From: Flavobacteriia bacterium
Lineage (GTDB): Bacteria; Bacteroidota; Bacteroidia; Flavobacteriales_D; Crocinitomicaceae
Direction: 5' to 3'
DNA length: 64,000 nucleotides
Assembly: GCA_016178305.1 (NCBI GenBank)
Contig: JACOTM010000116.1
Coordinates: 1-64,000 of the forward strand
The first letter of the stretch is position 1. The number at the start of each line of letters is the position of its first letter. A program made the translations under genes and the position numbers. The notes beneath the pieces are model-generated. The model made no database searches, was not told the DNA's origin, and worked only from the letters and a program-made list of their open reading frames with translations. This document shows positions 1 to 64,000 of the stretch, in pieces.

Positions 1-147
1 AATTACATCATGGATTTGTTCTATTGTTTGCACAGGATCATTACCAACATATTTTTGAACATTTGGATTGGAATCCATCTCATACATGGCTTCTGCATCT
101 GAAAGAGTTATTTCACGAAAGTAAAGTCGAGGTGTTGTTAAAAGCAT
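1..147 (-). CDS. GNAT family N-acetyltransferase, N-terminal part (cut by window edge)
   Basis: Only the first 49 codons lie in the window; the gene continues past the left edge. The translation starts MLLTTPRLYFREITLSDAEA and goes on with MYEMDSNPNVQKYVG. This is the typical opening of RimJ/RimL-type GNAT acetyltransferases: a (T/S)PRL strand, then xLRxxxxxDAxxMYEmxsnP(x)VxxYxG. Such enzymes transfer acetyl from acetyl-CoA to an amine; the substrate cannot be told from this fragment. An open frame of about 67 codons on the plus strand over the same bases is its antisense shadow. The S9 peptidase and its terminator lie upstream on the same strand. Confidence 0.85.
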   Translation of the reverse strand, partial: MLLTTPRLYFREITLSDAEAMYEMDSNPNVQKYVGNDPVQTIEQIHDVI

Positions 148-183
148 TTGTTAAAAGAATATTAATTGAGTTCAATTTTAAAC

Positions 184-220
184 AAAAAATCCCAATTTTT
201 TTGTAAATCGGGATTTTTTT
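184..220 (-). terminator. Intrinsic terminator behind the S9 peptidase gene
   Basis: An inverted repeat AAAAAATCCC (184-193) / GGGATTTTTT (210-219) has a partly paired AT-rich middle and, on the minus strand, a T-run at the end of the stem. It lies 9 bases beyond the stop codon of the S9 peptidase and about 37 bases before the GNAT start, so it separates the two minus-strand genes. It is A/T-flanked on both sides and could work in either direction. Confidence 0.75.
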
Positions 221-228
221 AATTTTTT

Positions 229-2217
229 TTATTTCAAATGACAGGCAAAAAAACCAAGCATACATTCATACAATTGGATTTGATTTTCTTCATGCCCAAA
301 ACCATGTCCTTCATTGTATTTTACCATATATGGCACATCAAATCCACGTTTTCTTAAGTTGACAACTACTTGATCGGATTCATCTATGTTTACACGAGGA
401 TCATTTGCTCCTTGAACGACAAAAAGAGGTTTTTTGATTTTATCAGCATTCAATGCAGGAGAAACTTCTTTCATGATTTTTTGATCTTCGATACTTGTTT
501 CATCATACCATTGCTCATACATTTGTTTTAAATATGGTTTCCAATATTCAGGGAATGATTTGTAAAAAGTGAATAAATTTGAAACACCAACGTAGTCAAT
601 ACCACAAGTATATAAATCTGGAGTTTTCACTAAACTTCCTAGGGTTGCTAAGCCACCATAACTTGCTCCGTAAATTGCGATTTTTTGTCCGTCAATGAAG
701 TCAAGTGTTTTGACGTAAGTAACTGCATCTTCTAAATCATTCAGCATATTTCTTCCAATTTGTTTGCTGCCAGCTAAGAAAAAATCTTTCCCATATCCAC
801 CTGAACCTCTATAATTGATTTGTAATGTAGCATAACCTCGACTTGCAAAAAGTTGTGTTTCAGGATTGAATCCCCAAGAATCCCGAACGCCATAAGGACC
901 ACCATGTGGATTTACAATTAATGGAACTTTATGATTTTGATCTGCATTTTTAGGAATTGTAATATAGCCATGAACAATTAACCCATCTCTTGTCTTGAAT
1001 TGAATTGGCCGCATTTCCGCCATATCCTCTTCTTTTAATTGAGGCATCATGTTAAACATTTCTTTGAATGCTTCTTTTTTAGCATCATAAAAGTAATATG
1101 CTCCATAAAGTTTATCACTGGTTACATATAATAGATAGTTGGTTTCATCATCTGTAATGCTGGTGATATAGACCTGCTTGTTTCCAAATTGTTTCGTGAA
1201 TTTTTCTATAAGTTTAATGTATGTTTTACTAATTGGGACGATAACTTCTTTTTCACCTTCATAATTGTAATAATCTATTTCATAATTTCTAAGGCGTGAA
1301 GTTCTAATTCCTCGAACGTCAAATTGTGGATTTGAATATAATTTCTGAATAATTTTCTTTTCTTTGAAATCATAAATTACGATTTCATCTGTATTGCTTT
1401 CTAAATTTGAAATTATATAAGCATCATTTGGGTTTGGAGTTGCATAATTAAATCCGATTACATAAAATGTTTGTTTCCAATTGGTAGTTAATATTTTTTC
1501 AAATGTTTCAGTTCCTTCTACGCGATAATAATATGTGTAATCCGTACCATTTTCTTGTTTTGAATAACCTTTTAAAATTCCATCTTTGTCAAAATCAAAT
1601 CCACTTATTGGGTTTTCAAGATCTTTATTCTCAAATAATTTAGTTATTTCTCCTGTTTCAATATTGATTCGATATGGTTCAGATACTTGAGGGTTTTCTT
1701 TATTCATTTGAATAATAATAACATTGGGTTGTTCTTTTAAGAATTTTAAAATATCAACCCGAACACCATCAAAAGGAGTTAATTCTTTTGCATTTGTACC
1801 ATCTATATTAATTGAAAAAATATGATAATTTTCATTTCCTCCTTTGTCTTGAACATAGAGCAATTTAGAATTCGTTACCCAATCGTAATCTCTTATTAAT
1901 TCATTTTTTTCCTCGATAACTCGTTTTATTTCATTTGTAGATGTGTTCTTTACATATACGTGTGTTTTTCCGAACTCATCTTTTTCAGTGTAAGAAATAT
2001 ATTTTCCATCTGGAGAAAATTTGAAACTGCTTTGTTTTGGATGTGCAAAATAGTCAGAAACAGCATATTTGTAGGTTCCTTTAGCTTTGTCTGCCAATTT
2101 AGTTAATTCTTCAGATGAAGAAGGGAGTGTTGTATTTCCCCTTTTTGTTTCAGTTTCTTGAGCAAGTATTAAACAACTCAAGGTTGTGAAAATGGGTAGT
2201 AAAAAAAGTTTGTTCAT
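229..2217 (-). CDS. Secreted S9 family peptidase (prolyl oligopeptidase type)
   Basis: A 662-residue serine peptidase of the S9 (prolyl oligopeptidase / acylaminoacyl peptidase) family. Residues 1-20 look like a Sec signal peptide ending in LAQ. About residues 45-400 form WD-like strands typical of the beta-propeller that gates access to the active site. About 400-662 form the alpha/beta hydrolase domain, with the oxyanion-side motif NPHGGPYG (436-443), nucleophile Ser519 in GASYGG, Asp606 in GANDPR and His638 in EGHGF. It probably trims short peptides in the periplasm. It is the upstream gene of a short minus-strand group and ends in a clear terminator. The family is certain; the substrate is not known. 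Confidence 0.92.
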   Translation of the reverse strand: MNKLFLLPIFTTLSCLILAQETETKRGNTTLPSSSEELTKLADKAKGTYKYAVSDYFAHPKQSSFKFSPDGKYISYTEKDEFGKTHVYVKNTSTNEIKRVIEEKNELIRDYDWVTNSKLLYVQDKGGNENYHIFSINIDGTNAKELTPFDGVRVDILKFLKEQPNVIIIQMNKENPQVSEPYRINIETGEITKLFENKDLENPISGFDFDKDGILKGYSKQENGTDYTYYYRVEGTETFEKILTTNWKQTFYVIGFNYATPNPNDAYIISNLESNTDEIVIYDFKEKKIIQKLYSNPQFDVRGIRTSRLRNYEIDYYNYEGEKEVIVPISKTYIKLIEKFTKQFGNKQVYITSITDDETNYLLYVTSDKLYGAYYFYDAKKEAFKEMFNMMPQLKEEDMAEMRPIQFKTRDGLIVHGYITIPKNADQNHKVPLIVNPHGGPYGVRDSWGFNPETQLFASRGYATLQINYRGSGGYGKDFFLAGSKQIGRNMLNDLEDAVTYVKTLDFIDGQKIAIYGASYGGLATLGSLVKTPDLYTCGIDYVGVSNLFTFYKSFPEYWKPYLKQMYEQWYDETSIEDQKIMKEVSPALNADKIKKPLFVVQGANDPRVNIDESDQVVVNLRKRGFDVPYMVKYNEGHGFGHEENQIQLYECMLGFFACHLK

Positions 2218-2253
2218 TGAAAATAATTTAATTTGGGCTAAAATATAAAGAGT

Positions 2254-2272
2254 TTTTAGTTGAAAACTAAAA
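2254..2272 (-). terminator. AT-rich hairpin behind the YgiD-like gene, possible weak terminator
   Basis: The sequence TTTTAGTT-ttc-AACTAAAA (minus strand) forms an 8-bp AU-rich stem just after the stop codon of the dioxygenase gene. It has only a poor T-tract behind it, so it may be a weak terminator or chance in AT-rich DNA. Confidence 0.3.
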
Positions 2273-2282
2273 TTAACTTTTA

Positions 2283-3116
2283 TTAACCTATCTTCACAGA
2301 TGTCATAGAAAAAGAGCCCGCCAATAAGGCATCATTAAAAAATGAAATTGGGTCATCCTCATTTCTAAGCGCCATGGAGTAAAGTAATGGTAAATAATGT
2401 TCTGGTGTTGGAGCAGAAAGTTGAAGGGCTTTACTGTAATTACGATAATTAATCAATGATTTAAAATCATTTTTGGTAATCAATTTTTTAAAGGTTTCAT
2501 TTGCTTCAATCGCCCAATCATGTCCAAAGTGTGTATTAAAGTCACCTTTTAGTTCAAGGTGTTGAAAGTTATGAACCATATTTCCACTTCCAATAATTAA
2601 AATTCCTTTTTTTCTGAAACTTTGAAGCTCTTTCGCTAAATTGTAATGATATTCAGGTCCTTGCATGTAGTCTAAACTTAATTGGATTACAGGGATAGAG
2701 GCGTCAGGATATAAATTTTTTAAAATACTCCAGTTACCATGATCAAATCCCCATGAAAAATCCATTCCGACTTCTATTGATTGGATTGTTTTTTTTGTTT
2801 CTTCGGCTAACCAACTACTGCCTGGCGCAGGATACTGAACATCAAAAAGAGCTTGTGGGAATCCTCTAAAATCATGAATAGTTGAAGGTTTTTTCATTGC
2901 TGTCACCAATGTTCCTTTTGTTTCCCAATGTGCTGAAATCATCAAAATTGCTTTAGGTAAAGGCAATTCTTTTACAATTTTTTTCCAACCTTGTGAAAAT
3001 TCATTCTCTTCAATCGCATTCATAGGATTGCCATGTCCAATAAACAAAACAGGCATTGAGATGTCTTGCTCACCTAAATGATCTGTAAAATATTTAAAAG
3101 AGTTGTAAGCATGCAT
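2283..3116 (-). CDS. ygiD: 4,5-DOPA-extradiol-dioxygenase-like protein (YgiD/LigB family)
   Basis: A 277-residue protein of the class III extradiol dioxygenase (LigB) superfamily, closest in pattern to E. coli YgiD. Shared blocks include GHGNPMNAIE near the N-terminus, ISAHWET, TIHDFRGFPQALF, YPAPGS, WGFDHGNW and the C-terminal PTPEHYLPLLY. The His residues in GHG, AHW and FDHG are those used for metal binding in the family. YgiD opens the ring of L-DOPA; the true substrate in a flavobacterium is unknown. I start at ATG 3116. A TTG 27 bases further out is in frame but adds residues absent from the family. Confidence 0.9.
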   Translation of the reverse strand: MHAYNSFKYFTDHLGEQDISMPVLFIGHGNPMNAIEENEFSQGWKKIVKELPLPKAILMISAHWETKGTLVTAMKKPSTIHDFRGFPQALFDVQYPAPGSSWLAEETKKTIQSIEVGMDFSWGFDHGNWSILKNLYPDASIPVIQLSLDYMQGPEYHYNLAKELQSFRKKGILIIGSGNMVHNFQHLELKGDFNTHFGHDWAIEANETFKKLITKNDFKSLINYRNYSKALQLSAPTPEHYLPLLYSMALRNEDDPISFFNDALLAGSFSMTSVKIG

Positions 3117-3205
3117 ATCTGTAAGCCGATTATTGATTTTCAAATATGTTATGATTAATTGAAATCAGGTTTTAATTTTTTTATAGGTTATAATAAAATG
3201 ATTTC

Positions 3206-3706
3206 TCAAATTGAATTTTTTATGTTTTCTTCCAAAGTTCCTTTTTCTTTCATTTTGATATATTTTTCGATGTTTTTATCTTTATTTAACAATGCTTTAT
3301 GCTTTTGATAATATTCAATAACAGCCTCAATTCCTGTGATATTTCCTTGTAATTTGTTTGAATAATCTTCTTCTTCAATGGCATATTTTGTCCAAGCTCC
3401 CATAAAAATGATAACTAATTCGGGGCTTGATTTTATAAAAGTGGTTACTTTTTCATTCAATTCAATAGTTACTTTTGGACTTCCGGAAATCCAAGTGATT
3501 AAAAATTTATTAGCTAATAAAGCTTTGTCTTTTTCCGTGTTTGGAGCAGTTTGCATGAGCCAATCGAAGCAGTTTATTACATCTTCTTCGTATTTTTTAT
3601 AATCATCATCTTTTTTTAAAGTATAATTTTCAGGAACTTCAAAATCTTGGGCAATTAAAGTTAAATTAGAGGATAGTGCAATTAAAAAAATAAATAATTT
3701 TTTCAT
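3206..3706 (-). CDS. Small secreted protein of unknown function
   Basis: 166 residues starting with a Sec signal peptide (MKKLFIFLIALSSNLTLIAQ) that would be cut after LIAQ. The mature part is acidic/lysine-rich and mostly helical in appearance, with no Cys pairs, metal motifs or repeats that I recognise. It lies 20 bases downstream of another secreted protein gene on the same strand, so the two may be co-transcribed and act together in the periplasm. The function is unknown. Confidence 0.75.
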   Translation of the reverse strand: MKKLFIFLIALSSNLTLIAQDFEVPENYTLKKDDDYKKYEEDVINCFDWLMQTAPNTEKDKALLANKFLITWISGSPKVTIELNEKVTTFIKSSPELVIIFMGAWTKYAIEEEDYSNKLQGNITGIEAVIEYYQKHKALLNKDKNIEKYIKMKEKGTLEENIKNSI

Positions 3707-3726
3707 GTTTTAAATAAAATTAGTTG

Positions 3727-4620
3727 TTAAAAAGTAAATCTCAACCCAATTCCGTGTTGAGTTCGTGGATTAATAAAAGTTTTTAATTCGGGGATATTAA
3801 CTAAATTAATATCAGCTCTTAATTCATAAAAGAGATGGGTTTTAGATAAAAAAAGATTTTTATGACCTAATCTAAAATCGATTCCAATTGGAATGTATGC
3901 TGAGAAAGCATAACTGTTTTTATTGCTAGTGACTTCATAAGAAGCTGTTGATTTTGTTGAAAATGAATCAAAAGAATCATTGTTATTCCCAATTGTGTGA
4001 GATTCAATTCGCTCTTTTTTAGTATGTGTTATTTTTGTTTGAGAATCATACATTAATCCTGTTGTAAAACCGATACCTGTTTTAAATGATAATCGGGAAC
4101 TGGAATGGAAAATGTATAGATAGGATAAATCAAATTTCAATATTTTACGTGTATTTAATAAATCGAAATTATTAATATAGGTTGAGTCTAAATATGTTGT
4201 TTGGCCAGTTTGCGCAGATGTTAATGTATCAAATGGAATGGTTGTTTTCTTCTCATTACTATAAGTTATTGGATTTCCATTAGCATGGTTGATACCTATA
4301 CGAAATAAACTATTTTCTCTATAAGCAGAACGATTTTTATTTGCTAATTGAAAGCCGAATTGAAGGGAAAACATGCTGTTGAGATGAGATGAATTATTGA
4401 TTGTTTGTTGATAATCAGAAAGATTTATTGTTGAAAATTTAGAGTTTGGAAACAATGAATTGAAATTTTCAATTGTACCATTTATATTTTGCTCACTTGA
4501 AAAAGTGATTTGTGTTGCAATTTCGCTAAATCGAATAAAACCGATTTTAACTTTAGAACTATCTTGTGCCATTAAATTTGAAGCTAAAAGTACAAAGACT
4601 ACGTAAAATAATTTTTTCAT
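3727..4620 (-). CDS. Putative outer-membrane beta-barrel protein, function unknown
   Basis: 297 residues with a signal peptide ending NLMAQ. The mature chain has alternating polar/hydrophobic strands, many Ser/Thr/Asn, and ends in LRFTF, the C-terminal aromatic signature of outer-membrane barrels. Phrases such as YSFSAYIPIGIDFRLG-like strands near the end resemble small PorT/OmpW-type barrels of Bacteroidota. It precedes the 166-residue secreted protein in what looks like a two-gene unit. The barrel assignment is inference from strand pattern; no specific family was recognised. Confidence 0.65.
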   Translation of the reverse strand: MKKLFYVVFVLLASNLMAQDSSKVKIGFIRFSEIATQITFSSEQNINGTIENFNSLFPNSKFSTINLSDYQQTINNSSHLNSMFSLQFGFQLANKNRSAYRENSLFRIGINHANGNPITYSNEKKTTIPFDTLTSAQTGQTTYLDSTYINNFDLLNTRKILKFDLSYLYIFHSSSRLSFKTGIGFTTGLMYDSQTKITHTKKERIESHTIGNNNDSFDSFSTKSTASYEVTSNKNSYAFSAYIPIGIDFRLGHKNLFLSKTHLFYELRADINLVNIPELKTFINPRTQHGIGLRFTF

Positions 4621-4691
4621 TTTTAATTATTAGGTTATACTTTGCTATAACGATTTCAAAATTAATATATTTTAGATAACAATGATTTTTT

Positions 4692-4699
4692 TAACTTTA
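4692..4699 (+). promoter_or_regulatory. Candidate -7 element (TAACTTTA) of the LuxE-like gene
   Basis: The sequence matches the Bacteroidota -7 consensus TAnnTTTG except for the last base. It ends 5 bases before the ATG, so transcription would begin at or within a base or two of the start codon. No clear -33 TTG is seen at the expected distance. Confidence 0.4.
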
Positions 4700-4704
4700 T
4701 ACAC

Positions 4705-5676
4705 ATGAATAATTTAGAAAATGAAATTTTTTCGATTCAGTCTAAAGCTGATTTTGAAGAAGTTGTGAAGAATGTTTTTGAATTTCAATTGAAAAATTGC
4801 AAGGTTTATTCTAATTATTGTGAAAAATTAGGAAAAACTTCTCCGAAAACAATCTTTGAAATCCCCTTTTTACCAATTTCATTTTTTAAAACTCATGAAA
4901 TAATTTCTTCCGATCGTGCTGTTCAATTTGAATTTAAAAGCAGTGGAACTACAGGAATGATACGCAGCAGACATTTGGTTCAAAATCCTGCGATGTACGA
5001 AAGATCATTTGAAGCAATTTATAAAGACTTTATTGGAAATCCAGAAGAGCAGGTTATTTTAGCATTGTTGCCTAATTATATCAAACAAGGAAATTCAAGT
5101 TTGATTTATATGGTTGAAAAATTAGTTAGATTATCGGGGAATAATCTGTCTGGATTTTATTTGGATGATTGCGAAAAATTAGTTTCTAATTATAAACGAG
5201 CTATCGCTGAAGGTAAAAAAGTGATTCTATTTGGAGTGTCTTATGCATTACTCGATTTGGCAGAAAACAAAATTGATCTATCAAAAGCATTGATTATTGA
5301 AACAGGAGGAATGAAAGGTCGTAGAAAAGAATTGACGAAAGAGGAATTGCATCAAGAATTAATTAAAGGGTTGAATACGGATTTTATTGCTTCGGAATAT
5401 GGAATGACTGAATTATTTTCGCAATCATATAGTGATAAAAATGGGATTTTTAAAATGCCAAAATGGATGCAAATTTTTATTCGTGAAGTCAATGATCCTT
5501 TTCATTTCTTAGAAGAGGGAAAAACGGGAGGAATTAATGTTATTGATTTAGCAAATTTATATTCTTGCTCGTTTATTGAAACACAGGATCTAGGAAAAAA
5601 ACAAGGAGATACTTTTCAACTAATGGGAAGATTTGATCATTCAGATTTAAGAGGTTGTAATATGATGGTCGAATAA
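4705..5676 (+). CDS. LuxE/PaaK-family acyl-protein synthetase
   Basis: 323 residues of the LuxE acyl-protein synthetase family, part of the adenylate-forming (ANL) superfamily. The nucleotide-binding motif SSGTTG is at residues 79-84. It is followed by LALLPNYIKQGNSSLIYMV and, later, by the EYGMTEL block and the C-terminal GRFDHSDLRGC segment typical of Bacteroidota members. LuxE activates a fatty acid as acyl-AMP and moves it to a Cys; here the conserved C-terminal RGC could serve. There are no luxC/luxD-like genes beside it, so bioluminescence is not implied. The family is well supported; acyl donor and acceptor are unknown. Confidence 0.88.
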   Translation: MNNLENEIFSIQSKADFEEVVKNVFEFQLKNCKVYSNYCEKLGKTSPKTIFEIPFLPISFFKTHEIISSDRAVQFEFKSSGTTGMIRSRHLVQNPAMYERSFEAIYKDFIGNPEEQVILALLPNYIKQGNSSLIYMVEKLVRLSGNNLSGFYLDDCEKLVSNYKRAIAEGKKVILFGVSYALLDLAENKIDLSKALIIETGGMKGRRKELTKEELHQELIKGLNTDFIASEYGMTELFSQSYSDKNGIFKMPKWMQIFIREVNDPFHFLEEGKTGGINVIDLANLYSCSFIETQDLGKKQGDTFQLMGRFDHSDLRGCNMMVE

Positions 5677-5805
5677 AGATTACAAATTAACAGATATTAA
5701 AAAAAGAAAATTTGAAGAATTACCAAAAATATCGAGTCTTAAAGTCTAAAATCTTGATAAAATCAAAAAATAAAACACTTACTTCTTTTAGTTTCTATTT
5801 TCTAA

Positions 5806-5813
5806 TATCTTTA
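5806..5813 (+). promoter_or_regulatory. Candidate -7 element (TATCTTTA) of the TSUP transporter gene
   Basis: TATCTTTA resembles TAnnTTTG and lies 19 bases before the ATG in an otherwise feature-poor 156-base gap. There is no convincing -33 TTG. Confidence 0.3.
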
Positions 5814-5832
5814 CAATTCAATTAAAAACTGA

Positions 5833-6225
5833 ATGACAACACAAACAATTATTATTTTACTGTTAATTGGTTTATTAGCTGGATTGCTTAGTGGATTTGT
5901 TGGAGTAGGAGGTGGAGTTGTAATTGTTCCTGCTTTGGTTTATTTTTTAGGAGTCAGTCAGCATCAAGCACAAGGAACAAGTTTATTTATATTGCTTTTA
6001 CCAGTAGGGCTTTTAGCGGTAAATAATTATGCTAAAAATGGAAGTATTAATTGGACGTATGGGATTATAATTGCCATTGCATTTGTAATTGGGGGATATT
6101 TTGGATCTAAAATATCCTTAAAAATTTCGCCAGCTCTTGTGAAATTTATTTTCGGTTTGTTAATGGCTTACGTAGCTATTCGTTTTATTTTATCAGGTTA
6201 TAATTCCCTTTCGAATGAGTCGTAA
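5833..6225 (+). CDS. Half-size TauE/SafE (TSUP) family membrane transporter
   Basis: 130 residues with four predicted membrane helices (about 5-27, 40-60, 73-93, 100-120). It carries the TSUP signature near the N-terminus, GLLAGLLSGFVGVGGGVVIVP-like, with the glycine-rich GVGGG motif. Full-length members have a tandem repeat of this unit (about 250 residues, 7-8 helices), so this is a single unit and should act as a dimer. Family members move sulfite, sulfoacetate and other organosulfur or carboxylate anions. The frame overlaps the next gene by 11 bases (ATGAGTCGTAA), suggesting translational coupling. Substrate unknown. Confidence 0.85.
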   Translation: MTTQTIIILLLIGLLAGLLSGFVGVGGGVVIVPALVYFLGVSQHQAQGTSLFILLLPVGLLAVNNYAKNGSINWTYGIIIAIAFVIGGYFGSKISLKISPALVKFIFGLLMAYVAIRFILSGYNSLSNES

Positions 6226-7402
6226 TATTCAAGAATTTATTAGAGAAAAAGCAGTTGATCTTTTTGAGAAAGTAAAAGTTTACAGAGAGTATATGCATCA
6301 ATATCCAGAACTTTCATTTCAAGAAGAAAAAACAATGGAATATGTTGCAGGAATTTTAACAAAATTAGATATTCCTTTTAAGAAAGGTGTAGGAGGAACA
6401 GGTATTGTAGCGATGATTTATGGAAAACAACATACTTTAGAAATGGAATGTATTGGTTTGAGAGCAGATTTAGATGCTTTGCCGATTCAGGAAGAAAATG
6501 ATGTAGCCTACAAATCAAAAAATAAAGGGGTAATGCACGCCTGTGGACATGATGTTCATACTTCAATTTTGCTTGGCGCAGCTGAAATTATTAATGAAAT
6601 AAAAGATGAAATTCCTTTTCCTGTTAAATTGATTTTTCAACCAGGAGAAGAAAAAAATCCTGGAGGAGCAACTTATATGATTCGAGATGGTGTCTTAGAA
6701 AATCCAACGGTGAAAGAATTATATGCTTTACATGTTTTTCCGGATATGGAAGTCGGAAAAGTAGGATTTAGAGAAGGAATTTATATGGCTTCTTCAGATG
6801 AAATTTATGTGACAATTCAAGGGAAAGGAGGACATGGAGCAACTCCGAATAAAGCAATTGATCCTATTTTAATTGGGGCAACAATTGTTACTTCGATTCA
6901 GCAAATTGTGAGTAGAAGATGTGACCCTATTATACCATCTGTTTTGACATTTGGACATTTTGAAGGTATTGGCGAAACAAATGTTATTCCTTCCAAAGTT
7001 TTATTGAAAGGAACATTCAGAACATTGAATGAAGTATGGAGAGCTGAAGCATTGGATTTAATTCAATCCCAAATTACGTTAATTGCACAATCGATGGGCG
7101 GTTCAGCGGAAGTGACTATCAGTAAAGGATACCCTTACTTAGAGAATAATCCCAAAGTAACGAAGGCGTTATCTGAAAAAGCAAAAGCATTTTTAGGTAA
7201 CGATAAAGTTGAAGAATTACCAATCCGAATGACTTCAGAAGATTTTGCATTTTTTTCACAAGAAAAGCCAGTATGTTTTTTTCGCTTAGGTGTTCGAAAT
7301 GAATCTAAAGGAATTGTTTATGGGGTTCATAATTCTCGATTTGATATTGACCCATTAGCACTTGTTACAGGGATTCAAATAATTTGTTTATCAGTATGTT
7401 AA
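6215..7402 (+). CDS. M20-family amidohydrolase (N-acyl amino acid / hippurate hydrolase type)
   Basis: 395 residues of the M20D peptidase/amidohydrolase family. The metal site is visible: Cys110, His112 and His115 in HACGHDVHTS, and Glu145-146 in FQPGEE. A small lid domain with GGHGATP is inserted near residues 205-215, and the last metal-side motif MTSEDFAFF is near 340. Relatives cleave N-acyl amino acids, hippurate, IAA conjugates or N-acetyl-diaminopimelate; no choice can be made here. The start codon lies inside the end of the TSUP gene, and both may handle related small molecules. Cytoplasmic: no signal peptide. Confidence 0.93.
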   Translation: MSRNIQEFIREKAVDLFEKVKVYREYMHQYPELSFQEEKTMEYVAGILTKLDIPFKKGVGGTGIVAMIYGKQHTLEMECIGLRADLDALPIQEENDVAYKSKNKGVMHACGHDVHTSILLGAAEIINEIKDEIPFPVKLIFQPGEEKNPGGATYMIRDGVLENPTVKELYALHVFPDMEVGKVGFREGIYMASSDEIYVTIQGKGGHGATPNKAIDPILIGATIVTSIQQIVSRRCDPIIPSVLTFGHFEGIGETNVIPSKVLLKGTFRTLNEVWRAEALDLIQSQITLIAQSMGGSAEVTISKGYPYLENNPKVTKALSEKAKAFLGNDKVEELPIRMTSEDFAFFSQEKPVCFFRLGVRNESKGIVYGVHNSRFDIDPLALVTGIQIICLSVC

Positions 7403-7409
7403 AGAATCA

Positions 7410-7844
7410 ATGAGAAAAATATTAATCTATAGCTTTATTCTTTTTATTTTGTCTAATTGCATGACAGATAGACGAAATGTCCGTAGAATAAATGGTGATT
7501 GGGAAATTGTAAAATATAAACAAACTGATAATCTTGGTTTTACTACAATTATTCCAGCTGAAGGAACGTTTCATTTTTCAAAGTATAAATTAAAAAATAA
7601 GAAAGGAGATTTCCATTATCAATTTACATATTTTAGTCCTCTAGATACAGTTAGTTATAACGAATTTGGAGCGTATTATTCTTCAGCAAAGGAAGAAGCT
7701 TTTTTCTTAAATACATTCGATATAAATGGGAATATAATTCAAACAGAACAATTTCATATTGACATTCTCACAACCACAGATGTTATTTTACAATACAATG
7801 ATTTGACTGTGATGCATACATTTGTTTTGCGGAAAAAGAAATAA
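7410..7844 (+). CDS. Putative lipoprotein of unknown function
   Basis: 144 residues with a lipoprotein signal: hydrophobic stretch, then the lipobox LSNC with the acylated Cys at about residue 17. The mature part begins with charged residues and contains a GDWEIVKYKQTDN segment like those of lipocalin-like or DUF5004-type lipoproteins of Bacteroidota, which are small beta barrels. It starts 7 bases after the M20 stop, so it is probably the last gene of the TSUP-M20 transcript. It converges with the cytochrome gene with no spacer. Confidence 0.72.
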   Translation: MRKILIYSFILFILSNCMTDRRNVRRINGDWEIVKYKQTDNLGFTTIIPAEGTFHFSKYKLKNKKGDFHYQFTYFSPLDTVSYNEFGAYYSSAKEEAFFLNTFDINGNIIQTEQFHIDILTTTDVILQYNDLTVMHTFVLRKKK

Positions 7845-8906
7845 TTATTTTTTTATTTTCATTTTGGTGAATGGACCAAATTTATGCTGAAGTTCAGTGA
7901 AATTATCTGCATACGGACCAAAAGGGTGGTCAACAGGTTTCTTTGCTTTATCTGGCCAATCCATAGGTACATCTTTATGTGGACGTACTTGAGAGTTTAC
8001 AAATGCAGCAATATCCCATGATTCTTCATCTGAAAGTTGTGCGTTTGTGTGGTTTACACCAAAGGGCATGTTGAATTTGATAAATTTTGCAAAGTTACTG
8101 ATTCTGTATAAACCTGCTCCGTCATTGTAACTATATTTCCCCCATAATGGAGGATAAATGTATTCGGTTTTATTGAAATTAAATTGACCTTCACCATTTG
8201 TTTGGTGGCAAGACGCACATTTTTGATTATAGGCAAGCATTCCATTTTTAGGATTTGCAGCTCTTGTCATTAAAGGAATCTCTTTCAATCCTGAACCAAT
8301 TGCTTTTTCTCCTTTTTTTACCTTTTTACCAATAAAGTTGATGTATTTTGCAATTGCTTTCATTTCTCGACTATTAATGGCTAATTTTTTACCATTTAAA
8401 CTTCGTTCAAAACAATCGTTAATTCGTTTGAAAACATTTTCAATTTTACCACTACGAGCTCGCATTTTGGGATACATTGATGTAACCGAACCATAATTAT
8501 TTCCAAAGATTTTTGTGCCGGCATCTAAATGACAATTTTGGCAATTCATCCCATTTGTATTTTTACTGACCAATCCATTTGGGCCTAAATATTTTGAGGT
8601 ATGTATAATTAATTCTTGACCATAGGCTAATTCTTGTCTTAATGCAGAATTACTTTCAATTCTAATGTCTTCTGCAATCCAATAATTAGCTGTATCAGTA
8701 AGATTAAAAAATGTGTTTTTTGAAGGTTGATAAGGTTGGATTGCTGTTTCAGTAATTTTTAATTGAAAAAAAGCTTCCATTTTCTCTTTATAACAAAATG
8801 CTAAAAAAAGAAGAATGATTGTGAAGAATAAAAGAAGAATAATATTGTTCTGCTTTTGAATTAATTTGATAAGTTTTTTATCAGCCATCTTTTTATTTGA
8901 ATTCAT
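7845..8906 (-). CDS. Dihaem c-type cytochrome, TsdA (thiosulfate dehydrogenase)-like
   Basis: 353 residues with one N-terminal membrane helix (about 20-38) that anchors or exports it. There are two haem c sites: CQNCH (122-126) and CASCH (230-234). The block after haem 1 (HLDAGT, MYPKMRARSGKI, RINDCFERSLNG) and the one after haem 2 (PPLWG, GAGLYRIS, FIKFNMPFG with the likely ligand Met280) follow the TsdA pattern. TsdA joins two thiosulfates to tetrathionate or runs the reverse. The first ATG overlaps the upstream SoxB-like gene by 14 bases; a second ATG (MADKK, at 8888) would avoid this. The pairing with a SoxB-like enzyme supports a sulfur role, but that remains inference. Confidence 0.82.
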   Translation of the reverse strand: MNSNKKMADKKLIKLIQKQNNIILLLFFTIILLFLAFCYKEKMEAFFQLKITETAIQPYQPSKNTFFNLTDTANYWIAEDIRIESNSALRQELAYGQELIIHTSKYLGPNGLVSKNTNGMNCQNCHLDAGTKIFGNNYGSVTSMYPKMRARSGKIENVFKRINDCFERSLNGKKLAINSREMKAIAKYINFIGKKVKKGEKAIGSGLKEIPLMTRAANPKNGMLAYNQKCASCHQTNGEGQFNFNKTEYIYPPLWGKYSYNDGAGLYRISNFAKFIKFNMPFGVNHTNAQLSDEESWDIAAFVNSQVRPHKDVPMDWPDKAKKPVDHPFGPYADNFTELQHKFGPFTKMKIKK

Positions 8907-10587
8907 AATTTACACCACTAACTTGAGTAAGTAATAATTGAGAAGCGTCAAGTACTTTTGCTGATGATTCAGGTTTTGGCGTTAATGGTGAATTTTTAGA
9001 AATATATTCAATCATTGCTTTATGAAGTGTAAAATCAGTGTTTTTTGCTTCAATTACTTTTGTCATTCTACAAAGCATATCTTCAGGGTCTCCATCTCTT
9101 TCACAAGCTAAAATACTGTACAACTGATTTTTTTCTAGTGCTTTTCCTTTTATCTGTATGGTTTGAATGCGTTTCCCATTTTCTCCATAAGCATTAAACG
9201 TAATCTCCATTCCTTTGAATTTTACAACCCAGCCACCTAATCGTTTTGATGCTTCTTTGGCAAAAACATTATTTAATTCTTTTTCCAGCCATTCACGGAT
9301 TTGGCTACCGGTCGCTTTTGCCGTTCTAATCGGACTATCAACAGGAAGCATGTCAAATATAAAACCATTTGTTATCGGAATATTCCCTGTATTGTCAGGT
9401 GTAGTTCTTGGGGGACAAAAACGAAATCCATTTGATAAAACAATATCGATTTCTGGAAACTTCCAATGTAAACCATTTAATATTAATGTGTCAATTGTGT
9501 TTTCGATTACAAAATATCTGTAAAGAGGTAAGGTACTATACCCAATTATTTGGTTAATTTCAGCTTTGAAAAGCTCTTCGTTTTGTGTTAAAATAGCCTC
9601 TACCTCTTTGTCTTTATTGATTTTTGAAGGATCTACTTCTATTAAACTATAACTATCTTGTATAATTTTTCCATTTTCGATTTCAAGATCTAATTTTCCA
9701 ATAAATGAACCAAATGCCCCCGGTTCTACAACTTTTGCATATTTACATTCAATTGGTTTTCGAACCCTTTCATGGGTATCACCGCCTAAAATGTAATTAA
9801 CTCCTTCACATTCGGGTAAATTTGCTAATGCTATTTGTTGTGAAAGACCTAAATGAGCAATTATTATAATATAAGCACATTGTTCTTGATTTTTTAAAAC
9901 ATCAACGTAATGTGCTAAATTTTCTTCTGGTTTTTTATAAATAATGCCTTTGCTATAATTTGGTGATTGACGTACAGGAACTAAATGGTCGGTGTATCCC
10001 AAAAAACCAATTTTAATCCCTTCAATATTCCAAATATAATAAGGTTGGAAAATTAATTCCCCTTTTTCTCCTTTTCCTAAATCATGGTACATATTCGCAC
10101 AAATTTTTGGAGCATTCAATGAACCCAAAAGTGTTTGCATATTTTTTTTACCATAAATCACTTCCCAATTTCCGGGTAGATATAAATCGTAATTGATCGC
10201 ATTTAATAATGGAACAAATGCTTTTCCTGTAGTTTTAACTGAAAGCTCACTTCCTTGAAACATATCTCCAGTATCAATTGTAAAAGTATTCGGATTTTTA
10301 CTTTTAAATTGTTTTATATAGGAAGCTAAATAAGAATAACCTCCCGTTTTTCTATATACAGCTTGCTCATTTTCCCAAAAAAGTTCATCGTGAGGATGGA
10401 TTTGACAATGCACATCTGTTGTTTGTAAAATACTAATTATTTTTTTTGATTTTTTTGTACATTCAGAAAGAATAGTATTAGCTGATTTATTCTCCGTGTT
10501 TTTAGCATTTAATCCAAAAGGGGTAAATAAACTTAATCCAATACCTGTATAACCTAATTTTTTGATGAATTTCCTTCTATCAGTCAT
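8893..10587 (-). CDS. Tat-exported SoxB-like metallophosphatase / 5'-nucleotidase family protein
   Basis: 564 residues. The N-terminus has a twin-arginine signal (TDRRKFIKKLGYTG), matching the (S/T)RRxFxK consensus. The calcineurin-like domain follows with DVHCQIHPHDE, IDTGDMFQGS, PGNWEVIYG, IIAHLGLS and GGDTHER. The C-terminal 5'-nucleotidase domain starts near residue 340. The NWE and GDTH forms differ from the usual GNHE and GHTH of nucleotidases; a Trp after the metal ligand is something I associate with SoxB thiosulfohydrolases. I start at ATG 10587, since a TTG 21 bases upstream spoils the Tat signal. The next gene is a TsdA-like cytochrome. Confidence 0.83.
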   Translation of the reverse strand: MTDRRKFIKKLGYTGIGLSLFTPFGLNAKNTENKSANTILSECTKKSKKIISILQTTDVHCQIHPHDELFWENEQAVYRKTGGYSYLASYIKQFKSKNPNTFTIDTGDMFQGSELSVKTTGKAFVPLLNAINYDLYLPGNWEVIYGKKNMQTLLGSLNAPKICANMYHDLGKGEKGELIFQPYYIWNIEGIKIGFLGYTDHLVPVRQSPNYSKGIIYKKPEENLAHYVDVLKNQEQCAYIIIIAHLGLSQQIALANLPECEGVNYILGGDTHERVRKPIECKYAKVVEPGAFGSFIGKLDLEIENGKIIQDSYSLIEVDPSKINKDKEVEAILTQNEELFKAEINQIIGYSTLPLYRYFVIENTIDTLILNGLHWKFPEIDIVLSNGFRFCPPRTTPDNTGNIPITNGFIFDMLPVDSPIRTAKATGSQIREWLEKELNNVFAKEASKRLGGWVVKFKGMEITFNAYGENGKRIQTIQIKGKALEKNQLYSILACERDGDPEDMLCRMTKVIEAKNTDFTLHKAMIEYISKNSPLTPKPESSAKVLDASQLLLTQVSGVNYEFK

Positions 10588-10608
10588 AATTTTAATCTCG
10601 ATAAACAA

Positions 10609-10783
10609 TTTGAACCAGCTAAAATACCATTTTTTTAAGTTTTTATGATTCGAAATCAGGTAGATATGGTGTTTTTATTTGGATGTATTTGACATATCTT
10701 TTTTTTATTATGTGTTTAAATCTTTGTATGTTAGTGTTTTATTTGTTTGTGAGTTGGCTTAATATCGATTTGTTATTGAATTC
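10609..10783. other. Intergenic gap without recognised features
   Basis: About 175 bases of AT-rich DNA between the SoxB-like gene and the end of the asnA operon. I see no clear terminator for the operon and no ORF with coding character. It must hold the promoter of the SoxB-cytochrome unit, but no good TAnnTTTG element was found. Confidence 0.4.
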
Positions 10784-12136
10784 CTAATTTATATTTTGAT
10801 AAATGAATTGATGTAAAATGGATCCTTTTATTTTTGATATTTCACCTAGTTTTCTATTTGAAAAAGTATTTTGTAAACATTTAATCAAGTTTTCATTCGC
10901 TTCTTTACCTAAAGGATTTTCTTTGTTTTGTTGCATATATTTTTTGGTAGAAGTCAAAAATGATTTACAGAGATATTCATTTTTTAGATTAATTTGTAGT
11001 TGAATCATTAGTAACCTTGAAAAAAGAGCAAAGAAGTAATTATTCGAATACATTAAAGAATTTAACAATTGTATTGCTTTTTTAGGTTCATTGTTTTTGA
11101 TAAAATAAAGAGCTTTTAAAAAATGATTATAAATTAGGTATTCATTTTTATATAGAGCCGTTGAGTTTTCTATTTCTACTTGAGCACTATCTAATTCATG
11201 GTCAAGGATTAAAAATAATATTTTATAAAATAAAATGCTTTTTCCAACTTGAATAGAATGATTTCCTTGTTGAATAATTGGTCTTAAATTTTCAATGGTT
11301 TCACCTTCAAAAAAGCGAATTCGCAACTCTAAAAATTGTATTTTTTCTTTTAATTCATTTGCCTCGGATGTATTTGTGAACTCATTTAAAAGCATTTTAG
11401 CTTTCTCGAAATAGTAGTAAAAGTTACCTTCGTCATAATGTAATTTTGCTAAAGAAACAAATAAAGAACAGCGATTTAAAGGAGAGGTTTCTGAATTGAG
11501 TAATTGAAAAATTGCAAGAATAATGGTGTTTTTTTTCTCAATTACAATTTTTGTTTTTTCTAAATATATGGTTGAAATGGTCTCATAGTAATCAGCTGTT
11601 TTCTTATTGTTAGTATAGGATAATGTTTGAATCAACGTTTCATTCAATTGCAAGGATTTTTCTAAATCATAATCATTTTGCGTATAAAAATTCAATTTCA
11701 ATTGCCCTTCAATACTTAACAATTGTAGCGGTAAATCGTTTGTTAATTTTGCATGTTGTTGAACATTCTGAAAGTAATTTTTCACCAAAATAGGGTTGCC
11801 GTTTTTTTCAAGTGCTTGTGCTAACAATAGATTTTTATTGATTGGACTGCTTGTAAGAAATGATTCTATAATGACAAGTTCCAGTTGTTCACACAAAAAA
11901 TGATTTAATCGTCTTATTTTTAATTGATTTTCTTGAACAGAAGTAAAGGTCCAATGAATATTAACAGCGTTTTGAATAAAAGAATTAATTTCAACTTCAT
12001 CTTTGTGTCGAATCGAAATTAAATCTTTTAATATTTCAAAGCGTTTATCTGTACTTAAAGAACATCGATATACTATAATTTTTACTTGAGAAATTGAAAT
12101 TTCCTTTATAAGTAGATGTAATTTTTTTCCAATCAT
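10784..12136 (-). CDS. Unknown helical (TPR-like) protein, last gene of the asnA-pheA operon
   Basis: 450 residues, no signal peptide, no membrane helix. The chain is almost all amphipathic helices of 12-16 residues in pairs (for example the region LHYDEGNFYYYFEKAKMLL and KNNEPKKAIQLLNSLM), as in TPR or other alpha-solenoid proteins. No enzyme motif is visible. It starts 11 bases after the stop of the DAHP synthase/chorismate mutase gene, on the same strand, so it should be on the same attenuator-controlled transcript. The function is unknown; an adaptor or scaffold is only a guess. Confidence 0.8.
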   Translation of the reverse strand: MIGKKLHLLIKEISISQVKIIVYRCSLSTDKRFEILKDLISIRHKDEVEINSFIQNAVNIHWTFTSVQENQLKIRRLNHFLCEQLELVIIESFLTSSPINKNLLLAQALEKNGNPILVKNYFQNVQQHAKLTNDLPLQLLSIEGQLKLNFYTQNDYDLEKSLQLNETLIQTLSYTNNKKTADYYETISTIYLEKTKIVIEKKNTIILAIFQLLNSETSPLNRCSLFVSLAKLHYDEGNFYYYFEKAKMLLNEFTNTSEANELKEKIQFLELRIRFFEGETIENLRPIIQQGNHSIQVGKSILFYKILFLILDHELDSAQVEIENSTALYKNEYLIYNHFLKALYFIKNNEPKKAIQLLNSLMYSNNYFFALFSRLLMIQLQINLKNEYLCKSFLTSTKKYMQQNKENPLGKEANENLIKCLQNTFSNRKLGEISKIKGSILHQFIYQNIN

Positions 12137-12147
12137 TTCTTGAGTAC

Positions 12148-13209
12148 TTAATCAATTAAATTTTGAATACGAATGCTTTCAATGTGAATAGCTTCCATAT
12201 AATTTTTAACAAATTCATCATTTAAATTTAACTTATTTGCACGAGAAATGGTGTTTTTTAATAATTCATTCCATCTATTTGATTGTAAAATTGTTACATC
12301 GTTTGTTTTTTTAATAGATCCAATGTTTTGAGCAATATGCATTCGGTTAGCTAATAATTGTAAAACTTCTTGATCAATTGAATCAATTTGAGTTCGTAAT
12401 TGTTCCAACTCGGTTAAATAGTCATTTTTTTCACTCGAAATATTTTTCCATTGAATACTTTCTAATAATTTGATTAAATCAATAGCATTGACTTGTTGTT
12501 CTTTATCAGTTAAAGCAATTAAGGGATTGTAATGTGATTCAATCATTAAACCAGAATAAGCTAAATCAATACTTTTTTGTGCGATTTTTAGTAAATTATC
12601 TCTTTTACCACTGATGTGGGAAGGATCACAAATCATGGGTAAATCTGGAAATAATCGCTTCATTTCAATCGGAATTTGCCAAATAGGTGCATTTCGGTAT
12701 TCTGTTTCGCCATAAGTCGTAAAACCACGGTGAATTAAACCGAGACTTTCAATTCCTGCTTTTTGTATTCTTTCAACCGCACCAGTCCATAATTTTAAAT
12801 CTGGGTTAACAGGATTTTTGATTAAAACAGTTTGGTCTGTCCCTTTCAATGCTTCAGCTATTTCTTGTACAGAAAATGGATTAACACAAGTTCGGGCTCC
12901 AATCCATAATACATCAGTTTCAAAAGCAAGCGCATCTTCAACATGTTTTGCACTTGCTACTTCAACAGCTGTAGGTAAATTTGTTTGTTTTTTCACATCC
13001 ATTAACCAAGACAAGCCTTTTTTACCAACTCCTTCGAAATGACCAGGATTTGTTCTAGGTTTCCAAATTCCAGCTCTTAGTATATCTACTTTTTTTGTTT
13101 CTTTAAGTTCGAAAGCAGTACGAAGTAATTGTTCATTGTTTTCAACACTGCAAGGTCCTGCGATGATTAAATTTTGTTTTTTTATTAATGTTTTGATTGC
13201 TGTTTTCAT
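12148..13209 (-). CDS. Bifunctional DAHP synthase / chorismate mutase
   Basis: 353 residues with two domains. Residues 1 to about 260 are a 3-deoxy-7-phosphoheptulonate synthase of the KDO8P-synthase-like (type I beta) class, with GPCSVE (18-23), RAGIWKPRTNP (45-55), GARTCVNP, KNPVNPDL and CDPSHISG. About 262-353 are an AroQ-type chorismate mutase (LRTQIDSIDQEVLQLLANRM). It condenses phosphoenolpyruvate and erythrose-4-phosphate at the entry of the shikimate pathway, and also makes prephenate from chorismate. The fusion is typical of Bacteroidota. It follows pheA by 4 bases; its prephenate product is the substrate of PheA. No prephenate dehydrogenase is present in this operon. Confidence 0.95.
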   Translation of the reverse strand: MKTAIKTLIKKQNLIIAGPCSVENNEQLLRTAFELKETKKVDILRAGIWKPRTNPGHFEGVGKKGLSWLMDVKKQTNLPTAVEVASAKHVEDALAFETDVLWIGARTCVNPFSVQEIAEALKGTDQTVLIKNPVNPDLKLWTGAVERIQKAGIESLGLIHRGFTTYGETEYRNAPIWQIPIEMKRLFPDLPMICDPSHISGKRDNLLKIAQKSIDLAYSGLMIESHYNPLIALTDKEQQVNAIDLIKLLESIQWKNISSEKNDYLTELEQLRTQIDSIDQEVLQLLANRMHIAQNIGSIKKTNDVTILQSNRWNELLKNTISRANKLNLNDEFVKNYMEAIHIESIRIQNLID

Positions 13210-13213
13210 TTTT

Positions 13214-14059
13214 TCAATTTAAAAGTATATCAATGGTAGATTCTCCTTTTTGGTAAATACCTAGTATTTTGTGATTAATAACAAAAGGTTCAATCTCTTG
13301 AATTGCTTGTTCTAGTTTTCTTTTTTCAATAAATTCTAAATCTAAATGAAAGGCATAAGTAGTCGTGTTGTGGGGAATTGGAACACTCTGAATTTTCGTG
13401 AGATTAATACCTCTTGTTTTGAATTTCGTTAAAACTTCACTCAAGCTCCCAACTTCATTTTTTGTTTGTAGTGTAATTGAAGCTTTATTCGGATTTTCAA
13501 CATAATCAACACCTTTGCTTAAAATATAAAATCGGGTATAATTTATTTTTTCATCTCCAACATTTTCAATTATTTTTTCTAATCCATATTTTTCTTCAAT
13601 CATTGGACCTGCGATGACAGCAATTTGGTTCGAATTTTCTTTTACAATTAATTGAGCGGATGTTGCAGTATCACGGTATTCCGTTGCATGAATATTTTCA
13701 AGAGAAGATAAAAAATTTTGACATTGACCCAAAGCCATTGGATGTGAAATAATTTCTTGAATATCTGAAATTTTAGTCCCTTTTTTTCCAAATACATGCA
13801 ACTCAATTGGTAAATAAGTTTCTCCAATAATATTTAAATCAAATTCATCAATAAGTTGATAATTTAGTAAAATACTGCCTGCAACTTTATTTTCAATGGC
13901 AATTATTCCATAGTCAACTTTGTTTTTATAAATTTGTTCGCAAACATCTCTAAATGAATTACATTCTACGATGTTAACTTCTTCACCGAAATACTTTTTG
14001 GCAGCTAAATCATGGAATGATGATATTGAGCCTTGAATGGCAACGACGTGATTTCTCAT
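13214..14059 (-). CDS. pheA: Prephenate dehydratase
   Basis: 281 residues: a prephenate dehydratase domain (1 to about 185) and an ACT regulatory domain (about 192-280). The catalytic region is marked by DTATSA (130-135) and the TRF motif (175-177), whose Thr is the catalytic residue of the family. In the ACT domain the usual GALxxxL...NLTxIESRP reads GSLSEVL...NLTKIQSVP. The Phe-binding ESRP is thus replaced by QSVP (224-227), and feedback by phenylalanine may be changed. It makes phenylpyruvate, one transamination from Phe. It starts 2 bases after asnA ends and lies just ahead of the DAHP synthase/chorismate mutase gene. Confidence 0.95.
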   Translation of the reverse strand: MRNHVVAIQGSISSFHDLAAKKYFGEEVNIVECNSFRDVCEQIYKNKVDYGIIAIENKVAGSILLNYQLIDEFDLNIIGETYLPIELHVFGKKGTKISDIQEIISHPMALGQCQNFLSSLENIHATEYRDTATSAQLIVKENSNQIAVIAGPMIEEKYGLEKIIENVGDEKINYTRFYILSKGVDYVENPNKASITLQTKNEVGSLSEVLTKFKTRGINLTKIQSVPIPHNTTTYAFHLDLEFIEKRKLEQAIQEIEPFVINHKILGIYQKGESTIDILLN

Positions 14060-14061
14060 GT

Positions 14062-15084
14062 TTATAAAATTTGAATTGATTTGTTATTTTCTTCTAAAAT
14101 TTCATCAGTCCAAATACTGCATTGAACTTCTGAAATATGTTTTTTGTTTAATAAAAGCATCGCTAGTCGGGATTGACCTATTCCTCCACCTATTGTGTAT
14201 GGTAATTGTTCGTTTATTAATTGTTGATGCCAAGCGAGTTTTATCCGATTTTGCTGTTTTGAAATTTCGAGTTGCTTTATTAATGATTCAGGACTAACAC
14301 GAATGCCCATAGAAGATATTTCAATAGGTTTTTGTAATAATGGATTCCAAATTAATATATCTCCATTCAAACCTTTTTTTCCCGATGTGGTTTCAGATGA
14401 CCAATCATCATAATCTGGTGCTCTTCCATCATGAGGCTCACCATTTGATAATTCATTTCCTACACCAATAATAAAAACAGCTCCATGTTTTTGAGTAATT
14501 TTATGTTCTCGTTCTTTTGAATTCAGTTCAGGATACAATGCTAGTAATTCCTCCGAATGAATAAAGAAAATTGCAGCTGGCAAAAAACTTTCAATTTGAG
14601 AATATTGTTCAATTATTATTTTTTCGGTTTCAATAAAGCTTTGATAAATTAATTGGACTGTTTCTTTTAAATAAGCTAGATTTCGATCTGCTGGAGAAAT
14701 CCTTTTTTCCCAATCCCATTGATCGACTAAGATACTGTGAATGTCATCCATGTTTTCATCCGCACGAATGGCTTTCATATCGGTATAAATTCCCTCTCCG
14801 ACCTCTATTTGTAGTTTTTTAATTTTACTTCTTTTCCATTTAGCTAAAGAATGAATAATTTCTACTTTTTTAGTAGGTAAACTTTTTATATTTACGTTGA
14901 CAGGAGTTTCAATCCCATTTAAATCATCATTGATTCCTGTGCCAGTTTCTACAAAAAGTGGAGCTTCAACTTTTGTTAATTGTAGCTTATCTGCTAATTT
15001 TTTAGAAAAAACTTCTTTCAGAATAGAAATAGCTTTTTCTGTTTCTAATTCACTTAAAATGAATTTTTCGACTTGTGTTTGCAT
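14062..15084 (-). CDS. asnA: Aspartate-ammonia ligase (asparagine synthetase A)
   Basis: 340 residues, close to the about 330 of E. coli AsnA. It is a class II aminoacyl-tRNA-synthetase-like enzyme that makes asparagine from aspartate, ammonia and ATP. Family blocks are present: FVETGTGINDDLNG near the N-terminus, VEIIHSLAKWKR, VDQWDWEK, GRAPDYDDW in the centre and GGIGQSRLAMLLL at the end. It is the first gene of the operon and is followed within 2 bases by pheA. Its expression should depend on the attenuator that ends 24 bases upstream. The coupling of an asparagine gene to aromatic genes is unusual. Confidence 0.96.
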   Translation of the reverse strand: MQTQVEKFILSELETEKAISILKEVFSKKLADKLQLTKVEAPLFVETGTGINDDLNGIETPVNVNIKSLPTKKVEIIHSLAKWKRSKIKKLQIEVGEGIYTDMKAIRADENMDDIHSILVDQWDWEKRISPADRNLAYLKETVQLIYQSFIETEKIIIEQYSQIESFLPAAIFFIHSEELLALYPELNSKEREHKITQKHGAVFIIGVGNELSNGEPHDGRAPDYDDWSSETTSGKKGLNGDILIWNPLLQKPIEISSMGIRVSPESLIKQLEISKQQNRIKLAWHQQLINEQLPYTIGGGIGQSRLAMLLLNKKHISEVQCSIWTDEILEENNKSIQIL

Positions 15085-15107
15085 TTGTTTATATTTATTT
15101 TATAATC

Positions 15108-15138
15108 AAAAAAAAAGCCTTCCAAAATTGGAAGGCTT
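15108..15138 (-). terminator. Attenuator: intrinsic terminator ahead of asnA
   Basis: On the minus strand AAGCCTTCCAA (15138-15128) and TTGGAAGGCTT (15125-15115) make an 11-bp perfect stem with a tiny loop, followed at once by nine T residues. It lies between the leader ORF and asnA, in the same direction as the operon, so RNA polymerase must pass it to reach asnA. The 5' arm can instead pair with an upstream segment (15172-15166), which would break the terminator. Confidence 0.92.
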
Positions 15139-15172
15139 AACCTAATAGTATTTTAAATACATATTCCTTCCA
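15129..15172 (-). promoter_or_regulatory. Putative antiterminator competing with the asnA attenuator
   Basis: In the RNA, UGGAAGG (15172-15166), just after the leader stop codon, is complementary to CCUUCCA (15135-15129), the 5' arm of the terminator. Between them GUAUU-UAA-AAUAC can form a nested 5-bp hairpin that brings the arms together. A ribosome stalled on the Phe/Asn codons would leave UGGAAGG free. One that reaches the stop at 15175 would cover it and let the terminator form. Confidence 0.75.
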
Positions 15173-15174
15173 TG

Positions 15175-15225
15175 TCACGTCATGTAATTATTATTAAAGA
15201 AGAAATATGTGTTATTTATTTTCAT
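15175..15225 (-). CDS. Leader peptide of the asnA-pheA-aroG/CM operon (Asn/Phe/Tyr-rich)
   Basis: A 16-codon ORF, ATG to TGA, encoding MKINNTYFFFNNNYMT. Of 16 residues, 5 are Asn, 3 Phe and 2 Tyr, and positions 7-14 read YFFFNNNY. These are just the products served by the operon: AsnA makes Asn, PheA makes the Phe precursor, and DAHP synthase/chorismate mutase feeds Phe and Tyr. The ORF lies about 15 bases behind a TAnnTTTG promoter and ends 3 bases before the antiterminator arm, as in classical trp/phe/his leaders. It is too short for gene finders. No Shine-Dalgarno sequence is seen, as is normal for this phylum. Confidence 0.85.
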   Translation of the reverse strand: MKINNTYFFFNNNYMT

Positions 15226-15244
15226 TGTTTATTTTATTGCGATA

Positions 15245-15252
15245 CAAATGTA
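15245..15252 (-). promoter_or_regulatory. -7 promoter element (TACATTTG) of the asnA operon leader
   Basis: A perfect match to the Bacteroidota -7 consensus TAnnTTTG on the minus strand, placing the transcript start near 15240, about 15 bases before the leader ATG. The -33 region is T-rich (15272-15277) but lacks a clear TTG. Confidence 0.7.
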
Positions 15253-15387
15253 AGTCATTAAATTTGATTATTAAAAAATAAATTCATTAAAACTTTCAAA
15301 TGCTTTTCAATGTGTTATTGTTTAATTTATTGTTAACCAACATTTAATATTTATTTTTATTAGTTTCAAGTAGGACTAATTAGTGTT

Positions 15388-18300
15388 TTAATTGCTTTTT
15401 GTAAGATATCCACTTTTTTCAAAAGGTGTCTCATCTTTAAAAAGTCCTTTGATTAAATAGAAATAAACTCCATCTGGTAATTCTTCAGAATTCATATTTT
15501 TACCATTCCAAATATAAGTGCCAACGACATTGTTATTTTCAAAAACGACATTACCCCATCGGTTTAAAATGAGAACATTGTAGTTTTTGAAGATATTAAA
15601 AGGAAATTGAAAAAGATCATTAACACCATCTCCATTTGGTGTGAAAACATTGGGAATCTCAATGTCTCCAGAAATATGAATTTGAATTGATGAAGTGTCT
15701 TTGCATCCATTAGCATCTGTTATAATTAAAGATACAGTGTAAATATAGGGTAGTCCATAATTAAATGTGGTATTAGCATCACTTGTATTGAGTTGATTTG
15801 TATTGTTAAAATCACCGAAACTCCAATTCCAAGAAGTTATCGGAACATTAAAAGTAGATTGATCATCAAATATTACAGGCATGCCTATACTACTTTCGGT
15901 TGGGTTTGCAGTAAAATTGGCATTTAGTTGGTTACTGATTATGTTAAGTGTATCCTTGTATGGTATCGCACAATTTAAATTATCATAAATGGTAAGAATT
16001 GGATAATAAACACCTTGATTTGGATAATTGTGTTCTTGACTTAAATTAGATGTAATAGTTGTACCATCCCCAAAATCCCAAGTAAAATGATCAATATCAA
16101 TTGGAGATAAAGTATCAAAAATATAGGCATTATCACATAAAAAGGGTGTTGGAATAATCGAGGGAATTACTGTAGGTCCACCTATTGTTAGATAATCTAC
16201 TAGCAAAGTATCGTCAACGCATCCAAATTGATCTGTAATTTGTAGGTTTAATGAATATGTTCCTGCAAAAACATACGTATTACTAGGATTTGTTAAAGAT
16301 GAATTTTTTCCATCACCAAAAATCCAATTTGAATTATAGGCTCCGTATGAATTGCTTTGATTTTGAAAAGTACCAAATACTGGGGGACAAGTAGAAACAC
16401 CATTGCCATTCATGTTTGCTCCACTAAGAGCAAAATCCATATTAGCATAAGGTAAAGAGACTGTTATCGTTTTTGTGAGACTGTCTATACATCCATTTCC
16501 ATCTGTTACGTAAAGAGTCAAGTCATGTGAAATATGGTCGTAATTTATCGATTGATTTTCATCAAAAAATCCATTGTAATTTGTTGTATTCGATGCTGAT
16601 ATGTAATCAATGCTCCATTCGTAAGTCAATAAGTTAAAGCCTGTTGAATTATTTAAAGCAATAAAATTCTCTAAGTCACAGACAACACTATCAACTGTAA
16701 ATTGTGGGATTGGAAGTGTGATATTCATTGCTATAGTTGTTGGTTGTGAAACGCAACCAAAACCATCTGTTGCAACAAGTGAGGTGTTAAATGTTCCTTG
16801 TGTTGTAAAATCAAAATTAGTGTTCGTATTTAGATTGTTTGTTGTCATTGTAGAATTATCAGGAAATGTCCATGAAAAACTAGAGAAAGTTGGGTAGCCA
16901 TTTCCTTGTGGTGTTGATAAATTGCTATAAGTAACGGTTGTAGGGGCACAACCAGCAATTGCAGAAGGATTAATGTTTGCTGAAGGCAATTCGAGCACAT
17001 CAAAACCATTAAACGTAAAAGTACCTGAGCATCCAACATTATTTGTTGCGGTTAATGTAATAGGATATGATCCAGATGTAGTATAAGTATAAGTTGCTGG
17101 AGAATTCGAAATGTTTTGACCATTCCCCATATTAAAACTATAAGTCCCAAATGAATTTGTTGAAGTTGATGTGCTTGTTAATGTTACACTGTTGTTTTTG
17201 CAAATTGAATCGTTTGATAATGTGAAGTTTGCAACTGTTTGAGAAATGATAATGGCTTGAGTCGTACTATCTTGACAACCTGTTGTGTAGTTGTAAACAA
17301 CTTGTTTGATATTATACGTTCCATAAGTCGTATAGTTAAAACTAGAAGAGCCATCATCATCAGGATCTAAGTCAGCGTCTTCTAATATTGTATTTGAGTT
17401 TAATGCATCTCCCCATCTCCAAATCATTTTTACATCATCACTAGCTTTACCAATTATTGCATTGTCAGTTACAGCAACATTGACAGGGAAAGAACTTGGA
17501 TTACAATATAAAGTTTGTGCAGGAGAAAACAATGAGATTGGAGCTTTGATGAAAACAGCGCTATCTATTAAAAGAGTATCTTTACAACCTCTAAAGTTGA
17601 CGATTAATTGGACGTCAAAATAACCTGTGTCTGTAGGATATGACCACGTGGGGTTTTGCACAGTTGAAGTTCCGCCATCTCCAAAGCTCCAATTGTAGGT
17701 AACTTCGCTTGGTAAATGTGGCGTATTTATTATAGATAAATCAGTAAAGGTTACATTTGACTTTGCACATTGTATGGCAGGTAAATAAGAAAAATTTACG
17801 AGATCAATTTCTCCAACTTGAATATAATCATTTTTTATCTCAGTGTCTGTACAACCATTTTGAGTTGTAATTGTTAAGGAGATGTCATAAACTCCAGTAT
17901 TAAAAATGTGAGCGGGGGGTGTTTGTCCGTTGTATGTTGTCCCATCTCCAAAATCCCAAAGCCAATTTGTTATCGGATCAGTAGAGCTTGATAAGTTGAT
18001 GAAATTTACAGTTAAAGGTGTACATCCATTTGTTGGAAAAGAAGAAAAATTAGCTATTGGAGGAGTTGTAATGATGTAATTCGTAATAGAATTTGAAGCC
18101 TGACAACCTAGAATTCCAGTTGATGAAAGCGTAACAGTAAAATTTCCGTAAGAATTGTAAGTATGAATTGGAGGAGTTTGACCATTGTAAGTTGTACCAT
18201 CACCAAATGTCCAAACAAAATTAGAACCGCTTGAAGAGGTGTTTGTAAATGTTACATTTAAGGGAGCACAACCATTTAAAGGTGTTCCCGAAAAACTAGG

Positions 18301-19119
18301 AACGGGGAGTGGTATAACTACAATTTGATGTGTTTGAGAATCAGTACATCCAGCAATTGTGTTTTGGGAATTTAACGTAATTGTGTAAGTTCCTGCTGTA
18401 TTGTAAATGAATGTAGGGTTTTGATTCGTAGAAGTTTGTCCATTGCCATTGTTCCAAGACCATAGATTTACACCAGTTGTTGAAAGATCAGTTAGATTTA
18501 CACTACTCCCAATGCAAATACTATCAGGAAGATCAAAATCAGTTGAAAAATTAGAAATTGTAATGTTATTCGTAGTTGTATTTGAACATCCTGTTTGTGT
18601 GTTTGTTACAATTAGAGTAACGGCATAAGTATTCGCGGATGAATAGGAAATATTCGTAGGGTTTTGCAAAGTAGAGGTATTTCCATTTCCAAAATTCCAA
18701 TTATAAATAATATTCGTTCCTGTTGTTGATTGATTTGTGAAATTTACATTTACTGGTAAGGTGCATCCATTTGTTTGCATTGTGAAAATTGCGTTAGGCT
18801 TCGGATTTACAGTAATGTAATTTGTTTTTACTTCTGGATCTGCAATGTTATTTTGATCTGTAACGACAAGAATGATAGTATAGGTTCCAGGTGTAGTGTA
18901 TATATGACTCGAGTTTTGTGTATTGGCAGAATTACCGTCTCCAAAGTCCCATGCGTATTGAGTGATAGGAGAATTTCCTTGAGTTGAAGTGTTTGTGAAA
19001 ATAACTGATTCGCCTTCGCATATAGATAAAGGGGAAGCCGTGAATTGTGCGGTTGGTCCTTGAGCGATAATAAAATTAGCTAATAAGCTAAAAATAAACA
19101 GTGAATATATTTTTTGCAT
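15388..19119 (-). CDS. Giant PKD-repeat surface protein with T9SS type B sorting domain
   Basis: 1243 residues. A signal peptide (ending FIIAQ) is followed by about 13 tandem PKD-like units, each with a W-x-F/W-GDG core and an ending like GTYTITL. Some units are degenerate (NMGNG, TFPDNS, SIDYIS). The last about 90 residues (EIPNVFTPNGDGVNDLF ... LNRWGNVVFE ... WNGKN ... PDGVYFYLIKG) are the gliding-motility-associated C-terminal domain, a type B T9SS signal. It should be exported through T9SS and held at the cell surface as an adhesin or motility-related fibre. Ordered Cys in most units suggests disulfides within domains. It stands alone between the asnA leader and recQ. Confidence 0.92.
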   Translation of the reverse strand: MQKIYSLFIFSLLANFIIAQGPTAQFTASPLSICEGESVIFTNTSTQGNSPITQYAWDFGDGNSANTQNSSHIYTTPGTYTIILVVTDQNNIADPEVKTNYITVNPKPNAIFTMQTNGCTLPVNVNFTNQSTTGTNIIYNWNFGNGNTSTLQNPTNISYSSANTYAVTLIVTNTQTGCSNTTTNNITISNFSTDFDLPDSICIGSSVNLTDLSTTGVNLWSWNNGNGQTSTNQNPTFIYNTAGTYTITLNSQNTIAGCTDSQTHQIVVIPLPVPSFSGTPLNGCAPLNVTFTNTSSSGSNFVWTFGDGTTYNGQTPPIHTYNSYGNFTVTLSSTGILGCQASNSITNYIITTPPIANFSSFPTNGCTPLTVNFINLSSSTDPITNWLWDFGDGTTYNGQTPPAHIFNTGVYDISLTITTQNGCTDTEIKNDYIQVGEIDLVNFSYLPAIQCAKSNVTFTDLSIINTPHLPSEVTYNWSFGDGGTSTVQNPTWSYPTDTGYFDVQLIVNFRGCKDTLLIDSAVFIKAPISLFSPAQTLYCNPSSFPVNVAVTDNAIIGKASDDVKMIWRWGDALNSNTILEDADLDPDDDGSSSFNYTTYGTYNIKQVVYNYTTGCQDSTTQAIIISQTVANFTLSNDSICKNNSVTLTSTSTSTNSFGTYSFNMGNGQNISNSPATYTYTTSGSYPITLTATNNVGCSGTFTFNGFDVLELPSANINPSAIAGCAPTTVTYSNLSTPQGNGYPTFSSFSWTFPDNSTMTTNNLNTNTNFDFTTQGTFNTSLVATDGFGCVSQPTTIAMNITLPIPQFTVDSVVCDLENFIALNNSTGFNLLTYEWSIDYISASNTTNYNGFFDENQSINYDHISHDLTLYVTDGNGCIDSLTKTITVSLPYANMDFALSGANMNGNGVSTCPPVFGTFQNQSNSYGAYNSNWIFGDGKNSSLTNPSNTYVFAGTYSLNLQITDQFGCVDDTLLVDYLTIGGPTVIPSIIPTPFLCDNAYIFDTLSPIDIDHFTWDFGDGTTITSNLSQEHNYPNQGVYYPILTIYDNLNCAIPYKDTLNIISNQLNANFTANPTESSIGMPVIFDDQSTFNVPITSWNWSFGDFNNTNQLNTSDANTTFNYGLPYIYTVSLIITDANGCKDTSSIQIHISGDIEIPNVFTPNGDGVNDLFQFPFNIFKNYNVLILNRWGNVVFENNNVVGTYIWNGKNMNSEELPDGVYFYLIKGLFKDETPFEKSGYLTKSN

Positions 19120-19194
19120 TTACAATTTTTCTATTAAATTAACTAAATAATAGAATTATCTATCTATTTTATAGAAAAAGTTCATTTAAATGAG

Positions 19195-19202
19195 CAAACA
19201 TA
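19195..19202 (-). promoter_or_regulatory. -7 promoter element (TATGTTTG) of the PKD protein gene
   Basis: TAnnTTTG match on the minus strand, 75 bases upstream of the ATG and just behind the recQ stop codon. A perfect palindrome TCATTTAAATGA follows immediately, at the start of the predicted transcript, and could be a 5' hairpin or a regulator site. Confidence 0.45.
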
Positions 19203-19218
19203 GGTGTTGATTGAATAT

Positions 19219-21402
19219 TTAGTTCGCCATTTCACTCATAAATTTAATACGCATTAAGCGTAGCTCCTCTTCAGAATAATCACCATCAAACTCGTGATAA
19301 GCGGCGGTAAGATCATCTGATTCGGCTTCAGAAAAATAATCATAAATTTCTTCTTGATTATCAGCGTCTAGAATATCTTCGATATAATAGTTGATATTAA
19401 CTCTTGTTCCAGAAGAAACAATGGCTTCAATTTCTTCAATCACTTCTTCGTAAGATTTCCCTAATGCCCTTCCAATATCTTCAAGAGGTAATTTTCGATC
19501 AATCTTTTGAATTAGTTGTACTTTTAATCCAGATTTGTTCACTAAAGATTTGACAATTAAATCTTGAGGTCTTTCAATTTCATTTTCTTCGACATATCGT
19601 GAAATTAATGCGATAAATGGTTCACCATATCTAGCAGCTTTTCCATTTCCAACACCTTGAATATTTGTAAGTTCATCAATTGAAATAGGATAATGAAAAC
19701 ACATATCAACCAACGATGGCTCTTGAAAAATTACAAAAGGAGGGATGTTTTTTTGTTTACTAATAGATTTTCTTAGATCAATCAATAATGAATACAATTC
19801 TTCGTCGTATGCACCACCTTTTCCTCCTGTATTGATAATTGCATCTGAATCATCAATTGCAGTGAAATCATGCTCTTTTACCAAAATAAATGAAGTTGGA
19901 TTAGCAATAAAATCAGTTCCTTTATCGGTTAGTTTTAAAATACCATAAGATTCAATGTCTTTTGAAATTAATCCAAAAACCAATACTTGTCTTATCAAAG
20001 CATTCCAGAAATTTTCATCTTTGTCTTTTCCGATCCCAAAATTTGGTAATTGATCATGTTTGTAATTTTTAATGTCAGCTGTTACATTTCCTGCTAAATA
20101 AGCACAATAATGTTTCGATTTTTGCATTTCTTGAAGATCTTTTACCGCATTTAAAAACATGGAAACATATTCTTTGCCTTCTGTTTTTTCTTTAGGATGC
20201 TTACAATTATCACAATATGCATTACATCGGTGGTCTTCAAAATCTTCTCCAAAATAATGTAAAATAAATTTTCGCCGACAAACAGATGTCTCAGCAAAGG
20301 AAACCATTTCATTGAGCAATTGTTTGCCAATTTCTTGTTCTGCAACTGGCTTTCCCTGAAGGAATTTTTCTAATTTTTCTATGTCTTTGTAGTTGTAAAA
20401 CACTAAGCATTCTCCTTCTCCACCGTCACGACCAGCTCTTCCTGTTTCTTGATAATAACTTTCAAGTGATTTGGGTATATCGTGATGTATAACAAATCGT
20501 ACATCTGGCTTGTCAATACCCATTCCAAATGCAATCGTAGCTACGATCACAGAAGTTTCCTCCATTAGAAACATATCTTGATGACGCGCTCGTGTATTCG
20601 CGTCTAAACCTGCGTGATAAGGTAACGCATTGATACCGTTGACTTGAAGTAGCTCAGATATTTCTTCAACTTTTTTTCGACTTAAACAATAAATAATTCC
20701 GCTTTTCCCTTGTTTGGATCGAATATATCGAATGATTTCTTTTTCAACATCTTTTTTAGGGCGAATTTCATAATATAAATTATCTCTATTGAAAGATGAT
20801 TTGAAAACAGTTGCATCCAACATGTTCAGATTTTTCTGAATGTCATACTGTACTTTAGGTGTCGCTGTAGCTGTTAATGCAATAACAGGAACATCTTTTA
20901 TTTTTTCAAAAATTTCTCTTAATCGACGATACTCGGGTCTAAAATCATGTCCCCATTCAGAAATACAATGTGCCTCATCAATTGCGAAAAAAGAAACGTT
21001 TACGGAGGTTAGAAAAGCGATGTTTTCTAATTTTGTAAGAGATTCAGGTGCAACAAAAAGTAATTTTGTTACTCCATCTTGAACATCTTGTTTGACTTTA
21101 TTTATTTCTGATTTTGTTAAAGATGAATTTAAAAAATGAGCTACAGATTCATTGTTACTGACGCTCCTGATAGCATCAACTTGATTTTTCATTAAAGCGA
21201 TTAGTGGCGAAACAATTATTGCAGTCCCTTCTTTTAACAAAGCAGGAAGCTGATAGCACATTGATTTACCTCCCCCAGTTGGCATAATAACAAAAGTGTT
21301 TCGACCACTTAATACATTTGTTATTATTTCTTCTTGATTTCCTTTGAAACTATCAAAGCCAAAAAATTTACGTAATGCAATTTTTAAATCATCTATAGCC
21401 AT
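19219..21402 (-). CDS. recQ: ATP-dependent DNA helicase RecQ
   Basis: 727 residues with the full RecQ layout. The DEAD/DEAH helicase core has Walker A PTGGGKS (41-47) and DEAH (142-145). The second RecA lobe ends in the QETGRAGRDG motif VI. The RecQ-C zinc site uses Cys residues in CRRKFILHYFGE and CNAYCDNC, and is followed by a winged-helix region. The HRDC domain is recognised by PLSI-like DELTNIQGVGNGKAARYG. An extra acidic tail (about 620-727) is common in Bacteroidota RecQ. It unwinds DNA 3' to 5' in recombination repair. It is transcribed away from tatC. Confidence 0.95.
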   Translation of the reverse strand: MAIDDLKIALRKFFGFDSFKGNQEEIITNVLSGRNTFVIMPTGGGKSMCYQLPALLKEGTAIIVSPLIALMKNQVDAIRSVSNNESVAHFLNSSLTKSEINKVKQDVQDGVTKLLFVAPESLTKLENIAFLTSVNVSFFAIDEAHCISEWGHDFRPEYRRLREIFEKIKDVPVIALTATATPKVQYDIQKNLNMLDATVFKSSFNRDNLYYEIRPKKDVEKEIIRYIRSKQGKSGIIYCLSRKKVEEISELLQVNGINALPYHAGLDANTRARHQDMFLMEETSVIVATIAFGMGIDKPDVRFVIHHDIPKSLESYYQETGRAGRDGGEGECLVFYNYKDIEKLEKFLQGKPVAEQEIGKQLLNEMVSFAETSVCRRKFILHYFGEDFEDHRCNAYCDNCKHPKEKTEGKEYVSMFLNAVKDLQEMQKSKHYCAYLAGNVTADIKNYKHDQLPNFGIGKDKDENFWNALIRQVLVFGLISKDIESYGILKLTDKGTDFIANPTSFILVKEHDFTAIDDSDAIINTGGKGGAYDEELYSLLIDLRKSISKQKNIPPFVIFQEPSLVDMCFHYPISIDELTNIQGVGNGKAARYGEPFIALISRYVEENEIERPQDLIVKSLVNKSGLKVQLIQKIDRKLPLEDIGRALGKSYEEVIEEIEAIVSSGTRVNINYYIEDILDADNQEEIYDYFSEAESDDLTAAYHEFDGDYSEEELRLMRIKFMSEMAN

Positions 21403-21565
21403 CTAACTGTTTATTAATTGTTTAATTCAATATTGGAACCTTTGTTCTACGAAGTTACAAAAAAAAGAGTCTAAAAGGAAATTTTTTGAGAGCATGTTTT
21501 TATTAAAAAAGATTAATTTTTGAAAGATTCTATCTTTTGTCAGAAGCTAATTAATTTCCTTTCAC

Positions 21566-21573
21566 TAACTTTG
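21566..21573 (+). promoter_or_regulatory. -7 promoter element (TAACTTTG) of tatC
   Basis: A perfect TAnnTTTG match ending 8 bases before the tatC ATG, so the 5' untranslated region would be only about 3-5 bases. The nearest TTTG upstream (21536-21539) is a little too far for an ideal -33 box. Confidence 0.6.
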
Positions 21574-21581
21574 ACTTTCGT

Positions 21582-22370
21582 ATGGAAGAAGAAAAAAAAA
21601 TGTCCTTTTTGGATCATTTAGAGGAATTACGTTGGAGATTGGTAAAATGTGCTATCGCAATTGTAAGTATAGCTATTTTACTTTGGTATTATCAAGAATG
21701 GATTATGAATAATGTTTTCCTTTCAATGAGTAAAGCCGATTTTATTAGTTTTAAATTAATGTGTAAGTATTTAGGGGTTTGTGTAGGTGAAATCCCTGTT
21801 AAAATGCAAAGTACAACAATGTCAGGTCAATTTTCTTATGCTTTAATGATGAGTATGTTGGGTGGGGTAGTCTTTGCTTTTCCTTTTGTATTTTATCAAT
21901 TGTGGGCTTTTGTTAAACCTGGATTAAAATTTAATGAAAAATCAATAGCAAAAGGTATTGTTTTTTATGTTAGTTTATTGTTCTTCTTAGGTATTTTATT
22001 TGGATATTTTGTTGTTTCGCCTATTTGTGTGCAATTCTTTGGAGCATATCAAATAAGTAAGGATATTGAAAATATATTTACGATTAACTCATATATGAGC
22101 ACAATAATATCCACCGTATTTTATTCAGGCCTTTTATTTTTATTACCAGTAGTTTCTTATTTATTAACTAAAATTGGGATTATCACCCCAGCGTTTTTTA
22201 GAAAATATAGAAAACACGCCATCGTTGTCATTTTGGTACTCGCAGCTATCATTACACCCCCAGATTTAATTAGTCAAGTGATTGTTTCAATTCCAATTGT
22301 GATATTATATGAAATTGGAATTATTGTTTCTGCTAGAGTTGAAAAAAATAAATTAAAAGAAGATAAATAA
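21582..22370 (+). CDS. tatC: Sec-independent (Tat) translocase subunit TatC
   Basis: 262 residues with six predicted membrane helices. The N-terminal signature MSFLDHLEELRWRL is the cytoplasmic region that binds the twin-arginine signal, with the conserved Glu of HLEELR; FVKPGLKFNEK in the first cytoplasmic loop is also typical. It exports folded proteins; in this window the SoxB-like protein carries a fitting Tat signal. No tatA is adjacent. It is followed at 42 bases by the DUF5686 gene and then lptB, a layout seen in other flavobacteria. An internal Met (MSFLD) is an alternative start. Confidence 0.95.
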   Translation: MEEEKKMSFLDHLEELRWRLVKCAIAIVSIAILLWYYQEWIMNNVFLSMSKADFISFKLMCKYLGVCVGEIPVKMQSTTMSGQFSYALMMSMLGGVVFAFPFVFYQLWAFVKPGLKFNEKSIAKGIVFYVSLLFFLGILFGYFVVSPICVQFFGAYQISKDIENIFTINSYMSTIISTVFYSGLLFLLPVVSYLLTKIGIITPAFFRKYRKHAIVVILVLAAIITPPDLISQVIVSIPIVILYEIGIIVSARVEKNKLKEDK

Positions 22371-22412
22371 TTATTAATAAAAACAATTATTTACGTTTAG
22401 TCAAATTATTTT

Positions 22413-24869
22413 ATGATTTATCGAATACTATTTATATTATTTATATTCAATAATTTTGCTTTTTCTCAGCAAACTAAAGTATTTGGCGTTGTTAAAGATG
22501 CTTCTACGGGTGAACCAATGCCTTTTATTCAAGTTTTTTTTCAAAATTCTAAAATAGGAACAGAAACGGATACCATTGGTAGGTATGTATTAGAATCTTA
22601 TTATGCTACAGATTCTCTCGTGTTTAGTGCTCCTGGATATTTAAAAAAAACAGTTGCGGTTCAACTGGATTTACCTCAAGAAATTAATGTTTTATTATCG
22701 TTGAAGTTTGAAGAAATAGATGTTGTGGTGATTAGACCGCCAGATGAATTCCCATCAACGATTTTACATAAAAAAGTTATTGCGAATAAACATATTAACA
22801 ATAAAGAAAAATTAGATTCTTATGAATATGAATTGTATAATAAAGTACAATTAGATATAGACAATGTTGGAGGAAATGTGATTGATAAAAATTTGATTGA
22901 TAAATTTGATGTCTTAACTCAATATATTGATTCAACAACTGAAAAACCACTATTACCAGCAATTTTAAGTGAGTCCATTTCGCAATATTATTTTAAAAAT
23001 AATCCAAAGAAAAAAAGAGAAATTGTAAAAGCATCCTATATTTCGGGGATTTCAACTTTACAGTTAAATCAGTTTCTAGGTGACATGTATGTTGATATTA
23101 ATGTTTACGAAAACTCAATCCCTTTATTTAATCAATCTTTTATTAGTCCTTTAGCGAATTATGCGCGAAATTTTTATCGCTTTTATTTAGAAGATTCGGC
23201 ATTTATAGACAGTAAATGGTGTTATAAATTAACATTCAAACCTAAGAGAAGTTCGGATTTAACTTTTCAAGGTGTGATGTGGATTCATGATACGACTTAT
23301 GCTGTTAAAAGTATTGAAGCTCGAGTTTCTCCAGGTTCTAATATGAATTATGTACAAGATTTTTATTTTGAACAAAAGTTTAACATGGTCGCTAAAGAAG
23401 TTTGGATGATGACTTATGAAAAAATATTAGCCGATATTCATCTAACTAAAAATTCAAAAATTAATGGAATAATTGGTAGAAAAACGTCTTCCAGAAAGTT
23501 TTTTGCAATCAATGAAACTCGTCCAACAGAGTTTTACAATTCGAATTTTACGGTTGAAGTTTCTGATAGTGCTAATTTAAGGTCGGAGGATTATTGGATA
23601 ACGCATCGACATATTCCTTTAGAAATTAAAGAACAAGGAATTAATGAAATGATAGATACATTAAATAATTTACCATTGTTTAGTACGTTTAAAAAAATTA
23701 CTTATTTAGCTACAACTAGTTATTATCCTATTGGTAAAATTGAAATTGGAAAAATTAACAGTTTATATAGTCGGAATCCAATAGAAAAAAATAGATTCTC
23801 TTTGGCAATTCGTACATCCAATAATTTTTCTAAAAGAGTAGAGTTTGGAGTGAAAGTGGCGTATGGTTTGTTAGATGAGAAATTTAAATATGGGGCATCT
23901 GTTAAATACAATGTTACCCCCAAAAAAAGGGGGGTGCTTACCGCGTTTTATAATTTTGATATCGAACAAATAGGTCAATCACCAACAGCTTCTACCGTTG
24001 GTTCAACATTTGGAACGCTATTCCGAACGGGTCCATTGAATAAATTAACCTTTGTTGAAAGAATTGGGATTAATTTTGAAAAAGATATAAAAAAAGATAT
24101 TGTGCTTTATGCTGGTTTTGAAAGAAAAGATTATACACCTCTAGGTTTAGCAAATTACTTAAGATATAATACGAATACTCAGTCATTAGATACAATTCGA
24201 AAAATAACAAGTTCGGAATTTATTGCTCGCTTCAGATGGACTAAAGATGAAGAATTTATCGCAGGTACTTTTGATAGATCAACCCTCAATTCACGGTATC
24301 CTATTTTTTCATTGCAAGGAATATTTGCTGTAAAAGGATTTTTAGGAGGTAATTATAATTATCAGAAGATTGAATTTAGAATGGATCATAACACAAAAAT
24401 TCCAATTTTGGGCAGAATAAATTATGGTGTTAATTGTGGCTATATCTTTGGAACTGTGGCTTATCCATTTTTAAAGGTTCATGAAGGAAATCAATCTTAT
24501 TGGCTTCTAACTTCAACTTTTAATATGTTAAATTATTTTGAATTCATTTCGGATAAGTATGTTGGAGGCTATGTGGAAAATCATTGGGGAGGTTTGTTTT
24601 TCGATGCAATCCCTTATGTGAAAAATTTTAAGCTAAGAGTTGTTTCTACTGGAAGAATAACTTATGGTGCTATTTCAAATAGACATGAACGGGAAATGGA
24701 AATTCCAAGCTTTACAAAATCTTTTGGCAAAATCCCTTATGCTGAGTGTAGTGTTGGTTTAGAAAATATTTTTAAAGTAATTCGTATAGACGTGTTTTAT
24801 CGAATATCTCATTTAGATTCAGGAATGAATCCTTTTGGTATCAGAGGTCGATTTTCATTTAATTTTTAA
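22413..24869 (+). CDS. DUF5686 / carboxypeptidase-regulatory-like outer-membrane protein
   Basis: 818 residues. A signal peptide ending FAFSQ is followed by a carboxypeptidase-D regulatory-like beta-sandwich (about 24-100, [20 protein letters not shown] ... YVLES). The long rest is rich in Tyr/Phe strands and ends in FSFNF, as in outer-membrane barrels. This architecture is the DUF5686 family of Bacteroidota, of unknown function. It starts 42 bases after tatC and stops 2 bases before lptB, so the three genes likely share a transcript. The link to lptB hints at a role in outer-membrane or LPS biogenesis; this is inference. Confidence 0.88.
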
Positions 24870-24871
24870 TT

Positions 24872-25600
24872 ATGAAATTACATACACACAATATTCAAAA
24901 AACATATAAAGGCAGGCAGGTTGTAAAAGGTGTTACTGTTGAAGTAAATCAAGGTGAAATAGTTGGTTTGCTAGGACCGAATGGTGCTGGAAAAACAACG
25001 TCTTTTTATATGATGGTAGGACTTGTGAAACCAGATCAAGGAAGTGTTTTTTTAGATGATATTGATATAACTAACTACCCGATGTACAAACGGGCTCAAT
25101 TAGGTATCGGTTATTTACCACAGGAAGTTTCCGTATTTAGAAAATTAAGTGTTGAAGATAATATTTTAGCAATATTAGAAATGACAAATTTATCTAAAGC
25201 AGATCGTAAAAATAAATTGGAACAATTGCTAGAGGAATTTAGTTTGACTCATGTTCGAAAAAATTTAGGACACTCGCTCTCAGGAGGAGAGAAGAGACGA
25301 ACTGAAATTGCTAGAGCATTAGCGACAAACCCTAAATTCGTATTGTTAGATGAGCCGTTTGCAGGTGTTGATCCAATTGCAGTTGAGGATATTCAAAGTA
25401 TTGTAGCGGATTTAGTAAAAAAAGATATAGGTATTTTAATTACAGATCATAATGTACAAGAAACGTTGTCGATTACTAATAGAGCTTATTTATTGTTTGA
25501 AGGAAATATATTAAAACAAGGTACTGCAGAAGAATTAGCCTCGGATGAGCAAGTGAGAAGGGTGTATTTAGGGCAGAATTTTGAATTAAGAAAAAAATGA
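24872..25600 (+). CDS. lptB: LPS export ABC transporter ATP-binding protein LptB
   Basis: 242 residues, the ATPase that powers LPS extraction from the inner membrane with LptF and LptG. Walker A is GPNGAGKT (35-42), the Q-loop region is [21 protein letters not shown] (a strong LptB marker), the signature is LSGGEKRR, and Walker B is [11 protein letters not shown] with the H-loop TDHNV. It is the last gene of the tatC-DUF5686-lptB unit and is closed by a terminator 10 bases on. Confidence 0.95.
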
Positions 25601-25610
25601 TTCAATAAAA

Positions 25611-25637
25611 AAAGGTTATCTTTTGGATAACCTTTTT
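25611..25637 (+). terminator. Intrinsic terminator behind lptB
   Basis: AAAGGTTATC (25611-25620), loop TTTTG, GATAACCTTT (25626-25635) and a T-run. The flanking A-run would let it also serve the small lipoprotein gene that converges from the other side. Confidence 0.88.
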
Positions 25638-25658
25638 AATAAATAAAATGATTGCAAA

Positions 25659-25799
25659 TTATTTAGAAGCTACATCTGTATTGTTAACATGATTTACACT
25701 TCCATAAGCATCGCAATGTCCTCCCTGTGAAGAACCGCATGCAGCTACTAATACTGACAATACCATTCCCACTAGTGTTAAGGCCAAAAATCTTTTCAT
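25659..25799 (-). CDS. Small lipoprotein of unknown function (46 residues)
   Basis: An ORF read as MKRFLALTLVGMVLSVLVAA followed by CGSSQGGHCDAYGSVNHVNN and a short tail VDVASK-like (ends TDVASK). The first 21 residues form a lipoprotein signal with lipobox VAAC. The mature peptide is only about 26 residues and holds one further Cys in HCDAYG. It converges with lptB and shares its terminator. I recall similar tiny CDAYG lipoproteins in other Bacteroidota but know no function. The good signal peptide and the clean stop make it credible despite its size. Confidence 0.75.
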   Translation of the reverse strand: MKRFLALTLVGMVLSVLVAACGSSQGGHCDAYGSVNHVNNTDVASK

Positions 25800-25950
25800 C
25801 TGTTGTTGGTTTTAAAATTAATATTAAGGCTTTCGCTAATTTGTTTGTTAAAACAAAAATATAATAAAAAAAATAAAAAACATAAAATAATTTTAAATAT
25901 TTTACATTTTTTAATATTATTAATTTATTTTGTAAGGAGTTAATTTATTC

Positions 25951-27648
25951 ATGCGCTTATTGTTATTGACTTTCATGTTGTTTTTTGTCTCTATTTCGTA
26001 TGGACAAAAAAAATATGGAATTTCTTTTACTTCCGCTGATTTTAAGCTTATCAAGAAAAATCCCTCCCTTGTTTTTAAAGATAGCATTGAAGCGAAGACA
26101 TATCTACAAAATTTTCAAAAACTAGCAATTAAAGAAGGTTATCTAACAGCTTCTGTTGATTCAATTTTGTATTTACCAAATCAAATGCAAATCTCTTTTC
26201 ATATTGGTCCTCAATTTAAGGATGCTTTTTTGCATTTAAATTCATCTGAAATATTGTTTTTTAGAAAATATATGAGAATAAATGAAAAATTGTTAAGTGG
26301 ATTAAAATTTTCTCCTTCTGAAATATCTAGGTTACTATTTATGATGCAACAAACACTTCAAAATAATGGTTTCCCATTTTCAAAAGTGTATTTAGATTCT
26401 ATTCAAATGAATGCTCAGAATGATTTAGAAGCAAATATTAAAATAGAGAAAAATGAATTTTATAATTGGAGAAAAATACACGTAAAAGGAGATAGCGCGA
26501 TTTCTAAAGTAGCGTTGATGAACATTATTCGAATTAAGGAAGGTGATAAGTTTTCTCAAGAAGATTTAGGATTAATCTCAAAAAGAATTAAGCAGGTCAG
26601 TTACTTGAAAGAAATAAAACAATATGAAATTTTGTTTACAAAAGAAGGAGCTGAACTTTTTATCTATGTTAAGTCAGTTAAATTAAGTTCAATTAATGGA
26701 GCGGTAGGTTTACAACCTAATTCACAGACTAATAAAGTTAATTTGACAGGTGATTTAGCTTTGAAATTACAAAACATATTAAAAAAAGGAGAGTTAATTG
26801 AATTTAATTGGAAAAGTATTCAAATTCAAACACAATCAATGAAAGCACATGTTAATTATCCTTTTATTTTTCAATCACCTTTTGGTATCGATGCTTTATT
26901 TCATTTGTATAAAAGAGATTCCACTTATATTGAGACGAAAGCAAATATTGGTATTCAATATTTTTTAAGAGGAGGGAATTATTTAAAAATATTTTATCAA
27001 AATGACGCTTCAACTACACTGTCTGGGGCAGCTAATAATCCTCAATTTTCTAATCTGAATTCTGTTCAAACAAATAGTTATGGATTGTCAATTTTGAAAA
27101 GACAAGTAGATTATATTCCAAATCCGAGAAAAGGATTGGTCTTAAATGCTGAATTCTCTGTAGGGAATAGAAAGTCTAAATCTAAATTAGATTCTACAAT
27201 TTTGAGGGTAAATACGTTTAGAACTGAAATTAATTTTGAGTTATATTTTCCTTTATATAAAAGACATGTATTGAAAATAGCAAATCAGACAGCGACATAT
27301 TTTGCCCCAGAAATATTTCAGAATGAGGTTTATAGATTTGGTGGTTTAAATAATCAAAGAGGAATGAATGAAGAAGAACTATTTGCTACTACAAAATCTA
27401 CTTTATGTCTTGAATATCGTTATTTATTAGATCAAAATTCGAGACTTTTTGCTTATTTTGACCAAAGTTGGTATGAAAACAATGCTTCCAAATATTACAA
27501 TGATAAACCTTTTGGCTTTGGATTTGGTTTTTCATTTGGAACAAACGTTGGGATATTTTCTATATCTTATGCTCAAGGAAAGCAATTCAATAATCCAATA
27601 TTGATAAAAAATGGAAAAGTACATTTTGGCTATGTCGCTTATTTTTGA
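25951..27648 (+). CDS. Short Omp85 (BamA/TamA-like) outer-membrane protein
   Basis: 565 residues. Signal peptide ending ISYGQ. Residues about 35-240 look like POTRA-type units (for example FYNWRKIHVKGDSAISKVALMNIIRIKEGDKFSQEDL), and about 245-565 form a beta barrel with the family-typical GGLNNQRGMNEEEL loop and a terminal aromatic strand ending VAYF. It is shorter than BamA (about 800-900 residues), nearer to TamA or other Omp85 paralogues, and probably inserts or exports a special set of outer-membrane proteins or lipids. A purine-rich AAGGAG lies 11 bases before the ATG, rare in this phylum. It is transcribed alone. Confidence 0.82.
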   Translation: MRLLLLTFMLFFVSISYGQKKYGISFTSADFKLIKKNPSLVFKDSIEAKTYLQNFQKLAIKEGYLTASVDSILYLPNQMQISFHIGPQFKDAFLHLNSSEILFFRKYMRINEKLLSGLKFSPSEISRLLFMMQQTLQNNGFPFSKVYLDSIQMNAQNDLEANIKIEKNEFYNWRKIHVKGDSAISKVALMNIIRIKEGDKFSQEDLGLISKRIKQVSYLKEIKQYEILFTKEGAELFIYVKSVKLSSINGAVGLQPNSQTNKVNLTGDLALKLQNILKKGELIEFNWKSIQIQTQSMKAHVNYPFIFQSPFGIDALFHLYKRDSTYIETKANIGIQYFLRGGNYLKIFYQNDASTTLSGAANNPQFSNLNSVQTNSYGLSILKRQVDYIPNPRKGLVLNAEFSVGNRKSKSKLDSTILRVNTFRTEINFELYFPLYKRHVLKIANQTATYFAPEIFQNEVYRFGGLNNQRGMNEEELFATTKSTLCLEYRYLLDQNSRLFAYFDQSWYENNASKYYNDKPFGFGFGFSFGTNVGIFSISYAQGKQFNNPILIKNGKVHFGYVAYF

Positions 27649-27758
27649 ATTTGTCTAAATATTTGATGAGTAGATTTTATTGACCGGAAAAGCTTTAAAA
27701 TATGGAAGTTATAATAAATTTAGACAGATTCTAAGCGTTTTTTAAAAGCGAAAATTTA

Positions 27759-28526
27759 TTACATCTCCTTTTTTTGCATTGTTGTTTTTATGTCTTTCAT
27801 AAATTCGGATGCGTAAACGAAGTTAATGATTTCAGGATTTTCTGTTTGAATGATTGATTTTTTATCTCCGTTCCACCAATTTTGACCTTTGTGAATAAAA
27901 ATGATATTATCACCAATTTCAATTACGGAGTTCATGTCGTGAGAAATAACAACTGTTGTAATGTTAAAATCATAAGTGATTTCACGAATCAAATTATCGA
28001 TGACAATGGAAGTCATTGGATCTAATCCTGAATTTGGTTCGTCACAGAATAAATATTTAGGTTTCATTGAGATCGCTCGAGCAATCGCAATTCGTTTTTG
28101 CATTCCACCCGAACATTCTGCGGGTAAAAGATTATTTTTTCCTGTTAAATTAACTCTTTCAAGACAAAAATCTGCACGAAAACGCATTTCTTTCTTTGTC
28201 ATTTTCGTAAACATTGAAAGCGGAAAAGTTATGTTTTGTTCAACTGTCATCGAATCAAATAGAGCTGAACCTTGAAAAAGCATCCCAATTTCTTTTCGAA
28301 TTTCTCTACGAGAGTCGTTTTCCATATCTGAAAAATTTCGTCCATCATACAATACACTACCGTTATCTACTTCGTGTAATCCAACAATACATTTTGCTAA
28401 AACAGATTTACCTTGACCAGATTGTCCGATAATCATATTGACTTTACCTGTTTCAAATACCGTAGAAATGTCTTTTAGTACTTGATGTTTACCAAATGAT
28501 TTATTTACATTAACAACTTCAATCAT
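27759..28526 (-). CDS. mlaF: Phospholipid-transport ABC ATPase MlaF-like
   Basis: 255 residues. Walker A is GQSGQGKS (34-41), the signature is CSGGMQKR, Walker B is FCDEPNSGLDP, and the switch is ISHDMNS. The SGLDP form and the QGSALFDSMTVEQN segment mark the Mla/Mkl class. It should energise lipid movement between the membranes with the permease encoded just upstream, with which it shares one base (TAATG). No MCE-domain (mlaD) gene follows in this window. Confidence 0.93.
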   Translation of the reverse strand: MIEVVNVNKSFGKHQVLKDISTVFETGKVNMIIGQSGQGKSVLAKCIVGLHEVDNGSVLYDGRNFSDMENDSRREIRKEIGMLFQGSALFDSMTVEQNITFPLSMFTKMTKKEMRFRADFCLERVNLTGKNNLLPAECSGGMQKRIAIARAISMKPKYLFCDEPNSGLDPMTSIVIDNLIREITYDFNITTVVISHDMNSVIEIGDNIIFIHKGQNWWNGDKKSIIQTENPEIINFVYASEFMKDIKTTMQKKEM

Positions 28527-29266
28527 TATAATAAAATCATTTGAGTTAAAAAGAAATTACAAATCAAAATGACTACGCTACTTATTACAACTGCTTGAGT
28601 AGATGATTTTCCAACATCTAAAGCCCCACCTTTTGTGTAGTATCCATAAAAAGAGGATACGGAGACAATTACAAAAGCAAACACAATTGATTTTACAACA
28701 GCATAAGCGATATCACTTGTTAAAAAGAAAGATCTTAAACCAAAAATATAGGTTTCTGTATTCGATAAATTTGCTGCAATTAAGGACAACCAACCACCAA
28801 CTAAACTTAATCCAATTGAAAAAATCAACATTACGGGGAAAAACATAACCGCTCCTATAATTTTAGGAAGGACCAAAAAGTTTAATGAATTTACCCCCAT
28901 TATTTCTAAAGCGTCAATTTGTTCAGTTACTCGCATTGTACCTATTTCGGAAGCAATATTTGAACCTATTTTACCCGCTAAAATAAGTGAGATTATCGTA
29001 GGAGAAAACTCTAGAATGGTACTTGAACGAGTTATATAACCAATAGTATAGTCTGGTAACAATGGGTTTGTCATGTTTGCAGCTGTTTGTAAAGCAATAA
29101 CACCTCCCATAAATGTGGATAATAAAGCAACAATAGGAATAGAATTGATTCCAATATTTTGTACTTCTTCAAATAGTCTTTTTCGGAATATTCGATATTT
29201 TTCAGGTCTCGTGAAAACGGATCTGAGCATAATGAAATATTTACCAATGTTTGCTAGTATTGTCAT
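28526..29266 (-). CDS. mlaE: ABC transporter permease MlaE-like
   Basis: 246 residues with five to six membrane helices, of the MlaE/YrbE permease family. Typical blocks are IVALLSTFMGGVIALQTAANM, LILAGKIGSNIASEIGTMRVTEQIDALEIMGVN and FYGYYTKGGALDVGKSSTQAVV. It works with MlaF in retrograde (or anterograde) phospholipid transport that keeps the outer membrane asymmetric. Its stop codon overlaps the mlaF start by one base. It is divergent from the SprT-like gene. Confidence 0.93.
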   Translation of the reverse strand: MTILANIGKYFIMLRSVFTRPEKYRIFRKRLFEEVQNIGINSIPIVALLSTFMGGVIALQTAANMTNPLLPDYTIGYITRSSTILEFSPTIISLILAGKIGSNIASEIGTMRVTEQIDALEIMGVNSLNFLVLPKIIGAVMFFPVMLIFSIGLSLVGGWLSLIAANLSNTETYIFGLRSFFLTSDIAYAVVKSIVFAFVIVSVSSFYGYYTKGGALDVGKSSTQAVVISSVVILICNFFLTQMILL

Positions 29267-29336
29267 AACTGTCTGCTAAGTTAATAGATATTTCTTTTAG
29301 TCGTATCAACTATATTCGAAATTCCATAATTTGTCT

Positions 29337-29344
29337 TATTTTTG
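29337..29344 (+). promoter_or_regulatory. -7 promoter element (TATTTTTG) of the SprT-like gene
   Basis: TAnnTTTG match whose last base lies 4 bases before the GTG start codon. The transcript should therefore be leaderless. A proper -33 TTG is not evident. Confidence 0.5.
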
Positions 29345-29348
29345 AATT

Positions 29349-29981
29349 GTGGAAAAAGCAAAAATTAATTCTAAAGAACAAGTAAAGAAAAGCTTTCAAA
29401 AGTTTTTGCCACAAGGTTTTGAAAATTATGTGGTGGATTTGTTTTTTGCTCATTCCATCCATTTTAAAATAGTACCACCAAGAAAATCGAAATTAGGCGA
29501 TTTTAGAGTAGGGGAAGACCTTCCTAAACCTTTGATTACTGTAAACGGAGATTTAAATCCATATTCCTTTTTAATTACAACATTGCATGAATTTGCGCAC
29601 TTACATACTTATCTTGAATTTGGATTTAAAGTAGCTCCTCATGGAGAAGAATGGAAGATAGCATACAGAAAGTTGTTACTACCTGTAATTAATTCTGGAA
29701 ATTTACCTCAGGATGTGGAAAAGGCACTTGTGAATTCGTTAATTTCGACAAAAGCATCTTCGTGTACGGATATTAATTTAAGTCGTGTTTTGCAAAATTA
29801 CGATATTAAAAAGGAAGGTCTGGAAACATTGGAGCAAATACCAAAAAATACTATTTTTGTACTGAATGGAAGAAAATTTGTAAAAGGAGATTTTAGAAGG
29901 AAAAAATTTTTATGTCAAGATCTTGTTTCTAAAAAAATGTTTTTAGTAAATGCTTTAGCTCAAGTAATTCCAATAAAATAG
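29349..29981 (+). CDS. SprT-like zinc metalloprotease-fold protein
   Basis: 210 residues. The zinc motif HEFAH (80-84) and a third ligand, probably His98 in APHGEEWK, match the SprT-like family, whose eukaryotic relative SPRTN cleaves DNA-protein crosslinks. The C-terminal third has no Cys-rich zinc ribbon, only basic residues (FVKGDFRRKKF). The start codon is GTG; no in-frame ATG is near. It is 5 bases upstream of the sugar nucleotidyltransferase gene, so the two are probably co-transcribed without an evident functional link. Confidence 0.85.
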   Translation: MEKAKINSKEQVKKSFQKFLPQGFENYVVDLFFAHSIHFKIVPPRKSKLGDFRVGEDLPKPLITVNGDLNPYSFLITTLHEFAHLHTYLEFGFKVAPHGEEWKIAYRKLLLPVINSGNLPQDVEKALVNSLISTKASSCTDINLSRVLQNYDIKKEGLETLEQIPKNTIFVLNGRKFVKGDFRRKKFLCQDLVSKKMFLVNALAQVIPIK

Positions 29982-29986
29982 AAAAA

Positions 29987-31075
29987 ATGGAAAACAATTA
30001 TTGTATCATAATGGCAGGAGGAGTTGGTAGTCGCTTTTGGCCAATGTCAACACCTCAATGCCCAAAACAATTTTTAGATGTTTTAGGGATAGGGAAAACT
30101 TTAATTCAAATGACATTTGAACGTCTGTTAAATGTTGCGCCTAAAGAAAATATTTATGTGGTTACAAACGCGAAATATTTTGATTTGGTTAAACAGCAGT
30201 TACCTCAGTTAACAGATGAACAAATTTTGACTGAGCCCTTAAGGAAAAATACAGCTCCTTGTATTGCTTATGCATCAGCTAAAATTTATTCTAAAAACAA
30301 AAAGGCAACCTTAGTTGTTGCGCCTTCGGATCATTTAATTTTAAAAGAGGATAATTTTACCCAGACATTAAAAATAGCGATGGATGTTGCTAATAATGAA
30401 GATCGCTTAGTGACTTTAGGAATAAAACCAACAAGGCCTGATACTGGTTATGGCTATATTGAGTTTTCTGAAGAAGGAGAAATTTTGCCAGGACAAGTTA
30501 ATGCGGTGAAACATTTTAGAGAAAAACCGAGTCGTGAAATGGCTGAATTGTTTTTGAAAAGCGGTAATTATTATTGGAACTCAGGAATATTTATTTGGAG
30601 AGCCACTAGTATTTTAGGAGCTTTAGAGAAGTTTAAACCGGATTTACATCAATTATTTGCAGGTGATTTGTCATTTTACAATACTTCTGAGGAACAAGCT
30701 AAAATTAATCAATGTTTTGAAGATTGTGAAGATATTTCAATTGATTTTGCAGTAATGGAAAATGCTAAAAATACAGATGTTGTTTTAGCTAATTTTGATT
30801 GGTCTGATTTAGGGACTTGGGGAAGTTTATTTACCCATTTAGATAAAGATTATAATGGAAATGCTGTTATAGGTGAAAATGTTCACATCATTAATTCAAC
30901 GAATTGTATAGTTAATTTACCGAATAATAAACTAGCTTTAATTGAAGGTTTAAACGACTATATTATTGTTGAATCCGACAATATGTTAATGATTTTGAAT
31001 AAAAATGATGAGCAAAATTTAAAGAAATACATGCTTCCAATGGAAGAGAAAAGCTCTAGTTTTTTTAAAGATTGA
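29987..31075 (+). CDS. Mannose-1-phosphate guanylyltransferase
   Basis: 362 residues. The nucleotidyltransferase loop AGGVGSRFWPMS (10-21) is followed by PKQF (27-30). Further markers are VVAPSDHLI, GYIEF, FREKPS, YYWNSGIFIW and FDWSDLGTWGSL. It forms GDP-mannose from GTP and mannose-1-phosphate for surface polysaccharide. It lacks the C-terminal phosphomannose-isomerase domain of the longer bifunctional ManC/AlgA type. A terminator follows 15 bases on. Confidence 0.95.
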   Translation: MENNYCIIMAGGVGSRFWPMSTPQCPKQFLDVLGIGKTLIQMTFERLLNVAPKENIYVVTNAKYFDLVKQQLPQLTDEQILTEPLRKNTAPCIAYASAKIYSKNKKATLVVAPSDHLILKEDNFTQTLKIAMDVANNEDRLVTLGIKPTRPDTGYGYIEFSEEGEILPGQVNAVKHFREKPSREMAELFLKSGNYYWNSGIFIWRATSILGALEKFKPDLHQLFAGDLSFYNTSEEQAKINQCFEDCEDISIDFAVMENAKNTDVVLANFDWSDLGTWGSLFTHLDKDYNGNAVIGENVHIINSTNCIVNLPNNKLALIEGLNDYIIVESDNMLMILNKNDEQNLKKYMLPMEEKSSSFFKD

Positions 31076-31089
31076 TATTTTAATATTGT

Positions 31090-31127
31090 AAAAGAGGTTG
31101 ATTCAGTATGTAGATTCAACCTCTTTT
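31090..31127. terminator. Bidirectional terminator between the guanylyltransferase and plug-protein genes
   Basis: AAAAGAGGTTGA (31090-31101) pairs with TCAACCTCTTTT (31116-31127) around a 14-base loop. A T-run follows on the plus strand, and the A-run gives one on the minus strand. The two genes converge here. Confidence 0.85.
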
Positions 31128-31135
31128 TTTGTGTG

Positions 31136-31873
31136 TTAATCCTCAATTTTACTTTGTTGAATTCTATATTCTCTGAGTAAATCAAAATAGCTTTTCGTCT
31201 CAACTACAACAACTCCTCCTAAAGTGTCGCCATATTTTGCGGGAATACCACCAGTATAAACGGTCATGTTATTTATTGAACAACTCGGCGTACTTTGGAT
31301 TCCATTTAATTTGACACCATCTAAATAATAAATCATTTCTCCTTTCCTAGATCCTCGAAAAATGAGCTCTCCATCTTCTGTCTTTTTAACTTCAGAACTC
31401 ATAATCGCTATCATTGCGGCCATGTCAAATTTGATAGGTAATTTTTTTATGTCAGCAGCGGAAAGATTATAAGTAGGTGTAGCATTTAGCTGTAAGATTA
31501 ATTCTTTGTAATCTTTATCTCCTCCAATTACGACTGTCCCAAGTTCAGTAGTTGAAGTTTGGAAAATAATAATTCCTAAATTCCCAAATCCATCCATAGG
31601 AACATATACTGAATTTGATTTGATGGTATCTGTATTATTGGAAATATAAACAAAATATTCTCCAGCAGGAACAGCGCTGATTCTAAATTTACCATCAATG
31701 TCTGTAATTGCCTCATATTTTTTACCATCATCATCAATCCAAACAAAATTTCCAGGTATTCCAGTTTTATCTGCTGGATCAACGATAGTGCCGATTACTT
31801 CTCCTAATGCTTGGCCTTGTGAGAAAATTTGACTTGTAATAAAAAGCCCTAAAATTGTCATAAATGTTTTCAT
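31136..31873 (-). CDS. Stand-alone carboxypeptidase-regulatory + TonB-receptor plug domain protein
   Basis: 245 residues from ATG 31873 (an earlier in-frame ATG adds a tail that hides the signal peptide MKTFMTILGLFITSQIFSQG). About 22-100 is a carboxypeptidase-regulatory-like sandwich (GEVIGTIVDPADKTGIPGNFVW ... GKFRISAVPAGEYFVYIS). About 120-235 resembles the plug of TonB-dependent receptors (LSAADIKKLP, DGELIFRGSRKGEMIYYLDGVKL, TVYTGGIPAKYGDTLGGVVVVETK). The chain stops 20 residues later, where a receptor would enter its 22-strand barrel. The downstream terminator shows this is the real end, not a frameshift remnant. Function unknown. Confidence 0.82.
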   Translation of the reverse strand: MKTFMTILGLFITSQIFSQGQALGEVIGTIVDPADKTGIPGNFVWIDDDGKKYEAITDIDGKFRISAVPAGEYFVYISNNTDTIKSNSVYVPMDGFGNLGIIIFQTSTTELGTVVIGGDKDYKELILQLNATPTYNLSAADIKKLPIKFDMAAMIAIMSSEVKKTEDGELIFRGSRKGEMIYYLDGVKLNGIQSTPSCSINNMTVYTGGIPAKYGDTLGGVVVVETKSYFDLLREYRIQQSKIED

Positions 31874-31917
31874 ACTTTCTTTTATTAAGTTTATAGTATG
31901 ATACATATTAATAATAT

Positions 31918-31962
31918 ATTCCATAAAAAAAAGCCGAAATTAATCAGCTTTTTTATGGAATA
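31918..31962 (-). terminator. Terminator hairpin behind fabD
   Basis: ATTCCATAAAAAAAAGC and GCTTTTTTATGGAAT form a long AT-rich stem with a 2-base bulge, 43 bases beyond the fabD stop on the same strand. The minus-strand T-run lies inside the 3' arm, so strength is uncertain. Confidence 0.6.
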
Positions 31963-32004
31963 TGAATATAACGTAGAATCTCAGATTATTAATCTTAGTT
32001 CAAT

Positions 32005-32901
32005 TTAGATTTCATTTTTTATTAATTCAGCACTTGAGCAAGGAATAGAGCGATCTACTTTTTTAAATAAACCTTGCAATACTTTTCCTGGACCAACTTC
32101 AATTACTTCTGAGGCACCATCAGTAAGCATTTGATTCATAATTTGTGTCCATTTCACCGGAGCAGTCAATTGAGCTACTAGGTTTTGTTTAATTTCTTCT
32201 GGATCTATGATTGCTGTTGCAGTTACATTTTGGTAAATAGGACATTTGGGTGTGTTGAAGTTTGTTTTTTCAATTGCTGCGGCTAATTCTTCTCTTGCGG
32301 GTTCCATTAAAGGAGAATGAAAAGCGCCACCAACTTGTAAAATCATAGCTCTTTTAGCACCTGCTTCAGTTAATTTTGAACAAGCCATTTCTACAGCAGC
32401 TGTGGTACCTGATATTACCAATTGACCTGGGCAATTATAATTTGCTGCAACAACGATACCGTCAATTTCACTGCAAATATTTTCAACAATTGTATCTTCT
32501 AAACCTAAGATTGCTGCCATTGTTGATGGTTCAATTTCACAAGCGGTTTGCATTGCTAAAGCTCTTTTTGAAACTAAAGTCAGAGCGTCTTCAAATTTTA
32601 ATGTTCCATTTGCAACTAATGCTGAAAATTCACCTAAAGAATGTCCTGCAACCATATCTGGTTTAAATTCGTCACCTAAACATGCTGCTAAAATAGTTGA
32701 GTGTAAGAATATTGCTGGTTGCGTAACTTTTGTTTGTTTGAGTTCTTCTTCTGTCCCCTCAAACATTATTTTGGTAATGTTAAATCCTAAAATTTCATTT
32801 GCTTTTGAGAATAAACTTTTTGCCAAATCAGAATTATCATATAAATCTTTTCCCATTCCTGAGAATTGAGCTCCTTGTCCAGGAAATACGTATGCTTTCA
32901 T
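32005..32901 (-). CDS. fabD: Malonyl-CoA:ACP transacylase
   Basis: 298 residues. The N-terminal VFPGQGAQFSGMG, active-site Ser88 in GHSLGE, QPAIFLHS and the catalytic His in GGAFHSPLM are all present. It moves malonyl from CoA to acyl carrier protein to start fatty-acid elongation. The gene stands alone between terminators, apart from other fab genes. Confidence 0.95.
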   Translation of the reverse strand: MKAYVFPGQGAQFSGMGKDLYDNSDLAKSLFSKANEILGFNITKIMFEGTEEELKQTKVTQPAIFLHSTILAACLGDEFKPDMVAGHSLGEFSALVANGTLKFEDALTLVSKRALAMQTACEIEPSTMAAILGLEDTIVENICSEIDGIVVAANYNCPGQLVISGTTAAVEMACSKLTEAGAKRAMILQVGGAFHSPLMEPAREELAAAIEKTNFNTPKCPIYQNVTATAIIDPEEIKQNLVAQLTAPVKWTQIMNQMLTDGASEVIEVGPGKVLQGLFKKVDRSIPCSSAELIKNEI

Positions 32902-32982
32902 CTTTCTATTATTTTGTGGATAAATTTAAGATAAATTTTCAAGAAAATAGGTCATTTGAAGATGTTTGAATTGCTTTTGTAC

Positions 32983-33015
32983 AAAAAAGAGGCTATCCTT
33001 TTGGAATAGCCTCTC
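32983..33015 (-). terminator. Terminator behind the T9SS type A protein gene
   Basis: GAGGCTAT-CC / GGAATAGCCTC stem (one bulge, 4-base loop), followed on the minus strand by six T residues. It is 22 bases past the stop codon. Confidence 0.85.
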
Positions 33016-33036
33016 ACTAAGAAAATTAATTCTTAA

Positions 33037-34893
33037 TTATTTTTTAACAACAAATTTCTGAGTTGTTTTTGAACCGTTAGAAACGATGTTTACCATGTAA
33101 ATACCGTTATTTAATGATTCTGTATTCATTTCAATAGTTTGTGTACCTGAAGCTAAATTAGAAACAGTGTTTGTATATACTACTTTTCCAGTTACGTCTG
33201 TTACTGTAATTTCTACATTTGAAGTATTTTTCAAGTTGAAAGAAACATTTGCAGTATTAACAGCAGGGTTTGGATATATAGAAACATTATTGATAAATGT
33301 ATTTTCATTTAAACCACCTGTATAATCTTCTGACATACGAATCATAATTGCATTTGGAGAAGCTAAACCAATTGAAGTTAAATCAGCTTTTAAACCAGCA
33401 ACAGTTCCATCAGGAGATGCTTGAGCCATTGCTAAACGTAATGTGTTTGCTCCAGCCTCTGTTCTGTGGAAAATAACTCTGTGTAAACCAACTTCTAATG
33501 GAATTGGTCCTGAATCAGAATTTAAATTTAACCAAGCTCCAAAACTTGTTGAAGTAATGTCAACACCAGTAGTCGCTAATACTTCATTCCAATTTGTTCC
33601 ATCAAATTTATCAATAGAAGCCCAAACATAATCAGTTACAAATCCTGATGATTGTGAAGTAGGAATATATGTTTTTACAGAACCAACTGTGTATGGATCG
33701 TAAACATTCATATAATTATACCATCCAATGATTTCATTACCAGTACCTGAAAAAGAAGTTAATGTAGATGTCATTACACCATTATCTCTCGCGTAATCAA
33801 CACCACCAATTGTGATATTTCTGAAAGATGTTGTATCATTCGCTGTATATGAATCAGTTGTTCCTAAATCTGTAGAAACCATTACATTATATGTTCCTGC
33901 AGTTGTAGGGTTAAAAGGAGTTGTGATGTCAAAAGTATCTACTAATCCCATGTCAAAGTTTGCACCATAAACCATACCAGCAGCACTTGTTTGATTGTAA
34001 GATGCCGCAGCACAAGTAGCTTTAGTTCTAAAGTTTGCTTGAGTCGCAGAACCATTGTTTTGAGCAATTGATCTGAACGTTTGTCCAGGGAAACTTGTTT
34101 GTGATGTAGGAATCATGTAGTAATCAGCACCTTGATCAGTAGCAGGGTCAGTATGCATTATTGAAGAAATCATCAAACCATCATTTGCCCAAGCTTCAGA
34201 AATTTTAATGTCGTCAACACCCCAGAACCAATCCCATGCACCTACGTAATGTAATCTTACTGCAACTGTAGCTGAACCAGCTAAGTTTGCTGAAGTAACA
34301 TTAATTACATCATGTTCAGGATCCATTGAATTAACATTCACGGCTACTTCTGCATTTACTTGAAAAGGAGTCCATGTAGTTCCACCATCATTTGATACTT
34401 CTACATAGAATTGCTCTTGATAATGTCTGTAAATGTTATCAAATTCTAAGTATAAAGCTGTACCAGGCGTAGTTGCAGACAAATCGATGTTACCTGTGTA
34501 TGTAAAATAACAATCTTGTGTTTTTCCTGATCCTGCTTCATCTGAATTGATAAATGCAAAATTTCCACCAGAAGTTGAATTCATTGCTGTTGGAAATCCA
34601 TATCCAGCTTGAGATTGAGTAACTAAAGAAGCTGGTACTGCGTTTAAAATCTCCCAAGTCCCAAGAGGACCAGCATAATTTGAACCTTGAGTGGCATTCC
34701 AATCTGAAGTTGTTGTAAAATCATTAGACCATAACAAATCACCTTGCGCTTTTTCTACAGGTGTGTGATTTGCTTTTTTAGCAACAGTGTAGGTATTACG
34801 TGATAAAGGTGCTGTAACAGTGTTTTCTGCTCTTTGAGCATTAAGTGTTAAACCACTTAATAGTACACTTGTCAATAAGTAAACTTTTTTCAT
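33037..34893 (-). CDS. Secreted protein with T9SS type A sorting domain
   Basis: 618 residues. Signal peptide MKKVYLLTSVLLSGLTLNAQ; a jelly-roll/MAM-like N-terminal domain (about 50-235, DLLWSNDFTTTSDWNATQG ... VRLHYVGAWDWFWGVDDIKI); a middle part of beta-sandwich character; and a C-terminal Por_Secre_tail (about 540-618, VSIYPNPAVNTANVSF ... GIYMVNIVSNG ... KFVVKK). The tail sends it through T9SS to the outside or to an A-LPS anchor. No catalytic residues are seen; it could bind polymers or be a surface-layer protein. Confidence 0.9.
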   Translation of the reverse strand: MKKVYLLTSVLLSGLTLNAQRAENTVTAPLSRNTYTVAKKANHTPVEKAQGDLLWSNDFTTTSDWNATQGSNYAGPLGTWEILNAVPASLVTQSQAGYGFPTAMNSTSGGNFAFINSDEAGSGKTQDCYFTYTGNIDLSATTPGTALYLEFDNIYRHYQEQFYVEVSNDGGTTWTPFQVNAEVAVNVNSMDPEHDVINVTSANLAGSATVAVRLHYVGAWDWFWGVDDIKISEAWANDGLMISSIMHTDPATDQGADYYMIPTSQTSFPGQTFRSIAQNNGSATQANFRTKATCAAASYNQTSAAGMVYGANFDMGLVDTFDITTPFNPTTAGTYNVMVSTDLGTTDSYTANDTTSFRNITIGGVDYARDNGVMTSTLTSFSGTGNEIIGWYNYMNVYDPYTVGSVKTYIPTSQSSGFVTDYVWASIDKFDGTNWNEVLATTGVDITSTSFGAWLNLNSDSGPIPLEVGLHRVIFHRTEAGANTLRLAMAQASPDGTVAGLKADLTSIGLASPNAIMIRMSEDYTGGLNENTFINNVSIYPNPAVNTANVSFNLKNTSNVEITVTDVTGKVVYTNTVSNLASGTQTIEMNTESLNNGIYMVNIVSNGSKTTQKFVVKK

Positions 34894-35008
34894 AGTAATT
34901 AATATATTTTTGATAAAATTAATAATATTTTAACACAAACAAATTGAATGTGTTTTTTTTTATAACGTTTGTTGATAAAAAAAGGTTGGTTAAATGTATT
35001 CTATTTAA

Positions 35009-36238
35009 TCAATATAATATACCTGCTATACAACCAGATAGATAAGAAGTTAAAGTTCCGCATAATAATGCCTTTAATCCTAGCTTGGCTAAATCGGCTC
35101 TTCTTTCGGGGGCTAATGCACCAATACCGCCGATTTGCATCCCGATTGAACTGAAATTTGCAAATCCGCATAAAGCAACACTTGTGATAAGTAAGCCTTT
35201 TTCTGAAATTATTGGTATTGAATGATCTGTTAAATTTTTATATGCTAAAAATTCATTAACAGTTAATTTTTGGCCTAATAATTTTGCAGCATTATCAATA
35301 TCTTGAGTAGGTATTCCCATAGACCAAGCCATAGGAGAAAATAATCTACCAAAAATATAATCTAATGTTAATCCTGACCACATAGAGCTTAGAATGAAAT
35401 TTATTAAAGCGATTAAAGCGATAAAACCGATTAGCATAGCTATTACATTCATTGCGATTTTAAATCCATCAGCAGCACCTTGACTAATTGCATCAATAAT
35501 ATTTGTATAGCTACTTTTAACTTCATGTTTGACATGCCCCATCGTTTCTGAAATTTCTGTTTCAGGAAAGACAATTTTTGAAATAACCAATGCCCCTGGG
35601 GCAGCCATTAAACTCGCCGCTATCAAATGTTCTGCTTGTGCTCCCATGTTTACATAGACAATTAATACACCGCCTGAAATACATGCTAAACTACCACTCA
35701 TTGAGGCAAGTAATTCACTTTTAGTCATTGTTGAAAGATAAGGACGTATCATTACTTGAGCTTCAACTTGACCTACAAAGGCACTTGCTACATTGCTTAG
35801 TGCTTCAGCTCCAGAAACTTTCATGACATAATTCATCGCTTTAGCAATAACTGCGACAATACGTTGCATAATACCAATATGGTAAAAAATAGCAACTAAA
35901 ATACATACAAGAATAATTGTTGCTGTAATGTTAAATGCAAAAATAAAGTTGTTAGGAGCACTGTAACTTTCTGGCCCATTTTTACCGATTACACCCAGCC
36001 CTCCATAAACAAAATTAGCGCCTTCTTTTGCGAATTCCTCAATGTGACGCATTCCATTTCCAATGTACTGAAAGAATTTAGTGACAGCAGGTACTTTTAG
36101 TACTAATACTGCAATTACAATTTGAAGGCTTAAACCTGAAATTACAAGACGTTTATTTATTTTTTTTTTGTTGTTGGAAAATAAAAATGCAATTCCAAGA
36201 ATCAATATGATTCCTATCAATCCTATAAATCGTTCCAT
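35009..36238 (-). CDS. nupC: Concentrative nucleoside transporter, NupC family
   Basis: 409 residues, about ten membrane helices, of the CNT (NupC) family. Markers are FVGQVEAQVMIRPYL (the GQxEA hairpin region), SGGVLIVYVNMGA, LIAASLMAAPGALVISKIVFPE and LCGFANFSSIGMQIGGIGALAPERR at the C-terminal core. It imports nucleosides with Na+ or H+. It is downstream of the DUF151 nuclease and etf genes on the same strand, an order common in flavobacteria. Confidence 0.93.
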   Translation of the reverse strand: MERFIGLIGIILILGIAFLFSNNKKKINKRLVISGLSLQIVIAVLVLKVPAVTKFFQYIGNGMRHIEEFAKEGANFVYGGLGVIGKNGPESYSAPNNFIFAFNITATIILVCILVAIFYHIGIMQRIVAVIAKAMNYVMKVSGAEALSNVASAFVGQVEAQVMIRPYLSTMTKSELLASMSGSLACISGGVLIVYVNMGAQAEHLIAASLMAAPGALVISKIVFPETEISETMGHVKHEVKSSYTNIIDAISQGAADGFKIAMNVIAMLIGFIALIALINFILSSMWSGLTLDYIFGRLFSPMAWSMGIPTQDIDNAAKLLGQKLTVNEFLAYKNLTDHSIPIISEKGLLITSVALCGFANFSSIGMQIGGIGALAPERRADLAKLGLKALLCGTLTSYLSGCIAGILY

Positions 36239-36274
36239 GTGTAGTAGTAGTGTTTTTAAATAAAATGCGTTGAA

Positions 36275-36865
36275 TTAAGATGTTCTCTTATTCATTTCAT
36301 CACGTAATCTTGAAGCCAATTCATAGTCTTCATTTTCAAGTGCATTATTTAATTGTGTCTCTAATTCCTCAATTGTTAATGAATTGATAGATGTTTCTTT
36401 TGGCTCGTCTTCTTTTTCCTCTTCCCCAAAGGCAAAATCATTTTCTGCTGAATTTTCATCTAACAATATTCCTGCGCTAGATAGAATAGATTCAAAAGTG
36501 TAAACAGGACAATTAAATCTTACTCCAATAGCTATAGCATCTGAAGTTCTTGCATCGATTTCTGTAATAACACCATCTTTTTCACAAATCAATTTAGAAT
36601 AAAAAATCCCTTCTACTAAATTATAAATAACAACTTCATTTACTTGAATATCAAAAGAAGTAGCAAAACTTTTAAATAAGTCGTGCGTTAACGGCCTAGT
36701 AGGTGTCATTTTTTCAAGTTCGATAGCGATAGCTTGTGCTTCAAATCCTCCAATTATGATTGGGAGTCTTCTTTTTCCACCTACTTCTGCTAATACTAAT
36801 GCATAAGCACCTGATTGTGTTTGACTGTATGATAATCCTACAATTTCGAGTTTAACTTTGTTCAT
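36275..36865 (-). CDS. Bifunctional nuclease (DUF151) with C-terminal UVR motif
   Basis: 196 residues from ATG 36865 (a TTG 12 bases out is the other option). About 1-140 is the DUF151 / BFN domain (LPIIIGGFEAQAIAIELE, RPLTHDLF, IDARTSDAIAIGVRFNCPVY). The C-terminus carries an acidic linker and a UVR coiled-coil motif (LETQLNNALENEDYELASRLRDEMNKR), as in UvrB/UvrC contact regions. Relatives in plants and thermophiles degrade RNA and DNA; the bacterial role is unclear. It starts 36 bases after the hairpin behind etfA. Confidence 0.88.
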   Translation of the reverse strand: MNKVKLEIVGLSYSQTQSGAYALVLAEVGGKRRLPIIIGGFEAQAIAIELEKMTPTRPLTHDLFKSFATSFDIQVNEVVIYNLVEGIFYSKLICEKDGVITEIDARTSDAIAIGVRFNCPVYTFESILSSAGILLDENSAENDFAFGEEEKEDEPKETSINSLTIEELETQLNNALENEDYELASRLRDEMNKRTS

Positions 36866-36900
36866 GCTTTCGTCCAAACGTTGCGGTTTTAGAAATAAAT

Positions 36901-36924
36901 AGGGAAGCTTTTTACTGCTTCCCT
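36901..36924 (-). terminator. Hairpin between etfA and the DUF151 gene
   Basis: AGGGAAGC / GCTTCCCT, an 8-bp stem with an 8-base loop, 40 bases past the etfA stop. On the minus strand only a short, broken T-tract follows, so it may be a weak terminator or an RNA-processing stem. Confidence 0.55.
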
Positions 36925-36963
36925 AATGTTTTATGTGATAAAATTAATATTTTATCTGAATTA

Positions 36964-37914
36964 TTAGTTGTTTGAAGCATTGAATTTTTTCAACGACTCG
37001 ATAAGTCTTGGAACAACCTCAAAAGCATCACCTACAATTCCATAGTCTGCGGCTTTGAAAAAAGGAGCTTCTGCATCGGTATTAATTACGACCATAACTT
37101 TAGATCCATTTACACCTGCCAAATGCTGAATTGCACCAGAAATACCTACGGCGATGTATAAATTTGGTCGGATTGCTACACCTGTTTGTCCAACATGTTC
37201 GTGGTGAGGTCTCCATCCAATATCTGCAACTGGACGTGAGCATGCTGTAGCAGCACCTAATACTTTTGCTAAATCCTCAATTATTCCCCAGTTTTCAGGT
37301 CCTTTTAAACCTCTTCCTGCTGAAACAACTACTTCTGCTTCCGGTAATGGAATGTCGCCTTCTGGTTTTTTAGTGTTTAATACTTTTACTCTTGTTTCTC
37401 CAGCATTTCCATTGAAATCTTCAACGGTACAAGCTGAACTAGTTGCTTCAGGTTGAATGCTATTGGGTAGTAAGGATATTATTTTTTTATCTGTTTTTAC
37501 AGTTACACTTCCAAATGCTTTCCCAGAAAATACATTCACTTTACATGAAAAATCTCCTTCAGTTGACGGTAAGCTAATAGCTCCTGCAACTAAACCAGCT
37601 TTTAAGCGTACTGATAATCTTGGTGCAACAGCTTTTGCAATTAGATCATGAGAAAAAACAACTTTGTTTGCATTTGTTGTCTCAACTGCAGATGCAATAA
37701 CGCGTGTGATTTGTTGGTCATCATCAACGTTTGCATTTCGATCGACTAAAACTTTTGATGCACCGTAAACTCCAAGTTCAGCTAGTAAAGAAGAATCTGC
37801 ATTTCCAACTGTTACGGCGATAACTTCTTCGCCCATTTTTTTAGCATAAGTAACTGCTTCAAAAGCACTTTTACCTACACCATTGTTTGTTGTAATATAT
37901 ACGATTGTAGACAT
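36964..37914 (-). CDS. etfA: Electron transfer flavoprotein subunit alpha
   Basis: 316 residues. The C-terminal FAD domain is clear: SAGRGLKGPENW, ACSRPVADIGW, HEHVGQTGVAIRPNLYIAVGISGAIQHLAGVNGSK and INTDAEAPFFKAADYGIVGD. With EtfB it takes electrons from acyl-CoA dehydrogenases and passes them to the quinone pool. It lies 24 bases behind etfB on one transcript. Confidence 0.96.
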   Translation of the reverse strand: MSTIVYITTNNGVGKSAFEAVTYAKKMGEEVIAVTVGNADSSLLAELGVYGASKVLVDRNANVDDDQQITRVIASAVETTNANKVVFSHDLIAKAVAPRLSVRLKAGLVAGAISLPSTEGDFSCKVNVFSGKAFGSVTVKTDKKIISLLPNSIQPEATSSACTVEDFNGNAGETRVKVLNTKKPEGDIPLPEAEVVVSAGRGLKGPENWGIIEDLAKVLGAATACSRPVADIGWRPHHEHVGQTGVAIRPNLYIAVGISGAIQHLAGVNGSKVMVVINTDAEAPFFKAADYGIVGDAFEVVPRLIESLKKFNASNN

Positions 37915-37938
37915 TTCTAATTTTTTAAGAGTATATTA

Positions 37939-38679
37939 TTATATAACTTTTGCTTCATTATGTAATAAAGAAACTAATTCGTCCATATTATCAGGACTAA
38001 TCATTTTACATGCTGTTTTAGCTTCTGGCATAGAATAAGAAGCATAAGCGGTGTATTCTTCATTGTTTGTTACTGGAATTACGGTTAAAGGTTTTGTTCT
38101 TGCGGCCATTATTCCCCTCATATTTGGGATTCTTTGTTCAGCCATACCTTTAGCGCAAGAAGCAACAAAAGGAGTGTTAACTTCAACAACTTGTACACCT
38201 CCCATTACTTCTCTTTCAATTGTTGCAGTAGTACCATTTAAGTCTAATTTTGTTGCTAAAGATATAAAAGGCATGTCTAATTCTTCAGCAATCATTCCAG
38301 CTACTTGAGATCCATTATAATTAATCGTTTCTTTTCCTGTTAAAACGATATCAAATGAATTGTCTTTTGCATACTTGGCAATTTGAGAAGCAGTGAAATA
38401 AGCATCTTTAGGGTCTGCATCAATTCTTACGGCGTCATCTGCTCCAATTGCTAATGCTTTTCTTATAATGGCTTCATCAGCAGCATTTCCAACGGTAATG
38501 ATTGTCACATTCCCTCCTAAAGTTTCTTTTAATTCTAATGCTCTTACTAAAGCATACCATTCATCGTATGGATTTACTATGTATTGAACACCATTTTCAT
38601 CAAATTTAGTATTGCCTTCTGTAAAAGCAATTTTTGAAGTAGTGTCTGGCGATTTACTGATACAAACAAGTATTTTCAT
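37939..38679 (-). CDS. etfB: Electron transfer flavoprotein subunit beta
   Basis: 246 residues from ATG 38679, giving the family start MKILVCISKSPDT. A longer frame to 38724 would begin upstream of the -7 promoter element and is rejected. The AMP-binding segment and LTGKETINYNGSQVAGMIAEELDMPFIS and the signature-like REVMGGVQVVEVNTPFV are typical. It forms the heterodimer with EtfA encoded next. Confidence 0.95.
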   Translation of the reverse strand: MKILVCISKSPDTTSKIAFTEGNTKFDENGVQYIVNPYDEWYALVRALELKETLGGNVTIITVGNAADEAIIRKALAIGADDAVRIDADPKDAYFTASQIAKYAKDNSFDIVLTGKETINYNGSQVAGMIAEELDMPFISLATKLDLNGTTATIEREVMGGVQVVEVNTPFVASCAKGMAEQRIPNMRGIMAARTKPLTVIPVTNNEEYTAYASYSMPEAKTACKMISPDNMDELVSLLHNEAKVI

Positions 38680-38712
38680 TTCGTATAGATTTTCTTTTAT
38701 ATATGTTCCGCG

Positions 38713-38720
38713 CAAATTTA
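38713..38720 (-). promoter_or_regulatory. -7 promoter element (TAAATTTG) of etfBA
   Basis: Perfect TAnnTTTG on the minus strand, about 33 bases before the chosen etfB start. No clean -33 TTG. Its position decides against the longer etfB frame. Confidence 0.55.
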
Positions 38721-38956
38721 ACAAAAATCAGTTATTCATTTTCATTTCTTAACTAATTTTAAAAAATCTATTTTTAAGTGTATTTATTTGTAATTATTTT
38801 ATGATTTAAGATAGAATGTGTTTAGATAATATTTTTATTTTAATTTATTGAAATTCAAATTATTAATATTTATTCGGCTGTTTTTATTTATTTAAGAATA
38901 CAATAGAGAATTAATTTTTCCTTTTTTTAATAAAATTAGAATTCATCAATCAATAA

Positions 38957-38984
38957 TTTGTTATTTCATTTTTTCTTACATTTG
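38957..38984 (+). promoter_or_regulatory. Promoter of pdhB (TTTG-N16-TACATTTG)
   Basis: A -33 TTTG (38957-38960), a 16-base spacer and a -7 TACATTTG (38977-38984) fit the Bacteroidota promoter consensus. This gives a 5' untranslated region of about 25 bases before pdhB. The rest of the about 290-base gap back to the etfB promoter is AT-rich and shows no other feature. Confidence 0.7.
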
Positions 38985-39015
38985 CGAACCTTTTTTAGGA
39001 ATAAAAATTTTAAAC

Positions 39016-39993
39016 ATGAAAACACTACAGTTTAGAGAAGCACTAAGAGAAGCGATGTCAGAAGAAATGCGCCGTGATCAAAATGTACTTTTAATGGGAG
39101 AAGAAGTTGCTGAATATAACGGTGCTTATAAAGTCTCTCAAGGTATGTTGGATGAATTTGGAGCAAAAAGAGTTATTGATACTCCGATTGCAGAATTAGG
39201 TTTTGCTGGTATAGCTGTAGGGGCTTCAATGAATGGTTTGAGGCCAATTGTTGAATTTATGACTTGGAATTTTGCTATTTTGGCAGCAGATCAGATTATT
39301 AATAGTGCCGCTAAAATGTTACAAATGTCAGGAGGTCAGTATTCTTGCCCTATAGTTTTTAGAGGAGGAAATGGTACCGCTGGTCAATTAGCAGCAACTC
39401 ATTCTCAGAGTTTTGAAGCGTTTTATGCACATGTTCCAGGTTTGAAAGTGATTACTCCTTCAACGCCTTATGATGCTAAAGGTTTATTGAAAGCGGCTAT
39501 TCGTGATAATGATCCTGTTGTTTTTTTAGAATCTGAAAAAATGTATGGTGATAAAGGAGAAGTTCCTGAAGGGGAATATATTATCCCAATTGGTGTAGCA
39601 AATACAAGAAGAAAAGGAACGGACGTAACAATTGTTTCTTTTGGAAAAATAATTAAAGTTGCTTTAGAAGCGGCAGAAGTCTTAGAAAAAGAAGGAATTT
39701 CTTGTGAAGTAATTGATTTGCGTACAATCAGACCGATTGATTTTCCTGCAGTTGTTGAATCTGTGAAACGAACAAATAGATGTGTTGTTGTTGAAGAGTC
39801 ATGGCCATTAGCATCAATCTCATCTGAAATAGCTTACCATTTACAAAGATATGCATTTGATTATTTAGATGCACCTGTAATGAGAGTGACTCAAACAGAT
39901 ACACCATTTGCTTTTTCTCCTACATTAATTGATGAAGCTTTACCGAATATTGATAGAGTTGTAAAAGCAGTTAGAAGTACAATGTATAGATAA
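39016..39993 (+). CDS. pdhB: Pyruvate dehydrogenase E1 component subunit beta
   Basis: 325 residues of the transketolase-like E1 beta family. Markers are MGEEVAEYNGAYKVSQGM, DTPIAELGFAGIAVGASM, PIVEFMTWNF, GGNGTAGQLAATHSQSFEA, TPSTPYDAKGLLKAAI, EVIDLRTIRPID and VVEESWPLASISSEIA. With E1 alpha it decarboxylates pyruvate using thiamine diphosphate. E1 alpha and E2 are not adjacent; the gene has its own promoter and terminator. Confidence 0.95.
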   Translation: MKTLQFREALREAMSEEMRRDQNVLLMGEEVAEYNGAYKVSQGMLDEFGAKRVIDTPIAELGFAGIAVGASMNGLRPIVEFMTWNFAILAADQIINSAAKMLQMSGGQYSCPIVFRGGNGTAGQLAATHSQSFEAFYAHVPGLKVITPSTPYDAKGLLKAAIRDNDPVVFLESEKMYGDKGEVPEGEYIIPIGVANTRRKGTDVTIVSFGKIIKVALEAAEVLEKEGISCEVIDLRTIRPIDFPAVVESVKRTNRCVVVEESWPLASISSEIAYHLQRYAFDYLDAPVMRVTQTDTPFAFSPTLIDEALPNIDRVVKAVRSTMYR

Positions 39994-40014
39994 ACATATT
40001 AATCTTAAAATGTG

Positions 40015-40043
40015 AAGCTGTGTCATTTTGATGCAGCTTTTTT
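40015..40043 (+). terminator. Intrinsic terminator behind pdhB
   Basis: AAGCTGTGTCA and TGATGCAGCTT pair over 11 positions (two G-U wobbles) around a TTT loop, followed by a T-run, 22 bases after the stop codon. Confidence 0.85.
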
Positions 40044-40194
40044 ATTTTGCATAAAATGAGTACTTTATTTGTTTGAAAGTAGCTGTTTTTTAATTTTTTT
40101 GTGAAAAATTAAAAAAATGATAGCAACCTTTTTAGTTTTTTAACGTTATTTGTCTGGATTTTGTAAATCAAAAATGAAACTAAACAACGTTTAA

Positions 40195-40575
40195 ATGAAA
40201 AAAACTATTATTACGACATTGATTTTTTTGAGTTTTTTTAATCTTTATAGTCAAGAAGTTAAAAATCAAACTTATTCCATCCTTGAAATACCTTTTGGAA
40301 TTGATGCAGCTTTGTATGAAATTGCACTTTCAAATTCTGATTTTGAATGTTTTAGATTTGAGTCTAAAGATCGTGTATTGATTTTTGATTCAGGTTTAAA
40401 GATTACACTTTTTTCGAGAAATAAAGTAATTCAAAATGGTGTTGCTCAAAACAAAAATTGTTTCATTAATGATGATTTTATTCCAAATGAATATTTATTG
40501 AAATTATTCAATGATAAAATTGTAATTAAAGCTCCTTATGATATTAATGATAAACGTAACCACAATGAAGAATAA
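40195..40575 (+). CDS. Small secreted protein of unknown function, overlapping a T9SS adhesin gene
   Basis: 126 residues with a signal peptide ([20 protein letters not shown]). The mature part (about 106 residues) has alternating strands and one or two Cys (ECFRF, KNCF) and no motif that I know. Its last 11 bases overlap the start of the 1675-residue adhesin gene, indicating translational coupling and perhaps a joint function at the surface. Confidence 0.72.
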
Positions 40576-43500
40576 TTTATTAATCGTATTTTCATTGCTT
40601 GCTTTATTCTCGTTTGCACAACCTGCTAACGATAATTGTGCTGGAGCAATAAATTTAGGCTCTTTACCGACTCCTGGAGCATGTTCAGCTGGTTTGCAAA
40701 ATGGTGCCGTTACAACTGTTACTGGAACTACTGTAGCTGCTACTTCTGATAGTCCTTTTATTTATCAGACGGGTTGCCAAGGTTCATCTACAAATATGAA
40801 TTCTCCTTCTGTAGATGTTTGGTATAAGTTTACGGCTACCGGGACAATCTTGAATATTAATTTAACAGGATTTCCAAATGCAAATGTTGCTTTGTGGACT
40901 GGTACAGGAGGATGTGGAAGTTTAGGTGGATACGCTTGCAGTATAGGAAGTGCTGGTGGAACAACTAATTTAGTAGCAACTCAAATTCAAATAGGTGCGG
41001 TTTATTATATTAGTATTGGTGGTAATACTTCTACTCAGACGAGTACATTTACGTTAAATGTAGATAATGATATTGATTGTAATAATTGTAACCAAGCTGC
41101 AAGTCTTACTGTGTCACCAATGCCAGTAAATGGTGCTTATCAACCTGGTCAAACAGTACATTTTTGTTACCATATTGATAAATATGCAGAAGCTAATACA
41201 AATTGGATGCATGGTGTTCAGATTTCATTAGGTGCAGGCTGGAATCAAACAAGCGTTGTCGCTTCACCAGTAACTTCTTACGATTGCGGAACATGGACAT
41301 ATTATCCAAGTGGTATTCAAGATGCTAGTAGTCAACAATGGCCAGCTGGTTTTTATTTTAATAGAACTTGTTCACCATTAGGAGGAGGAACGGCATCTGA
41401 TGGAATTCCTGGAAATAATTATGGTGATCATATTACGGCTAATACGTCAGGTAATTCAAATGCATATACAATACCAGCAAATATCTGGAGTTTTTGTTTT
41501 GATGTGACTGTTGCGGCTGGTTGTAGTCCGGGTTCAAATTTAGGAGTTCAAATAAATACATCATCTGATGGAGAATCTGGACCTTGGGGTTCAGCAGGTT
41601 GTTCAGGTGATTATGCTTCAAGTTTTAGTGCTATTGGTGCATGTTGTGCTCCAACAATGGCTAGTACTTCTACTTGTGTTGGAGCATCAACTGGTACTGC
41701 AACAGCTACTCCTGTTGGCAGTGCTGGTCCTTATGTTTATTCTTGGATGCCAGGTAATTTAAGTGGGCAAACTGTTAGTGGTTTGGCTGCCGGTACTTAT
41801 ACTGTGACAGTTACAGATGCAAATTTATGTGCAATTTCAAACACAGTAACTGTTTCAAGTATTGCAGCTCCATCAGCACCTACGGTAACACCGGTTTCAT
41901 ATTGCCAAAATGCAGTTGCTTCACCATTAACCGCTACCGCTGCGGCAGGATGTACTTTAAATTGGTATGGAACAAATTCTACAGGAGGAACAGCTTCTTC
42001 TTCTGCACCAACTCCTTCTACTACAGCTGTAGGAACGTTTACTTATTATGTTTCTCAAACCAATTCGTCTTTATGTGAAGGACCAAGGGTTGGAATTACG
42101 GTTACAATTAACCCTTTAGCAACTGCAACGATATCAGGTAGTACAACTGTTTGTTCAGGTGGTTCGGGTGTAATAACTTTTACTGGTACGCCAAATGCTA
42201 CAATTACATATACTTTAAATGGAGGGGCGAACCAAACAATCGTACTAAATGGAGCTGGTACTGCAACGGTAAACTCTGGAGCTATTTCTTCAAATGCAGT
42301 TTATAGTTTGGTGAGTGCTTTATTAGGAACTTGTACGCAGGGAATATCAGGTTCTGCAACAATTTCTGTAAATACACCTCCAACAGCAACAATTTCAGGA
42401 ACAATTAGTATTTGTTCTGGGAATACTGCTGTGTTAACTTTAAATGGTACAGCTAATGCAACTGTTGCTTATACTGTAAATGGCGGTGCAAGTCAAACAA
42501 TTTTACTAAATTCAAGTGGTACAGCTACAATTACGACTCCAGTTTTGACATCAAATCAAACATATCTAATTACAAGTGCTTATTTTGCTGGAAGCCCAGG
42601 ATGTTCTACTTCATTAAATGAAAGTGAGTTAATTACTGTTATTCCATTACCAATAGCTTCTATTTCAGGAACAACGACGATTTGTAGTGGTAATACTTCT
42701 GTAATTTCATTTTCAGGAACAGCAAATGCAACTGTAACATATACCATTGATGGTGGCGCTAATCAAACGATTTTATTAAATGCTTCAGGAACGGTAACTA
42801 TTACAACACCAGTTTTAACAGCAAATTCTACGTATGCATTAGTGAGTGTTGCAAGTTCTGGTTCACCAACTTGTACACAACCTGTTTCTGGTAGTGCAAT
42901 TATTACAGTGCTACCTTTACCAGTTGCTTCAATTTCTGGGACAACGTCTATTTGTACAGGAAATTCTACTGTAATTTCATTTTCAGGAACAGCGAATGCT
43001 ACAATTACTTATACAATTGACGGTGGTGCTAATCAAACGATATTGTTAAATGCTTCAGGAACGGCAACTATTACAACGCCAGTTTTAACATCAAATTCGA
43101 CTTATACTTTAGTGAGCGTTGCGAGTTCTGGTGCTCCGTCATGTACTCAAATTCAAACAGGATCAGCTATTGTTACGATAAGTAATCCTCCAACAGCTAC
43201 TCTTTCAGGTTCTACTACTATTTGTTCAGGTTCAACAGCAACTTTAACTTTGAACGGAACAGCAAATGCAACTGTTTCATATACGATAAATGGGGGGGCG
43301 ACTCAAACAATTCTTTTAGATGGTTCAGGAAATGCTACAATAACAACTCCTTCTTTAACTGCTAATCAAACTTATTTACTGACAAGTGCTTATTTTGCTT
43401 CTAATCCATCTTGTTCATCTACTTTGACAGACACTGAAACGATAACTGTCTTACCATTACCAACAGCGACAATTACTGGAAATGCAACAATTTGTTCAGG

Positions 43501-45592
43501 AACAACTTCAAATGTTACTTTTAACGGAACAGCAAATGCTACCGTGACCTATATAATTAATAATGGTGCTAATCAAACTGTTGTATTAGATGGTTCAGGA
43601 AATGCTGTCGTGACTTCTGCAGTTTTAACTGCTAATGCTACGTATAGTCTAGTAAGTGTCGCTAGTTCTGGAATCCCTTCTTGTTCACAAATAGTAATAG
43701 GAAGTATTACGATTGTTGTTAATCCATTGCCAACAGTGACAATTACTGGGAATGCAACAATTTGTTCAGGAACAACTTCAAATGTTACTTTTAATGGAAC
43801 AGCAAATGCAACTGTAACATATACCATTGATGGTGGCGCTAATCAAACTGTTGTATTAGATGGCTCAGGAAATGCAACTGTGACTTCTGCAACTTTAACT
43901 GCTAACTCAACTTATAGTTTAGTAAGTGTCGCTAGTTCTGGTGTTCCATCATGTTCACAATCTCAAGTTGGCTCAGTAACGATTATAGTTAGTAATCCAC
44001 CAACAGCTACAATCTCAGGAACTACTACTATTTGTTCGGGAAGTACAGCTGTATTAACTTTTAATGGCACACCTAATGCTACTGTTTCTTACACTGTAAA
44101 TGGTGGCGCAACTCAAACCTTGTTATTGAATGGGGCAGGAAATGGAAGTGTAACAACTTCTGCTTTAACAATTAATCAAACATATGCATTAACAAGTGCA
44201 TATTTTGCATCAACTCCTGCTTGTTCAACTATATTGAATCAAAATGCAATTATTACCGTTTTAGCTCTTCCTACAGCTTCGATTTCTGGAATTGCTACAA
44301 TATGTGAAGGAGAAACTACAGATATTACATTTACTGGAACACCAAATGCTACAGTTACTTATACGATTAATGGTGGTGCAAATCAAACAATAGTTTTAGA
44401 TGGGTCAGGAAATGCTGTTTTAACGTCAACAACATTATTAATGAATACGACTTATTCATTGGTTAGTGTTTTAAGTTCAGGTTCTCCTGCTTGTTCGCAA
44501 GTTTTGACGGGTAGCGTCTTAATTTCGATTGTTCCTCTGCCTAGTGCTAGTATATCTGGTGCTGCTACAATTTGTTCAGGAACAACTTCAATGGTAAGTT
44601 TTAGTGGTACACCAAATTCAACTGTTTCTTATTCTGTAAATGGAGGTGTAAATCAATTTCTAACACTTGATGGTACAGGGAATGGAACATTGAACACAGG
44701 TATATTAACGTCAACTACAACCTATACGTTAAATGGAGTTGTACTGAATAATTCTCCTTATTGTGCGAAAATATTAAATCAATCAATTTCAATAATAGTT
44801 GAGATACCTCCAGTAATAAGCTTTATTCCAGATGTCATTACAGGTTGTGCGCCGTTATCGGTTAATTTTACAAATACAACAAGTAATTCTTATAATTGCA
44901 CTTGGAATTTTGGAGATGGAGCTACGGGTTCTGGTTGTGGAACAGTAAATCATGTTTATCAACAAGCAGGATGTTATGATGTAACTTTAAATGCTGAATC
45001 ATCAAATGGATGTGCATCATTTTTAGTAATGCCTAATTTAGTTTGTGTTGAAGCGGTGCCTTTAGCAAGTTTTACACCTTCGCCAGATATTATTTCGTTG
45101 TTAAATCCAACTTCAACAATGATTAATAGTTCGATTAATGCAGTAACGTATAGTTGGAATTTTGGAGATGGAACTTCTTCAACGGAAATAAATCCTTCTC
45201 ATACATTTGTTATTGGAGAAGAGCAAAATTATACAATTACTTTAACGGCTTACTCCTTGTCAGGTTGCCAAAATACTGCTGTTGCTGGTATAAAAGTAGA
45301 AGAGAAATTGATTTATTATATACCTAATACATTTACTCCTGATGATGATAAATTTAATCAGACTTTTCAGCCTATTTTCTCTAGCGGGTATGATCCTTAC
45401 GAATTTAATATGTTGATTTTTAATAGGTGGGGAGAAATTGTCTTTGAATCAAATAATGCGAAAATAGGTTGGGACGGTACTTATGGAGAGAAACTTGTAG
45501 AAGATGGAACTTATACATGGAAAATTAATTTTAAATTGAAATCAACGGATGAGAAGAAATTAATCACAGGACATGTTAATATTTTAAAATAA
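40565..45592 (+). CDS. Giant repeat adhesin with T9SS type B sorting domain
   Basis: 1675 residues from ATG 40565 (an earlier ATG at 40538 hides the signal peptide [19 protein letters not shown]). Order: PPC-like and jelly-roll N-terminal domains (about 20-370); one SprB-like repeat ([15 protein letters not shown] ... [13 protein letters not shown]); an Ig-like domain ([14 protein letters not shown] ... YYVSQT); ten tandem repeats of 87-90 residues (ATISGxxTICSGxx ... NATVTYTxxGGAxQTxxLxGSG); two PKD domains; and the gliding-motility C-terminal domain ([18 protein letters not shown] ... [11 protein letters not shown] ... [16 protein letters not shown]). It should be secreted by T9SS and attached at the surface. 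The repeats suggest a long stalk. Confidence 0.9.
42119..44809 (+). repeat. Ten tandem coding repeats, nine of exactly 270 bp, with an 810-bp higher-order pattern
   Basis: Units start at 42119 (261 bp), then at 42380, 42650, 42920, 43190, 43460, 43730, 44000, 44270 and 44540, each exactly 270 bp with no indel. Unit ends come in three types that recur in order: SAYFA types at units 2, 5 and 8; PLP/ALP types next; and units ending in N/IPP at 4, 7 and 10. This implies past duplication of three-unit blocks. A 53-base identical tract at 42716-42768 and 43796-43848 lies exactly four units apart. Confidence 0.9.
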
Positions 45593-45691
45593 TATTAAAA
45601 AGATGTATATTTTAGAATAACTAAAGCAACGGATAGAAAATTATTACGTTATTTGGTTAGAATTAAGAAATTAATTTTTAACTATTACTAA

Positions 45692-45712
45692 TATATTCTT
45701 ATCTTTTAAGAA
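45692..45712 (+). other. Short inverted repeat upstream of the second adhesin gene
   Basis: TATTCTTA ... TAAGAATA with a short T-rich loop, in the 136-base gap between the two adhesin genes. TATCTTTT inside it resembles a -7 element; the gap has no other feature and no good terminator. Confidence 0.35.
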
Positions 45713-45728
45713 TAGAAACTTCTGTCTT

Positions 45729-48700
45729 ATGCTAATTATTCGAACAACTGTTTTATTATGTTTTGTTTTAATGTTAAACAATGCATATAGCCAATTGGTT
45801 ATCTCTAATCAAGGTGCATCTGCTAGTTCAATTGTGTCAGGTTTCATTGGTACAGGTTTAACGATAACGAACCCGGTGATTAGTTGTCCCTCAAATGCTT
45901 ATGGAACATTTTCTGGAGGAACAGCTTTGGGTGTCTCAAATGGTGTAATTCTGACAACTGGATTAGCTGCAAACGTTTCGAATCCAGCCACTTTTTTTAT
46001 GAGCACCAATAATGGGACTACTTGTAATGATGCTCAATTAACCAGTTTAGATGGGTCAGCAAAAAATGATTGTTGTATATTAGAATTTGACGTAACCCCT
46101 CAATGTACTCAATTAACTATAAAATTTGTTTTTGGTTCTGAAGAATATCCATCGTTTGTTAATTCCTCTTTTAATGATGCTTTCGGATTTTTTGTATCTG
46201 GTCCAAATCCAACGGGAGGATCTTATACCAATAAAAATATTGCAATTGTAACTGGTACTACTATTTGTAGTATTGATAATGTTAATGCCAATACAAATTC
46301 GGGTTATTATGTAAATAATACTGGAGGAACTGTCGTGCCTTTCGGTGGATATACTACTGCTTTGACTTCTACCTTGGCTGTTACTCCTTGCCAAATATAT
46401 CATTTTAAAATTGCAATTGCTGATGCTTCAGATCATATTTATGATTCGGGGGTTTTTATCGATTTTTTACAGTGTGCGAATGCAATGAGTGTTTCTTCCT
46501 CTGCTACAAATGCAACGTGTGGATTAGCAAATGGTACTGCTACTGCGGTTGTTACTAATGGAATTGCTCCTTTAACTTATACTTGGTCGCCAGCACCAGG
46601 TGCAGGACAAGGTACACCCAATGTAACTGGTTTAACTGCGGGAGTTACATATACAGTTTCTGTTGATGATTCTTATGCTTGTATTTTACCTCAAACTTCT
46701 TCTGTTTCTATTGTAGGTACATTAGCACCTACAGTAACTGTAAATAGTAGTGTGATTTGCTCTAATAGTAATGCGACAGTTACTGCAACACCTGGATCTG
46801 CTGGGACATATAGCTATGCCTGGACGGTTCCTTCAGGTGTTACTAATCCTGGGAATGTCTCTAGTTTTACTACAAATGTTCAAGGAACTTACAGTGTGAT
46901 TATAACAAACACTGTTACTTCTTGTTCGAGTTTAAGTGCTTCAGGAACAGTTACGGTTAATATGTTGCCGACAGCAACTATTTCATACACAGGACCATTT
47001 TGCACCTCAAATTCGACCGCTCAAGCTGTTACATTGACAGGAACAAATTCTTATACAGGAGGAGCATATACTTCTTCGCCTTCAGGATTATCTATAAATA
47101 GTTCTACAGGAGCAATAACACCAAGTTTATCAGCTGGAGGGACTTATACGGTTACTTATACAATTCCAGCAACGGGCTCTTGTCCTGCGGTAACAGTAAC
47201 TACTAATGTTACGATAAATGTAATACCAACAGCAACTATTTCATACGCAGGACCGTTTTGTACCTCAAATTCGACTGCTCAAGCTGTTACATTGACAGGA
47301 ACAAATTCTTATATAGGAGGAACATATACTTCGTCACCTTCAGGATTGTCTATAAATAGTTCAACAGGTGCGGTTACTCCAAGTTTATCAACAGGCGGTA
47401 CATATACAGTTACTTATACAATAACGGGTAGTGGTGCATGTCCTAATGTTGTTGCAACTACAAGTGTAACGATTAATCAAGCAGCTACAGCAACTATTTC
47501 ATACGCAGGACCGTTTTGCACCTCAAATTCGACTGCTCAAGCTGTTACATTGACAGGAACAAATTCTTATACAGGAGGAGCATATACTTCTTTGCCTTCA
47601 GGATTATCTATAAATAGTTCTACAGGAGCAATAACACCAAGTTTATCTGTTGGAGGGACTTATACGGTTACTTATACAATTCCAGCAACGGGATCTTGTC
47701 CTGCGGTAACTGCAACTACCAATGTTACGATAGATGTTTTACCGACAGCGGTTATTGATTATTTAGATCCTTTTTGTAAATTAATTGCAGCAGATCAAAT
47801 GCCGACAATTTCAGGAACTGGGAGTTATTCAGGGGGAGTGTTTTCAAGTTCGCCATCAGGTTTAACAATTAATTCTACAACGGGAGCAATTCTTCCAAGT
47901 TCAAGCACAGTTGGAACTTATACCGTTACATATACAATAGCAGCTTCGTCTTCTTGTTTAGCAGTTTCAGTAACAACTTCTGTGACGATAAGTCCAATAT
48001 TAATCCCAACAATAACGTGTGGAACTGCAACTTCTAACTCTCTTATCTTTAATTGGAATAGTGTTGTTGGAGCAACTGGATATTCAGTTTCTTATCAAGT
48101 AAACAGTGGGTCATTGATTTCTGTTGGATCAATTGGAAATGTATTGTCTTATTCGGTTACAGGTTTGAGTCCAAATGATAATGTTACGATAACCGTTTTA
48201 CCAACAGGAGCGACTGGCACTTGTTTTGATTCATCAAATCAGATATGTCAAACAACAGATTGTACACCACCTTCTGCATTAATTAATTATTCTGGACCAT
48301 ATTGTACATCATTAACAACAGCTCAGAGTGTCGTGTTAAATGGGCAAGATGGTGTAAACGATATGAATATAAATTGGCCTTATACAGGAGGAATTTTTTC
48401 TTCTACAACAGGATTGTCTATTAATGGTTCAAACGGAGAAATCGTCCCAAGTATGAGTACCTCTGGAACTTATGTTGTTACTTATACAATTCCGGCAAGT
48501 GGATCTTGTACTTCTGTTACAGCAACAACGAGTGTGGTTATTACACAGATGCCTACAGTTAGTATTTCTTATAACGGACCTTACTGTAATTCTGACATTA
48601 CTCCATATAGTGTAATAATGTCAGGGACTAATTCGTATTTAGGAGGTCAATTTTCTACTTCACCTACAGGTTTGTTTTTAAATGCTAATTCAGGTTTACT

Positions 48701-50120
48701 TACTCCAAACCTAAGTACATCAGGTACATATATGGTTACTTATTCAACATTAGCTAGTGGTGGCTGTCCTGTTGTTCAGGCAACTACATCTGTTGCTGTA
48801 ACGGCTTTGCCAACGTCTAATATCGCGTACCAAATACCTTTTTGTTTATCGGATAATGGTCCTGAAGTAAGTGCTTTAAATGGTTCAGGTGCTTATACAG
48901 GAGGAAGTTATTCTAGTACACCTTCAGGATTGAATATTAACACAGTTTCAGGAGAGATAATTCCAAATTTAAGTTTAGTTGGAACTTATAACGTTTTATA
49001 TACAACATTGCCAGGGGGAGGGTGTCCAGTGACAACATCTACAACAGTTGTTGAAATCTCAGCTCTTCCAAATGCAACAATTTCTGGTTCTGATACTATA
49101 TGTGCAGGATTGTCCTCTTTGATTTCATTTGTAGGATCGCCAAATGCGATGGTTTCTTATACTGTTAATAATGGAGCAATACAAACTTTACTATTGGATG
49201 GTTCAGGTGTAGGGAGTGTTCAAACAGGAATTCTTCAAGCAGATGTAGTTTATACATTGACAGGAGTTGCGTATATTACTTCTCCGTATTGTTCGCAATT
49301 GCTAAATCAAACAGCAGTTGTAACAATTGAAAATCCACCAGTAATAAATTTTACACCTAATATTACAACGGGATGTGTTCCATTAACAGTGAGTTTTACA
49401 AATACAACACAGAATTCAAATAGTTGTAATTGGAATTTTGGGGATGGAGATTCAGAAATAGGTTGTGGGGTTGTAAGTCATACTTTTTTATCGGCAGGTT
49501 GTTTTGATATTTCATTAAATGTTGAGTCAATAAATGGGTGCACAGCAAGTTTATCAGTTCCAGATCTAGTTTGTGTAGAAGATAAACCACATGCAGCATT
49601 TGATGTTAATCCTAATGTAATTTTGACAACAGAACCGATTGTGAACTTGAATAATACATCAATAGGAGCAACAACATATAATTGGATGTTTGGAGATGGA
49701 TTAAGTTCAACATTAATATCACCTAGTCATGAATATAACGTGAATGAGGTAACAGGATATACGATTACATTGATAGCAAAATCAACTTTAGGGTGTACAG
49801 ATACTGCAATATCAAGTGTCTCTGTTAAAGAGGAGTTGTTATATTTTATTCCAAATACATTTACGCCTGATGGCGATAAATTTAATCAAACATTTCAACC
49901 TGTCTTCTCAATGGGGATAGACCCGTATAATTTTAATATGTTAATATTTAATAGATGGGGAGAAATAATTTTTGAATCAAATGATGCTAAGATTGGTTGG
50001 GATGGAACTTATGGAGGGAAATTAGTTCAAGAAGGAGTTTATACATGGAAAATAAATTTCAAATTAAAAACCTCCGATGAACGGAAAATGATTACGGGAC
50101 ATGTGAATGTATTAAAATGA
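45729..50120 (+). CDS. Giant choice-of-anchor-L repeat protein with T9SS type B sorting domain
   Basis: 1463 residues. Signal peptide ending NAYSQ; a choice-of-anchor L domain (about 25-250, GVILTTGLAANVSNP ... CCILEFDVTPQCTQLTIKFVFGSEEYPSFV ... FIDFLQC); a SprB-like repeat (ATCGLANGTATAVV); an Ig-like domain; four units of exactly 86 residues (SYxGPFCTSNSTAQAVTLTGTNSY); an FN3-like domain (about 757-845); three diverged relatives of the 86-residue unit; one unit of the ATISG type; two PKD domains; and a type B C-terminal domain nearly the same as that of the preceding gene. It is an exported surface protein, paralogous over its last third to the neighbour. Confidence 0.9.
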   Translation: MLIIRTTVLLCFVLMLNNAYSQLVISNQGASASSIVSGFIGTGLTITNPVISCPSNAYGTFSGGTALGVSNGVILTTGLAANVSNPATFFMSTNNGTTCNDAQLTSLDGSAKNDCCILEFDVTPQCTQLTIKFVFGSEEYPSFVNSSFNDAFGFFVSGPNPTGGSYTNKNIAIVTGTTICSIDNVNANTNSGYYVNNTGGTVVPFGGYTTALTSTLAVTPCQIYHFKIAIADASDHIYDSGVFIDFLQCANAMSVSSSATNATCGLANGTATAVVTNGIAPLTYTWSPAPGAGQGTPNVTGLTAGVTYTVSVDDSYACILPQTSSVSIVGTLAPTVTVNSSVICSNSNATVTATPGSAGTYSYAWTVPSGVTNPGNVSSFTTNVQGTYSVIITNTVTSCSSLSASGTVTVNMLPTATISYTGPFCTSNSTAQAVTLTGTNSYTGGAYTSSPSGLSINSSTGAITPSLSAGGTYTVTYTIPATGSCPAVTVTTNVTINVIPTATISYAGPFCTSNSTAQAVTLTGTNSYIGGTYTSSPSGLSINSSTGAVTPSLSTGGTYTVTYTITGSGACPNVVATTSVTINQAATATISYAGPFCTSNSTAQAVTLTGTNSYTGGAYTSLPSGLSINSSTGAITPSLSVGGTYTVTYTIPATGSCPAVTATTNVTIDVLPTAVIDYLDPFCKLIAADQMPTISGTGSYSGGVFSSSPSGLTINSTTGAILPSSSTVGTYTVTYTIAASSSCLAVSVTTSVTISPILIPTITCGTATSNSLIFNWNSVVGATGYSVSYQVNSGSLISVGSIGNVLSYSVTGLSPNDNVTITVLPTGATGTCFDSSNQICQTTDCTPPSALINYSGPYCTSLTTAQSVVLNGQDGVNDMNINWPYTGGIFSSTTGLSINGSNGEIVPSMSTSGTYVVTYTIPASGSCTSVTATTSVVITQMPTVSISYNGPYCNSDITPYSVIMSGTNSYLGGQFSTSPTGLFLNANSGLLTPNLSTSGTYMVTYSTLASGGCPVVQATTSVAVTALPTSNIAYQIPFCLSDNGPEVSALNGSGAYTGGSYSSTPSGLNINTVSGEIIPNLSLVGTYNVLYTTLPGGGCPVTTSTTVVEISALPNATISGSDTICAGLSSLISFVGSPNAMVSYTVNNGAIQTLLLDGSGVGSVQTGILQADVVYTLTGVAYITSPYCSQLLNQTAVVTIENPPVINFTPNITTGCVPLTVSFTNTTQNSNSCNWNFGDGDSEIGCGVVSHTFLSAGCFDISLNVESINGCTASLSVPDLVCVEDKPHAAFDVNPNVILTTEPIVNLNNTSIGATTYNWMFGDGLSSTLISPSHEYNVNEVTGYTITLIAKSTLGCTDTAISSVSVKEELLYFIPNTFTPDGDKFNQTFQPVFSMGIDPYNFNMLIFNRWGEIIFESNDAKIGWDGTYGGKLVQEGVYTWKINFKLKTSDERKMITGHVNVLK
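46968..47999 (+). repeat. Four tandem coding repeats of exactly 258 bp
   Basis: Units start at 46968, 47226, 47484 and 47742. Units 1 and 3 are almost the same along their full length, including third codon positions. Unit 2 shares only its first half with them, and unit 4 is more diverged. This mosaic suggests recent duplication plus conversion. Confidence 0.88.
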
Positions 50121-50124
50121 ATGG

Positions 50125-50152
50125 AAGCCGATTTTTTAATCGGCTTTTTTTT
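50125..50152 (+). terminator. Intrinsic terminator behind the second adhesin gene
   Basis: AAGCCGATT (50125-50133), loop TTTT, AATCGGCTT (50138-50146) and then a T-run; it starts 4 bases past the stop codon. Confidence 0.92.
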
Positions 50153-50213
50153 GCGATTCTATTTTTAAATATATTGTAATCAGTGATTAAATGTAAATAA
50201 TTTTCATAAGCCC

Positions 50214-50243
50214 TTGGTTTGTAAAATAAAAATATTATCTTTG
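50214..50243 (+). promoter_or_regulatory. Promoter of the str-S10-spc operon (TTG-N19-TATCTTTG)
   Basis: TTG (50214-50216), a 19-base spacer and TATCTTTG (50236-50243) match the Bacteroidota consensus very well. Transcription should start near 50248, about 50 bases before rpsL. Confidence 0.8.
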
Positions 50244-50247
50244 CAGT

Positions 50248-50265
50248 CCCAAAAAAGAATTTGGG
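50248..50265 (+). promoter_or_regulatory. 5'-terminal hairpin of the str-S10-spc mRNA
   Basis: CCCAAA-aaagaa-TTTGGG, a 6-bp stem that would sit at the very 5' end of the operon RNA. It might protect the RNA or take part in autogenous control. The rest of the leader has no other structure that I can support. Confidence 0.4.
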
Positions 50266-50299
50266 TTAGAATATTATTCACAAAAGTTAATAGGTTTAT

Positions 50300-50677
50300 A
50301 TGCCAACTATTCAACAGTTAGTACGCAAAGGCAGAACTGCAGTGGTGAAAAAGAGCAAGTCAGCAGCACTTGACTCATGTCCACAGCGTAAAGGGGTATG
50401 TGTAAGGGTTTACACCACTACTCCTAAAAAACCGAACTCTGCAATGAGAAAAGTTGCAAGGGTACGTCTCACCAATGGTAAGGAGGTGAACGCATACATC
50501 GGTGGTGAAGGTCATAATTTACAAGAGCACTCTTTGGTGCTTGTACGTGGAGGAAGAGTAAAAGATCTTCCTGGGGTAAGATACCACATCGTACGAGGTG
50601 CAGAAGATACGGCGGGAGTTGAAGGAAGAACTCAACGTCGCTCGAAGTATGGAACTAAGAGACCTAAACAAAAATAA
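50300..50677 (+). CDS. rpsL: 30S ribosomal protein S12
   Basis: 125 residues, the first gene of the str operon. The decoding-centre region [22 protein letters not shown]-like (here [17 protein letters not shown]) carries the Lys that is changed in streptomycin resistance; here it is Lys. [11 protein letters not shown] and the [10 protein letters not shown] block with the second resistance Lys region ([12 protein letters not shown]) are also wild type. Full length, basic C-terminus [10 protein letters not shown]. Confidence 0.98.
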
Positions 50678-50695
50678 TTTTAAAGCTTTTACAAG

Positions 50696-51166
50696 ATGAG
50701 AAGAAGAAAAGCCAAAAAGATTGCCATCCTTCCAGATCCACGTTTTAACGAGGTATTGGTAACTAAGTTTGTAAATAACTTAATGTTAGACGGTAAAAAA
50801 ACTTTAGCGTTCAAGATTTTTTATGATGCAATTGATATCATAGAAACAAAAATTGAAGAAACGCCAGGTTTAGAGGTGTTTAAAAAAGGATTAGAGAATG
50901 TAACTCCAAGCGTAGAGGTTAGAAGCCGTCGTGTAGGTGGTGCAACTTTTCAAATCCCAACTCCAGTACGTGAAGAAAGAAAACAATCATTAGCTATGAA
51001 GTGGATGATAGGTTATTCTCGTAAACGTAATGAGAAAACTATGGCAGGTAGATTAGCTGCTGAGTTAATTGCAGCTTCAAAAGAAGAAGGAGCAGCATAC
51101 AAAAAGAAAGAAGATACATTAAGAATGGCTGAAGCAAATAAAGCATTCTCACATTTTAGATTCTAA
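50696..51166 (+). CDS. rpsG: 30S ribosomal protein S7
   Basis: 156 residues, full length. [30 protein letters not shown] and the [24 protein letters not shown] block are diagnostic. It nucleates folding of the 16S 3' major domain and contacts the E site. It is 18 bases behind rpsL and 4 bases ahead of fusA. Confidence 0.98.
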
Positions 51167-51170
51167 GAAA

Positions 51171-53276
51171 ATGGCTAGAGATCTTAAATTTACTAGAAAT
51201 ATTGGTATTGCAGCTCATATTGATGCAGGTAAAACTACAACAACTGAACGTATTCTTTATTATGGTGGTGTAAATCACAAAATTGGAGAAGTTCATGATG
51301 GTGGAGCTACAATGGATTGGATGGAGCAAGAGCAAGAAAGAGGTATTACAATTACTTCTGCAGCTACAACATTAAAATGGCAATACCGTGGACAAGAATA
51401 TCATATGAATATCATTGATACTCCTGGACACGTTGATTTTACTGTAGAGGTAAATCGTTCATTACGTGTATTGGATGGTTTAGTTTTCTTGTTTTCAGCT
51501 GTTGATGGTGTTGAGCCTCAATCTGAAACAAACTGGCGTTTAGCAAATAATTATAATGTTCCTCGTATTGGTTTTGTTAATAAAATGGACCGTTCAGGAG
51601 CAGATTTCTTAAATGTTTGTAAACAAGTTAAGGAAATGTTAGGAAGTCATGCTTTGCCTTTGCAATTAAATATTGGTGCAGAAGATGATTTTCAAGGTGT
51701 TGTTGATTTGATTAATTTCAAAGGTATCGTGTGGAATGAACATGATATGGGGATGACATTTAAAGAAATTGAAATTCCAGCAGATATCATTGATGAAGCA
51801 CGTCAATTACGTGAAGAATTATTGGAAGCTGTAGCTGAATTCAATGACACATTAATGGAGAAATATTTTGTTGATCCAGAATCTTTGACTGAAAGAGAAA
51901 TTCTTGATGCATTAAGAGAAGCTACAATTGCAGGAAAAGTTGTTCCTATGATGTGTGGATCTGCTTTTAAAAATAAAGGAGTTCAAGCAATGTTGGATAT
52001 GGTGATGGAAATTTTACCTTCACCAATGGATGTTGATGGTATTACTGGAACTAATCCAAAAACAGGAGAAGAAGTAACACGTCAGCCTTCGTATAATGAA
52101 CCTTTTGCTGCTTTAGCATTTAAAATTGCAACTGATCCATTCGTAGGACGTTTGTGTTTTATTCGTGCTTATTCTGGTAATTTGCAAGCAGGTTCTTATG
52201 TATTTAATACAAGATCTGATAACAAAGAGCGTATTTCTCGTATTTTCCAAATGCACGCGAATAAACAAAATCAAATTGATGAATTAGGAGCAGGTGATAT
52301 TGGTGCTGTTGTTGGATTTAAAGATATTCGTACAGGGGATACTTTGTGTGATGAAAAACATCCAATTGTACTTGAATCTATGAATTTCCCTGAACCAGTT
52401 ATTGGTTTAGCAATTGAACCTAAAACTCAGGCTGATACAGATAGATTGTCAATTGGATTAAATAAGTTGTCTGAAGAAGATCCAACTTTCCGAGTGAATA
52501 CAGATGAAGAGACAGGACAAACAATCATCAGTGGTATGGGTGAGTTACACTTAGAGATCATTGTTGACCGTTTGAAAAGAGAATTTAAAGTAGAAGTAAA
52601 TCAAGGAGCACCTCAAGTTTCATATAGAGAGGCAATCAATGGTTCTATTGAACATCGAGAAGTTTATAAAAAACAATCAGGTGGACGTGGGAAATTTGCT
52701 GATATTTTAGTTAAAATTTCTCCTCAAGATGATCAAGAGAAACATGGATTAGAATTTGTTAATTCGATTAAAGGTGGTAATATTCCACGTGAATTTATCC
52801 CTTCTGTTGAAAAAGGATTTAAAGAATCAATGAAAAACGGTGTATTGGCTGGTTATTTAGTAGATTCAATGAAAGTTGAATTATTAGATGGTTCTTACCA
52901 TAATGTCGATTCAGATTCTTTATCTTTTGAGATTTGCGCTAAAATGGCTTACCGTGAAGCATTGAAAAAATGTAGTCCAATGTTATTAGAACCAATTATG
53001 AAATTGGAAGTAGTAACGCCAGAAGAAAACATGGGTGATGTAGTAGGAGATTTGAACCGTCGTCGTGGATTAATGAAAGGTATGGATGATAGAAATGGGG
53101 CAAAAGTTGTAAAAGCAGATGTTCCGTTATCAGAAATGTTTGGATATGTTACTCAATTGAGAACAATCACTTCAGGTCGTGCAACTTCAAGTATGGAGTT
53201 CTCTCATTACACAGAAGCACCTAAAAATGTTGCAGATGCTGTAATAGCAAAAGTTCAAGGAAAAGTCAATGCTTAA
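51171..53276 (+). CDS. fusA: Elongation factor G
   Basis: 701 residues. The G domain has [17 protein letters not shown], the switch-[11 protein letters not shown] and [10 protein letters not shown]; domains II-V follow to the end ([13 protein letters not shown]). It drives translocation of tRNA and mRNA with GTP. It is followed directly by rpsJ: tuf, which sits here in many other phyla, is absent. Confidence 0.98.
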
Positions 53277-53286
53277 TATTTAGATA

Positions 53287-53592
53287 ATGAGCCAAAGAAT
53301 TAGAATAAAGTTAAAATCTTACGATCACAATTTAGTTGATAAATCAGCTGAAAAAATCGTAAAAACAGTTAAAGCTACTGGTGCCGTTGTAAGTGGACCA
53401 ATTCCGTTACCAACACACAAAAGAATATATACAGTTTTAAGATCACCACACGTTATGAAAAAAGCGCGTGAGCAGTTCGAATTATGTTCTTATAAACGTC
53501 TTTTAGATATTTATAGTTCATCATCAAAAACAGTTGATGCTTTGATGAGATTAGAATTGCCTAGTGGGGTTGATGTAGAAATTAAAGTTTAA
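53287..53592 (+). CDS. rpsJ: 30S ribosomal protein S10
   Basis: 101 residues. [49 protein letters not shown] and the C-terminal [11 protein letters not shown] are typical. S10 also acts as NusE in antitermination. It starts 10 bases after fusA and opens the S10 part of the cluster. Confidence 0.98.
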
Positions 53593-53609
53593 TTAATAAT
53601 AAATAAAGT

Positions 53610-54224
53610 ATGCCGGGAATTATTGGTAGAAAAGTCGGAATGACTAGCATCTACAGTGCCGAGGGTAAGGCAACACCATGCACAGTGATAGAAGCTGGTC
53701 CTTGCGTAGTAACTCAGGTTAAAACGCAAGACCGTGATGGATATGAAGCTATTCAATTAGGATTTGGAGAAAGAAAAGAAAAAAACACTCCAAATGCATT
53801 GAAAGGTCATTTCAAAAAAGCAAACACAACTCCAAAATCAACTTTAGCTGAATTTAAAGGCTTTGATGGATTGAATTTAGGAGATGTTGTTGATGCTACA
53901 ATTTTTGAAGAAGGAGAATACGTTGGTGTTTCTGGTACTTCAAAAGGAAAAGGTTTTCAAGGGGTTGTTAAACGTCATGGATTTGGTGGTGTAGGTCAAT
54001 CTACTCACGGTCAACATAATCGTTTACGTGCGCCAGGATCTATTGGTGCTTGTTCTTATCCTGCACGTGTATTCAAAGGAATGCGCATGGCTGGACAAAT
54101 GGGAAACAAAACAGTAGTTGTTGAAAACTTAGTAGTATTAAAAGTTTTAGCAGATAAAAATTTGATCGTAGTAAAAGGATCTATTCCTGGAGCTAAAGGT
54201 TCAACAGTAACAATCGAGAAGTAA
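53610..54224 (+). CDS. rplC: 50S ribosomal protein L3
   Basis: 204 residues. [32 protein letters not shown] at the start, and the [32 protein letters not shown] loop that reaches to the peptidyl-transferase centre. Its stop shares one base with the rplD start. Confidence 0.98.
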
Positions 54225-54850
54225 TGGAAGTAACAGTATTTGACTCAAAAGGAAAAGCTACTTCTAAAAAAGTAACGCTTTCAGACGCTATCTTTGGTAT
54301 TGAACCAAATGATCATGCAATTTATTTAGATGTTAAACAACATTTAGCAAATCGTCGTCAAGGAACACATAAAGCAAAAGAACGAGCTGAAATTGCTGGT
54401 TCCACAAAAAAAATTAAAAAACAAAAAGGAACTGGTGGGGCACGTGCTGGTGATATTAAATCTGGAACTAGAGTTGGGGGAGGTAGAATCTTCGGGCCAC
54501 GTCCAAGAAACTATCACTTCAAATTGAACGTTAAATTAAAACGTTTAGCTAGAAAATCAGCGTTTGCATACAAAGCAAAATCAGATTCAATTTTGGTATT
54601 AGAAGATTTAGTGTTATCTTCGCCAAAAACTAAAGAATTTAAGTCTATTTTAGCGGACTTAAAATTAGAAAATGATAAAGTATTGATGATTTTAGGTTCA
54701 CAGAATGACAATGTTTATTGGTCTTCTCGTAACCTTGGAAGAATTAAAGTTGTTACAGCTGAGTCAGTTAACACTTATGATGTGTTAAATGCGAAAAAAG
54801 TTGTTTTAGCAGAAAGTTCTATTGAAGTTATCGAAAAGATTTTAAACTAA
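54224..54850 (+). CDS. rplD: 50S ribosomal protein L4
   Basis: 208 residues. The tunnel-lining loop (KKIKKQKGTGGARAGDIKSGTRVGGGRIFGPRPRNY) is present. The start overlaps the rplC stop by one base (TAATG), so translation is coupled. In enterobacteria L4 represses the S10 operon; no such leader is seen here. Confidence 0.98.
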   Translation: MEVTVFDSKGKATSKKVTLSDAIFGIEPNDHAIYLDVKQHLANRRQGTHKAKERAEIAGSTKKIKKQKGTGGARAGDIKSGTRVGGGRIFGPRPRNYHFKLNVKLKRLARKSAFAYKAKSDSILVLEDLVLSSPKTKEFKSILADLKLENDKVLMILGSQNDNVYWSSRNLGRIKVVTAESVNTYDVLNAKKVVLAESSIEVIEKILN

Positions 54851-54856
54851 TTGATG

Positions 54857-55153
54857 ATGAAAACAATAATCAAAAAGCCGTTAATTACGGAAAAAGCTAC
54901 AGCGGCTGGTGAAAAATTCAACCGTTTTACTTTCGAAGTTGATAAAAAGGCAAATAAGATTGAAATAAAAAAAGCTGTCGAAAAATTGTATTCAGTACAC
55001 GTTACAGATGTACGTACATTAAACTATGGCGGTGGAAAATCCTCTGTTAAATATACAAACAAAGGTATCGTTGAGCAACCAAACAACCCTTGGAAAAAAG
55101 CGGTTGTGACAATTGCAGATGGAGAAACGATTGATTTATTTACTAATTTCTAA
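54857..55153 (+). CDS. rplW: 50S ribosomal protein L23
   Basis: 98 residues from the ATG at 54857 (MKTIIKKPLITEKATAAGEK). An ATG one codon earlier and a TTG at 54851 are also in frame; the family start favours one of the two ATGs. L23 sits at the tunnel exit and docks trigger factor and SRP. It begins a few bases after rplD. Confidence 0.96.
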   Translation: MKTIIKKPLITEKATAAGEKFNRFTFEVDKKANKIEIKKAVEKLYSVHVTDVRTLNYGGGKSSVKYTNKGIVEQPNNPWKKAVVTIADGETIDLFTNF

Positions 55154-55166
55154 GTAAGTTTTAAGA

Positions 55167-55991
55167 ATGAGTCTTAAAAAATTTAAGCCTACAACTCCAG
55201 GGCAAAGACACAAGATCAACAGTGATTACAAAGAAATCACTACGAATACTCCAGAAAAGAGTTTAGTAGTTGGTATCAGTAAAAATGGAGGTCGTAATAA
55301 TGACGGTAGAATGACCATGCGTTACATTGGAGGTGGTCACAAACAAAAATACCGTATTATTGATTTTAAAAGAGATAAAGTTGATGTGCCAGCTACGGTA
55401 AAAACTATCGAGTACGATCCAAATCGTACAGCTCGTATTGCTTTATTATTCTATGCAGATGGTGAAAAACGTTATATCGTTGCACCAGACGGATTAAAAG
55501 TTGGAGATACTGTTGTATCCGGAAAAACTGCAGCTCCAAACGTAGGTAATGCACTTTTCTTAAGTGACATTCCATTAGGTACAGTAATTCATAATATTGA
55601 ATTAAAACCTGGTAAAGGAGGATCTATTGCTCGTGGTGCTGGAACTTATGCACAACTGAACGCTCGTGATGGTAAGTATGCTATCGTTAAAATGCCTTCT
55701 GGTGAAACTAGATTGATTTTGACAACTTGTATGGCAACTATCGGATCAGTATCTAATTCTGAACATAACTTGGTAGTATCAGGTAAAGCTGGTAGATCAC
55801 GTTGGTTAGGTAGACGTCCACGTGTACGTGGTGTAGTGATGAACCCAGTAGATCACCCAATGGGTGGTGGTGAAGGTAGAAATGCCGGAGGACACCCAAG
55901 ATCTCGTAATGGTGTTCCTGCTAAAGGTTACAAAACTCGTGATAAAAAGAAATATTCAGATAAATTAATTATCGAAAGAAGAAAAAAATAA
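55167..55991 (+). CDS. rplB: 50S ribosomal protein L2
   Basis: 274 residues. [12 protein letters not shown] at the start, [15 protein letters not shown] in the OB-like domain, and the [13 protein letters not shown] loop with the His needed for peptidyl-transferase assembly. Ends in the usual basic tail. Confidence 0.98.
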
Positions 55992-55998
55992 TTAGGAT

Positions 55999-56277
55999 AT
56001 GAGTCGTTCGTTGAAAAAACCACCATTCGTACATTACAAACTTGTAATGCGAGTGGATGATGCAAAAGCTAAAGATAGCAAAGCGGTGATCAAAACATGG
56101 TCTCGTGCATCGACAATTACTCCAGACTTCGTAGGTTTAACTTTTGCTGTACATAATGGTAATAAGTTCATTCCTGTGTTTGTTACAGAAAACATGGTAG
56201 GTCACAAGTTAGGTGAGTTTTCACCAACTCGTAATTTCCGTGGGCATGGAGCGAATAAAAAAGATAAGAAAAGATAG
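55999..56277 (+). CDS. rpsS: 30S ribosomal protein S19
   Basis: 92 residues. [38 protein letters not shown] and [16 protein letters not shown] are all diagnostic. It binds the 30S head with S13. Confidence 0.98.
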
Positions 56278-56296
56278 AATTTTTAAATAGCAAAAA

Positions 56297-56692
56297 ATGG
56301 GTGCTAGAAAACGTTTGAGAGCTGAGAATTTAAAGCAGGAAAGATCAACAATGGCCTTTGCTCGCTTAAATGATTCTCCAATTGCTCCAAGAAAGATGAG
56401 ATTAGTTGCCGACTTAGTAAGAGGTGTTGAAGTGAATAAAGCTTTAAACATTTTGCAACACAACTCAAAAAATGCTTCTGTAAGTTTAGGCAAATTATTG
56501 CGTTCTGCAATTGCTAACTGGGAGCAAAAAAATGAAGGAAAGAGTATCGAAGAAGAAACTTTGGTAGTTAAGTCTATTGAAGTTGGTGGAGGTGCAATGT
56601 TGAAAAGAATTCAACCTGCTCCACAAGGTAGAGCTCATAGAGTAAGAAAAAGATCAAACCACGTTACTGTAGTAATTGACGGTAAAAATTAA
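56297..56692 (+). CDS. rplV: 50S ribosomal protein L22
   Basis: 131 residues. [27 protein letters not shown] and the tunnel hairpin [28 protein letters not shown]. The N-terminus ([17 protein letters not shown]) is longer than in E. coli, as usual in Bacteroidota. Confidence 0.97.
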
Positions 56693-56701
56693 GATAGGAT
56701 A

Positions 56702-57427
56702 ATGGGACAAAAAACAAATCCAATTGGAAATAGACTTGGTTTTATTCACGGATGGGAATCAAACTGGTACGGAGGAAATGATTACAGAGACAAAATTGTT
56801 GAAGATGATCAAATTCGTAAGTATTTAAATGCACGTCTATCAAGAGCTAATATTTCAAAAATTATAATTGAAAGAACGCTTAAACTTGTTACTGTAACTA
56901 TCAATACTGCACGTCCAGGAGTTATTATTGGTAAAGGTGGTCAAGAAGTTGATAAGTTAAAAGAAGAGTTAAAGAAAATAACGAAAAAAGAAATCCAAAT
57001 CAATATTTTCGAGGTGAAACGTCCAGAATTGGATGCTCGTTTAGTTGCGGATGGAATTGCTCGTCAAATCGAAGCTCGTATTTCTTTTAGAAGAGCAATT
57101 AAAATGTCAGTAGCGAGTACAATGCGTATGGGAGCGGAAGGAATCAAAGTTAAGATTTCTGGACGTTTGAATGGTGCAGAGATGGCTCGTTCTGAAATGA
57201 TTAAAGATGGACGTACTCCGTTACATACGTTCAGAGCAGATATCGATTATGCGATATCAGAAGCACATACAACTTACGGTCGTTTAGGTATCAAGGTGTG
57301 GATATGTAAAGGCGAAGTTTATGGAAGAAGAGATCTTTCTCCAAATGTTGGAATGTCTGCATCTTCAGCTGGTAAAACAGGTGGAGCTCCAAACAGAAAA
57401 CAAGTAGGAAAAAGAAAGAAAAAATAA
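56702..57427 (+). CDS. rpsC: 30S ribosomal protein S3
   Basis: 241 residues. [23 protein letters not shown]; the KH domain with [17 protein letters not shown]; and the C-terminal domain with [30 protein letters not shown]. It lines the mRNA entry channel. Confidence 0.98.
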
Positions 57428-57451
57428 TAAGGACAGTAAAATTTTCGAAAG

Positions 57452-57880
57452 ATGTTACAGCCAAAAAGAACCAAATTTAGAAGAGTACAAAAGGGAAGAA
57501 ACAGAGGGTTAGCTCATAGAGGTAGTACCGTAGCTTTCGGATCTTTTGGACTTAAAACTTTGGAGCCAGCATGGATTACTTCTCGCCAAATTGAGGCATC
57601 ACGTATCGCGGTTACGCGTTATATGAAACGTGAAGGAAAAGTGTGGATTAGAATATTTCCTGATAAACCAGTTACATCGAAACCGGCTGAGGTTCGTATG
57701 GGTAAAGGAAAAGGAGCTCCAAGTCACTGGGTAGCAGTAATCAAACCAGGGCGTATAATATTCGAAGCGGACGGTGTCCCTTACGAAACTGCAAAAGAAG
57801 CACTTCGTTTGGCAGCACAAAAATTACCTGTAAAGTGTAAATTTGTTGTTCGTAACGATTATGTTGTACCAGGTAAATAG
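57452..57880 (+). CDS. rplP: 50S ribosomal protein L16
   Basis: 142 residues. [19 protein letters not shown], the [37 protein letters not shown] block and [20 protein letters not shown]. It helps place the A-site tRNA. Confidence 0.98.
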
Positions 57881-57888
57881 TATTTAAT

Positions 57889-58083
57889 ATGAAGCAGCAA
57901 GAAATCACAAAACTTTCAGTTGATAACTTGAAGAATCAAATCGCAGATACTTCTGAACAATTAGCAAAACTAAAATTAACACATAGTGTTGCTCCTTTAG
58001 AAAATCCGATTCATATTCGTAAGGTTAGAAAGACAATCGCTAGATTGCAAACTGAATTGACAAAACGTGGAACACAAGCTTAG
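57889..58083 (+). CDS. rpmC: 50S ribosomal protein L29
   Basis: 64 residues, two long helices: [29 protein letters not shown], then [20 protein letters not shown]. Located at the usual place between rplP and rpsQ, 8 bases behind the former. Confidence 0.96.
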
Positions 58084-58112
58084 TTGCTTGTTTAATTAAG
58101 AAGTTAGCTTAT

Positions 58113-58370
58113 ATGGAAAAGCGTAATTTAAGAAAAGAACGTATAGGGATAGTAGCAAGCGATAAGATGGATAAATCTATCGTAGTTTCTGTAGAAAGAA
58201 AGGTGAAACACCCTAAATATGGTAAGTTCGTAAAAAAAACTACTAAATTTGTAGCCCACGATGAGAACAATGATTGCCATCAAGGTGATACTGTTCGCAT
58301 TATGGAAACCAGACCTTTGTCGAAATCAAAGAACTGGAGATTAGTAGAAGTAATTGAAAGAGCTAAATAA
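58113..58370 (+). CDS. rpsQ: 30S ribosomal protein S17
   Basis: 85 residues. [45 protein letters not shown] and [20 protein letters not shown] are characteristic of this OB-fold primary 16S-binding protein. Confidence 0.98.
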
Positions 58371-58379
58371 TTTTTAGTA

Positions 58380-58748
58380 ATGATACAACAGGAATCAAGA
58401 CTTGCAGTAGCGGATAACTCCGGAGCAAAAGAAGTATTGTGCATCCGAGTTTTAGGAGGTACAAAACGTCGTTATGCTTCAGTAGGAGATAAAATCGTCG
58501 TAGCTGTTAAGAGCGCAACGCCCTCTGGTGCCGTAAAAAAAGGATCGGTAGCTAAGGCGGTAATTGTAAGAACTAAAAAAGAAATTCGTCGTCAAGACGG
58601 TTCTTACATCCGTTTTGATGATAACGCATGCGTTATTTTAAATCAAGCGGGAGAAATGAGAGGTACTCGTATTTTTGGACCAGTAGCTAGAGAGTTAAGA
58701 GAAAACAATTATATGAAAATTGTTTCTTTAGCTCCAGAGGTACTTTAA
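58380..58748 (+). CDS. rplN: 50S ribosomal protein L14
   Basis: 122 residues. [46 protein letters not shown] and [14 protein letters not shown]. It forms an intersubunit bridge and the site bound by silencing factor RsfS. Confidence 0.98.
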
Positions 58749-58761
58749 ATTAAGGTTAGTT

Positions 58762-59079
58762 ATGCAACAGAAATTACACATTAAAGTTGGTGACACCGTT
58801 AAAGTATTAAGCGGTGAGTCAGTTGGTCAAGAAGGAAAAATCCTTACGATCGACAAGAAAAAAATGCGTGCAGTAGTTGAAGGCGTAAATATGATTAAAC
58901 GTCATACAAAACCAAGTGCTGCAGATCCTCAAGGTGGAATTGTTGAAAGAGAAGCTTCTCTTCACATTTCAAATTTGATGGTAGTTCATAACGGAGTTGC
59001 TTCACGCATCGGACGTAGAATGAATGATAAAGGTAAATTAGTTCGTTATTCAAAAAAGTCAGGGGAGGAGATTAAGTAA
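58762..59079 (+). CDS. rplX: 50S ribosomal protein L24
   Basis: 105 residues with the KOW motif [19 protein letters not shown] and the [12 protein letters not shown] loop. The final base of its stop is the first base of the rplE start (TAATG). Confidence 0.97.
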
Positions 59080-59630
59080 TGAGTTATACACCAAGACTTC
59101 AAGAAAAGTATCGCCACGAAATTATCGCTGGTCTTACTGAAAAGTTCGGGTACAAAACAGTAATGAAAGTACCTAGACTTCAGAAAATCGTATTAAGCCA
59201 AGGTATGGGTGATGCGGTTGCTGATAAAAAGTTAATTGATAGTGCAGTTCAAGATTTATCTAGAATTGCTGGTCAAAAAGCTGTTCAAACTCTTTCTAAA
59301 AAAGATGTTTCTAACTTTAAATTAAGAAAAGGAATGCCGATTGGAACGAAAGTTACTTTGCGTGGTGAGAAAATGTATGATTTTTTAGATCGTTTTATTT
59401 CCGTAGCTTTGCCAAGAACTAGAGATTTCAGAGGTATTAGTCCAAAAGGATTTGATGGTAGAGGAAACTTCAACTTAGGAGTAAAAGAACACATCATTTT
59501 CCCAGAGATTGATATTGATAAAGTTAATCGTATTCTAGGAATGGACATCACTTTTGTTACAACAGCAGATAGTGATGAAGAAGGTAAAGCATTGTTGGAT
59601 GCATTTGGTTTCCCATTCACTAAAAAATAA
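59079..59630 (+). CDS. rplE: 50S ribosomal protein L5
   Basis: 183 residues. [70 protein letters not shown]. It binds 5S rRNA. The start overlaps rplX by one base. Confidence 0.98.
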
Positions 59631-59636
59631 GTAGAA

Positions 59637-59951
59637 ATGGCAAAAGAATCAATGAAAGCGCGTGAGCGCAAAAGAGAAAGATTAGTAGTGAGATACTCTA
59701 AAAAAAGAGCTGAGTTGACTAAAGTTTTAAAGTCAACTTCAGAATCTGAAGAAATTCAAGCTGCTAAATGGGATGCTATGTTAGCTATTCAAAAATTGCC
59801 TGCAAATTCTTCTAAAATTCGTGTTCATAACCGTTGTGGTTTGACAGGAAGACCAAGAGGATATATGCGTCAATTTGGAATCTCTCGTGTAACATTTCGT
59901 GAAATGGCATTGTCTGGTAAAATACCAGGTGTTAAAAAAGCTAGTTGGTAA
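59637..59951 (+). CDS. rpsN: 30S ribosomal protein S14 (zinc-free type)
   Basis: 104 residues. [24 protein letters not shown] at the start and [30 protein letters not shown] at the end. Only one Cys remains where zinc-binding S14 has two CxxC pairs, so this is the long, zinc-independent form. Confidence 0.97.
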
Positions 59952-59972
59952 TTAAAGAATATTAGGAAAGAT

Positions 59973-60371
59973 ATGAATACAGATCCTATAGCAGATTTTC
60001 TTACGCGTATCCGTAATGCAAATTCGGCACGTTTGAAAATGGTTGAAATTCCTAGTTCGAATGTAAAAAAAGCGATGACTGAGATTTTATTTAATCAAGG
60101 TTACATCACGAATTACAAATTCGAAGAGGATAATAAACAAGGAATAATTAAAATAGCTTTAAAGTATAACCAATCGACAAAAGTTCCTGCAATTACAAAA
60201 TTGGAGAGAGCTTCAAAACCAGGATTGAGAAAATACTGTGGTGCAGAAACGTTACCACGTGTTTTAAATGGTCTTGGAATAGCGATTATTTCTACTTCTA
60301 AAGGTATTATTACAGACAAAGAAGCAAAAAACCATAACATAGGCGGAGAAGTTTTATGTTATGTATATTAA
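59973..60371 (+). CDS. rpsH: 30S ribosomal protein S8
   Basis: 132 residues. [26 protein letters not shown]-like ([14 protein letters not shown]) and the C-terminal [33 protein letters not shown]. In E. coli S8 represses the spc operon. Confidence 0.98.
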
Positions 60372-60389
60372 TCTTTAAGTAAAGTTAAA

Positions 60390-60944
60390 ATGTCAAGGAT
60401 AGGTAAATCCCCAGTTAACATCCCGAGTGGAGTAAACGTAAAGTTAGACGGTAACATTGTTACTGTTAAAGGTTCAAAAGGTGAATTGACACAAACTATT
60501 GATGATTGTGTTAAATTAACAGTTGAAGAAAACCAAATAACTTTCAACCGCGAATCGGACTCACCAGTACATAGAGCTAAACATGGTTTATACCGTGCGT
60601 TAATTCAGAATATGGTTGTTGGAGTTTCAGAAGGGTATAAAAAGGAATTAGAAGTAATAGGTGTAGGTTACCGTGCAAGTGCAACAGGACAAATGTTGGA
60701 CTTATCATTAGGTTATTCACATCCTATTGTAATTGAAATTCCTTCAGAAATTAAGGTATCTGCAGATACTCAAAAAGGTAAAGCTCCAGTGGTAACATTA
60801 GAGTCTTATGATAAACAACTTTTGGGTCAAGTAGCAGCCAAAATTCGTTCCCTTCGTAAACCAGAACCTTACAAAGGTAAAGGTGTTCGTTATTCAGGTG
60901 AAGAAGTAAGAAGAAAAGCTGGTAAAGCTGCAGGTAAAAAATAA
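60390..60944 (+). CDS. rplF: 50S ribosomal protein L6
   Basis: 184 residues. [33 protein letters not shown], the GVGYRA segment and the [28 protein letters not shown] end. Confidence 0.98.
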
Positions 60945-60955
60945 AAGTTAACATC

Positions 60956-61309
60956 ATGGCATTTAGTAAAATAAATAGAAGAGCTAAGATTAAAAGAAGA
61001 ATCAGAAAAAGAATAACTGGTTCTTCAAAAACACCAAGATTATCTGTTTTCAGAAGTAACAAGCAAATATATGCACAGTTAATTGATGATACAACAGGTA
61101 AAACATTGGTGTCTGCATCTTCATATAAAAACAAAGCTGTTGCGTCTAAAAATAAATTAGAGCAAGCAGGAATTGTTGGTAAAGAAGTTGCTGAAAAAGC
61201 AATAAAAGCTGGAGTGGAAAGCGTAGTATTTGACCGTAATGGTTATTTATACCACGGAAGAGTTAAATCATTAGCTGACTCTGCAAGAGAAGGCGGACTT
61301 AAATTTTAA
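60956..61309 (+). CDS. rplR: 50S ribosomal protein L18
   Basis: 117 residues. [38 protein letters not shown] and [28 protein letters not shown] are typical of this 5S rRNA-binding protein. Confidence 0.98.
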
Positions 61310-61312
61310 AAG

Positions 61313-61831
61313 ATGGCAGCACAAATATTAAATAAAGTAAAAGCTTCTGATATTGAGTTAAAAGATAAGCTAGTTGCTGTAAACCGTGTTACGAAAGTAA
61401 CAAAAGGTGGTCGTAATTTCACATTTTCTGCTATCGTAGTAGTAGGTGATGAACACGGTATCGTTGGACACGGTTTGGGTAAAGCGAAAGAAGTAACTGA
61501 AGCTATTACAAAAGGTATTGAGGATGCTAAAAAGAACTTAATTAAAGTTCCAATTTTAAAAGGTACAGTACCGCATACTCAAAAAGGTAAATTCGGTGGA
61601 GCTGAAGTATTACTTAAGCCAGCATCTGTTGGTACTGGTGTAATCGCAGGTGGTGCGATGCGTGCAGTATTAGAAAGTGTTGGAGTACACAATGTACTAG
61701 CAAAATCTCAAGGATCATCTAATCCTCATAATGTTGTTAAAGCTACTATGGATGCATTGTCTCAAATGAGAGATGCTGTTACAGTTGCTAGACAAAGAGG
61801 AATTACAATTGATCAAGTGTTTAATGGTTAA
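61313..61831 (+). CDS. rpsE: 30S ribosomal protein S5
   Basis: 172 residues. [39 protein letters not shown] and the [39 protein letters not shown] block. It lies 3 bases behind rplR. Confidence 0.98.
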
Positions 61832-61843
61832 TAGAATTTTATT

Positions 61844-62020
61844 ATGGAAACTATAAAAATAAAAAACGTAAAAAGTGCTATTAAACGACCTGGAGATCAA
61901 AAGGCTACGTTAATAGCGCTAGGATTTAGAAAGTTGAATCAAACTGTTGAGAAAGAAGCAACTCCTCAAATCCTTGGTATGATAAAAAAAGTGCAACATC
62001 TTATCAAAGTTGTTGAGTAA
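61844..62020 (+). CDS. rpmD: 50S ribosomal protein L30
   Basis: A 58-residue ORF between rpsE and rplO, starting METIKIKNVKSAIKRPGDQK. The translation continues with ATLIALGFRKLNQTVEKEAT and ends in IKVVE. The RP-x-DQKATLxALGLRKxNxxVE pattern is that of L30. It is the expected gene at this place and is easily missed because of its length. Confidence 0.97.
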   Translation: METIKIKNVKSAIKRPGDQKATLIALGFRKLNQTVEKEATPQILGMIKKVQHLIKVVE

Positions 62021-62038
62021 TACTTAAAATAATTAGCA

Positions 62039-62485
62039 ATGAATTTACAAAATTTAACTCCTGCAAAAGGTTCTGTTAAGAAAGTAAAAAGAATCGCACG
62101 TGGTCAAGGTTCTGGACACGGTGGTACTTCTACAAGAGGACATAAAGGAGCAAAATCAAGATCTGGTTATAAAACTAAGATAGGATTTGAAGGTGGGCAA
62201 ATGCCTCTTCAAAGACGTGTACCTAAATTCGGATTTAAAAATATAAACCGAGTTGAGTATAAAGCAATCAATTTAGATATTATTCAATCTTTAATTGAAC
62301 GTAAAAATATTACAGATGTTAATCCTGAAATATTGCGTGAAAATGGATTGGTTTCTAGAAACGAACTAGTAAAAATATTAGGTCGTGGAGAGTTAAAATC
62401 TAAAGTAAACATTACCGCTCATAAATTTTCTACTACTGCAAAATCAGTTATTGAAGAAAAAGGTGGTATTTGTTCAGAAATTTAA
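62039..62485 (+). CDS. rplO: 50S ribosomal protein L15
   Basis: 148 residues. MNLQNLTPAKGSVKKVKRIARGQGSGHGGTSTRGHKG at the start, GFEGGQMPLQRRVPKFGF in the centre, and the C-terminal globular part ending VIEEKGGICSEI. It precedes secY as in most bacteria. Confidence 0.98.
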   Translation: MNLQNLTPAKGSVKKVKRIARGQGSGHGGTSTRGHKGAKSRSGYKTKIGFEGGQMPLQRRVPKFGFKNINRVEYKAINLDIIQSLIERKNITDVNPEILRENGLVSRNELVKILGRGELKSKVNITAHKFSTTAKSVIEEKGGICSEI

Positions 62486-62486
62486 T

Positions 62487-62494
62487 TAACTTTG
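62487..62494 (+). promoter_or_regulatory. Possible internal promoter ahead of secY (TAACTTTG)
   Basis: A TAnnTTTG match at the junction of rplO and secY, ending 18 bases before the secY ATG. A TTTG lies 14 bases upstream, which is shorter than ideal spacing. It could give secY-infA extra transcription. Confidence 0.35.
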
Positions 62495-62512
62495 CCAACA
62501 TTTTTTTAAATA

Positions 62513-63844
62513 ATGAAACGTTTTATACAGAATATTAAAAATATCTGGAAAGTTGAAGAATTGAGAAAGAGGATTTTATTGACTCTTTCTCTAATTCTTA
62601 TATACAGAATCGGATCTTTTATCATTTTACCTGGTGTTAACTATGTAGCACTAGAGAGTCAAAAAGGTAAAGAAGGTGCTTTAGAAACCTTACTTTCTTT
62701 GTTTTCTGGTGGTGGTTTTTCAAATGCTTCTATTATGGCATTAGGAATTATGCCATACATTAGTGCTTCGATCATTATGCAATTATTAGGTATGGCTGTT
62801 CCGGCTGTTCAAAAAATGCAAAATGAAGGTGAGTCTGGAAGAAAACGTATCAATAATTATACTCGTATATTAACGATTGTTATTTGTGCATTGCAAGCTC
62901 CTAGTTATTTAACATTATATGTTGAAAAGAAAGGGGCTATGCCTATGGATCCGTCAACTTTTTGGTGGGCTCAAACAATAATGATTTTAATTGCGGGGTC
63001 AATGTTTGCTGTATGGTTAGGCGAAAGAATAACTGATAAAGGAATTGGTAACGGTATTTCGTTATTAATTACAGTTGGTATTTTAGCTCGTTTACCAGAA
63101 GCGTTTGTTGCAGAAATTGGAATGAAATCTAGTAATCTAATTATGATAGTTTTAGAAATAGTAGCCTTTATGCTAGTAATTCTGGGAACTATTATGATTG
63201 TTCAAGGAGTTCGTAAAATTCCTTTAAATACGGCAAAACGTGTTGTTGGAGCTCGATCAGTTGATGAGGCTGGAGCTAGAAGTTATTTACCTATAAAGGT
63301 AAATGCAAGTGGGGTAATGCCTATTATATTTGCACAAGCTATTATGACTATTCCTGTGATGTTATTGTCTGGTAAATCTGGTGAATCAGGTTTCTTGTCG
63401 AGAACATTGGGAGACATTTATAGTGTAAGTTATAATTTATTATTGGCAGTATTAATTATTGTTTTTACGTATTTCTATACTGCAATAATGATCAATCCTA
63501 GAAAAATTGCAGATGACTTGAAAAGAAGTGGAGGATTTATCCCAGGTGTTAGACCAGGAGAGGATACTGCTGAATTTATTGATGTTTTAGTGTCAAGAAT
63601 TACTTTTCCAGGTTCATTATCATTAGCGATTATTGCTATTTTACCTGCTATAGCACATATAGTTGGCGTAAATAGCGCTTTCGCAATGTTTTTTGGTGGT
63701 ACATCAGTTTTGATTATGGTTGGTGTTGTTTTGGATACTTTACAACAAATTGAATCTTATTTATTAAATCGTCACATGGATGGTTTAATGGAAGGGACAA
63801 AGGTTAGAGGTAGAAGAACTGAAAACGAATTATCAGGATTATAA
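62513..63844 (+). CDS. secY: Preprotein translocase subunit SecY
   Basis: 443 residues with ten predicted membrane helices. RIGSFIILPGVNY in helix 1, the plug region, GIMPYISASIIMQLL, GERITDKGIGNGISLLI, LPIKVNASGVMPIIFAQA and NPRKIADDLKRSGGFIPGVRPGEDTAEFID are all typical. It forms the Sec channel that would export the many signal-peptide proteins in this window. Confidence 0.98.
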   Translation: MKRFIQNIKNIWKVEELRKRILLTLSLILIYRIGSFIILPGVNYVALESQKGKEGALETLLSLFSGGGFSNASIMALGIMPYISASIIMQLLGMAVPAVQKMQNEGESGRKRINNYTRILTIVICALQAPSYLTLYVEKKGAMPMDPSTFWWAQTIMILIAGSMFAVWLGERITDKGIGNGISLLITVGILARLPEAFVAEIGMKSSNLIMIVLEIVAFMLVILGTIMIVQGVRKIPLNTAKRVVGARSVDEAGARSYLPIKVNASGVMPIIFAQAIMTIPVMLLSGKSGESGFLSRTLGDIYSVSYNLLLAVLIIVFTYFYTAIMINPRKIADDLKRSGGFIPGVRPGEDTAEFIDVLVSRITFPGSLSLAIIAILPAIAHIVGVNSAFAMFFGGTSVLIMVGVVLDTLQQIESYLLNRHMDGLMEGTKVRGRRTENELSGL

Positions 63845-63847
63845 AAG

Positions 63848-64000
63848 ATGGCTAAACAGACTTCGATTGAACAAGATGGGGTAATTACAGAAGCTTTATC
63901 TAATGCTATGTTTAGAGTAGAATTAGAAAATGGTCATGTGGTTACAGCACACATATCCGGAAAGATGAGAATGTTTTACATAAAAATTCTTCCTGGTGAC
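63848..64000 (+). CDS. infA: Translation initiation factor IF-1, N-terminal part (cut by window edge)
   Basis: 51 codons to the right edge: [20 protein letters not shown] and then [20 protein letters not shown] up to KILPGD. This is the S1/OB-fold of IF-1 with the usual position behind secY; only about the last 20 residues are missing. It lies 3 bases behind secY. rpmJ is expected just outside the window. Confidence 0.96.

Follow-up and report, generated by a model that had tools for sequence, protein, structure and literature searches.

According to our analysis, the DNA upstream of asnA in the window (the whole analysed stretch of 64,000 nucleotides) very probably encodes a ribosome-mediated transcription attenuator of the trp/his/phe type, with a dual specificity for asparagine and phenylalanine that would make it an OR gate. 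The sequence supports the anatomy of this leader, its conservation, the covariation of its stems and the match between its codons and the genes behind it; from these we infer ribosome stalling, termination and read-through. A preliminary description of the same DNA had proposed an attenuator with a mixed Asn/Phe/Tyr leader peptide, and the comparative data suggest that this interpretation was largely right.

Structure of the leader and of the operon

All elements lie on the minus strand. A TAnnTTTG -7 promoter element (TACATTTG, 15245–15252) precedes a leader ORF of 16 codons and a TGA stop at 15175–15225 (ATG AAA ATA AAT AAC ACA TAT TTC TTC TTT AAT AAT AAT TAC ATG ACG TGA). The ORF encodes MKINNTYFFFNNNYMT, with Asn, Phe and possibly Tyr as control codons, and is supported by homologous mixed leaders in other asnA-pheA operons. 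Two nucleotides 3' of the stop codon begins the putative antiterminator arm, segment 2 (UGGAAGGAAUAUGU, 15159–15172), with the core UGGAAGG at 15172–15166. Segment 3 (AAGCCUUCCA, 15129–15138) is the 5' side of the terminator and is common to the antiterminator and the terminator; the 3' side of the stem, segment 4 (15124–15115), runs into a T tract ending at 15108, the two together occupying 15108–15124. The terminator hairpin, AAGCCTTCCA-ATTT-TGGAAGGCTT at 15138–15115, has a 10-bp stem and a 4-nt loop, and the region 15107–15165 folds at -16.8 kcal/mol. The promoter element, ORF, arm and terminator were all read directly where the preliminary description had put them. Its nine U were found as well, as nine T at 15116–15108, but two of these lie inside the stem, which has 10 bp and not the 11 bp proposed.

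The arm-based layout was also upheld overall, although the earlier account missed one pairing. In the minimum-energy fold, codons Thr6 to Phe10 of the leader (ACAUAUUUCUUCU, 15198–15210) pair with GGAAGGAAUAUGU in the arm and thus form a candidate protector, segment 1. The arrangement appears to be the classic four-segment layout of the trp type.

The proposed operon was confirmed by profile matches. Its first gene, asnA (14062–15084, start at 15084), encodes an aspartate-ammonia ligase that matches PF03590 and the equivalog model TIGR00669 (416.6 bits, cut-off 292.8). After 2 bases follows pheA (13214–14059), a prephenate dehydratase gene (PF00800, 177 bits) whose product has a weak C-terminal ACT match (PF01842, 22.1 bits, under the cut-off of 27), and after 4 further bases aroG/CM (12148–13209), encoding a DAHP synthase fused to a chorismate mutase (PF00793 and PF01817). 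An ORF of 450 amino acids on the same strand (10784–12136), 11 bases past the DAHP synthase/chorismate mutase gene, is possibly a further operon member; it had no Pfam or NCBIfam match. Elsewhere in the window, at 8893–10608 and 7845–8906, a SoxB-like metallophosphoesterase (224.8 bits, under the SoxB cut-off of 550) adjoins a protein with c-type-cytochrome-like CxxCH motifs.

Several comparisons place the leader beyond chance. A search of the 3.6 Mb genome gives a single occurrence of the triple pattern of arm and terminator, and none of the reversed control. At least five Asn and at least five Phe/Tyr codons within 15 codons have a probability of 1.6 × 10⁻⁴ under local random codons and 2.5 × 10⁻⁶ with the composition taken from the window's proteins. 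The folding energy of the leader lies 3.6 sd under that of shuffled sequences, none of 200 being equally low, and of 40 homologous leader ORFs, 23 have TAnnTTTG in the 90 nt before them, where shuffles predict 2.9.

RNA pairings and predicted mechanism

The preliminary description had the arm pair with the 5' side of the terminator. In the window this pairing (segments 2:3) reaches -11.1 kcal/mol, a value matched by one of 200 shuffles. Over 50 leaders the mean antiterminator pairing is -9.64 kcal/mol, compared with -6.20 kcal/mol for shuffles (p = 2.9 × 10⁻¹⁰) and -7.36 kcal/mol when arms and terminators are exchanged between species (p = 4.7 × 10⁻⁷; 0 of 20,000 permutations equal). A narrower arm region starting near the stop codon, which misses arms inside longer ORFs, gave p = 0.10 for self against cross pairing. 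Covariation was judged by this cross-pairing permutation rather than by pair counts, because the MAFFT alignment shifted some arms by 1–2 columns. Because arms were sought only past the final N/F/Y/W doublet, codon counts close to the arm are biased, to the same degree in all groups; a fixed codon window gives the same picture of the groups. Pairing between leader codons and arm (segments 1:2) exceeds that of synonymous recodings across 49 leaders (p = 6 × 10⁻¹⁰), while for the window leader taken alone 23 of 200 recodings pair equally well. Homologous leaders also carry an intrinsic terminator between the ORF and the first structural gene, at a steady distance from the stop codon (mostly 20–40 nt across genera).

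Assuming that the ribosome covers 16 nt, counted from the P-site codon, the arm in the window is free as long as the A-site codon is 14 or lower, codon 14 being the last Asn/Phe/Tyr codon, and is covered from codon 15 onward. The features expected of an attenuator thus appear together: a codon-rich ORF, a terminator, a covarying antiterminator, a 1:2 protector and suitably placed control codons.

In the mechanism that we propose, RNA polymerase would transcribe the leader while a ribosome translates its ORF. With charged tRNA-Asn or tRNA-Phe scarce, the ribosome would stall within codons 4–13, leaving segment 2 free to pair with segment 3 and allowing read-through into asnA, pheA and the DAHP synthase/chorismate mutase gene. 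Since a shortage of either amino acid would free the arm, the leader would operate as an OR gate. With asparagine and phenylalanine both plentiful, a ribosome at the last codons or the stop would cover segment 2, so that the 3:4 terminator forms and transcription ends near 15108. In untranslated RNA, segment 2 could be taken up by segment 1 (here codons 6–10), which would likewise let the terminator form.

Leader codons and gene content in relatives

The asnA and pheA loci came from whole genomes at the level of genus, family, order and phylum, plus named genomes. A uniform rule sought in each upstream region a terminator and ATG ORFs of 8–40 codons ending near it. Choosing the longest ORF takes the wrong one at a few pheA loci; choosing by distance gives the same group differences. 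The leader of G330 was missed by the rule and added by eye, and MKTMNINFFNFNNNHIR (G009), whose contig ends inside asnA, was assigned to the asnA-pheA group by synteny.

Several genera have a mixed Asn/Phe leader before asnA-pheA, for example MKMMSNNFFFNNNNHIR (G010), MKTMNNNFFNFNNHTK (G008), MIINNNFFFFFNHFKF (G331), MIYMQNAANNNFNFFISD (G177) and MISSRNNNSFFNYNSM (G235), among others; the asnA-pheA locus of G382 has two tandem leaders. Leaders of pheA lacking an accompanying asnA are aromatic, as in G001 (MTQNFNFFFFSFFHKCD), and those of asnA lacking pheA are Asn-rich, as in the Bacteroidales UBA8529 (MNNLFNNNFSNNSFNNNWKIWEGIV and MLQRINNNNNNRPPPPGMVT), Hymenobacter pini (MRHFRNNLQNNNSNNNLIRDWKAIAPLEN) and Mesonia (MKKSINNNNNNNST). 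In Prevotella-like Bacteroidales, such a leader was absent from most asnA loci.

The same division is seen in the control window, defined as the last eight codons at which the arm is still free. Asn makes up 36% of it at asnA-pheA, 62% at asnA alone and 6% at pheA alone; the corresponding values for F/Y/W are 47%, 8% and 62%. With leaders taken as independent, asnA-pheA leaders differ in Asn content from pheA-alone leaders at p = 5.3 × 10⁻⁶ and in F/Y/W content from asnA-alone leaders at p = 2.3 × 10⁻⁵. The mixed type, with at least two N and at least two F/Y/W in eight codons, accounts for 10 of 11 asnA-pheA leaders and 4 of 37 others (Fisher p = 1.5 × 10⁻⁶). All-pyrimidine codons encode Phe in 90% of cases in asnA-pheA leaders and in 62% in asnA-only leaders (p = 0.002), and the codons that cover the arm are nearly without Asn. 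There are exceptions: the asnA-pheA leader of G407 is Asn-poor (3/20), the pheA-only leader of G134 retains four Asn, and the asnA leader of G005 retains FF with no adjacent pheA. In addition, the asnA-only leaders L119 (Hymenobacter frigidus), L146 and L149 carry several Phe codons that lie outside the Asn run. The match between leader codons and operon products asserted in the preliminary description therefore extends to relatives, where codon content tracks gene content, and the conservation it had proposed to look for, of leader codons and of competing stems, was found in both respects.

Tyrosine was the part of that claim which did not hold: the leaders of the congeners G008, G009 and G010 lack Tyr, and we therefore rejected tyrosine sensing as a conserved trait. 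No prephenate dehydrogenase was found in the genome, and a Biopterin_H (phenylalanine hydroxylase-like) gene (L167/L168, G000:C82:46454-47118) is split over two stretches and has an internal TGA, perhaps through an assembly error or as a pseudogene; from these two observations one may speculate that tyrosine depends on phenylalanine. The AsnB-like genes of the genome score under the asparagine-synthase cut-offs, the fragments compared being partial, so AsnA may be the dedicated asparagine synthetase.

Alternative explanations

The aromatic codons raise the question of whether only asparagine is sensed. If the Asn run alone did the sensing, the Phe codons would exist since UUCUUC must pair with GGAAGG in the 1:2 stem; the excess of this pairing over synonymous recoding fits such a reading, as do the Phe codons lying apart from the Asn run in L146, L149 and L119. 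Nevertheless, we consider it unlikely, given the contrast between asnA-pheA and asnA-only leaders both in F/Y/W content of the control window (47% against 8%) and in the Phe share of all-pyrimidine codons (90% against 62%), and given the aromatic leaders of relatives with pheA only. Phenylalanine is still the weaker half of the predicted dual sensing, and part of its signal could be structural: as Phe codons (UUC) also build segment 1, and several occur in those three asnA-only leaders, not every Phe codon need sense. The converse possibility, an old Phe attenuator of pheA behind which asnA was inserted, with Asn codons that are neutral products of A+T-rich sequence, is very unlikely. Leaders at pheA alone are widespread and probably ancestral, and AAT is common among the codons of this genome, but neutral Asn codons accord poorly with 36% Asn in asnA-pheA control windows against 6% in pheA-only ones, with the near absence of Asn from the arm-covering codons, or with the Asn runs that asnA-only leaders carry even in Hymenobacter and Bacteroidales.

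A reading in which the hairpin simply terminates the upstream gene, asnA has a promoter after it and the short ORF is a chance feature is extremely unlikely. The upstream gene does end at 15388 on the same strand as asnA, and intergenic terminators are common; however, the promoter element sits upstream of the terminator, and the combination of leader, arm and terminator is conserved in different genera, with covariation and a steady spacing. To control by another RNA device (a T-box, a metabolite riboswitch or a protein-bound leader) we assign a probability close to nil. T-boxes are regulators of amino acid genes in Firmicutes, which makes such a device conceivable here. They have been surveyed in PMC2494555. 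A scan of the window against Rfam, however, gave no hit at the gathering level, to a T-box or any other family, and 15050–15300 yielded no T-box under permissive settings (up to E = 10).

Evolution and tandem leaders

On the PheA tree, the state with asnA before pheA needs five changes, at least four of them on supported branches. Among the 4–5 independent contrasts that the tree offers, too few for significance, Asn content moved in the same direction as asnA in an average of 2.7 of 4 and very seldom in the opposite one. The closest comparison is within one genus: G235 has asnA-pheA and MISSRNNNSFFNYNSM, whereas G134 has MNSRNNMSFFYYNSM in clearly homologous DNA and no asnA match in a genome rated 100% complete. 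The respective leader stretches read NNNSFFNYNSM and NNMSFFYYNSM.

Elsewhere in the phylum, predicted Asn-only attenuators precede asnA, often in tandem. Tandem attenuators before asnA were seen in L005, L006, L024, L040, L061, L075 and L094, the first often mixed or Asn-rich and the second mostly Asn. The second leader upstream of asnA often has an Asn(/Phe) run and, after it, PP or PPP (L061, L075, L006, L028, L024, L040); such promoter-distal leaders include NNNNNNRPPPPG, NNNNNRPPPLG, NNNNNNSPPDGG, NNNKAPPWEG, NNFFFGPPP and NFFNTPP. Their Pro codons may have a role in RNA pairing or in a ribosome pause.

Based on these comparisons, it is likely that the window represents a class of two-input attenuators (Asn or Phe) in Bacteroidota, which arose repeatedly by gain or loss of asnA at pheA with codons retuned in place, and which belongs to a wider, undescribed family of asparagine attenuators at asnA, several of them tandem.

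Relation to known systems

The pheA, trp and his leaders of E. coli resemble the present one in having a peptide rich in regulatory codons, four competing RNA segments, an intrinsic terminator and a biosynthetic operon downstream. They differ in responding to one amino acid each and in occurring in other bacteria without evident sequence similarity, and the -7 element here is of the Bacteroidota type, unlike that of the E. coli attenuators. The leaders of ilvGMEDA, ilvBN and thr contain codons for more than one amino acid of the operon, within one pathway. These operons are named as attenuated in PMC1183508. Their likeness lies in coding several operon-linked amino acids in one leader; in contrast, Asn and Phe do not share a pathway, and the codon mix described here changes as one gene is gained or lost.

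For Flavobacterium psychrophilum and further Flavobacteriaceae, a structured 5' element ahead of pheA has been reported, together with strong clues for leader-peptide attenuation at amino acid operons and conserved elements without an Rfam match (PMC9723704). It is likewise a transcribed pheA leader, but it belongs to pheA and not to asnA-pheA, and asparagine does not appear in the main text of that study. Rfam RF01859 (Phe_leader), also a Phe leader with a terminator, gives a weak match spanning the terminator region, which at 31.6 bits, the gathering score being 55, does not make our leader a member.

The mechanism is thus of a known kind. The preliminary description knew of no leader sensing asparagine together with aromatic amino acids, and our search of mainly open-access literature, which did not include Lopatovskaya et al. 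2010 (PubMed 20198868, cited in PMC4833913), an attenuator survey said to be the likeliest to list an asparagine leader, found neither leader-peptide sensing of asparagine nor a leader combining Asn and Phe; both appear to be undescribed.

If the proposed reading is correct, asparagine would join the amino acids sensed through leader-peptide attenuation, and one leader would combine the inputs of two unrelated pathways. The repeated gain or loss of asnA beside pheA, in pairs as close as G235 and G134, would then document in nature the re-coding of a regulatory peptide after a change in its operon, and would open the evolution of attenuators to direct testing.
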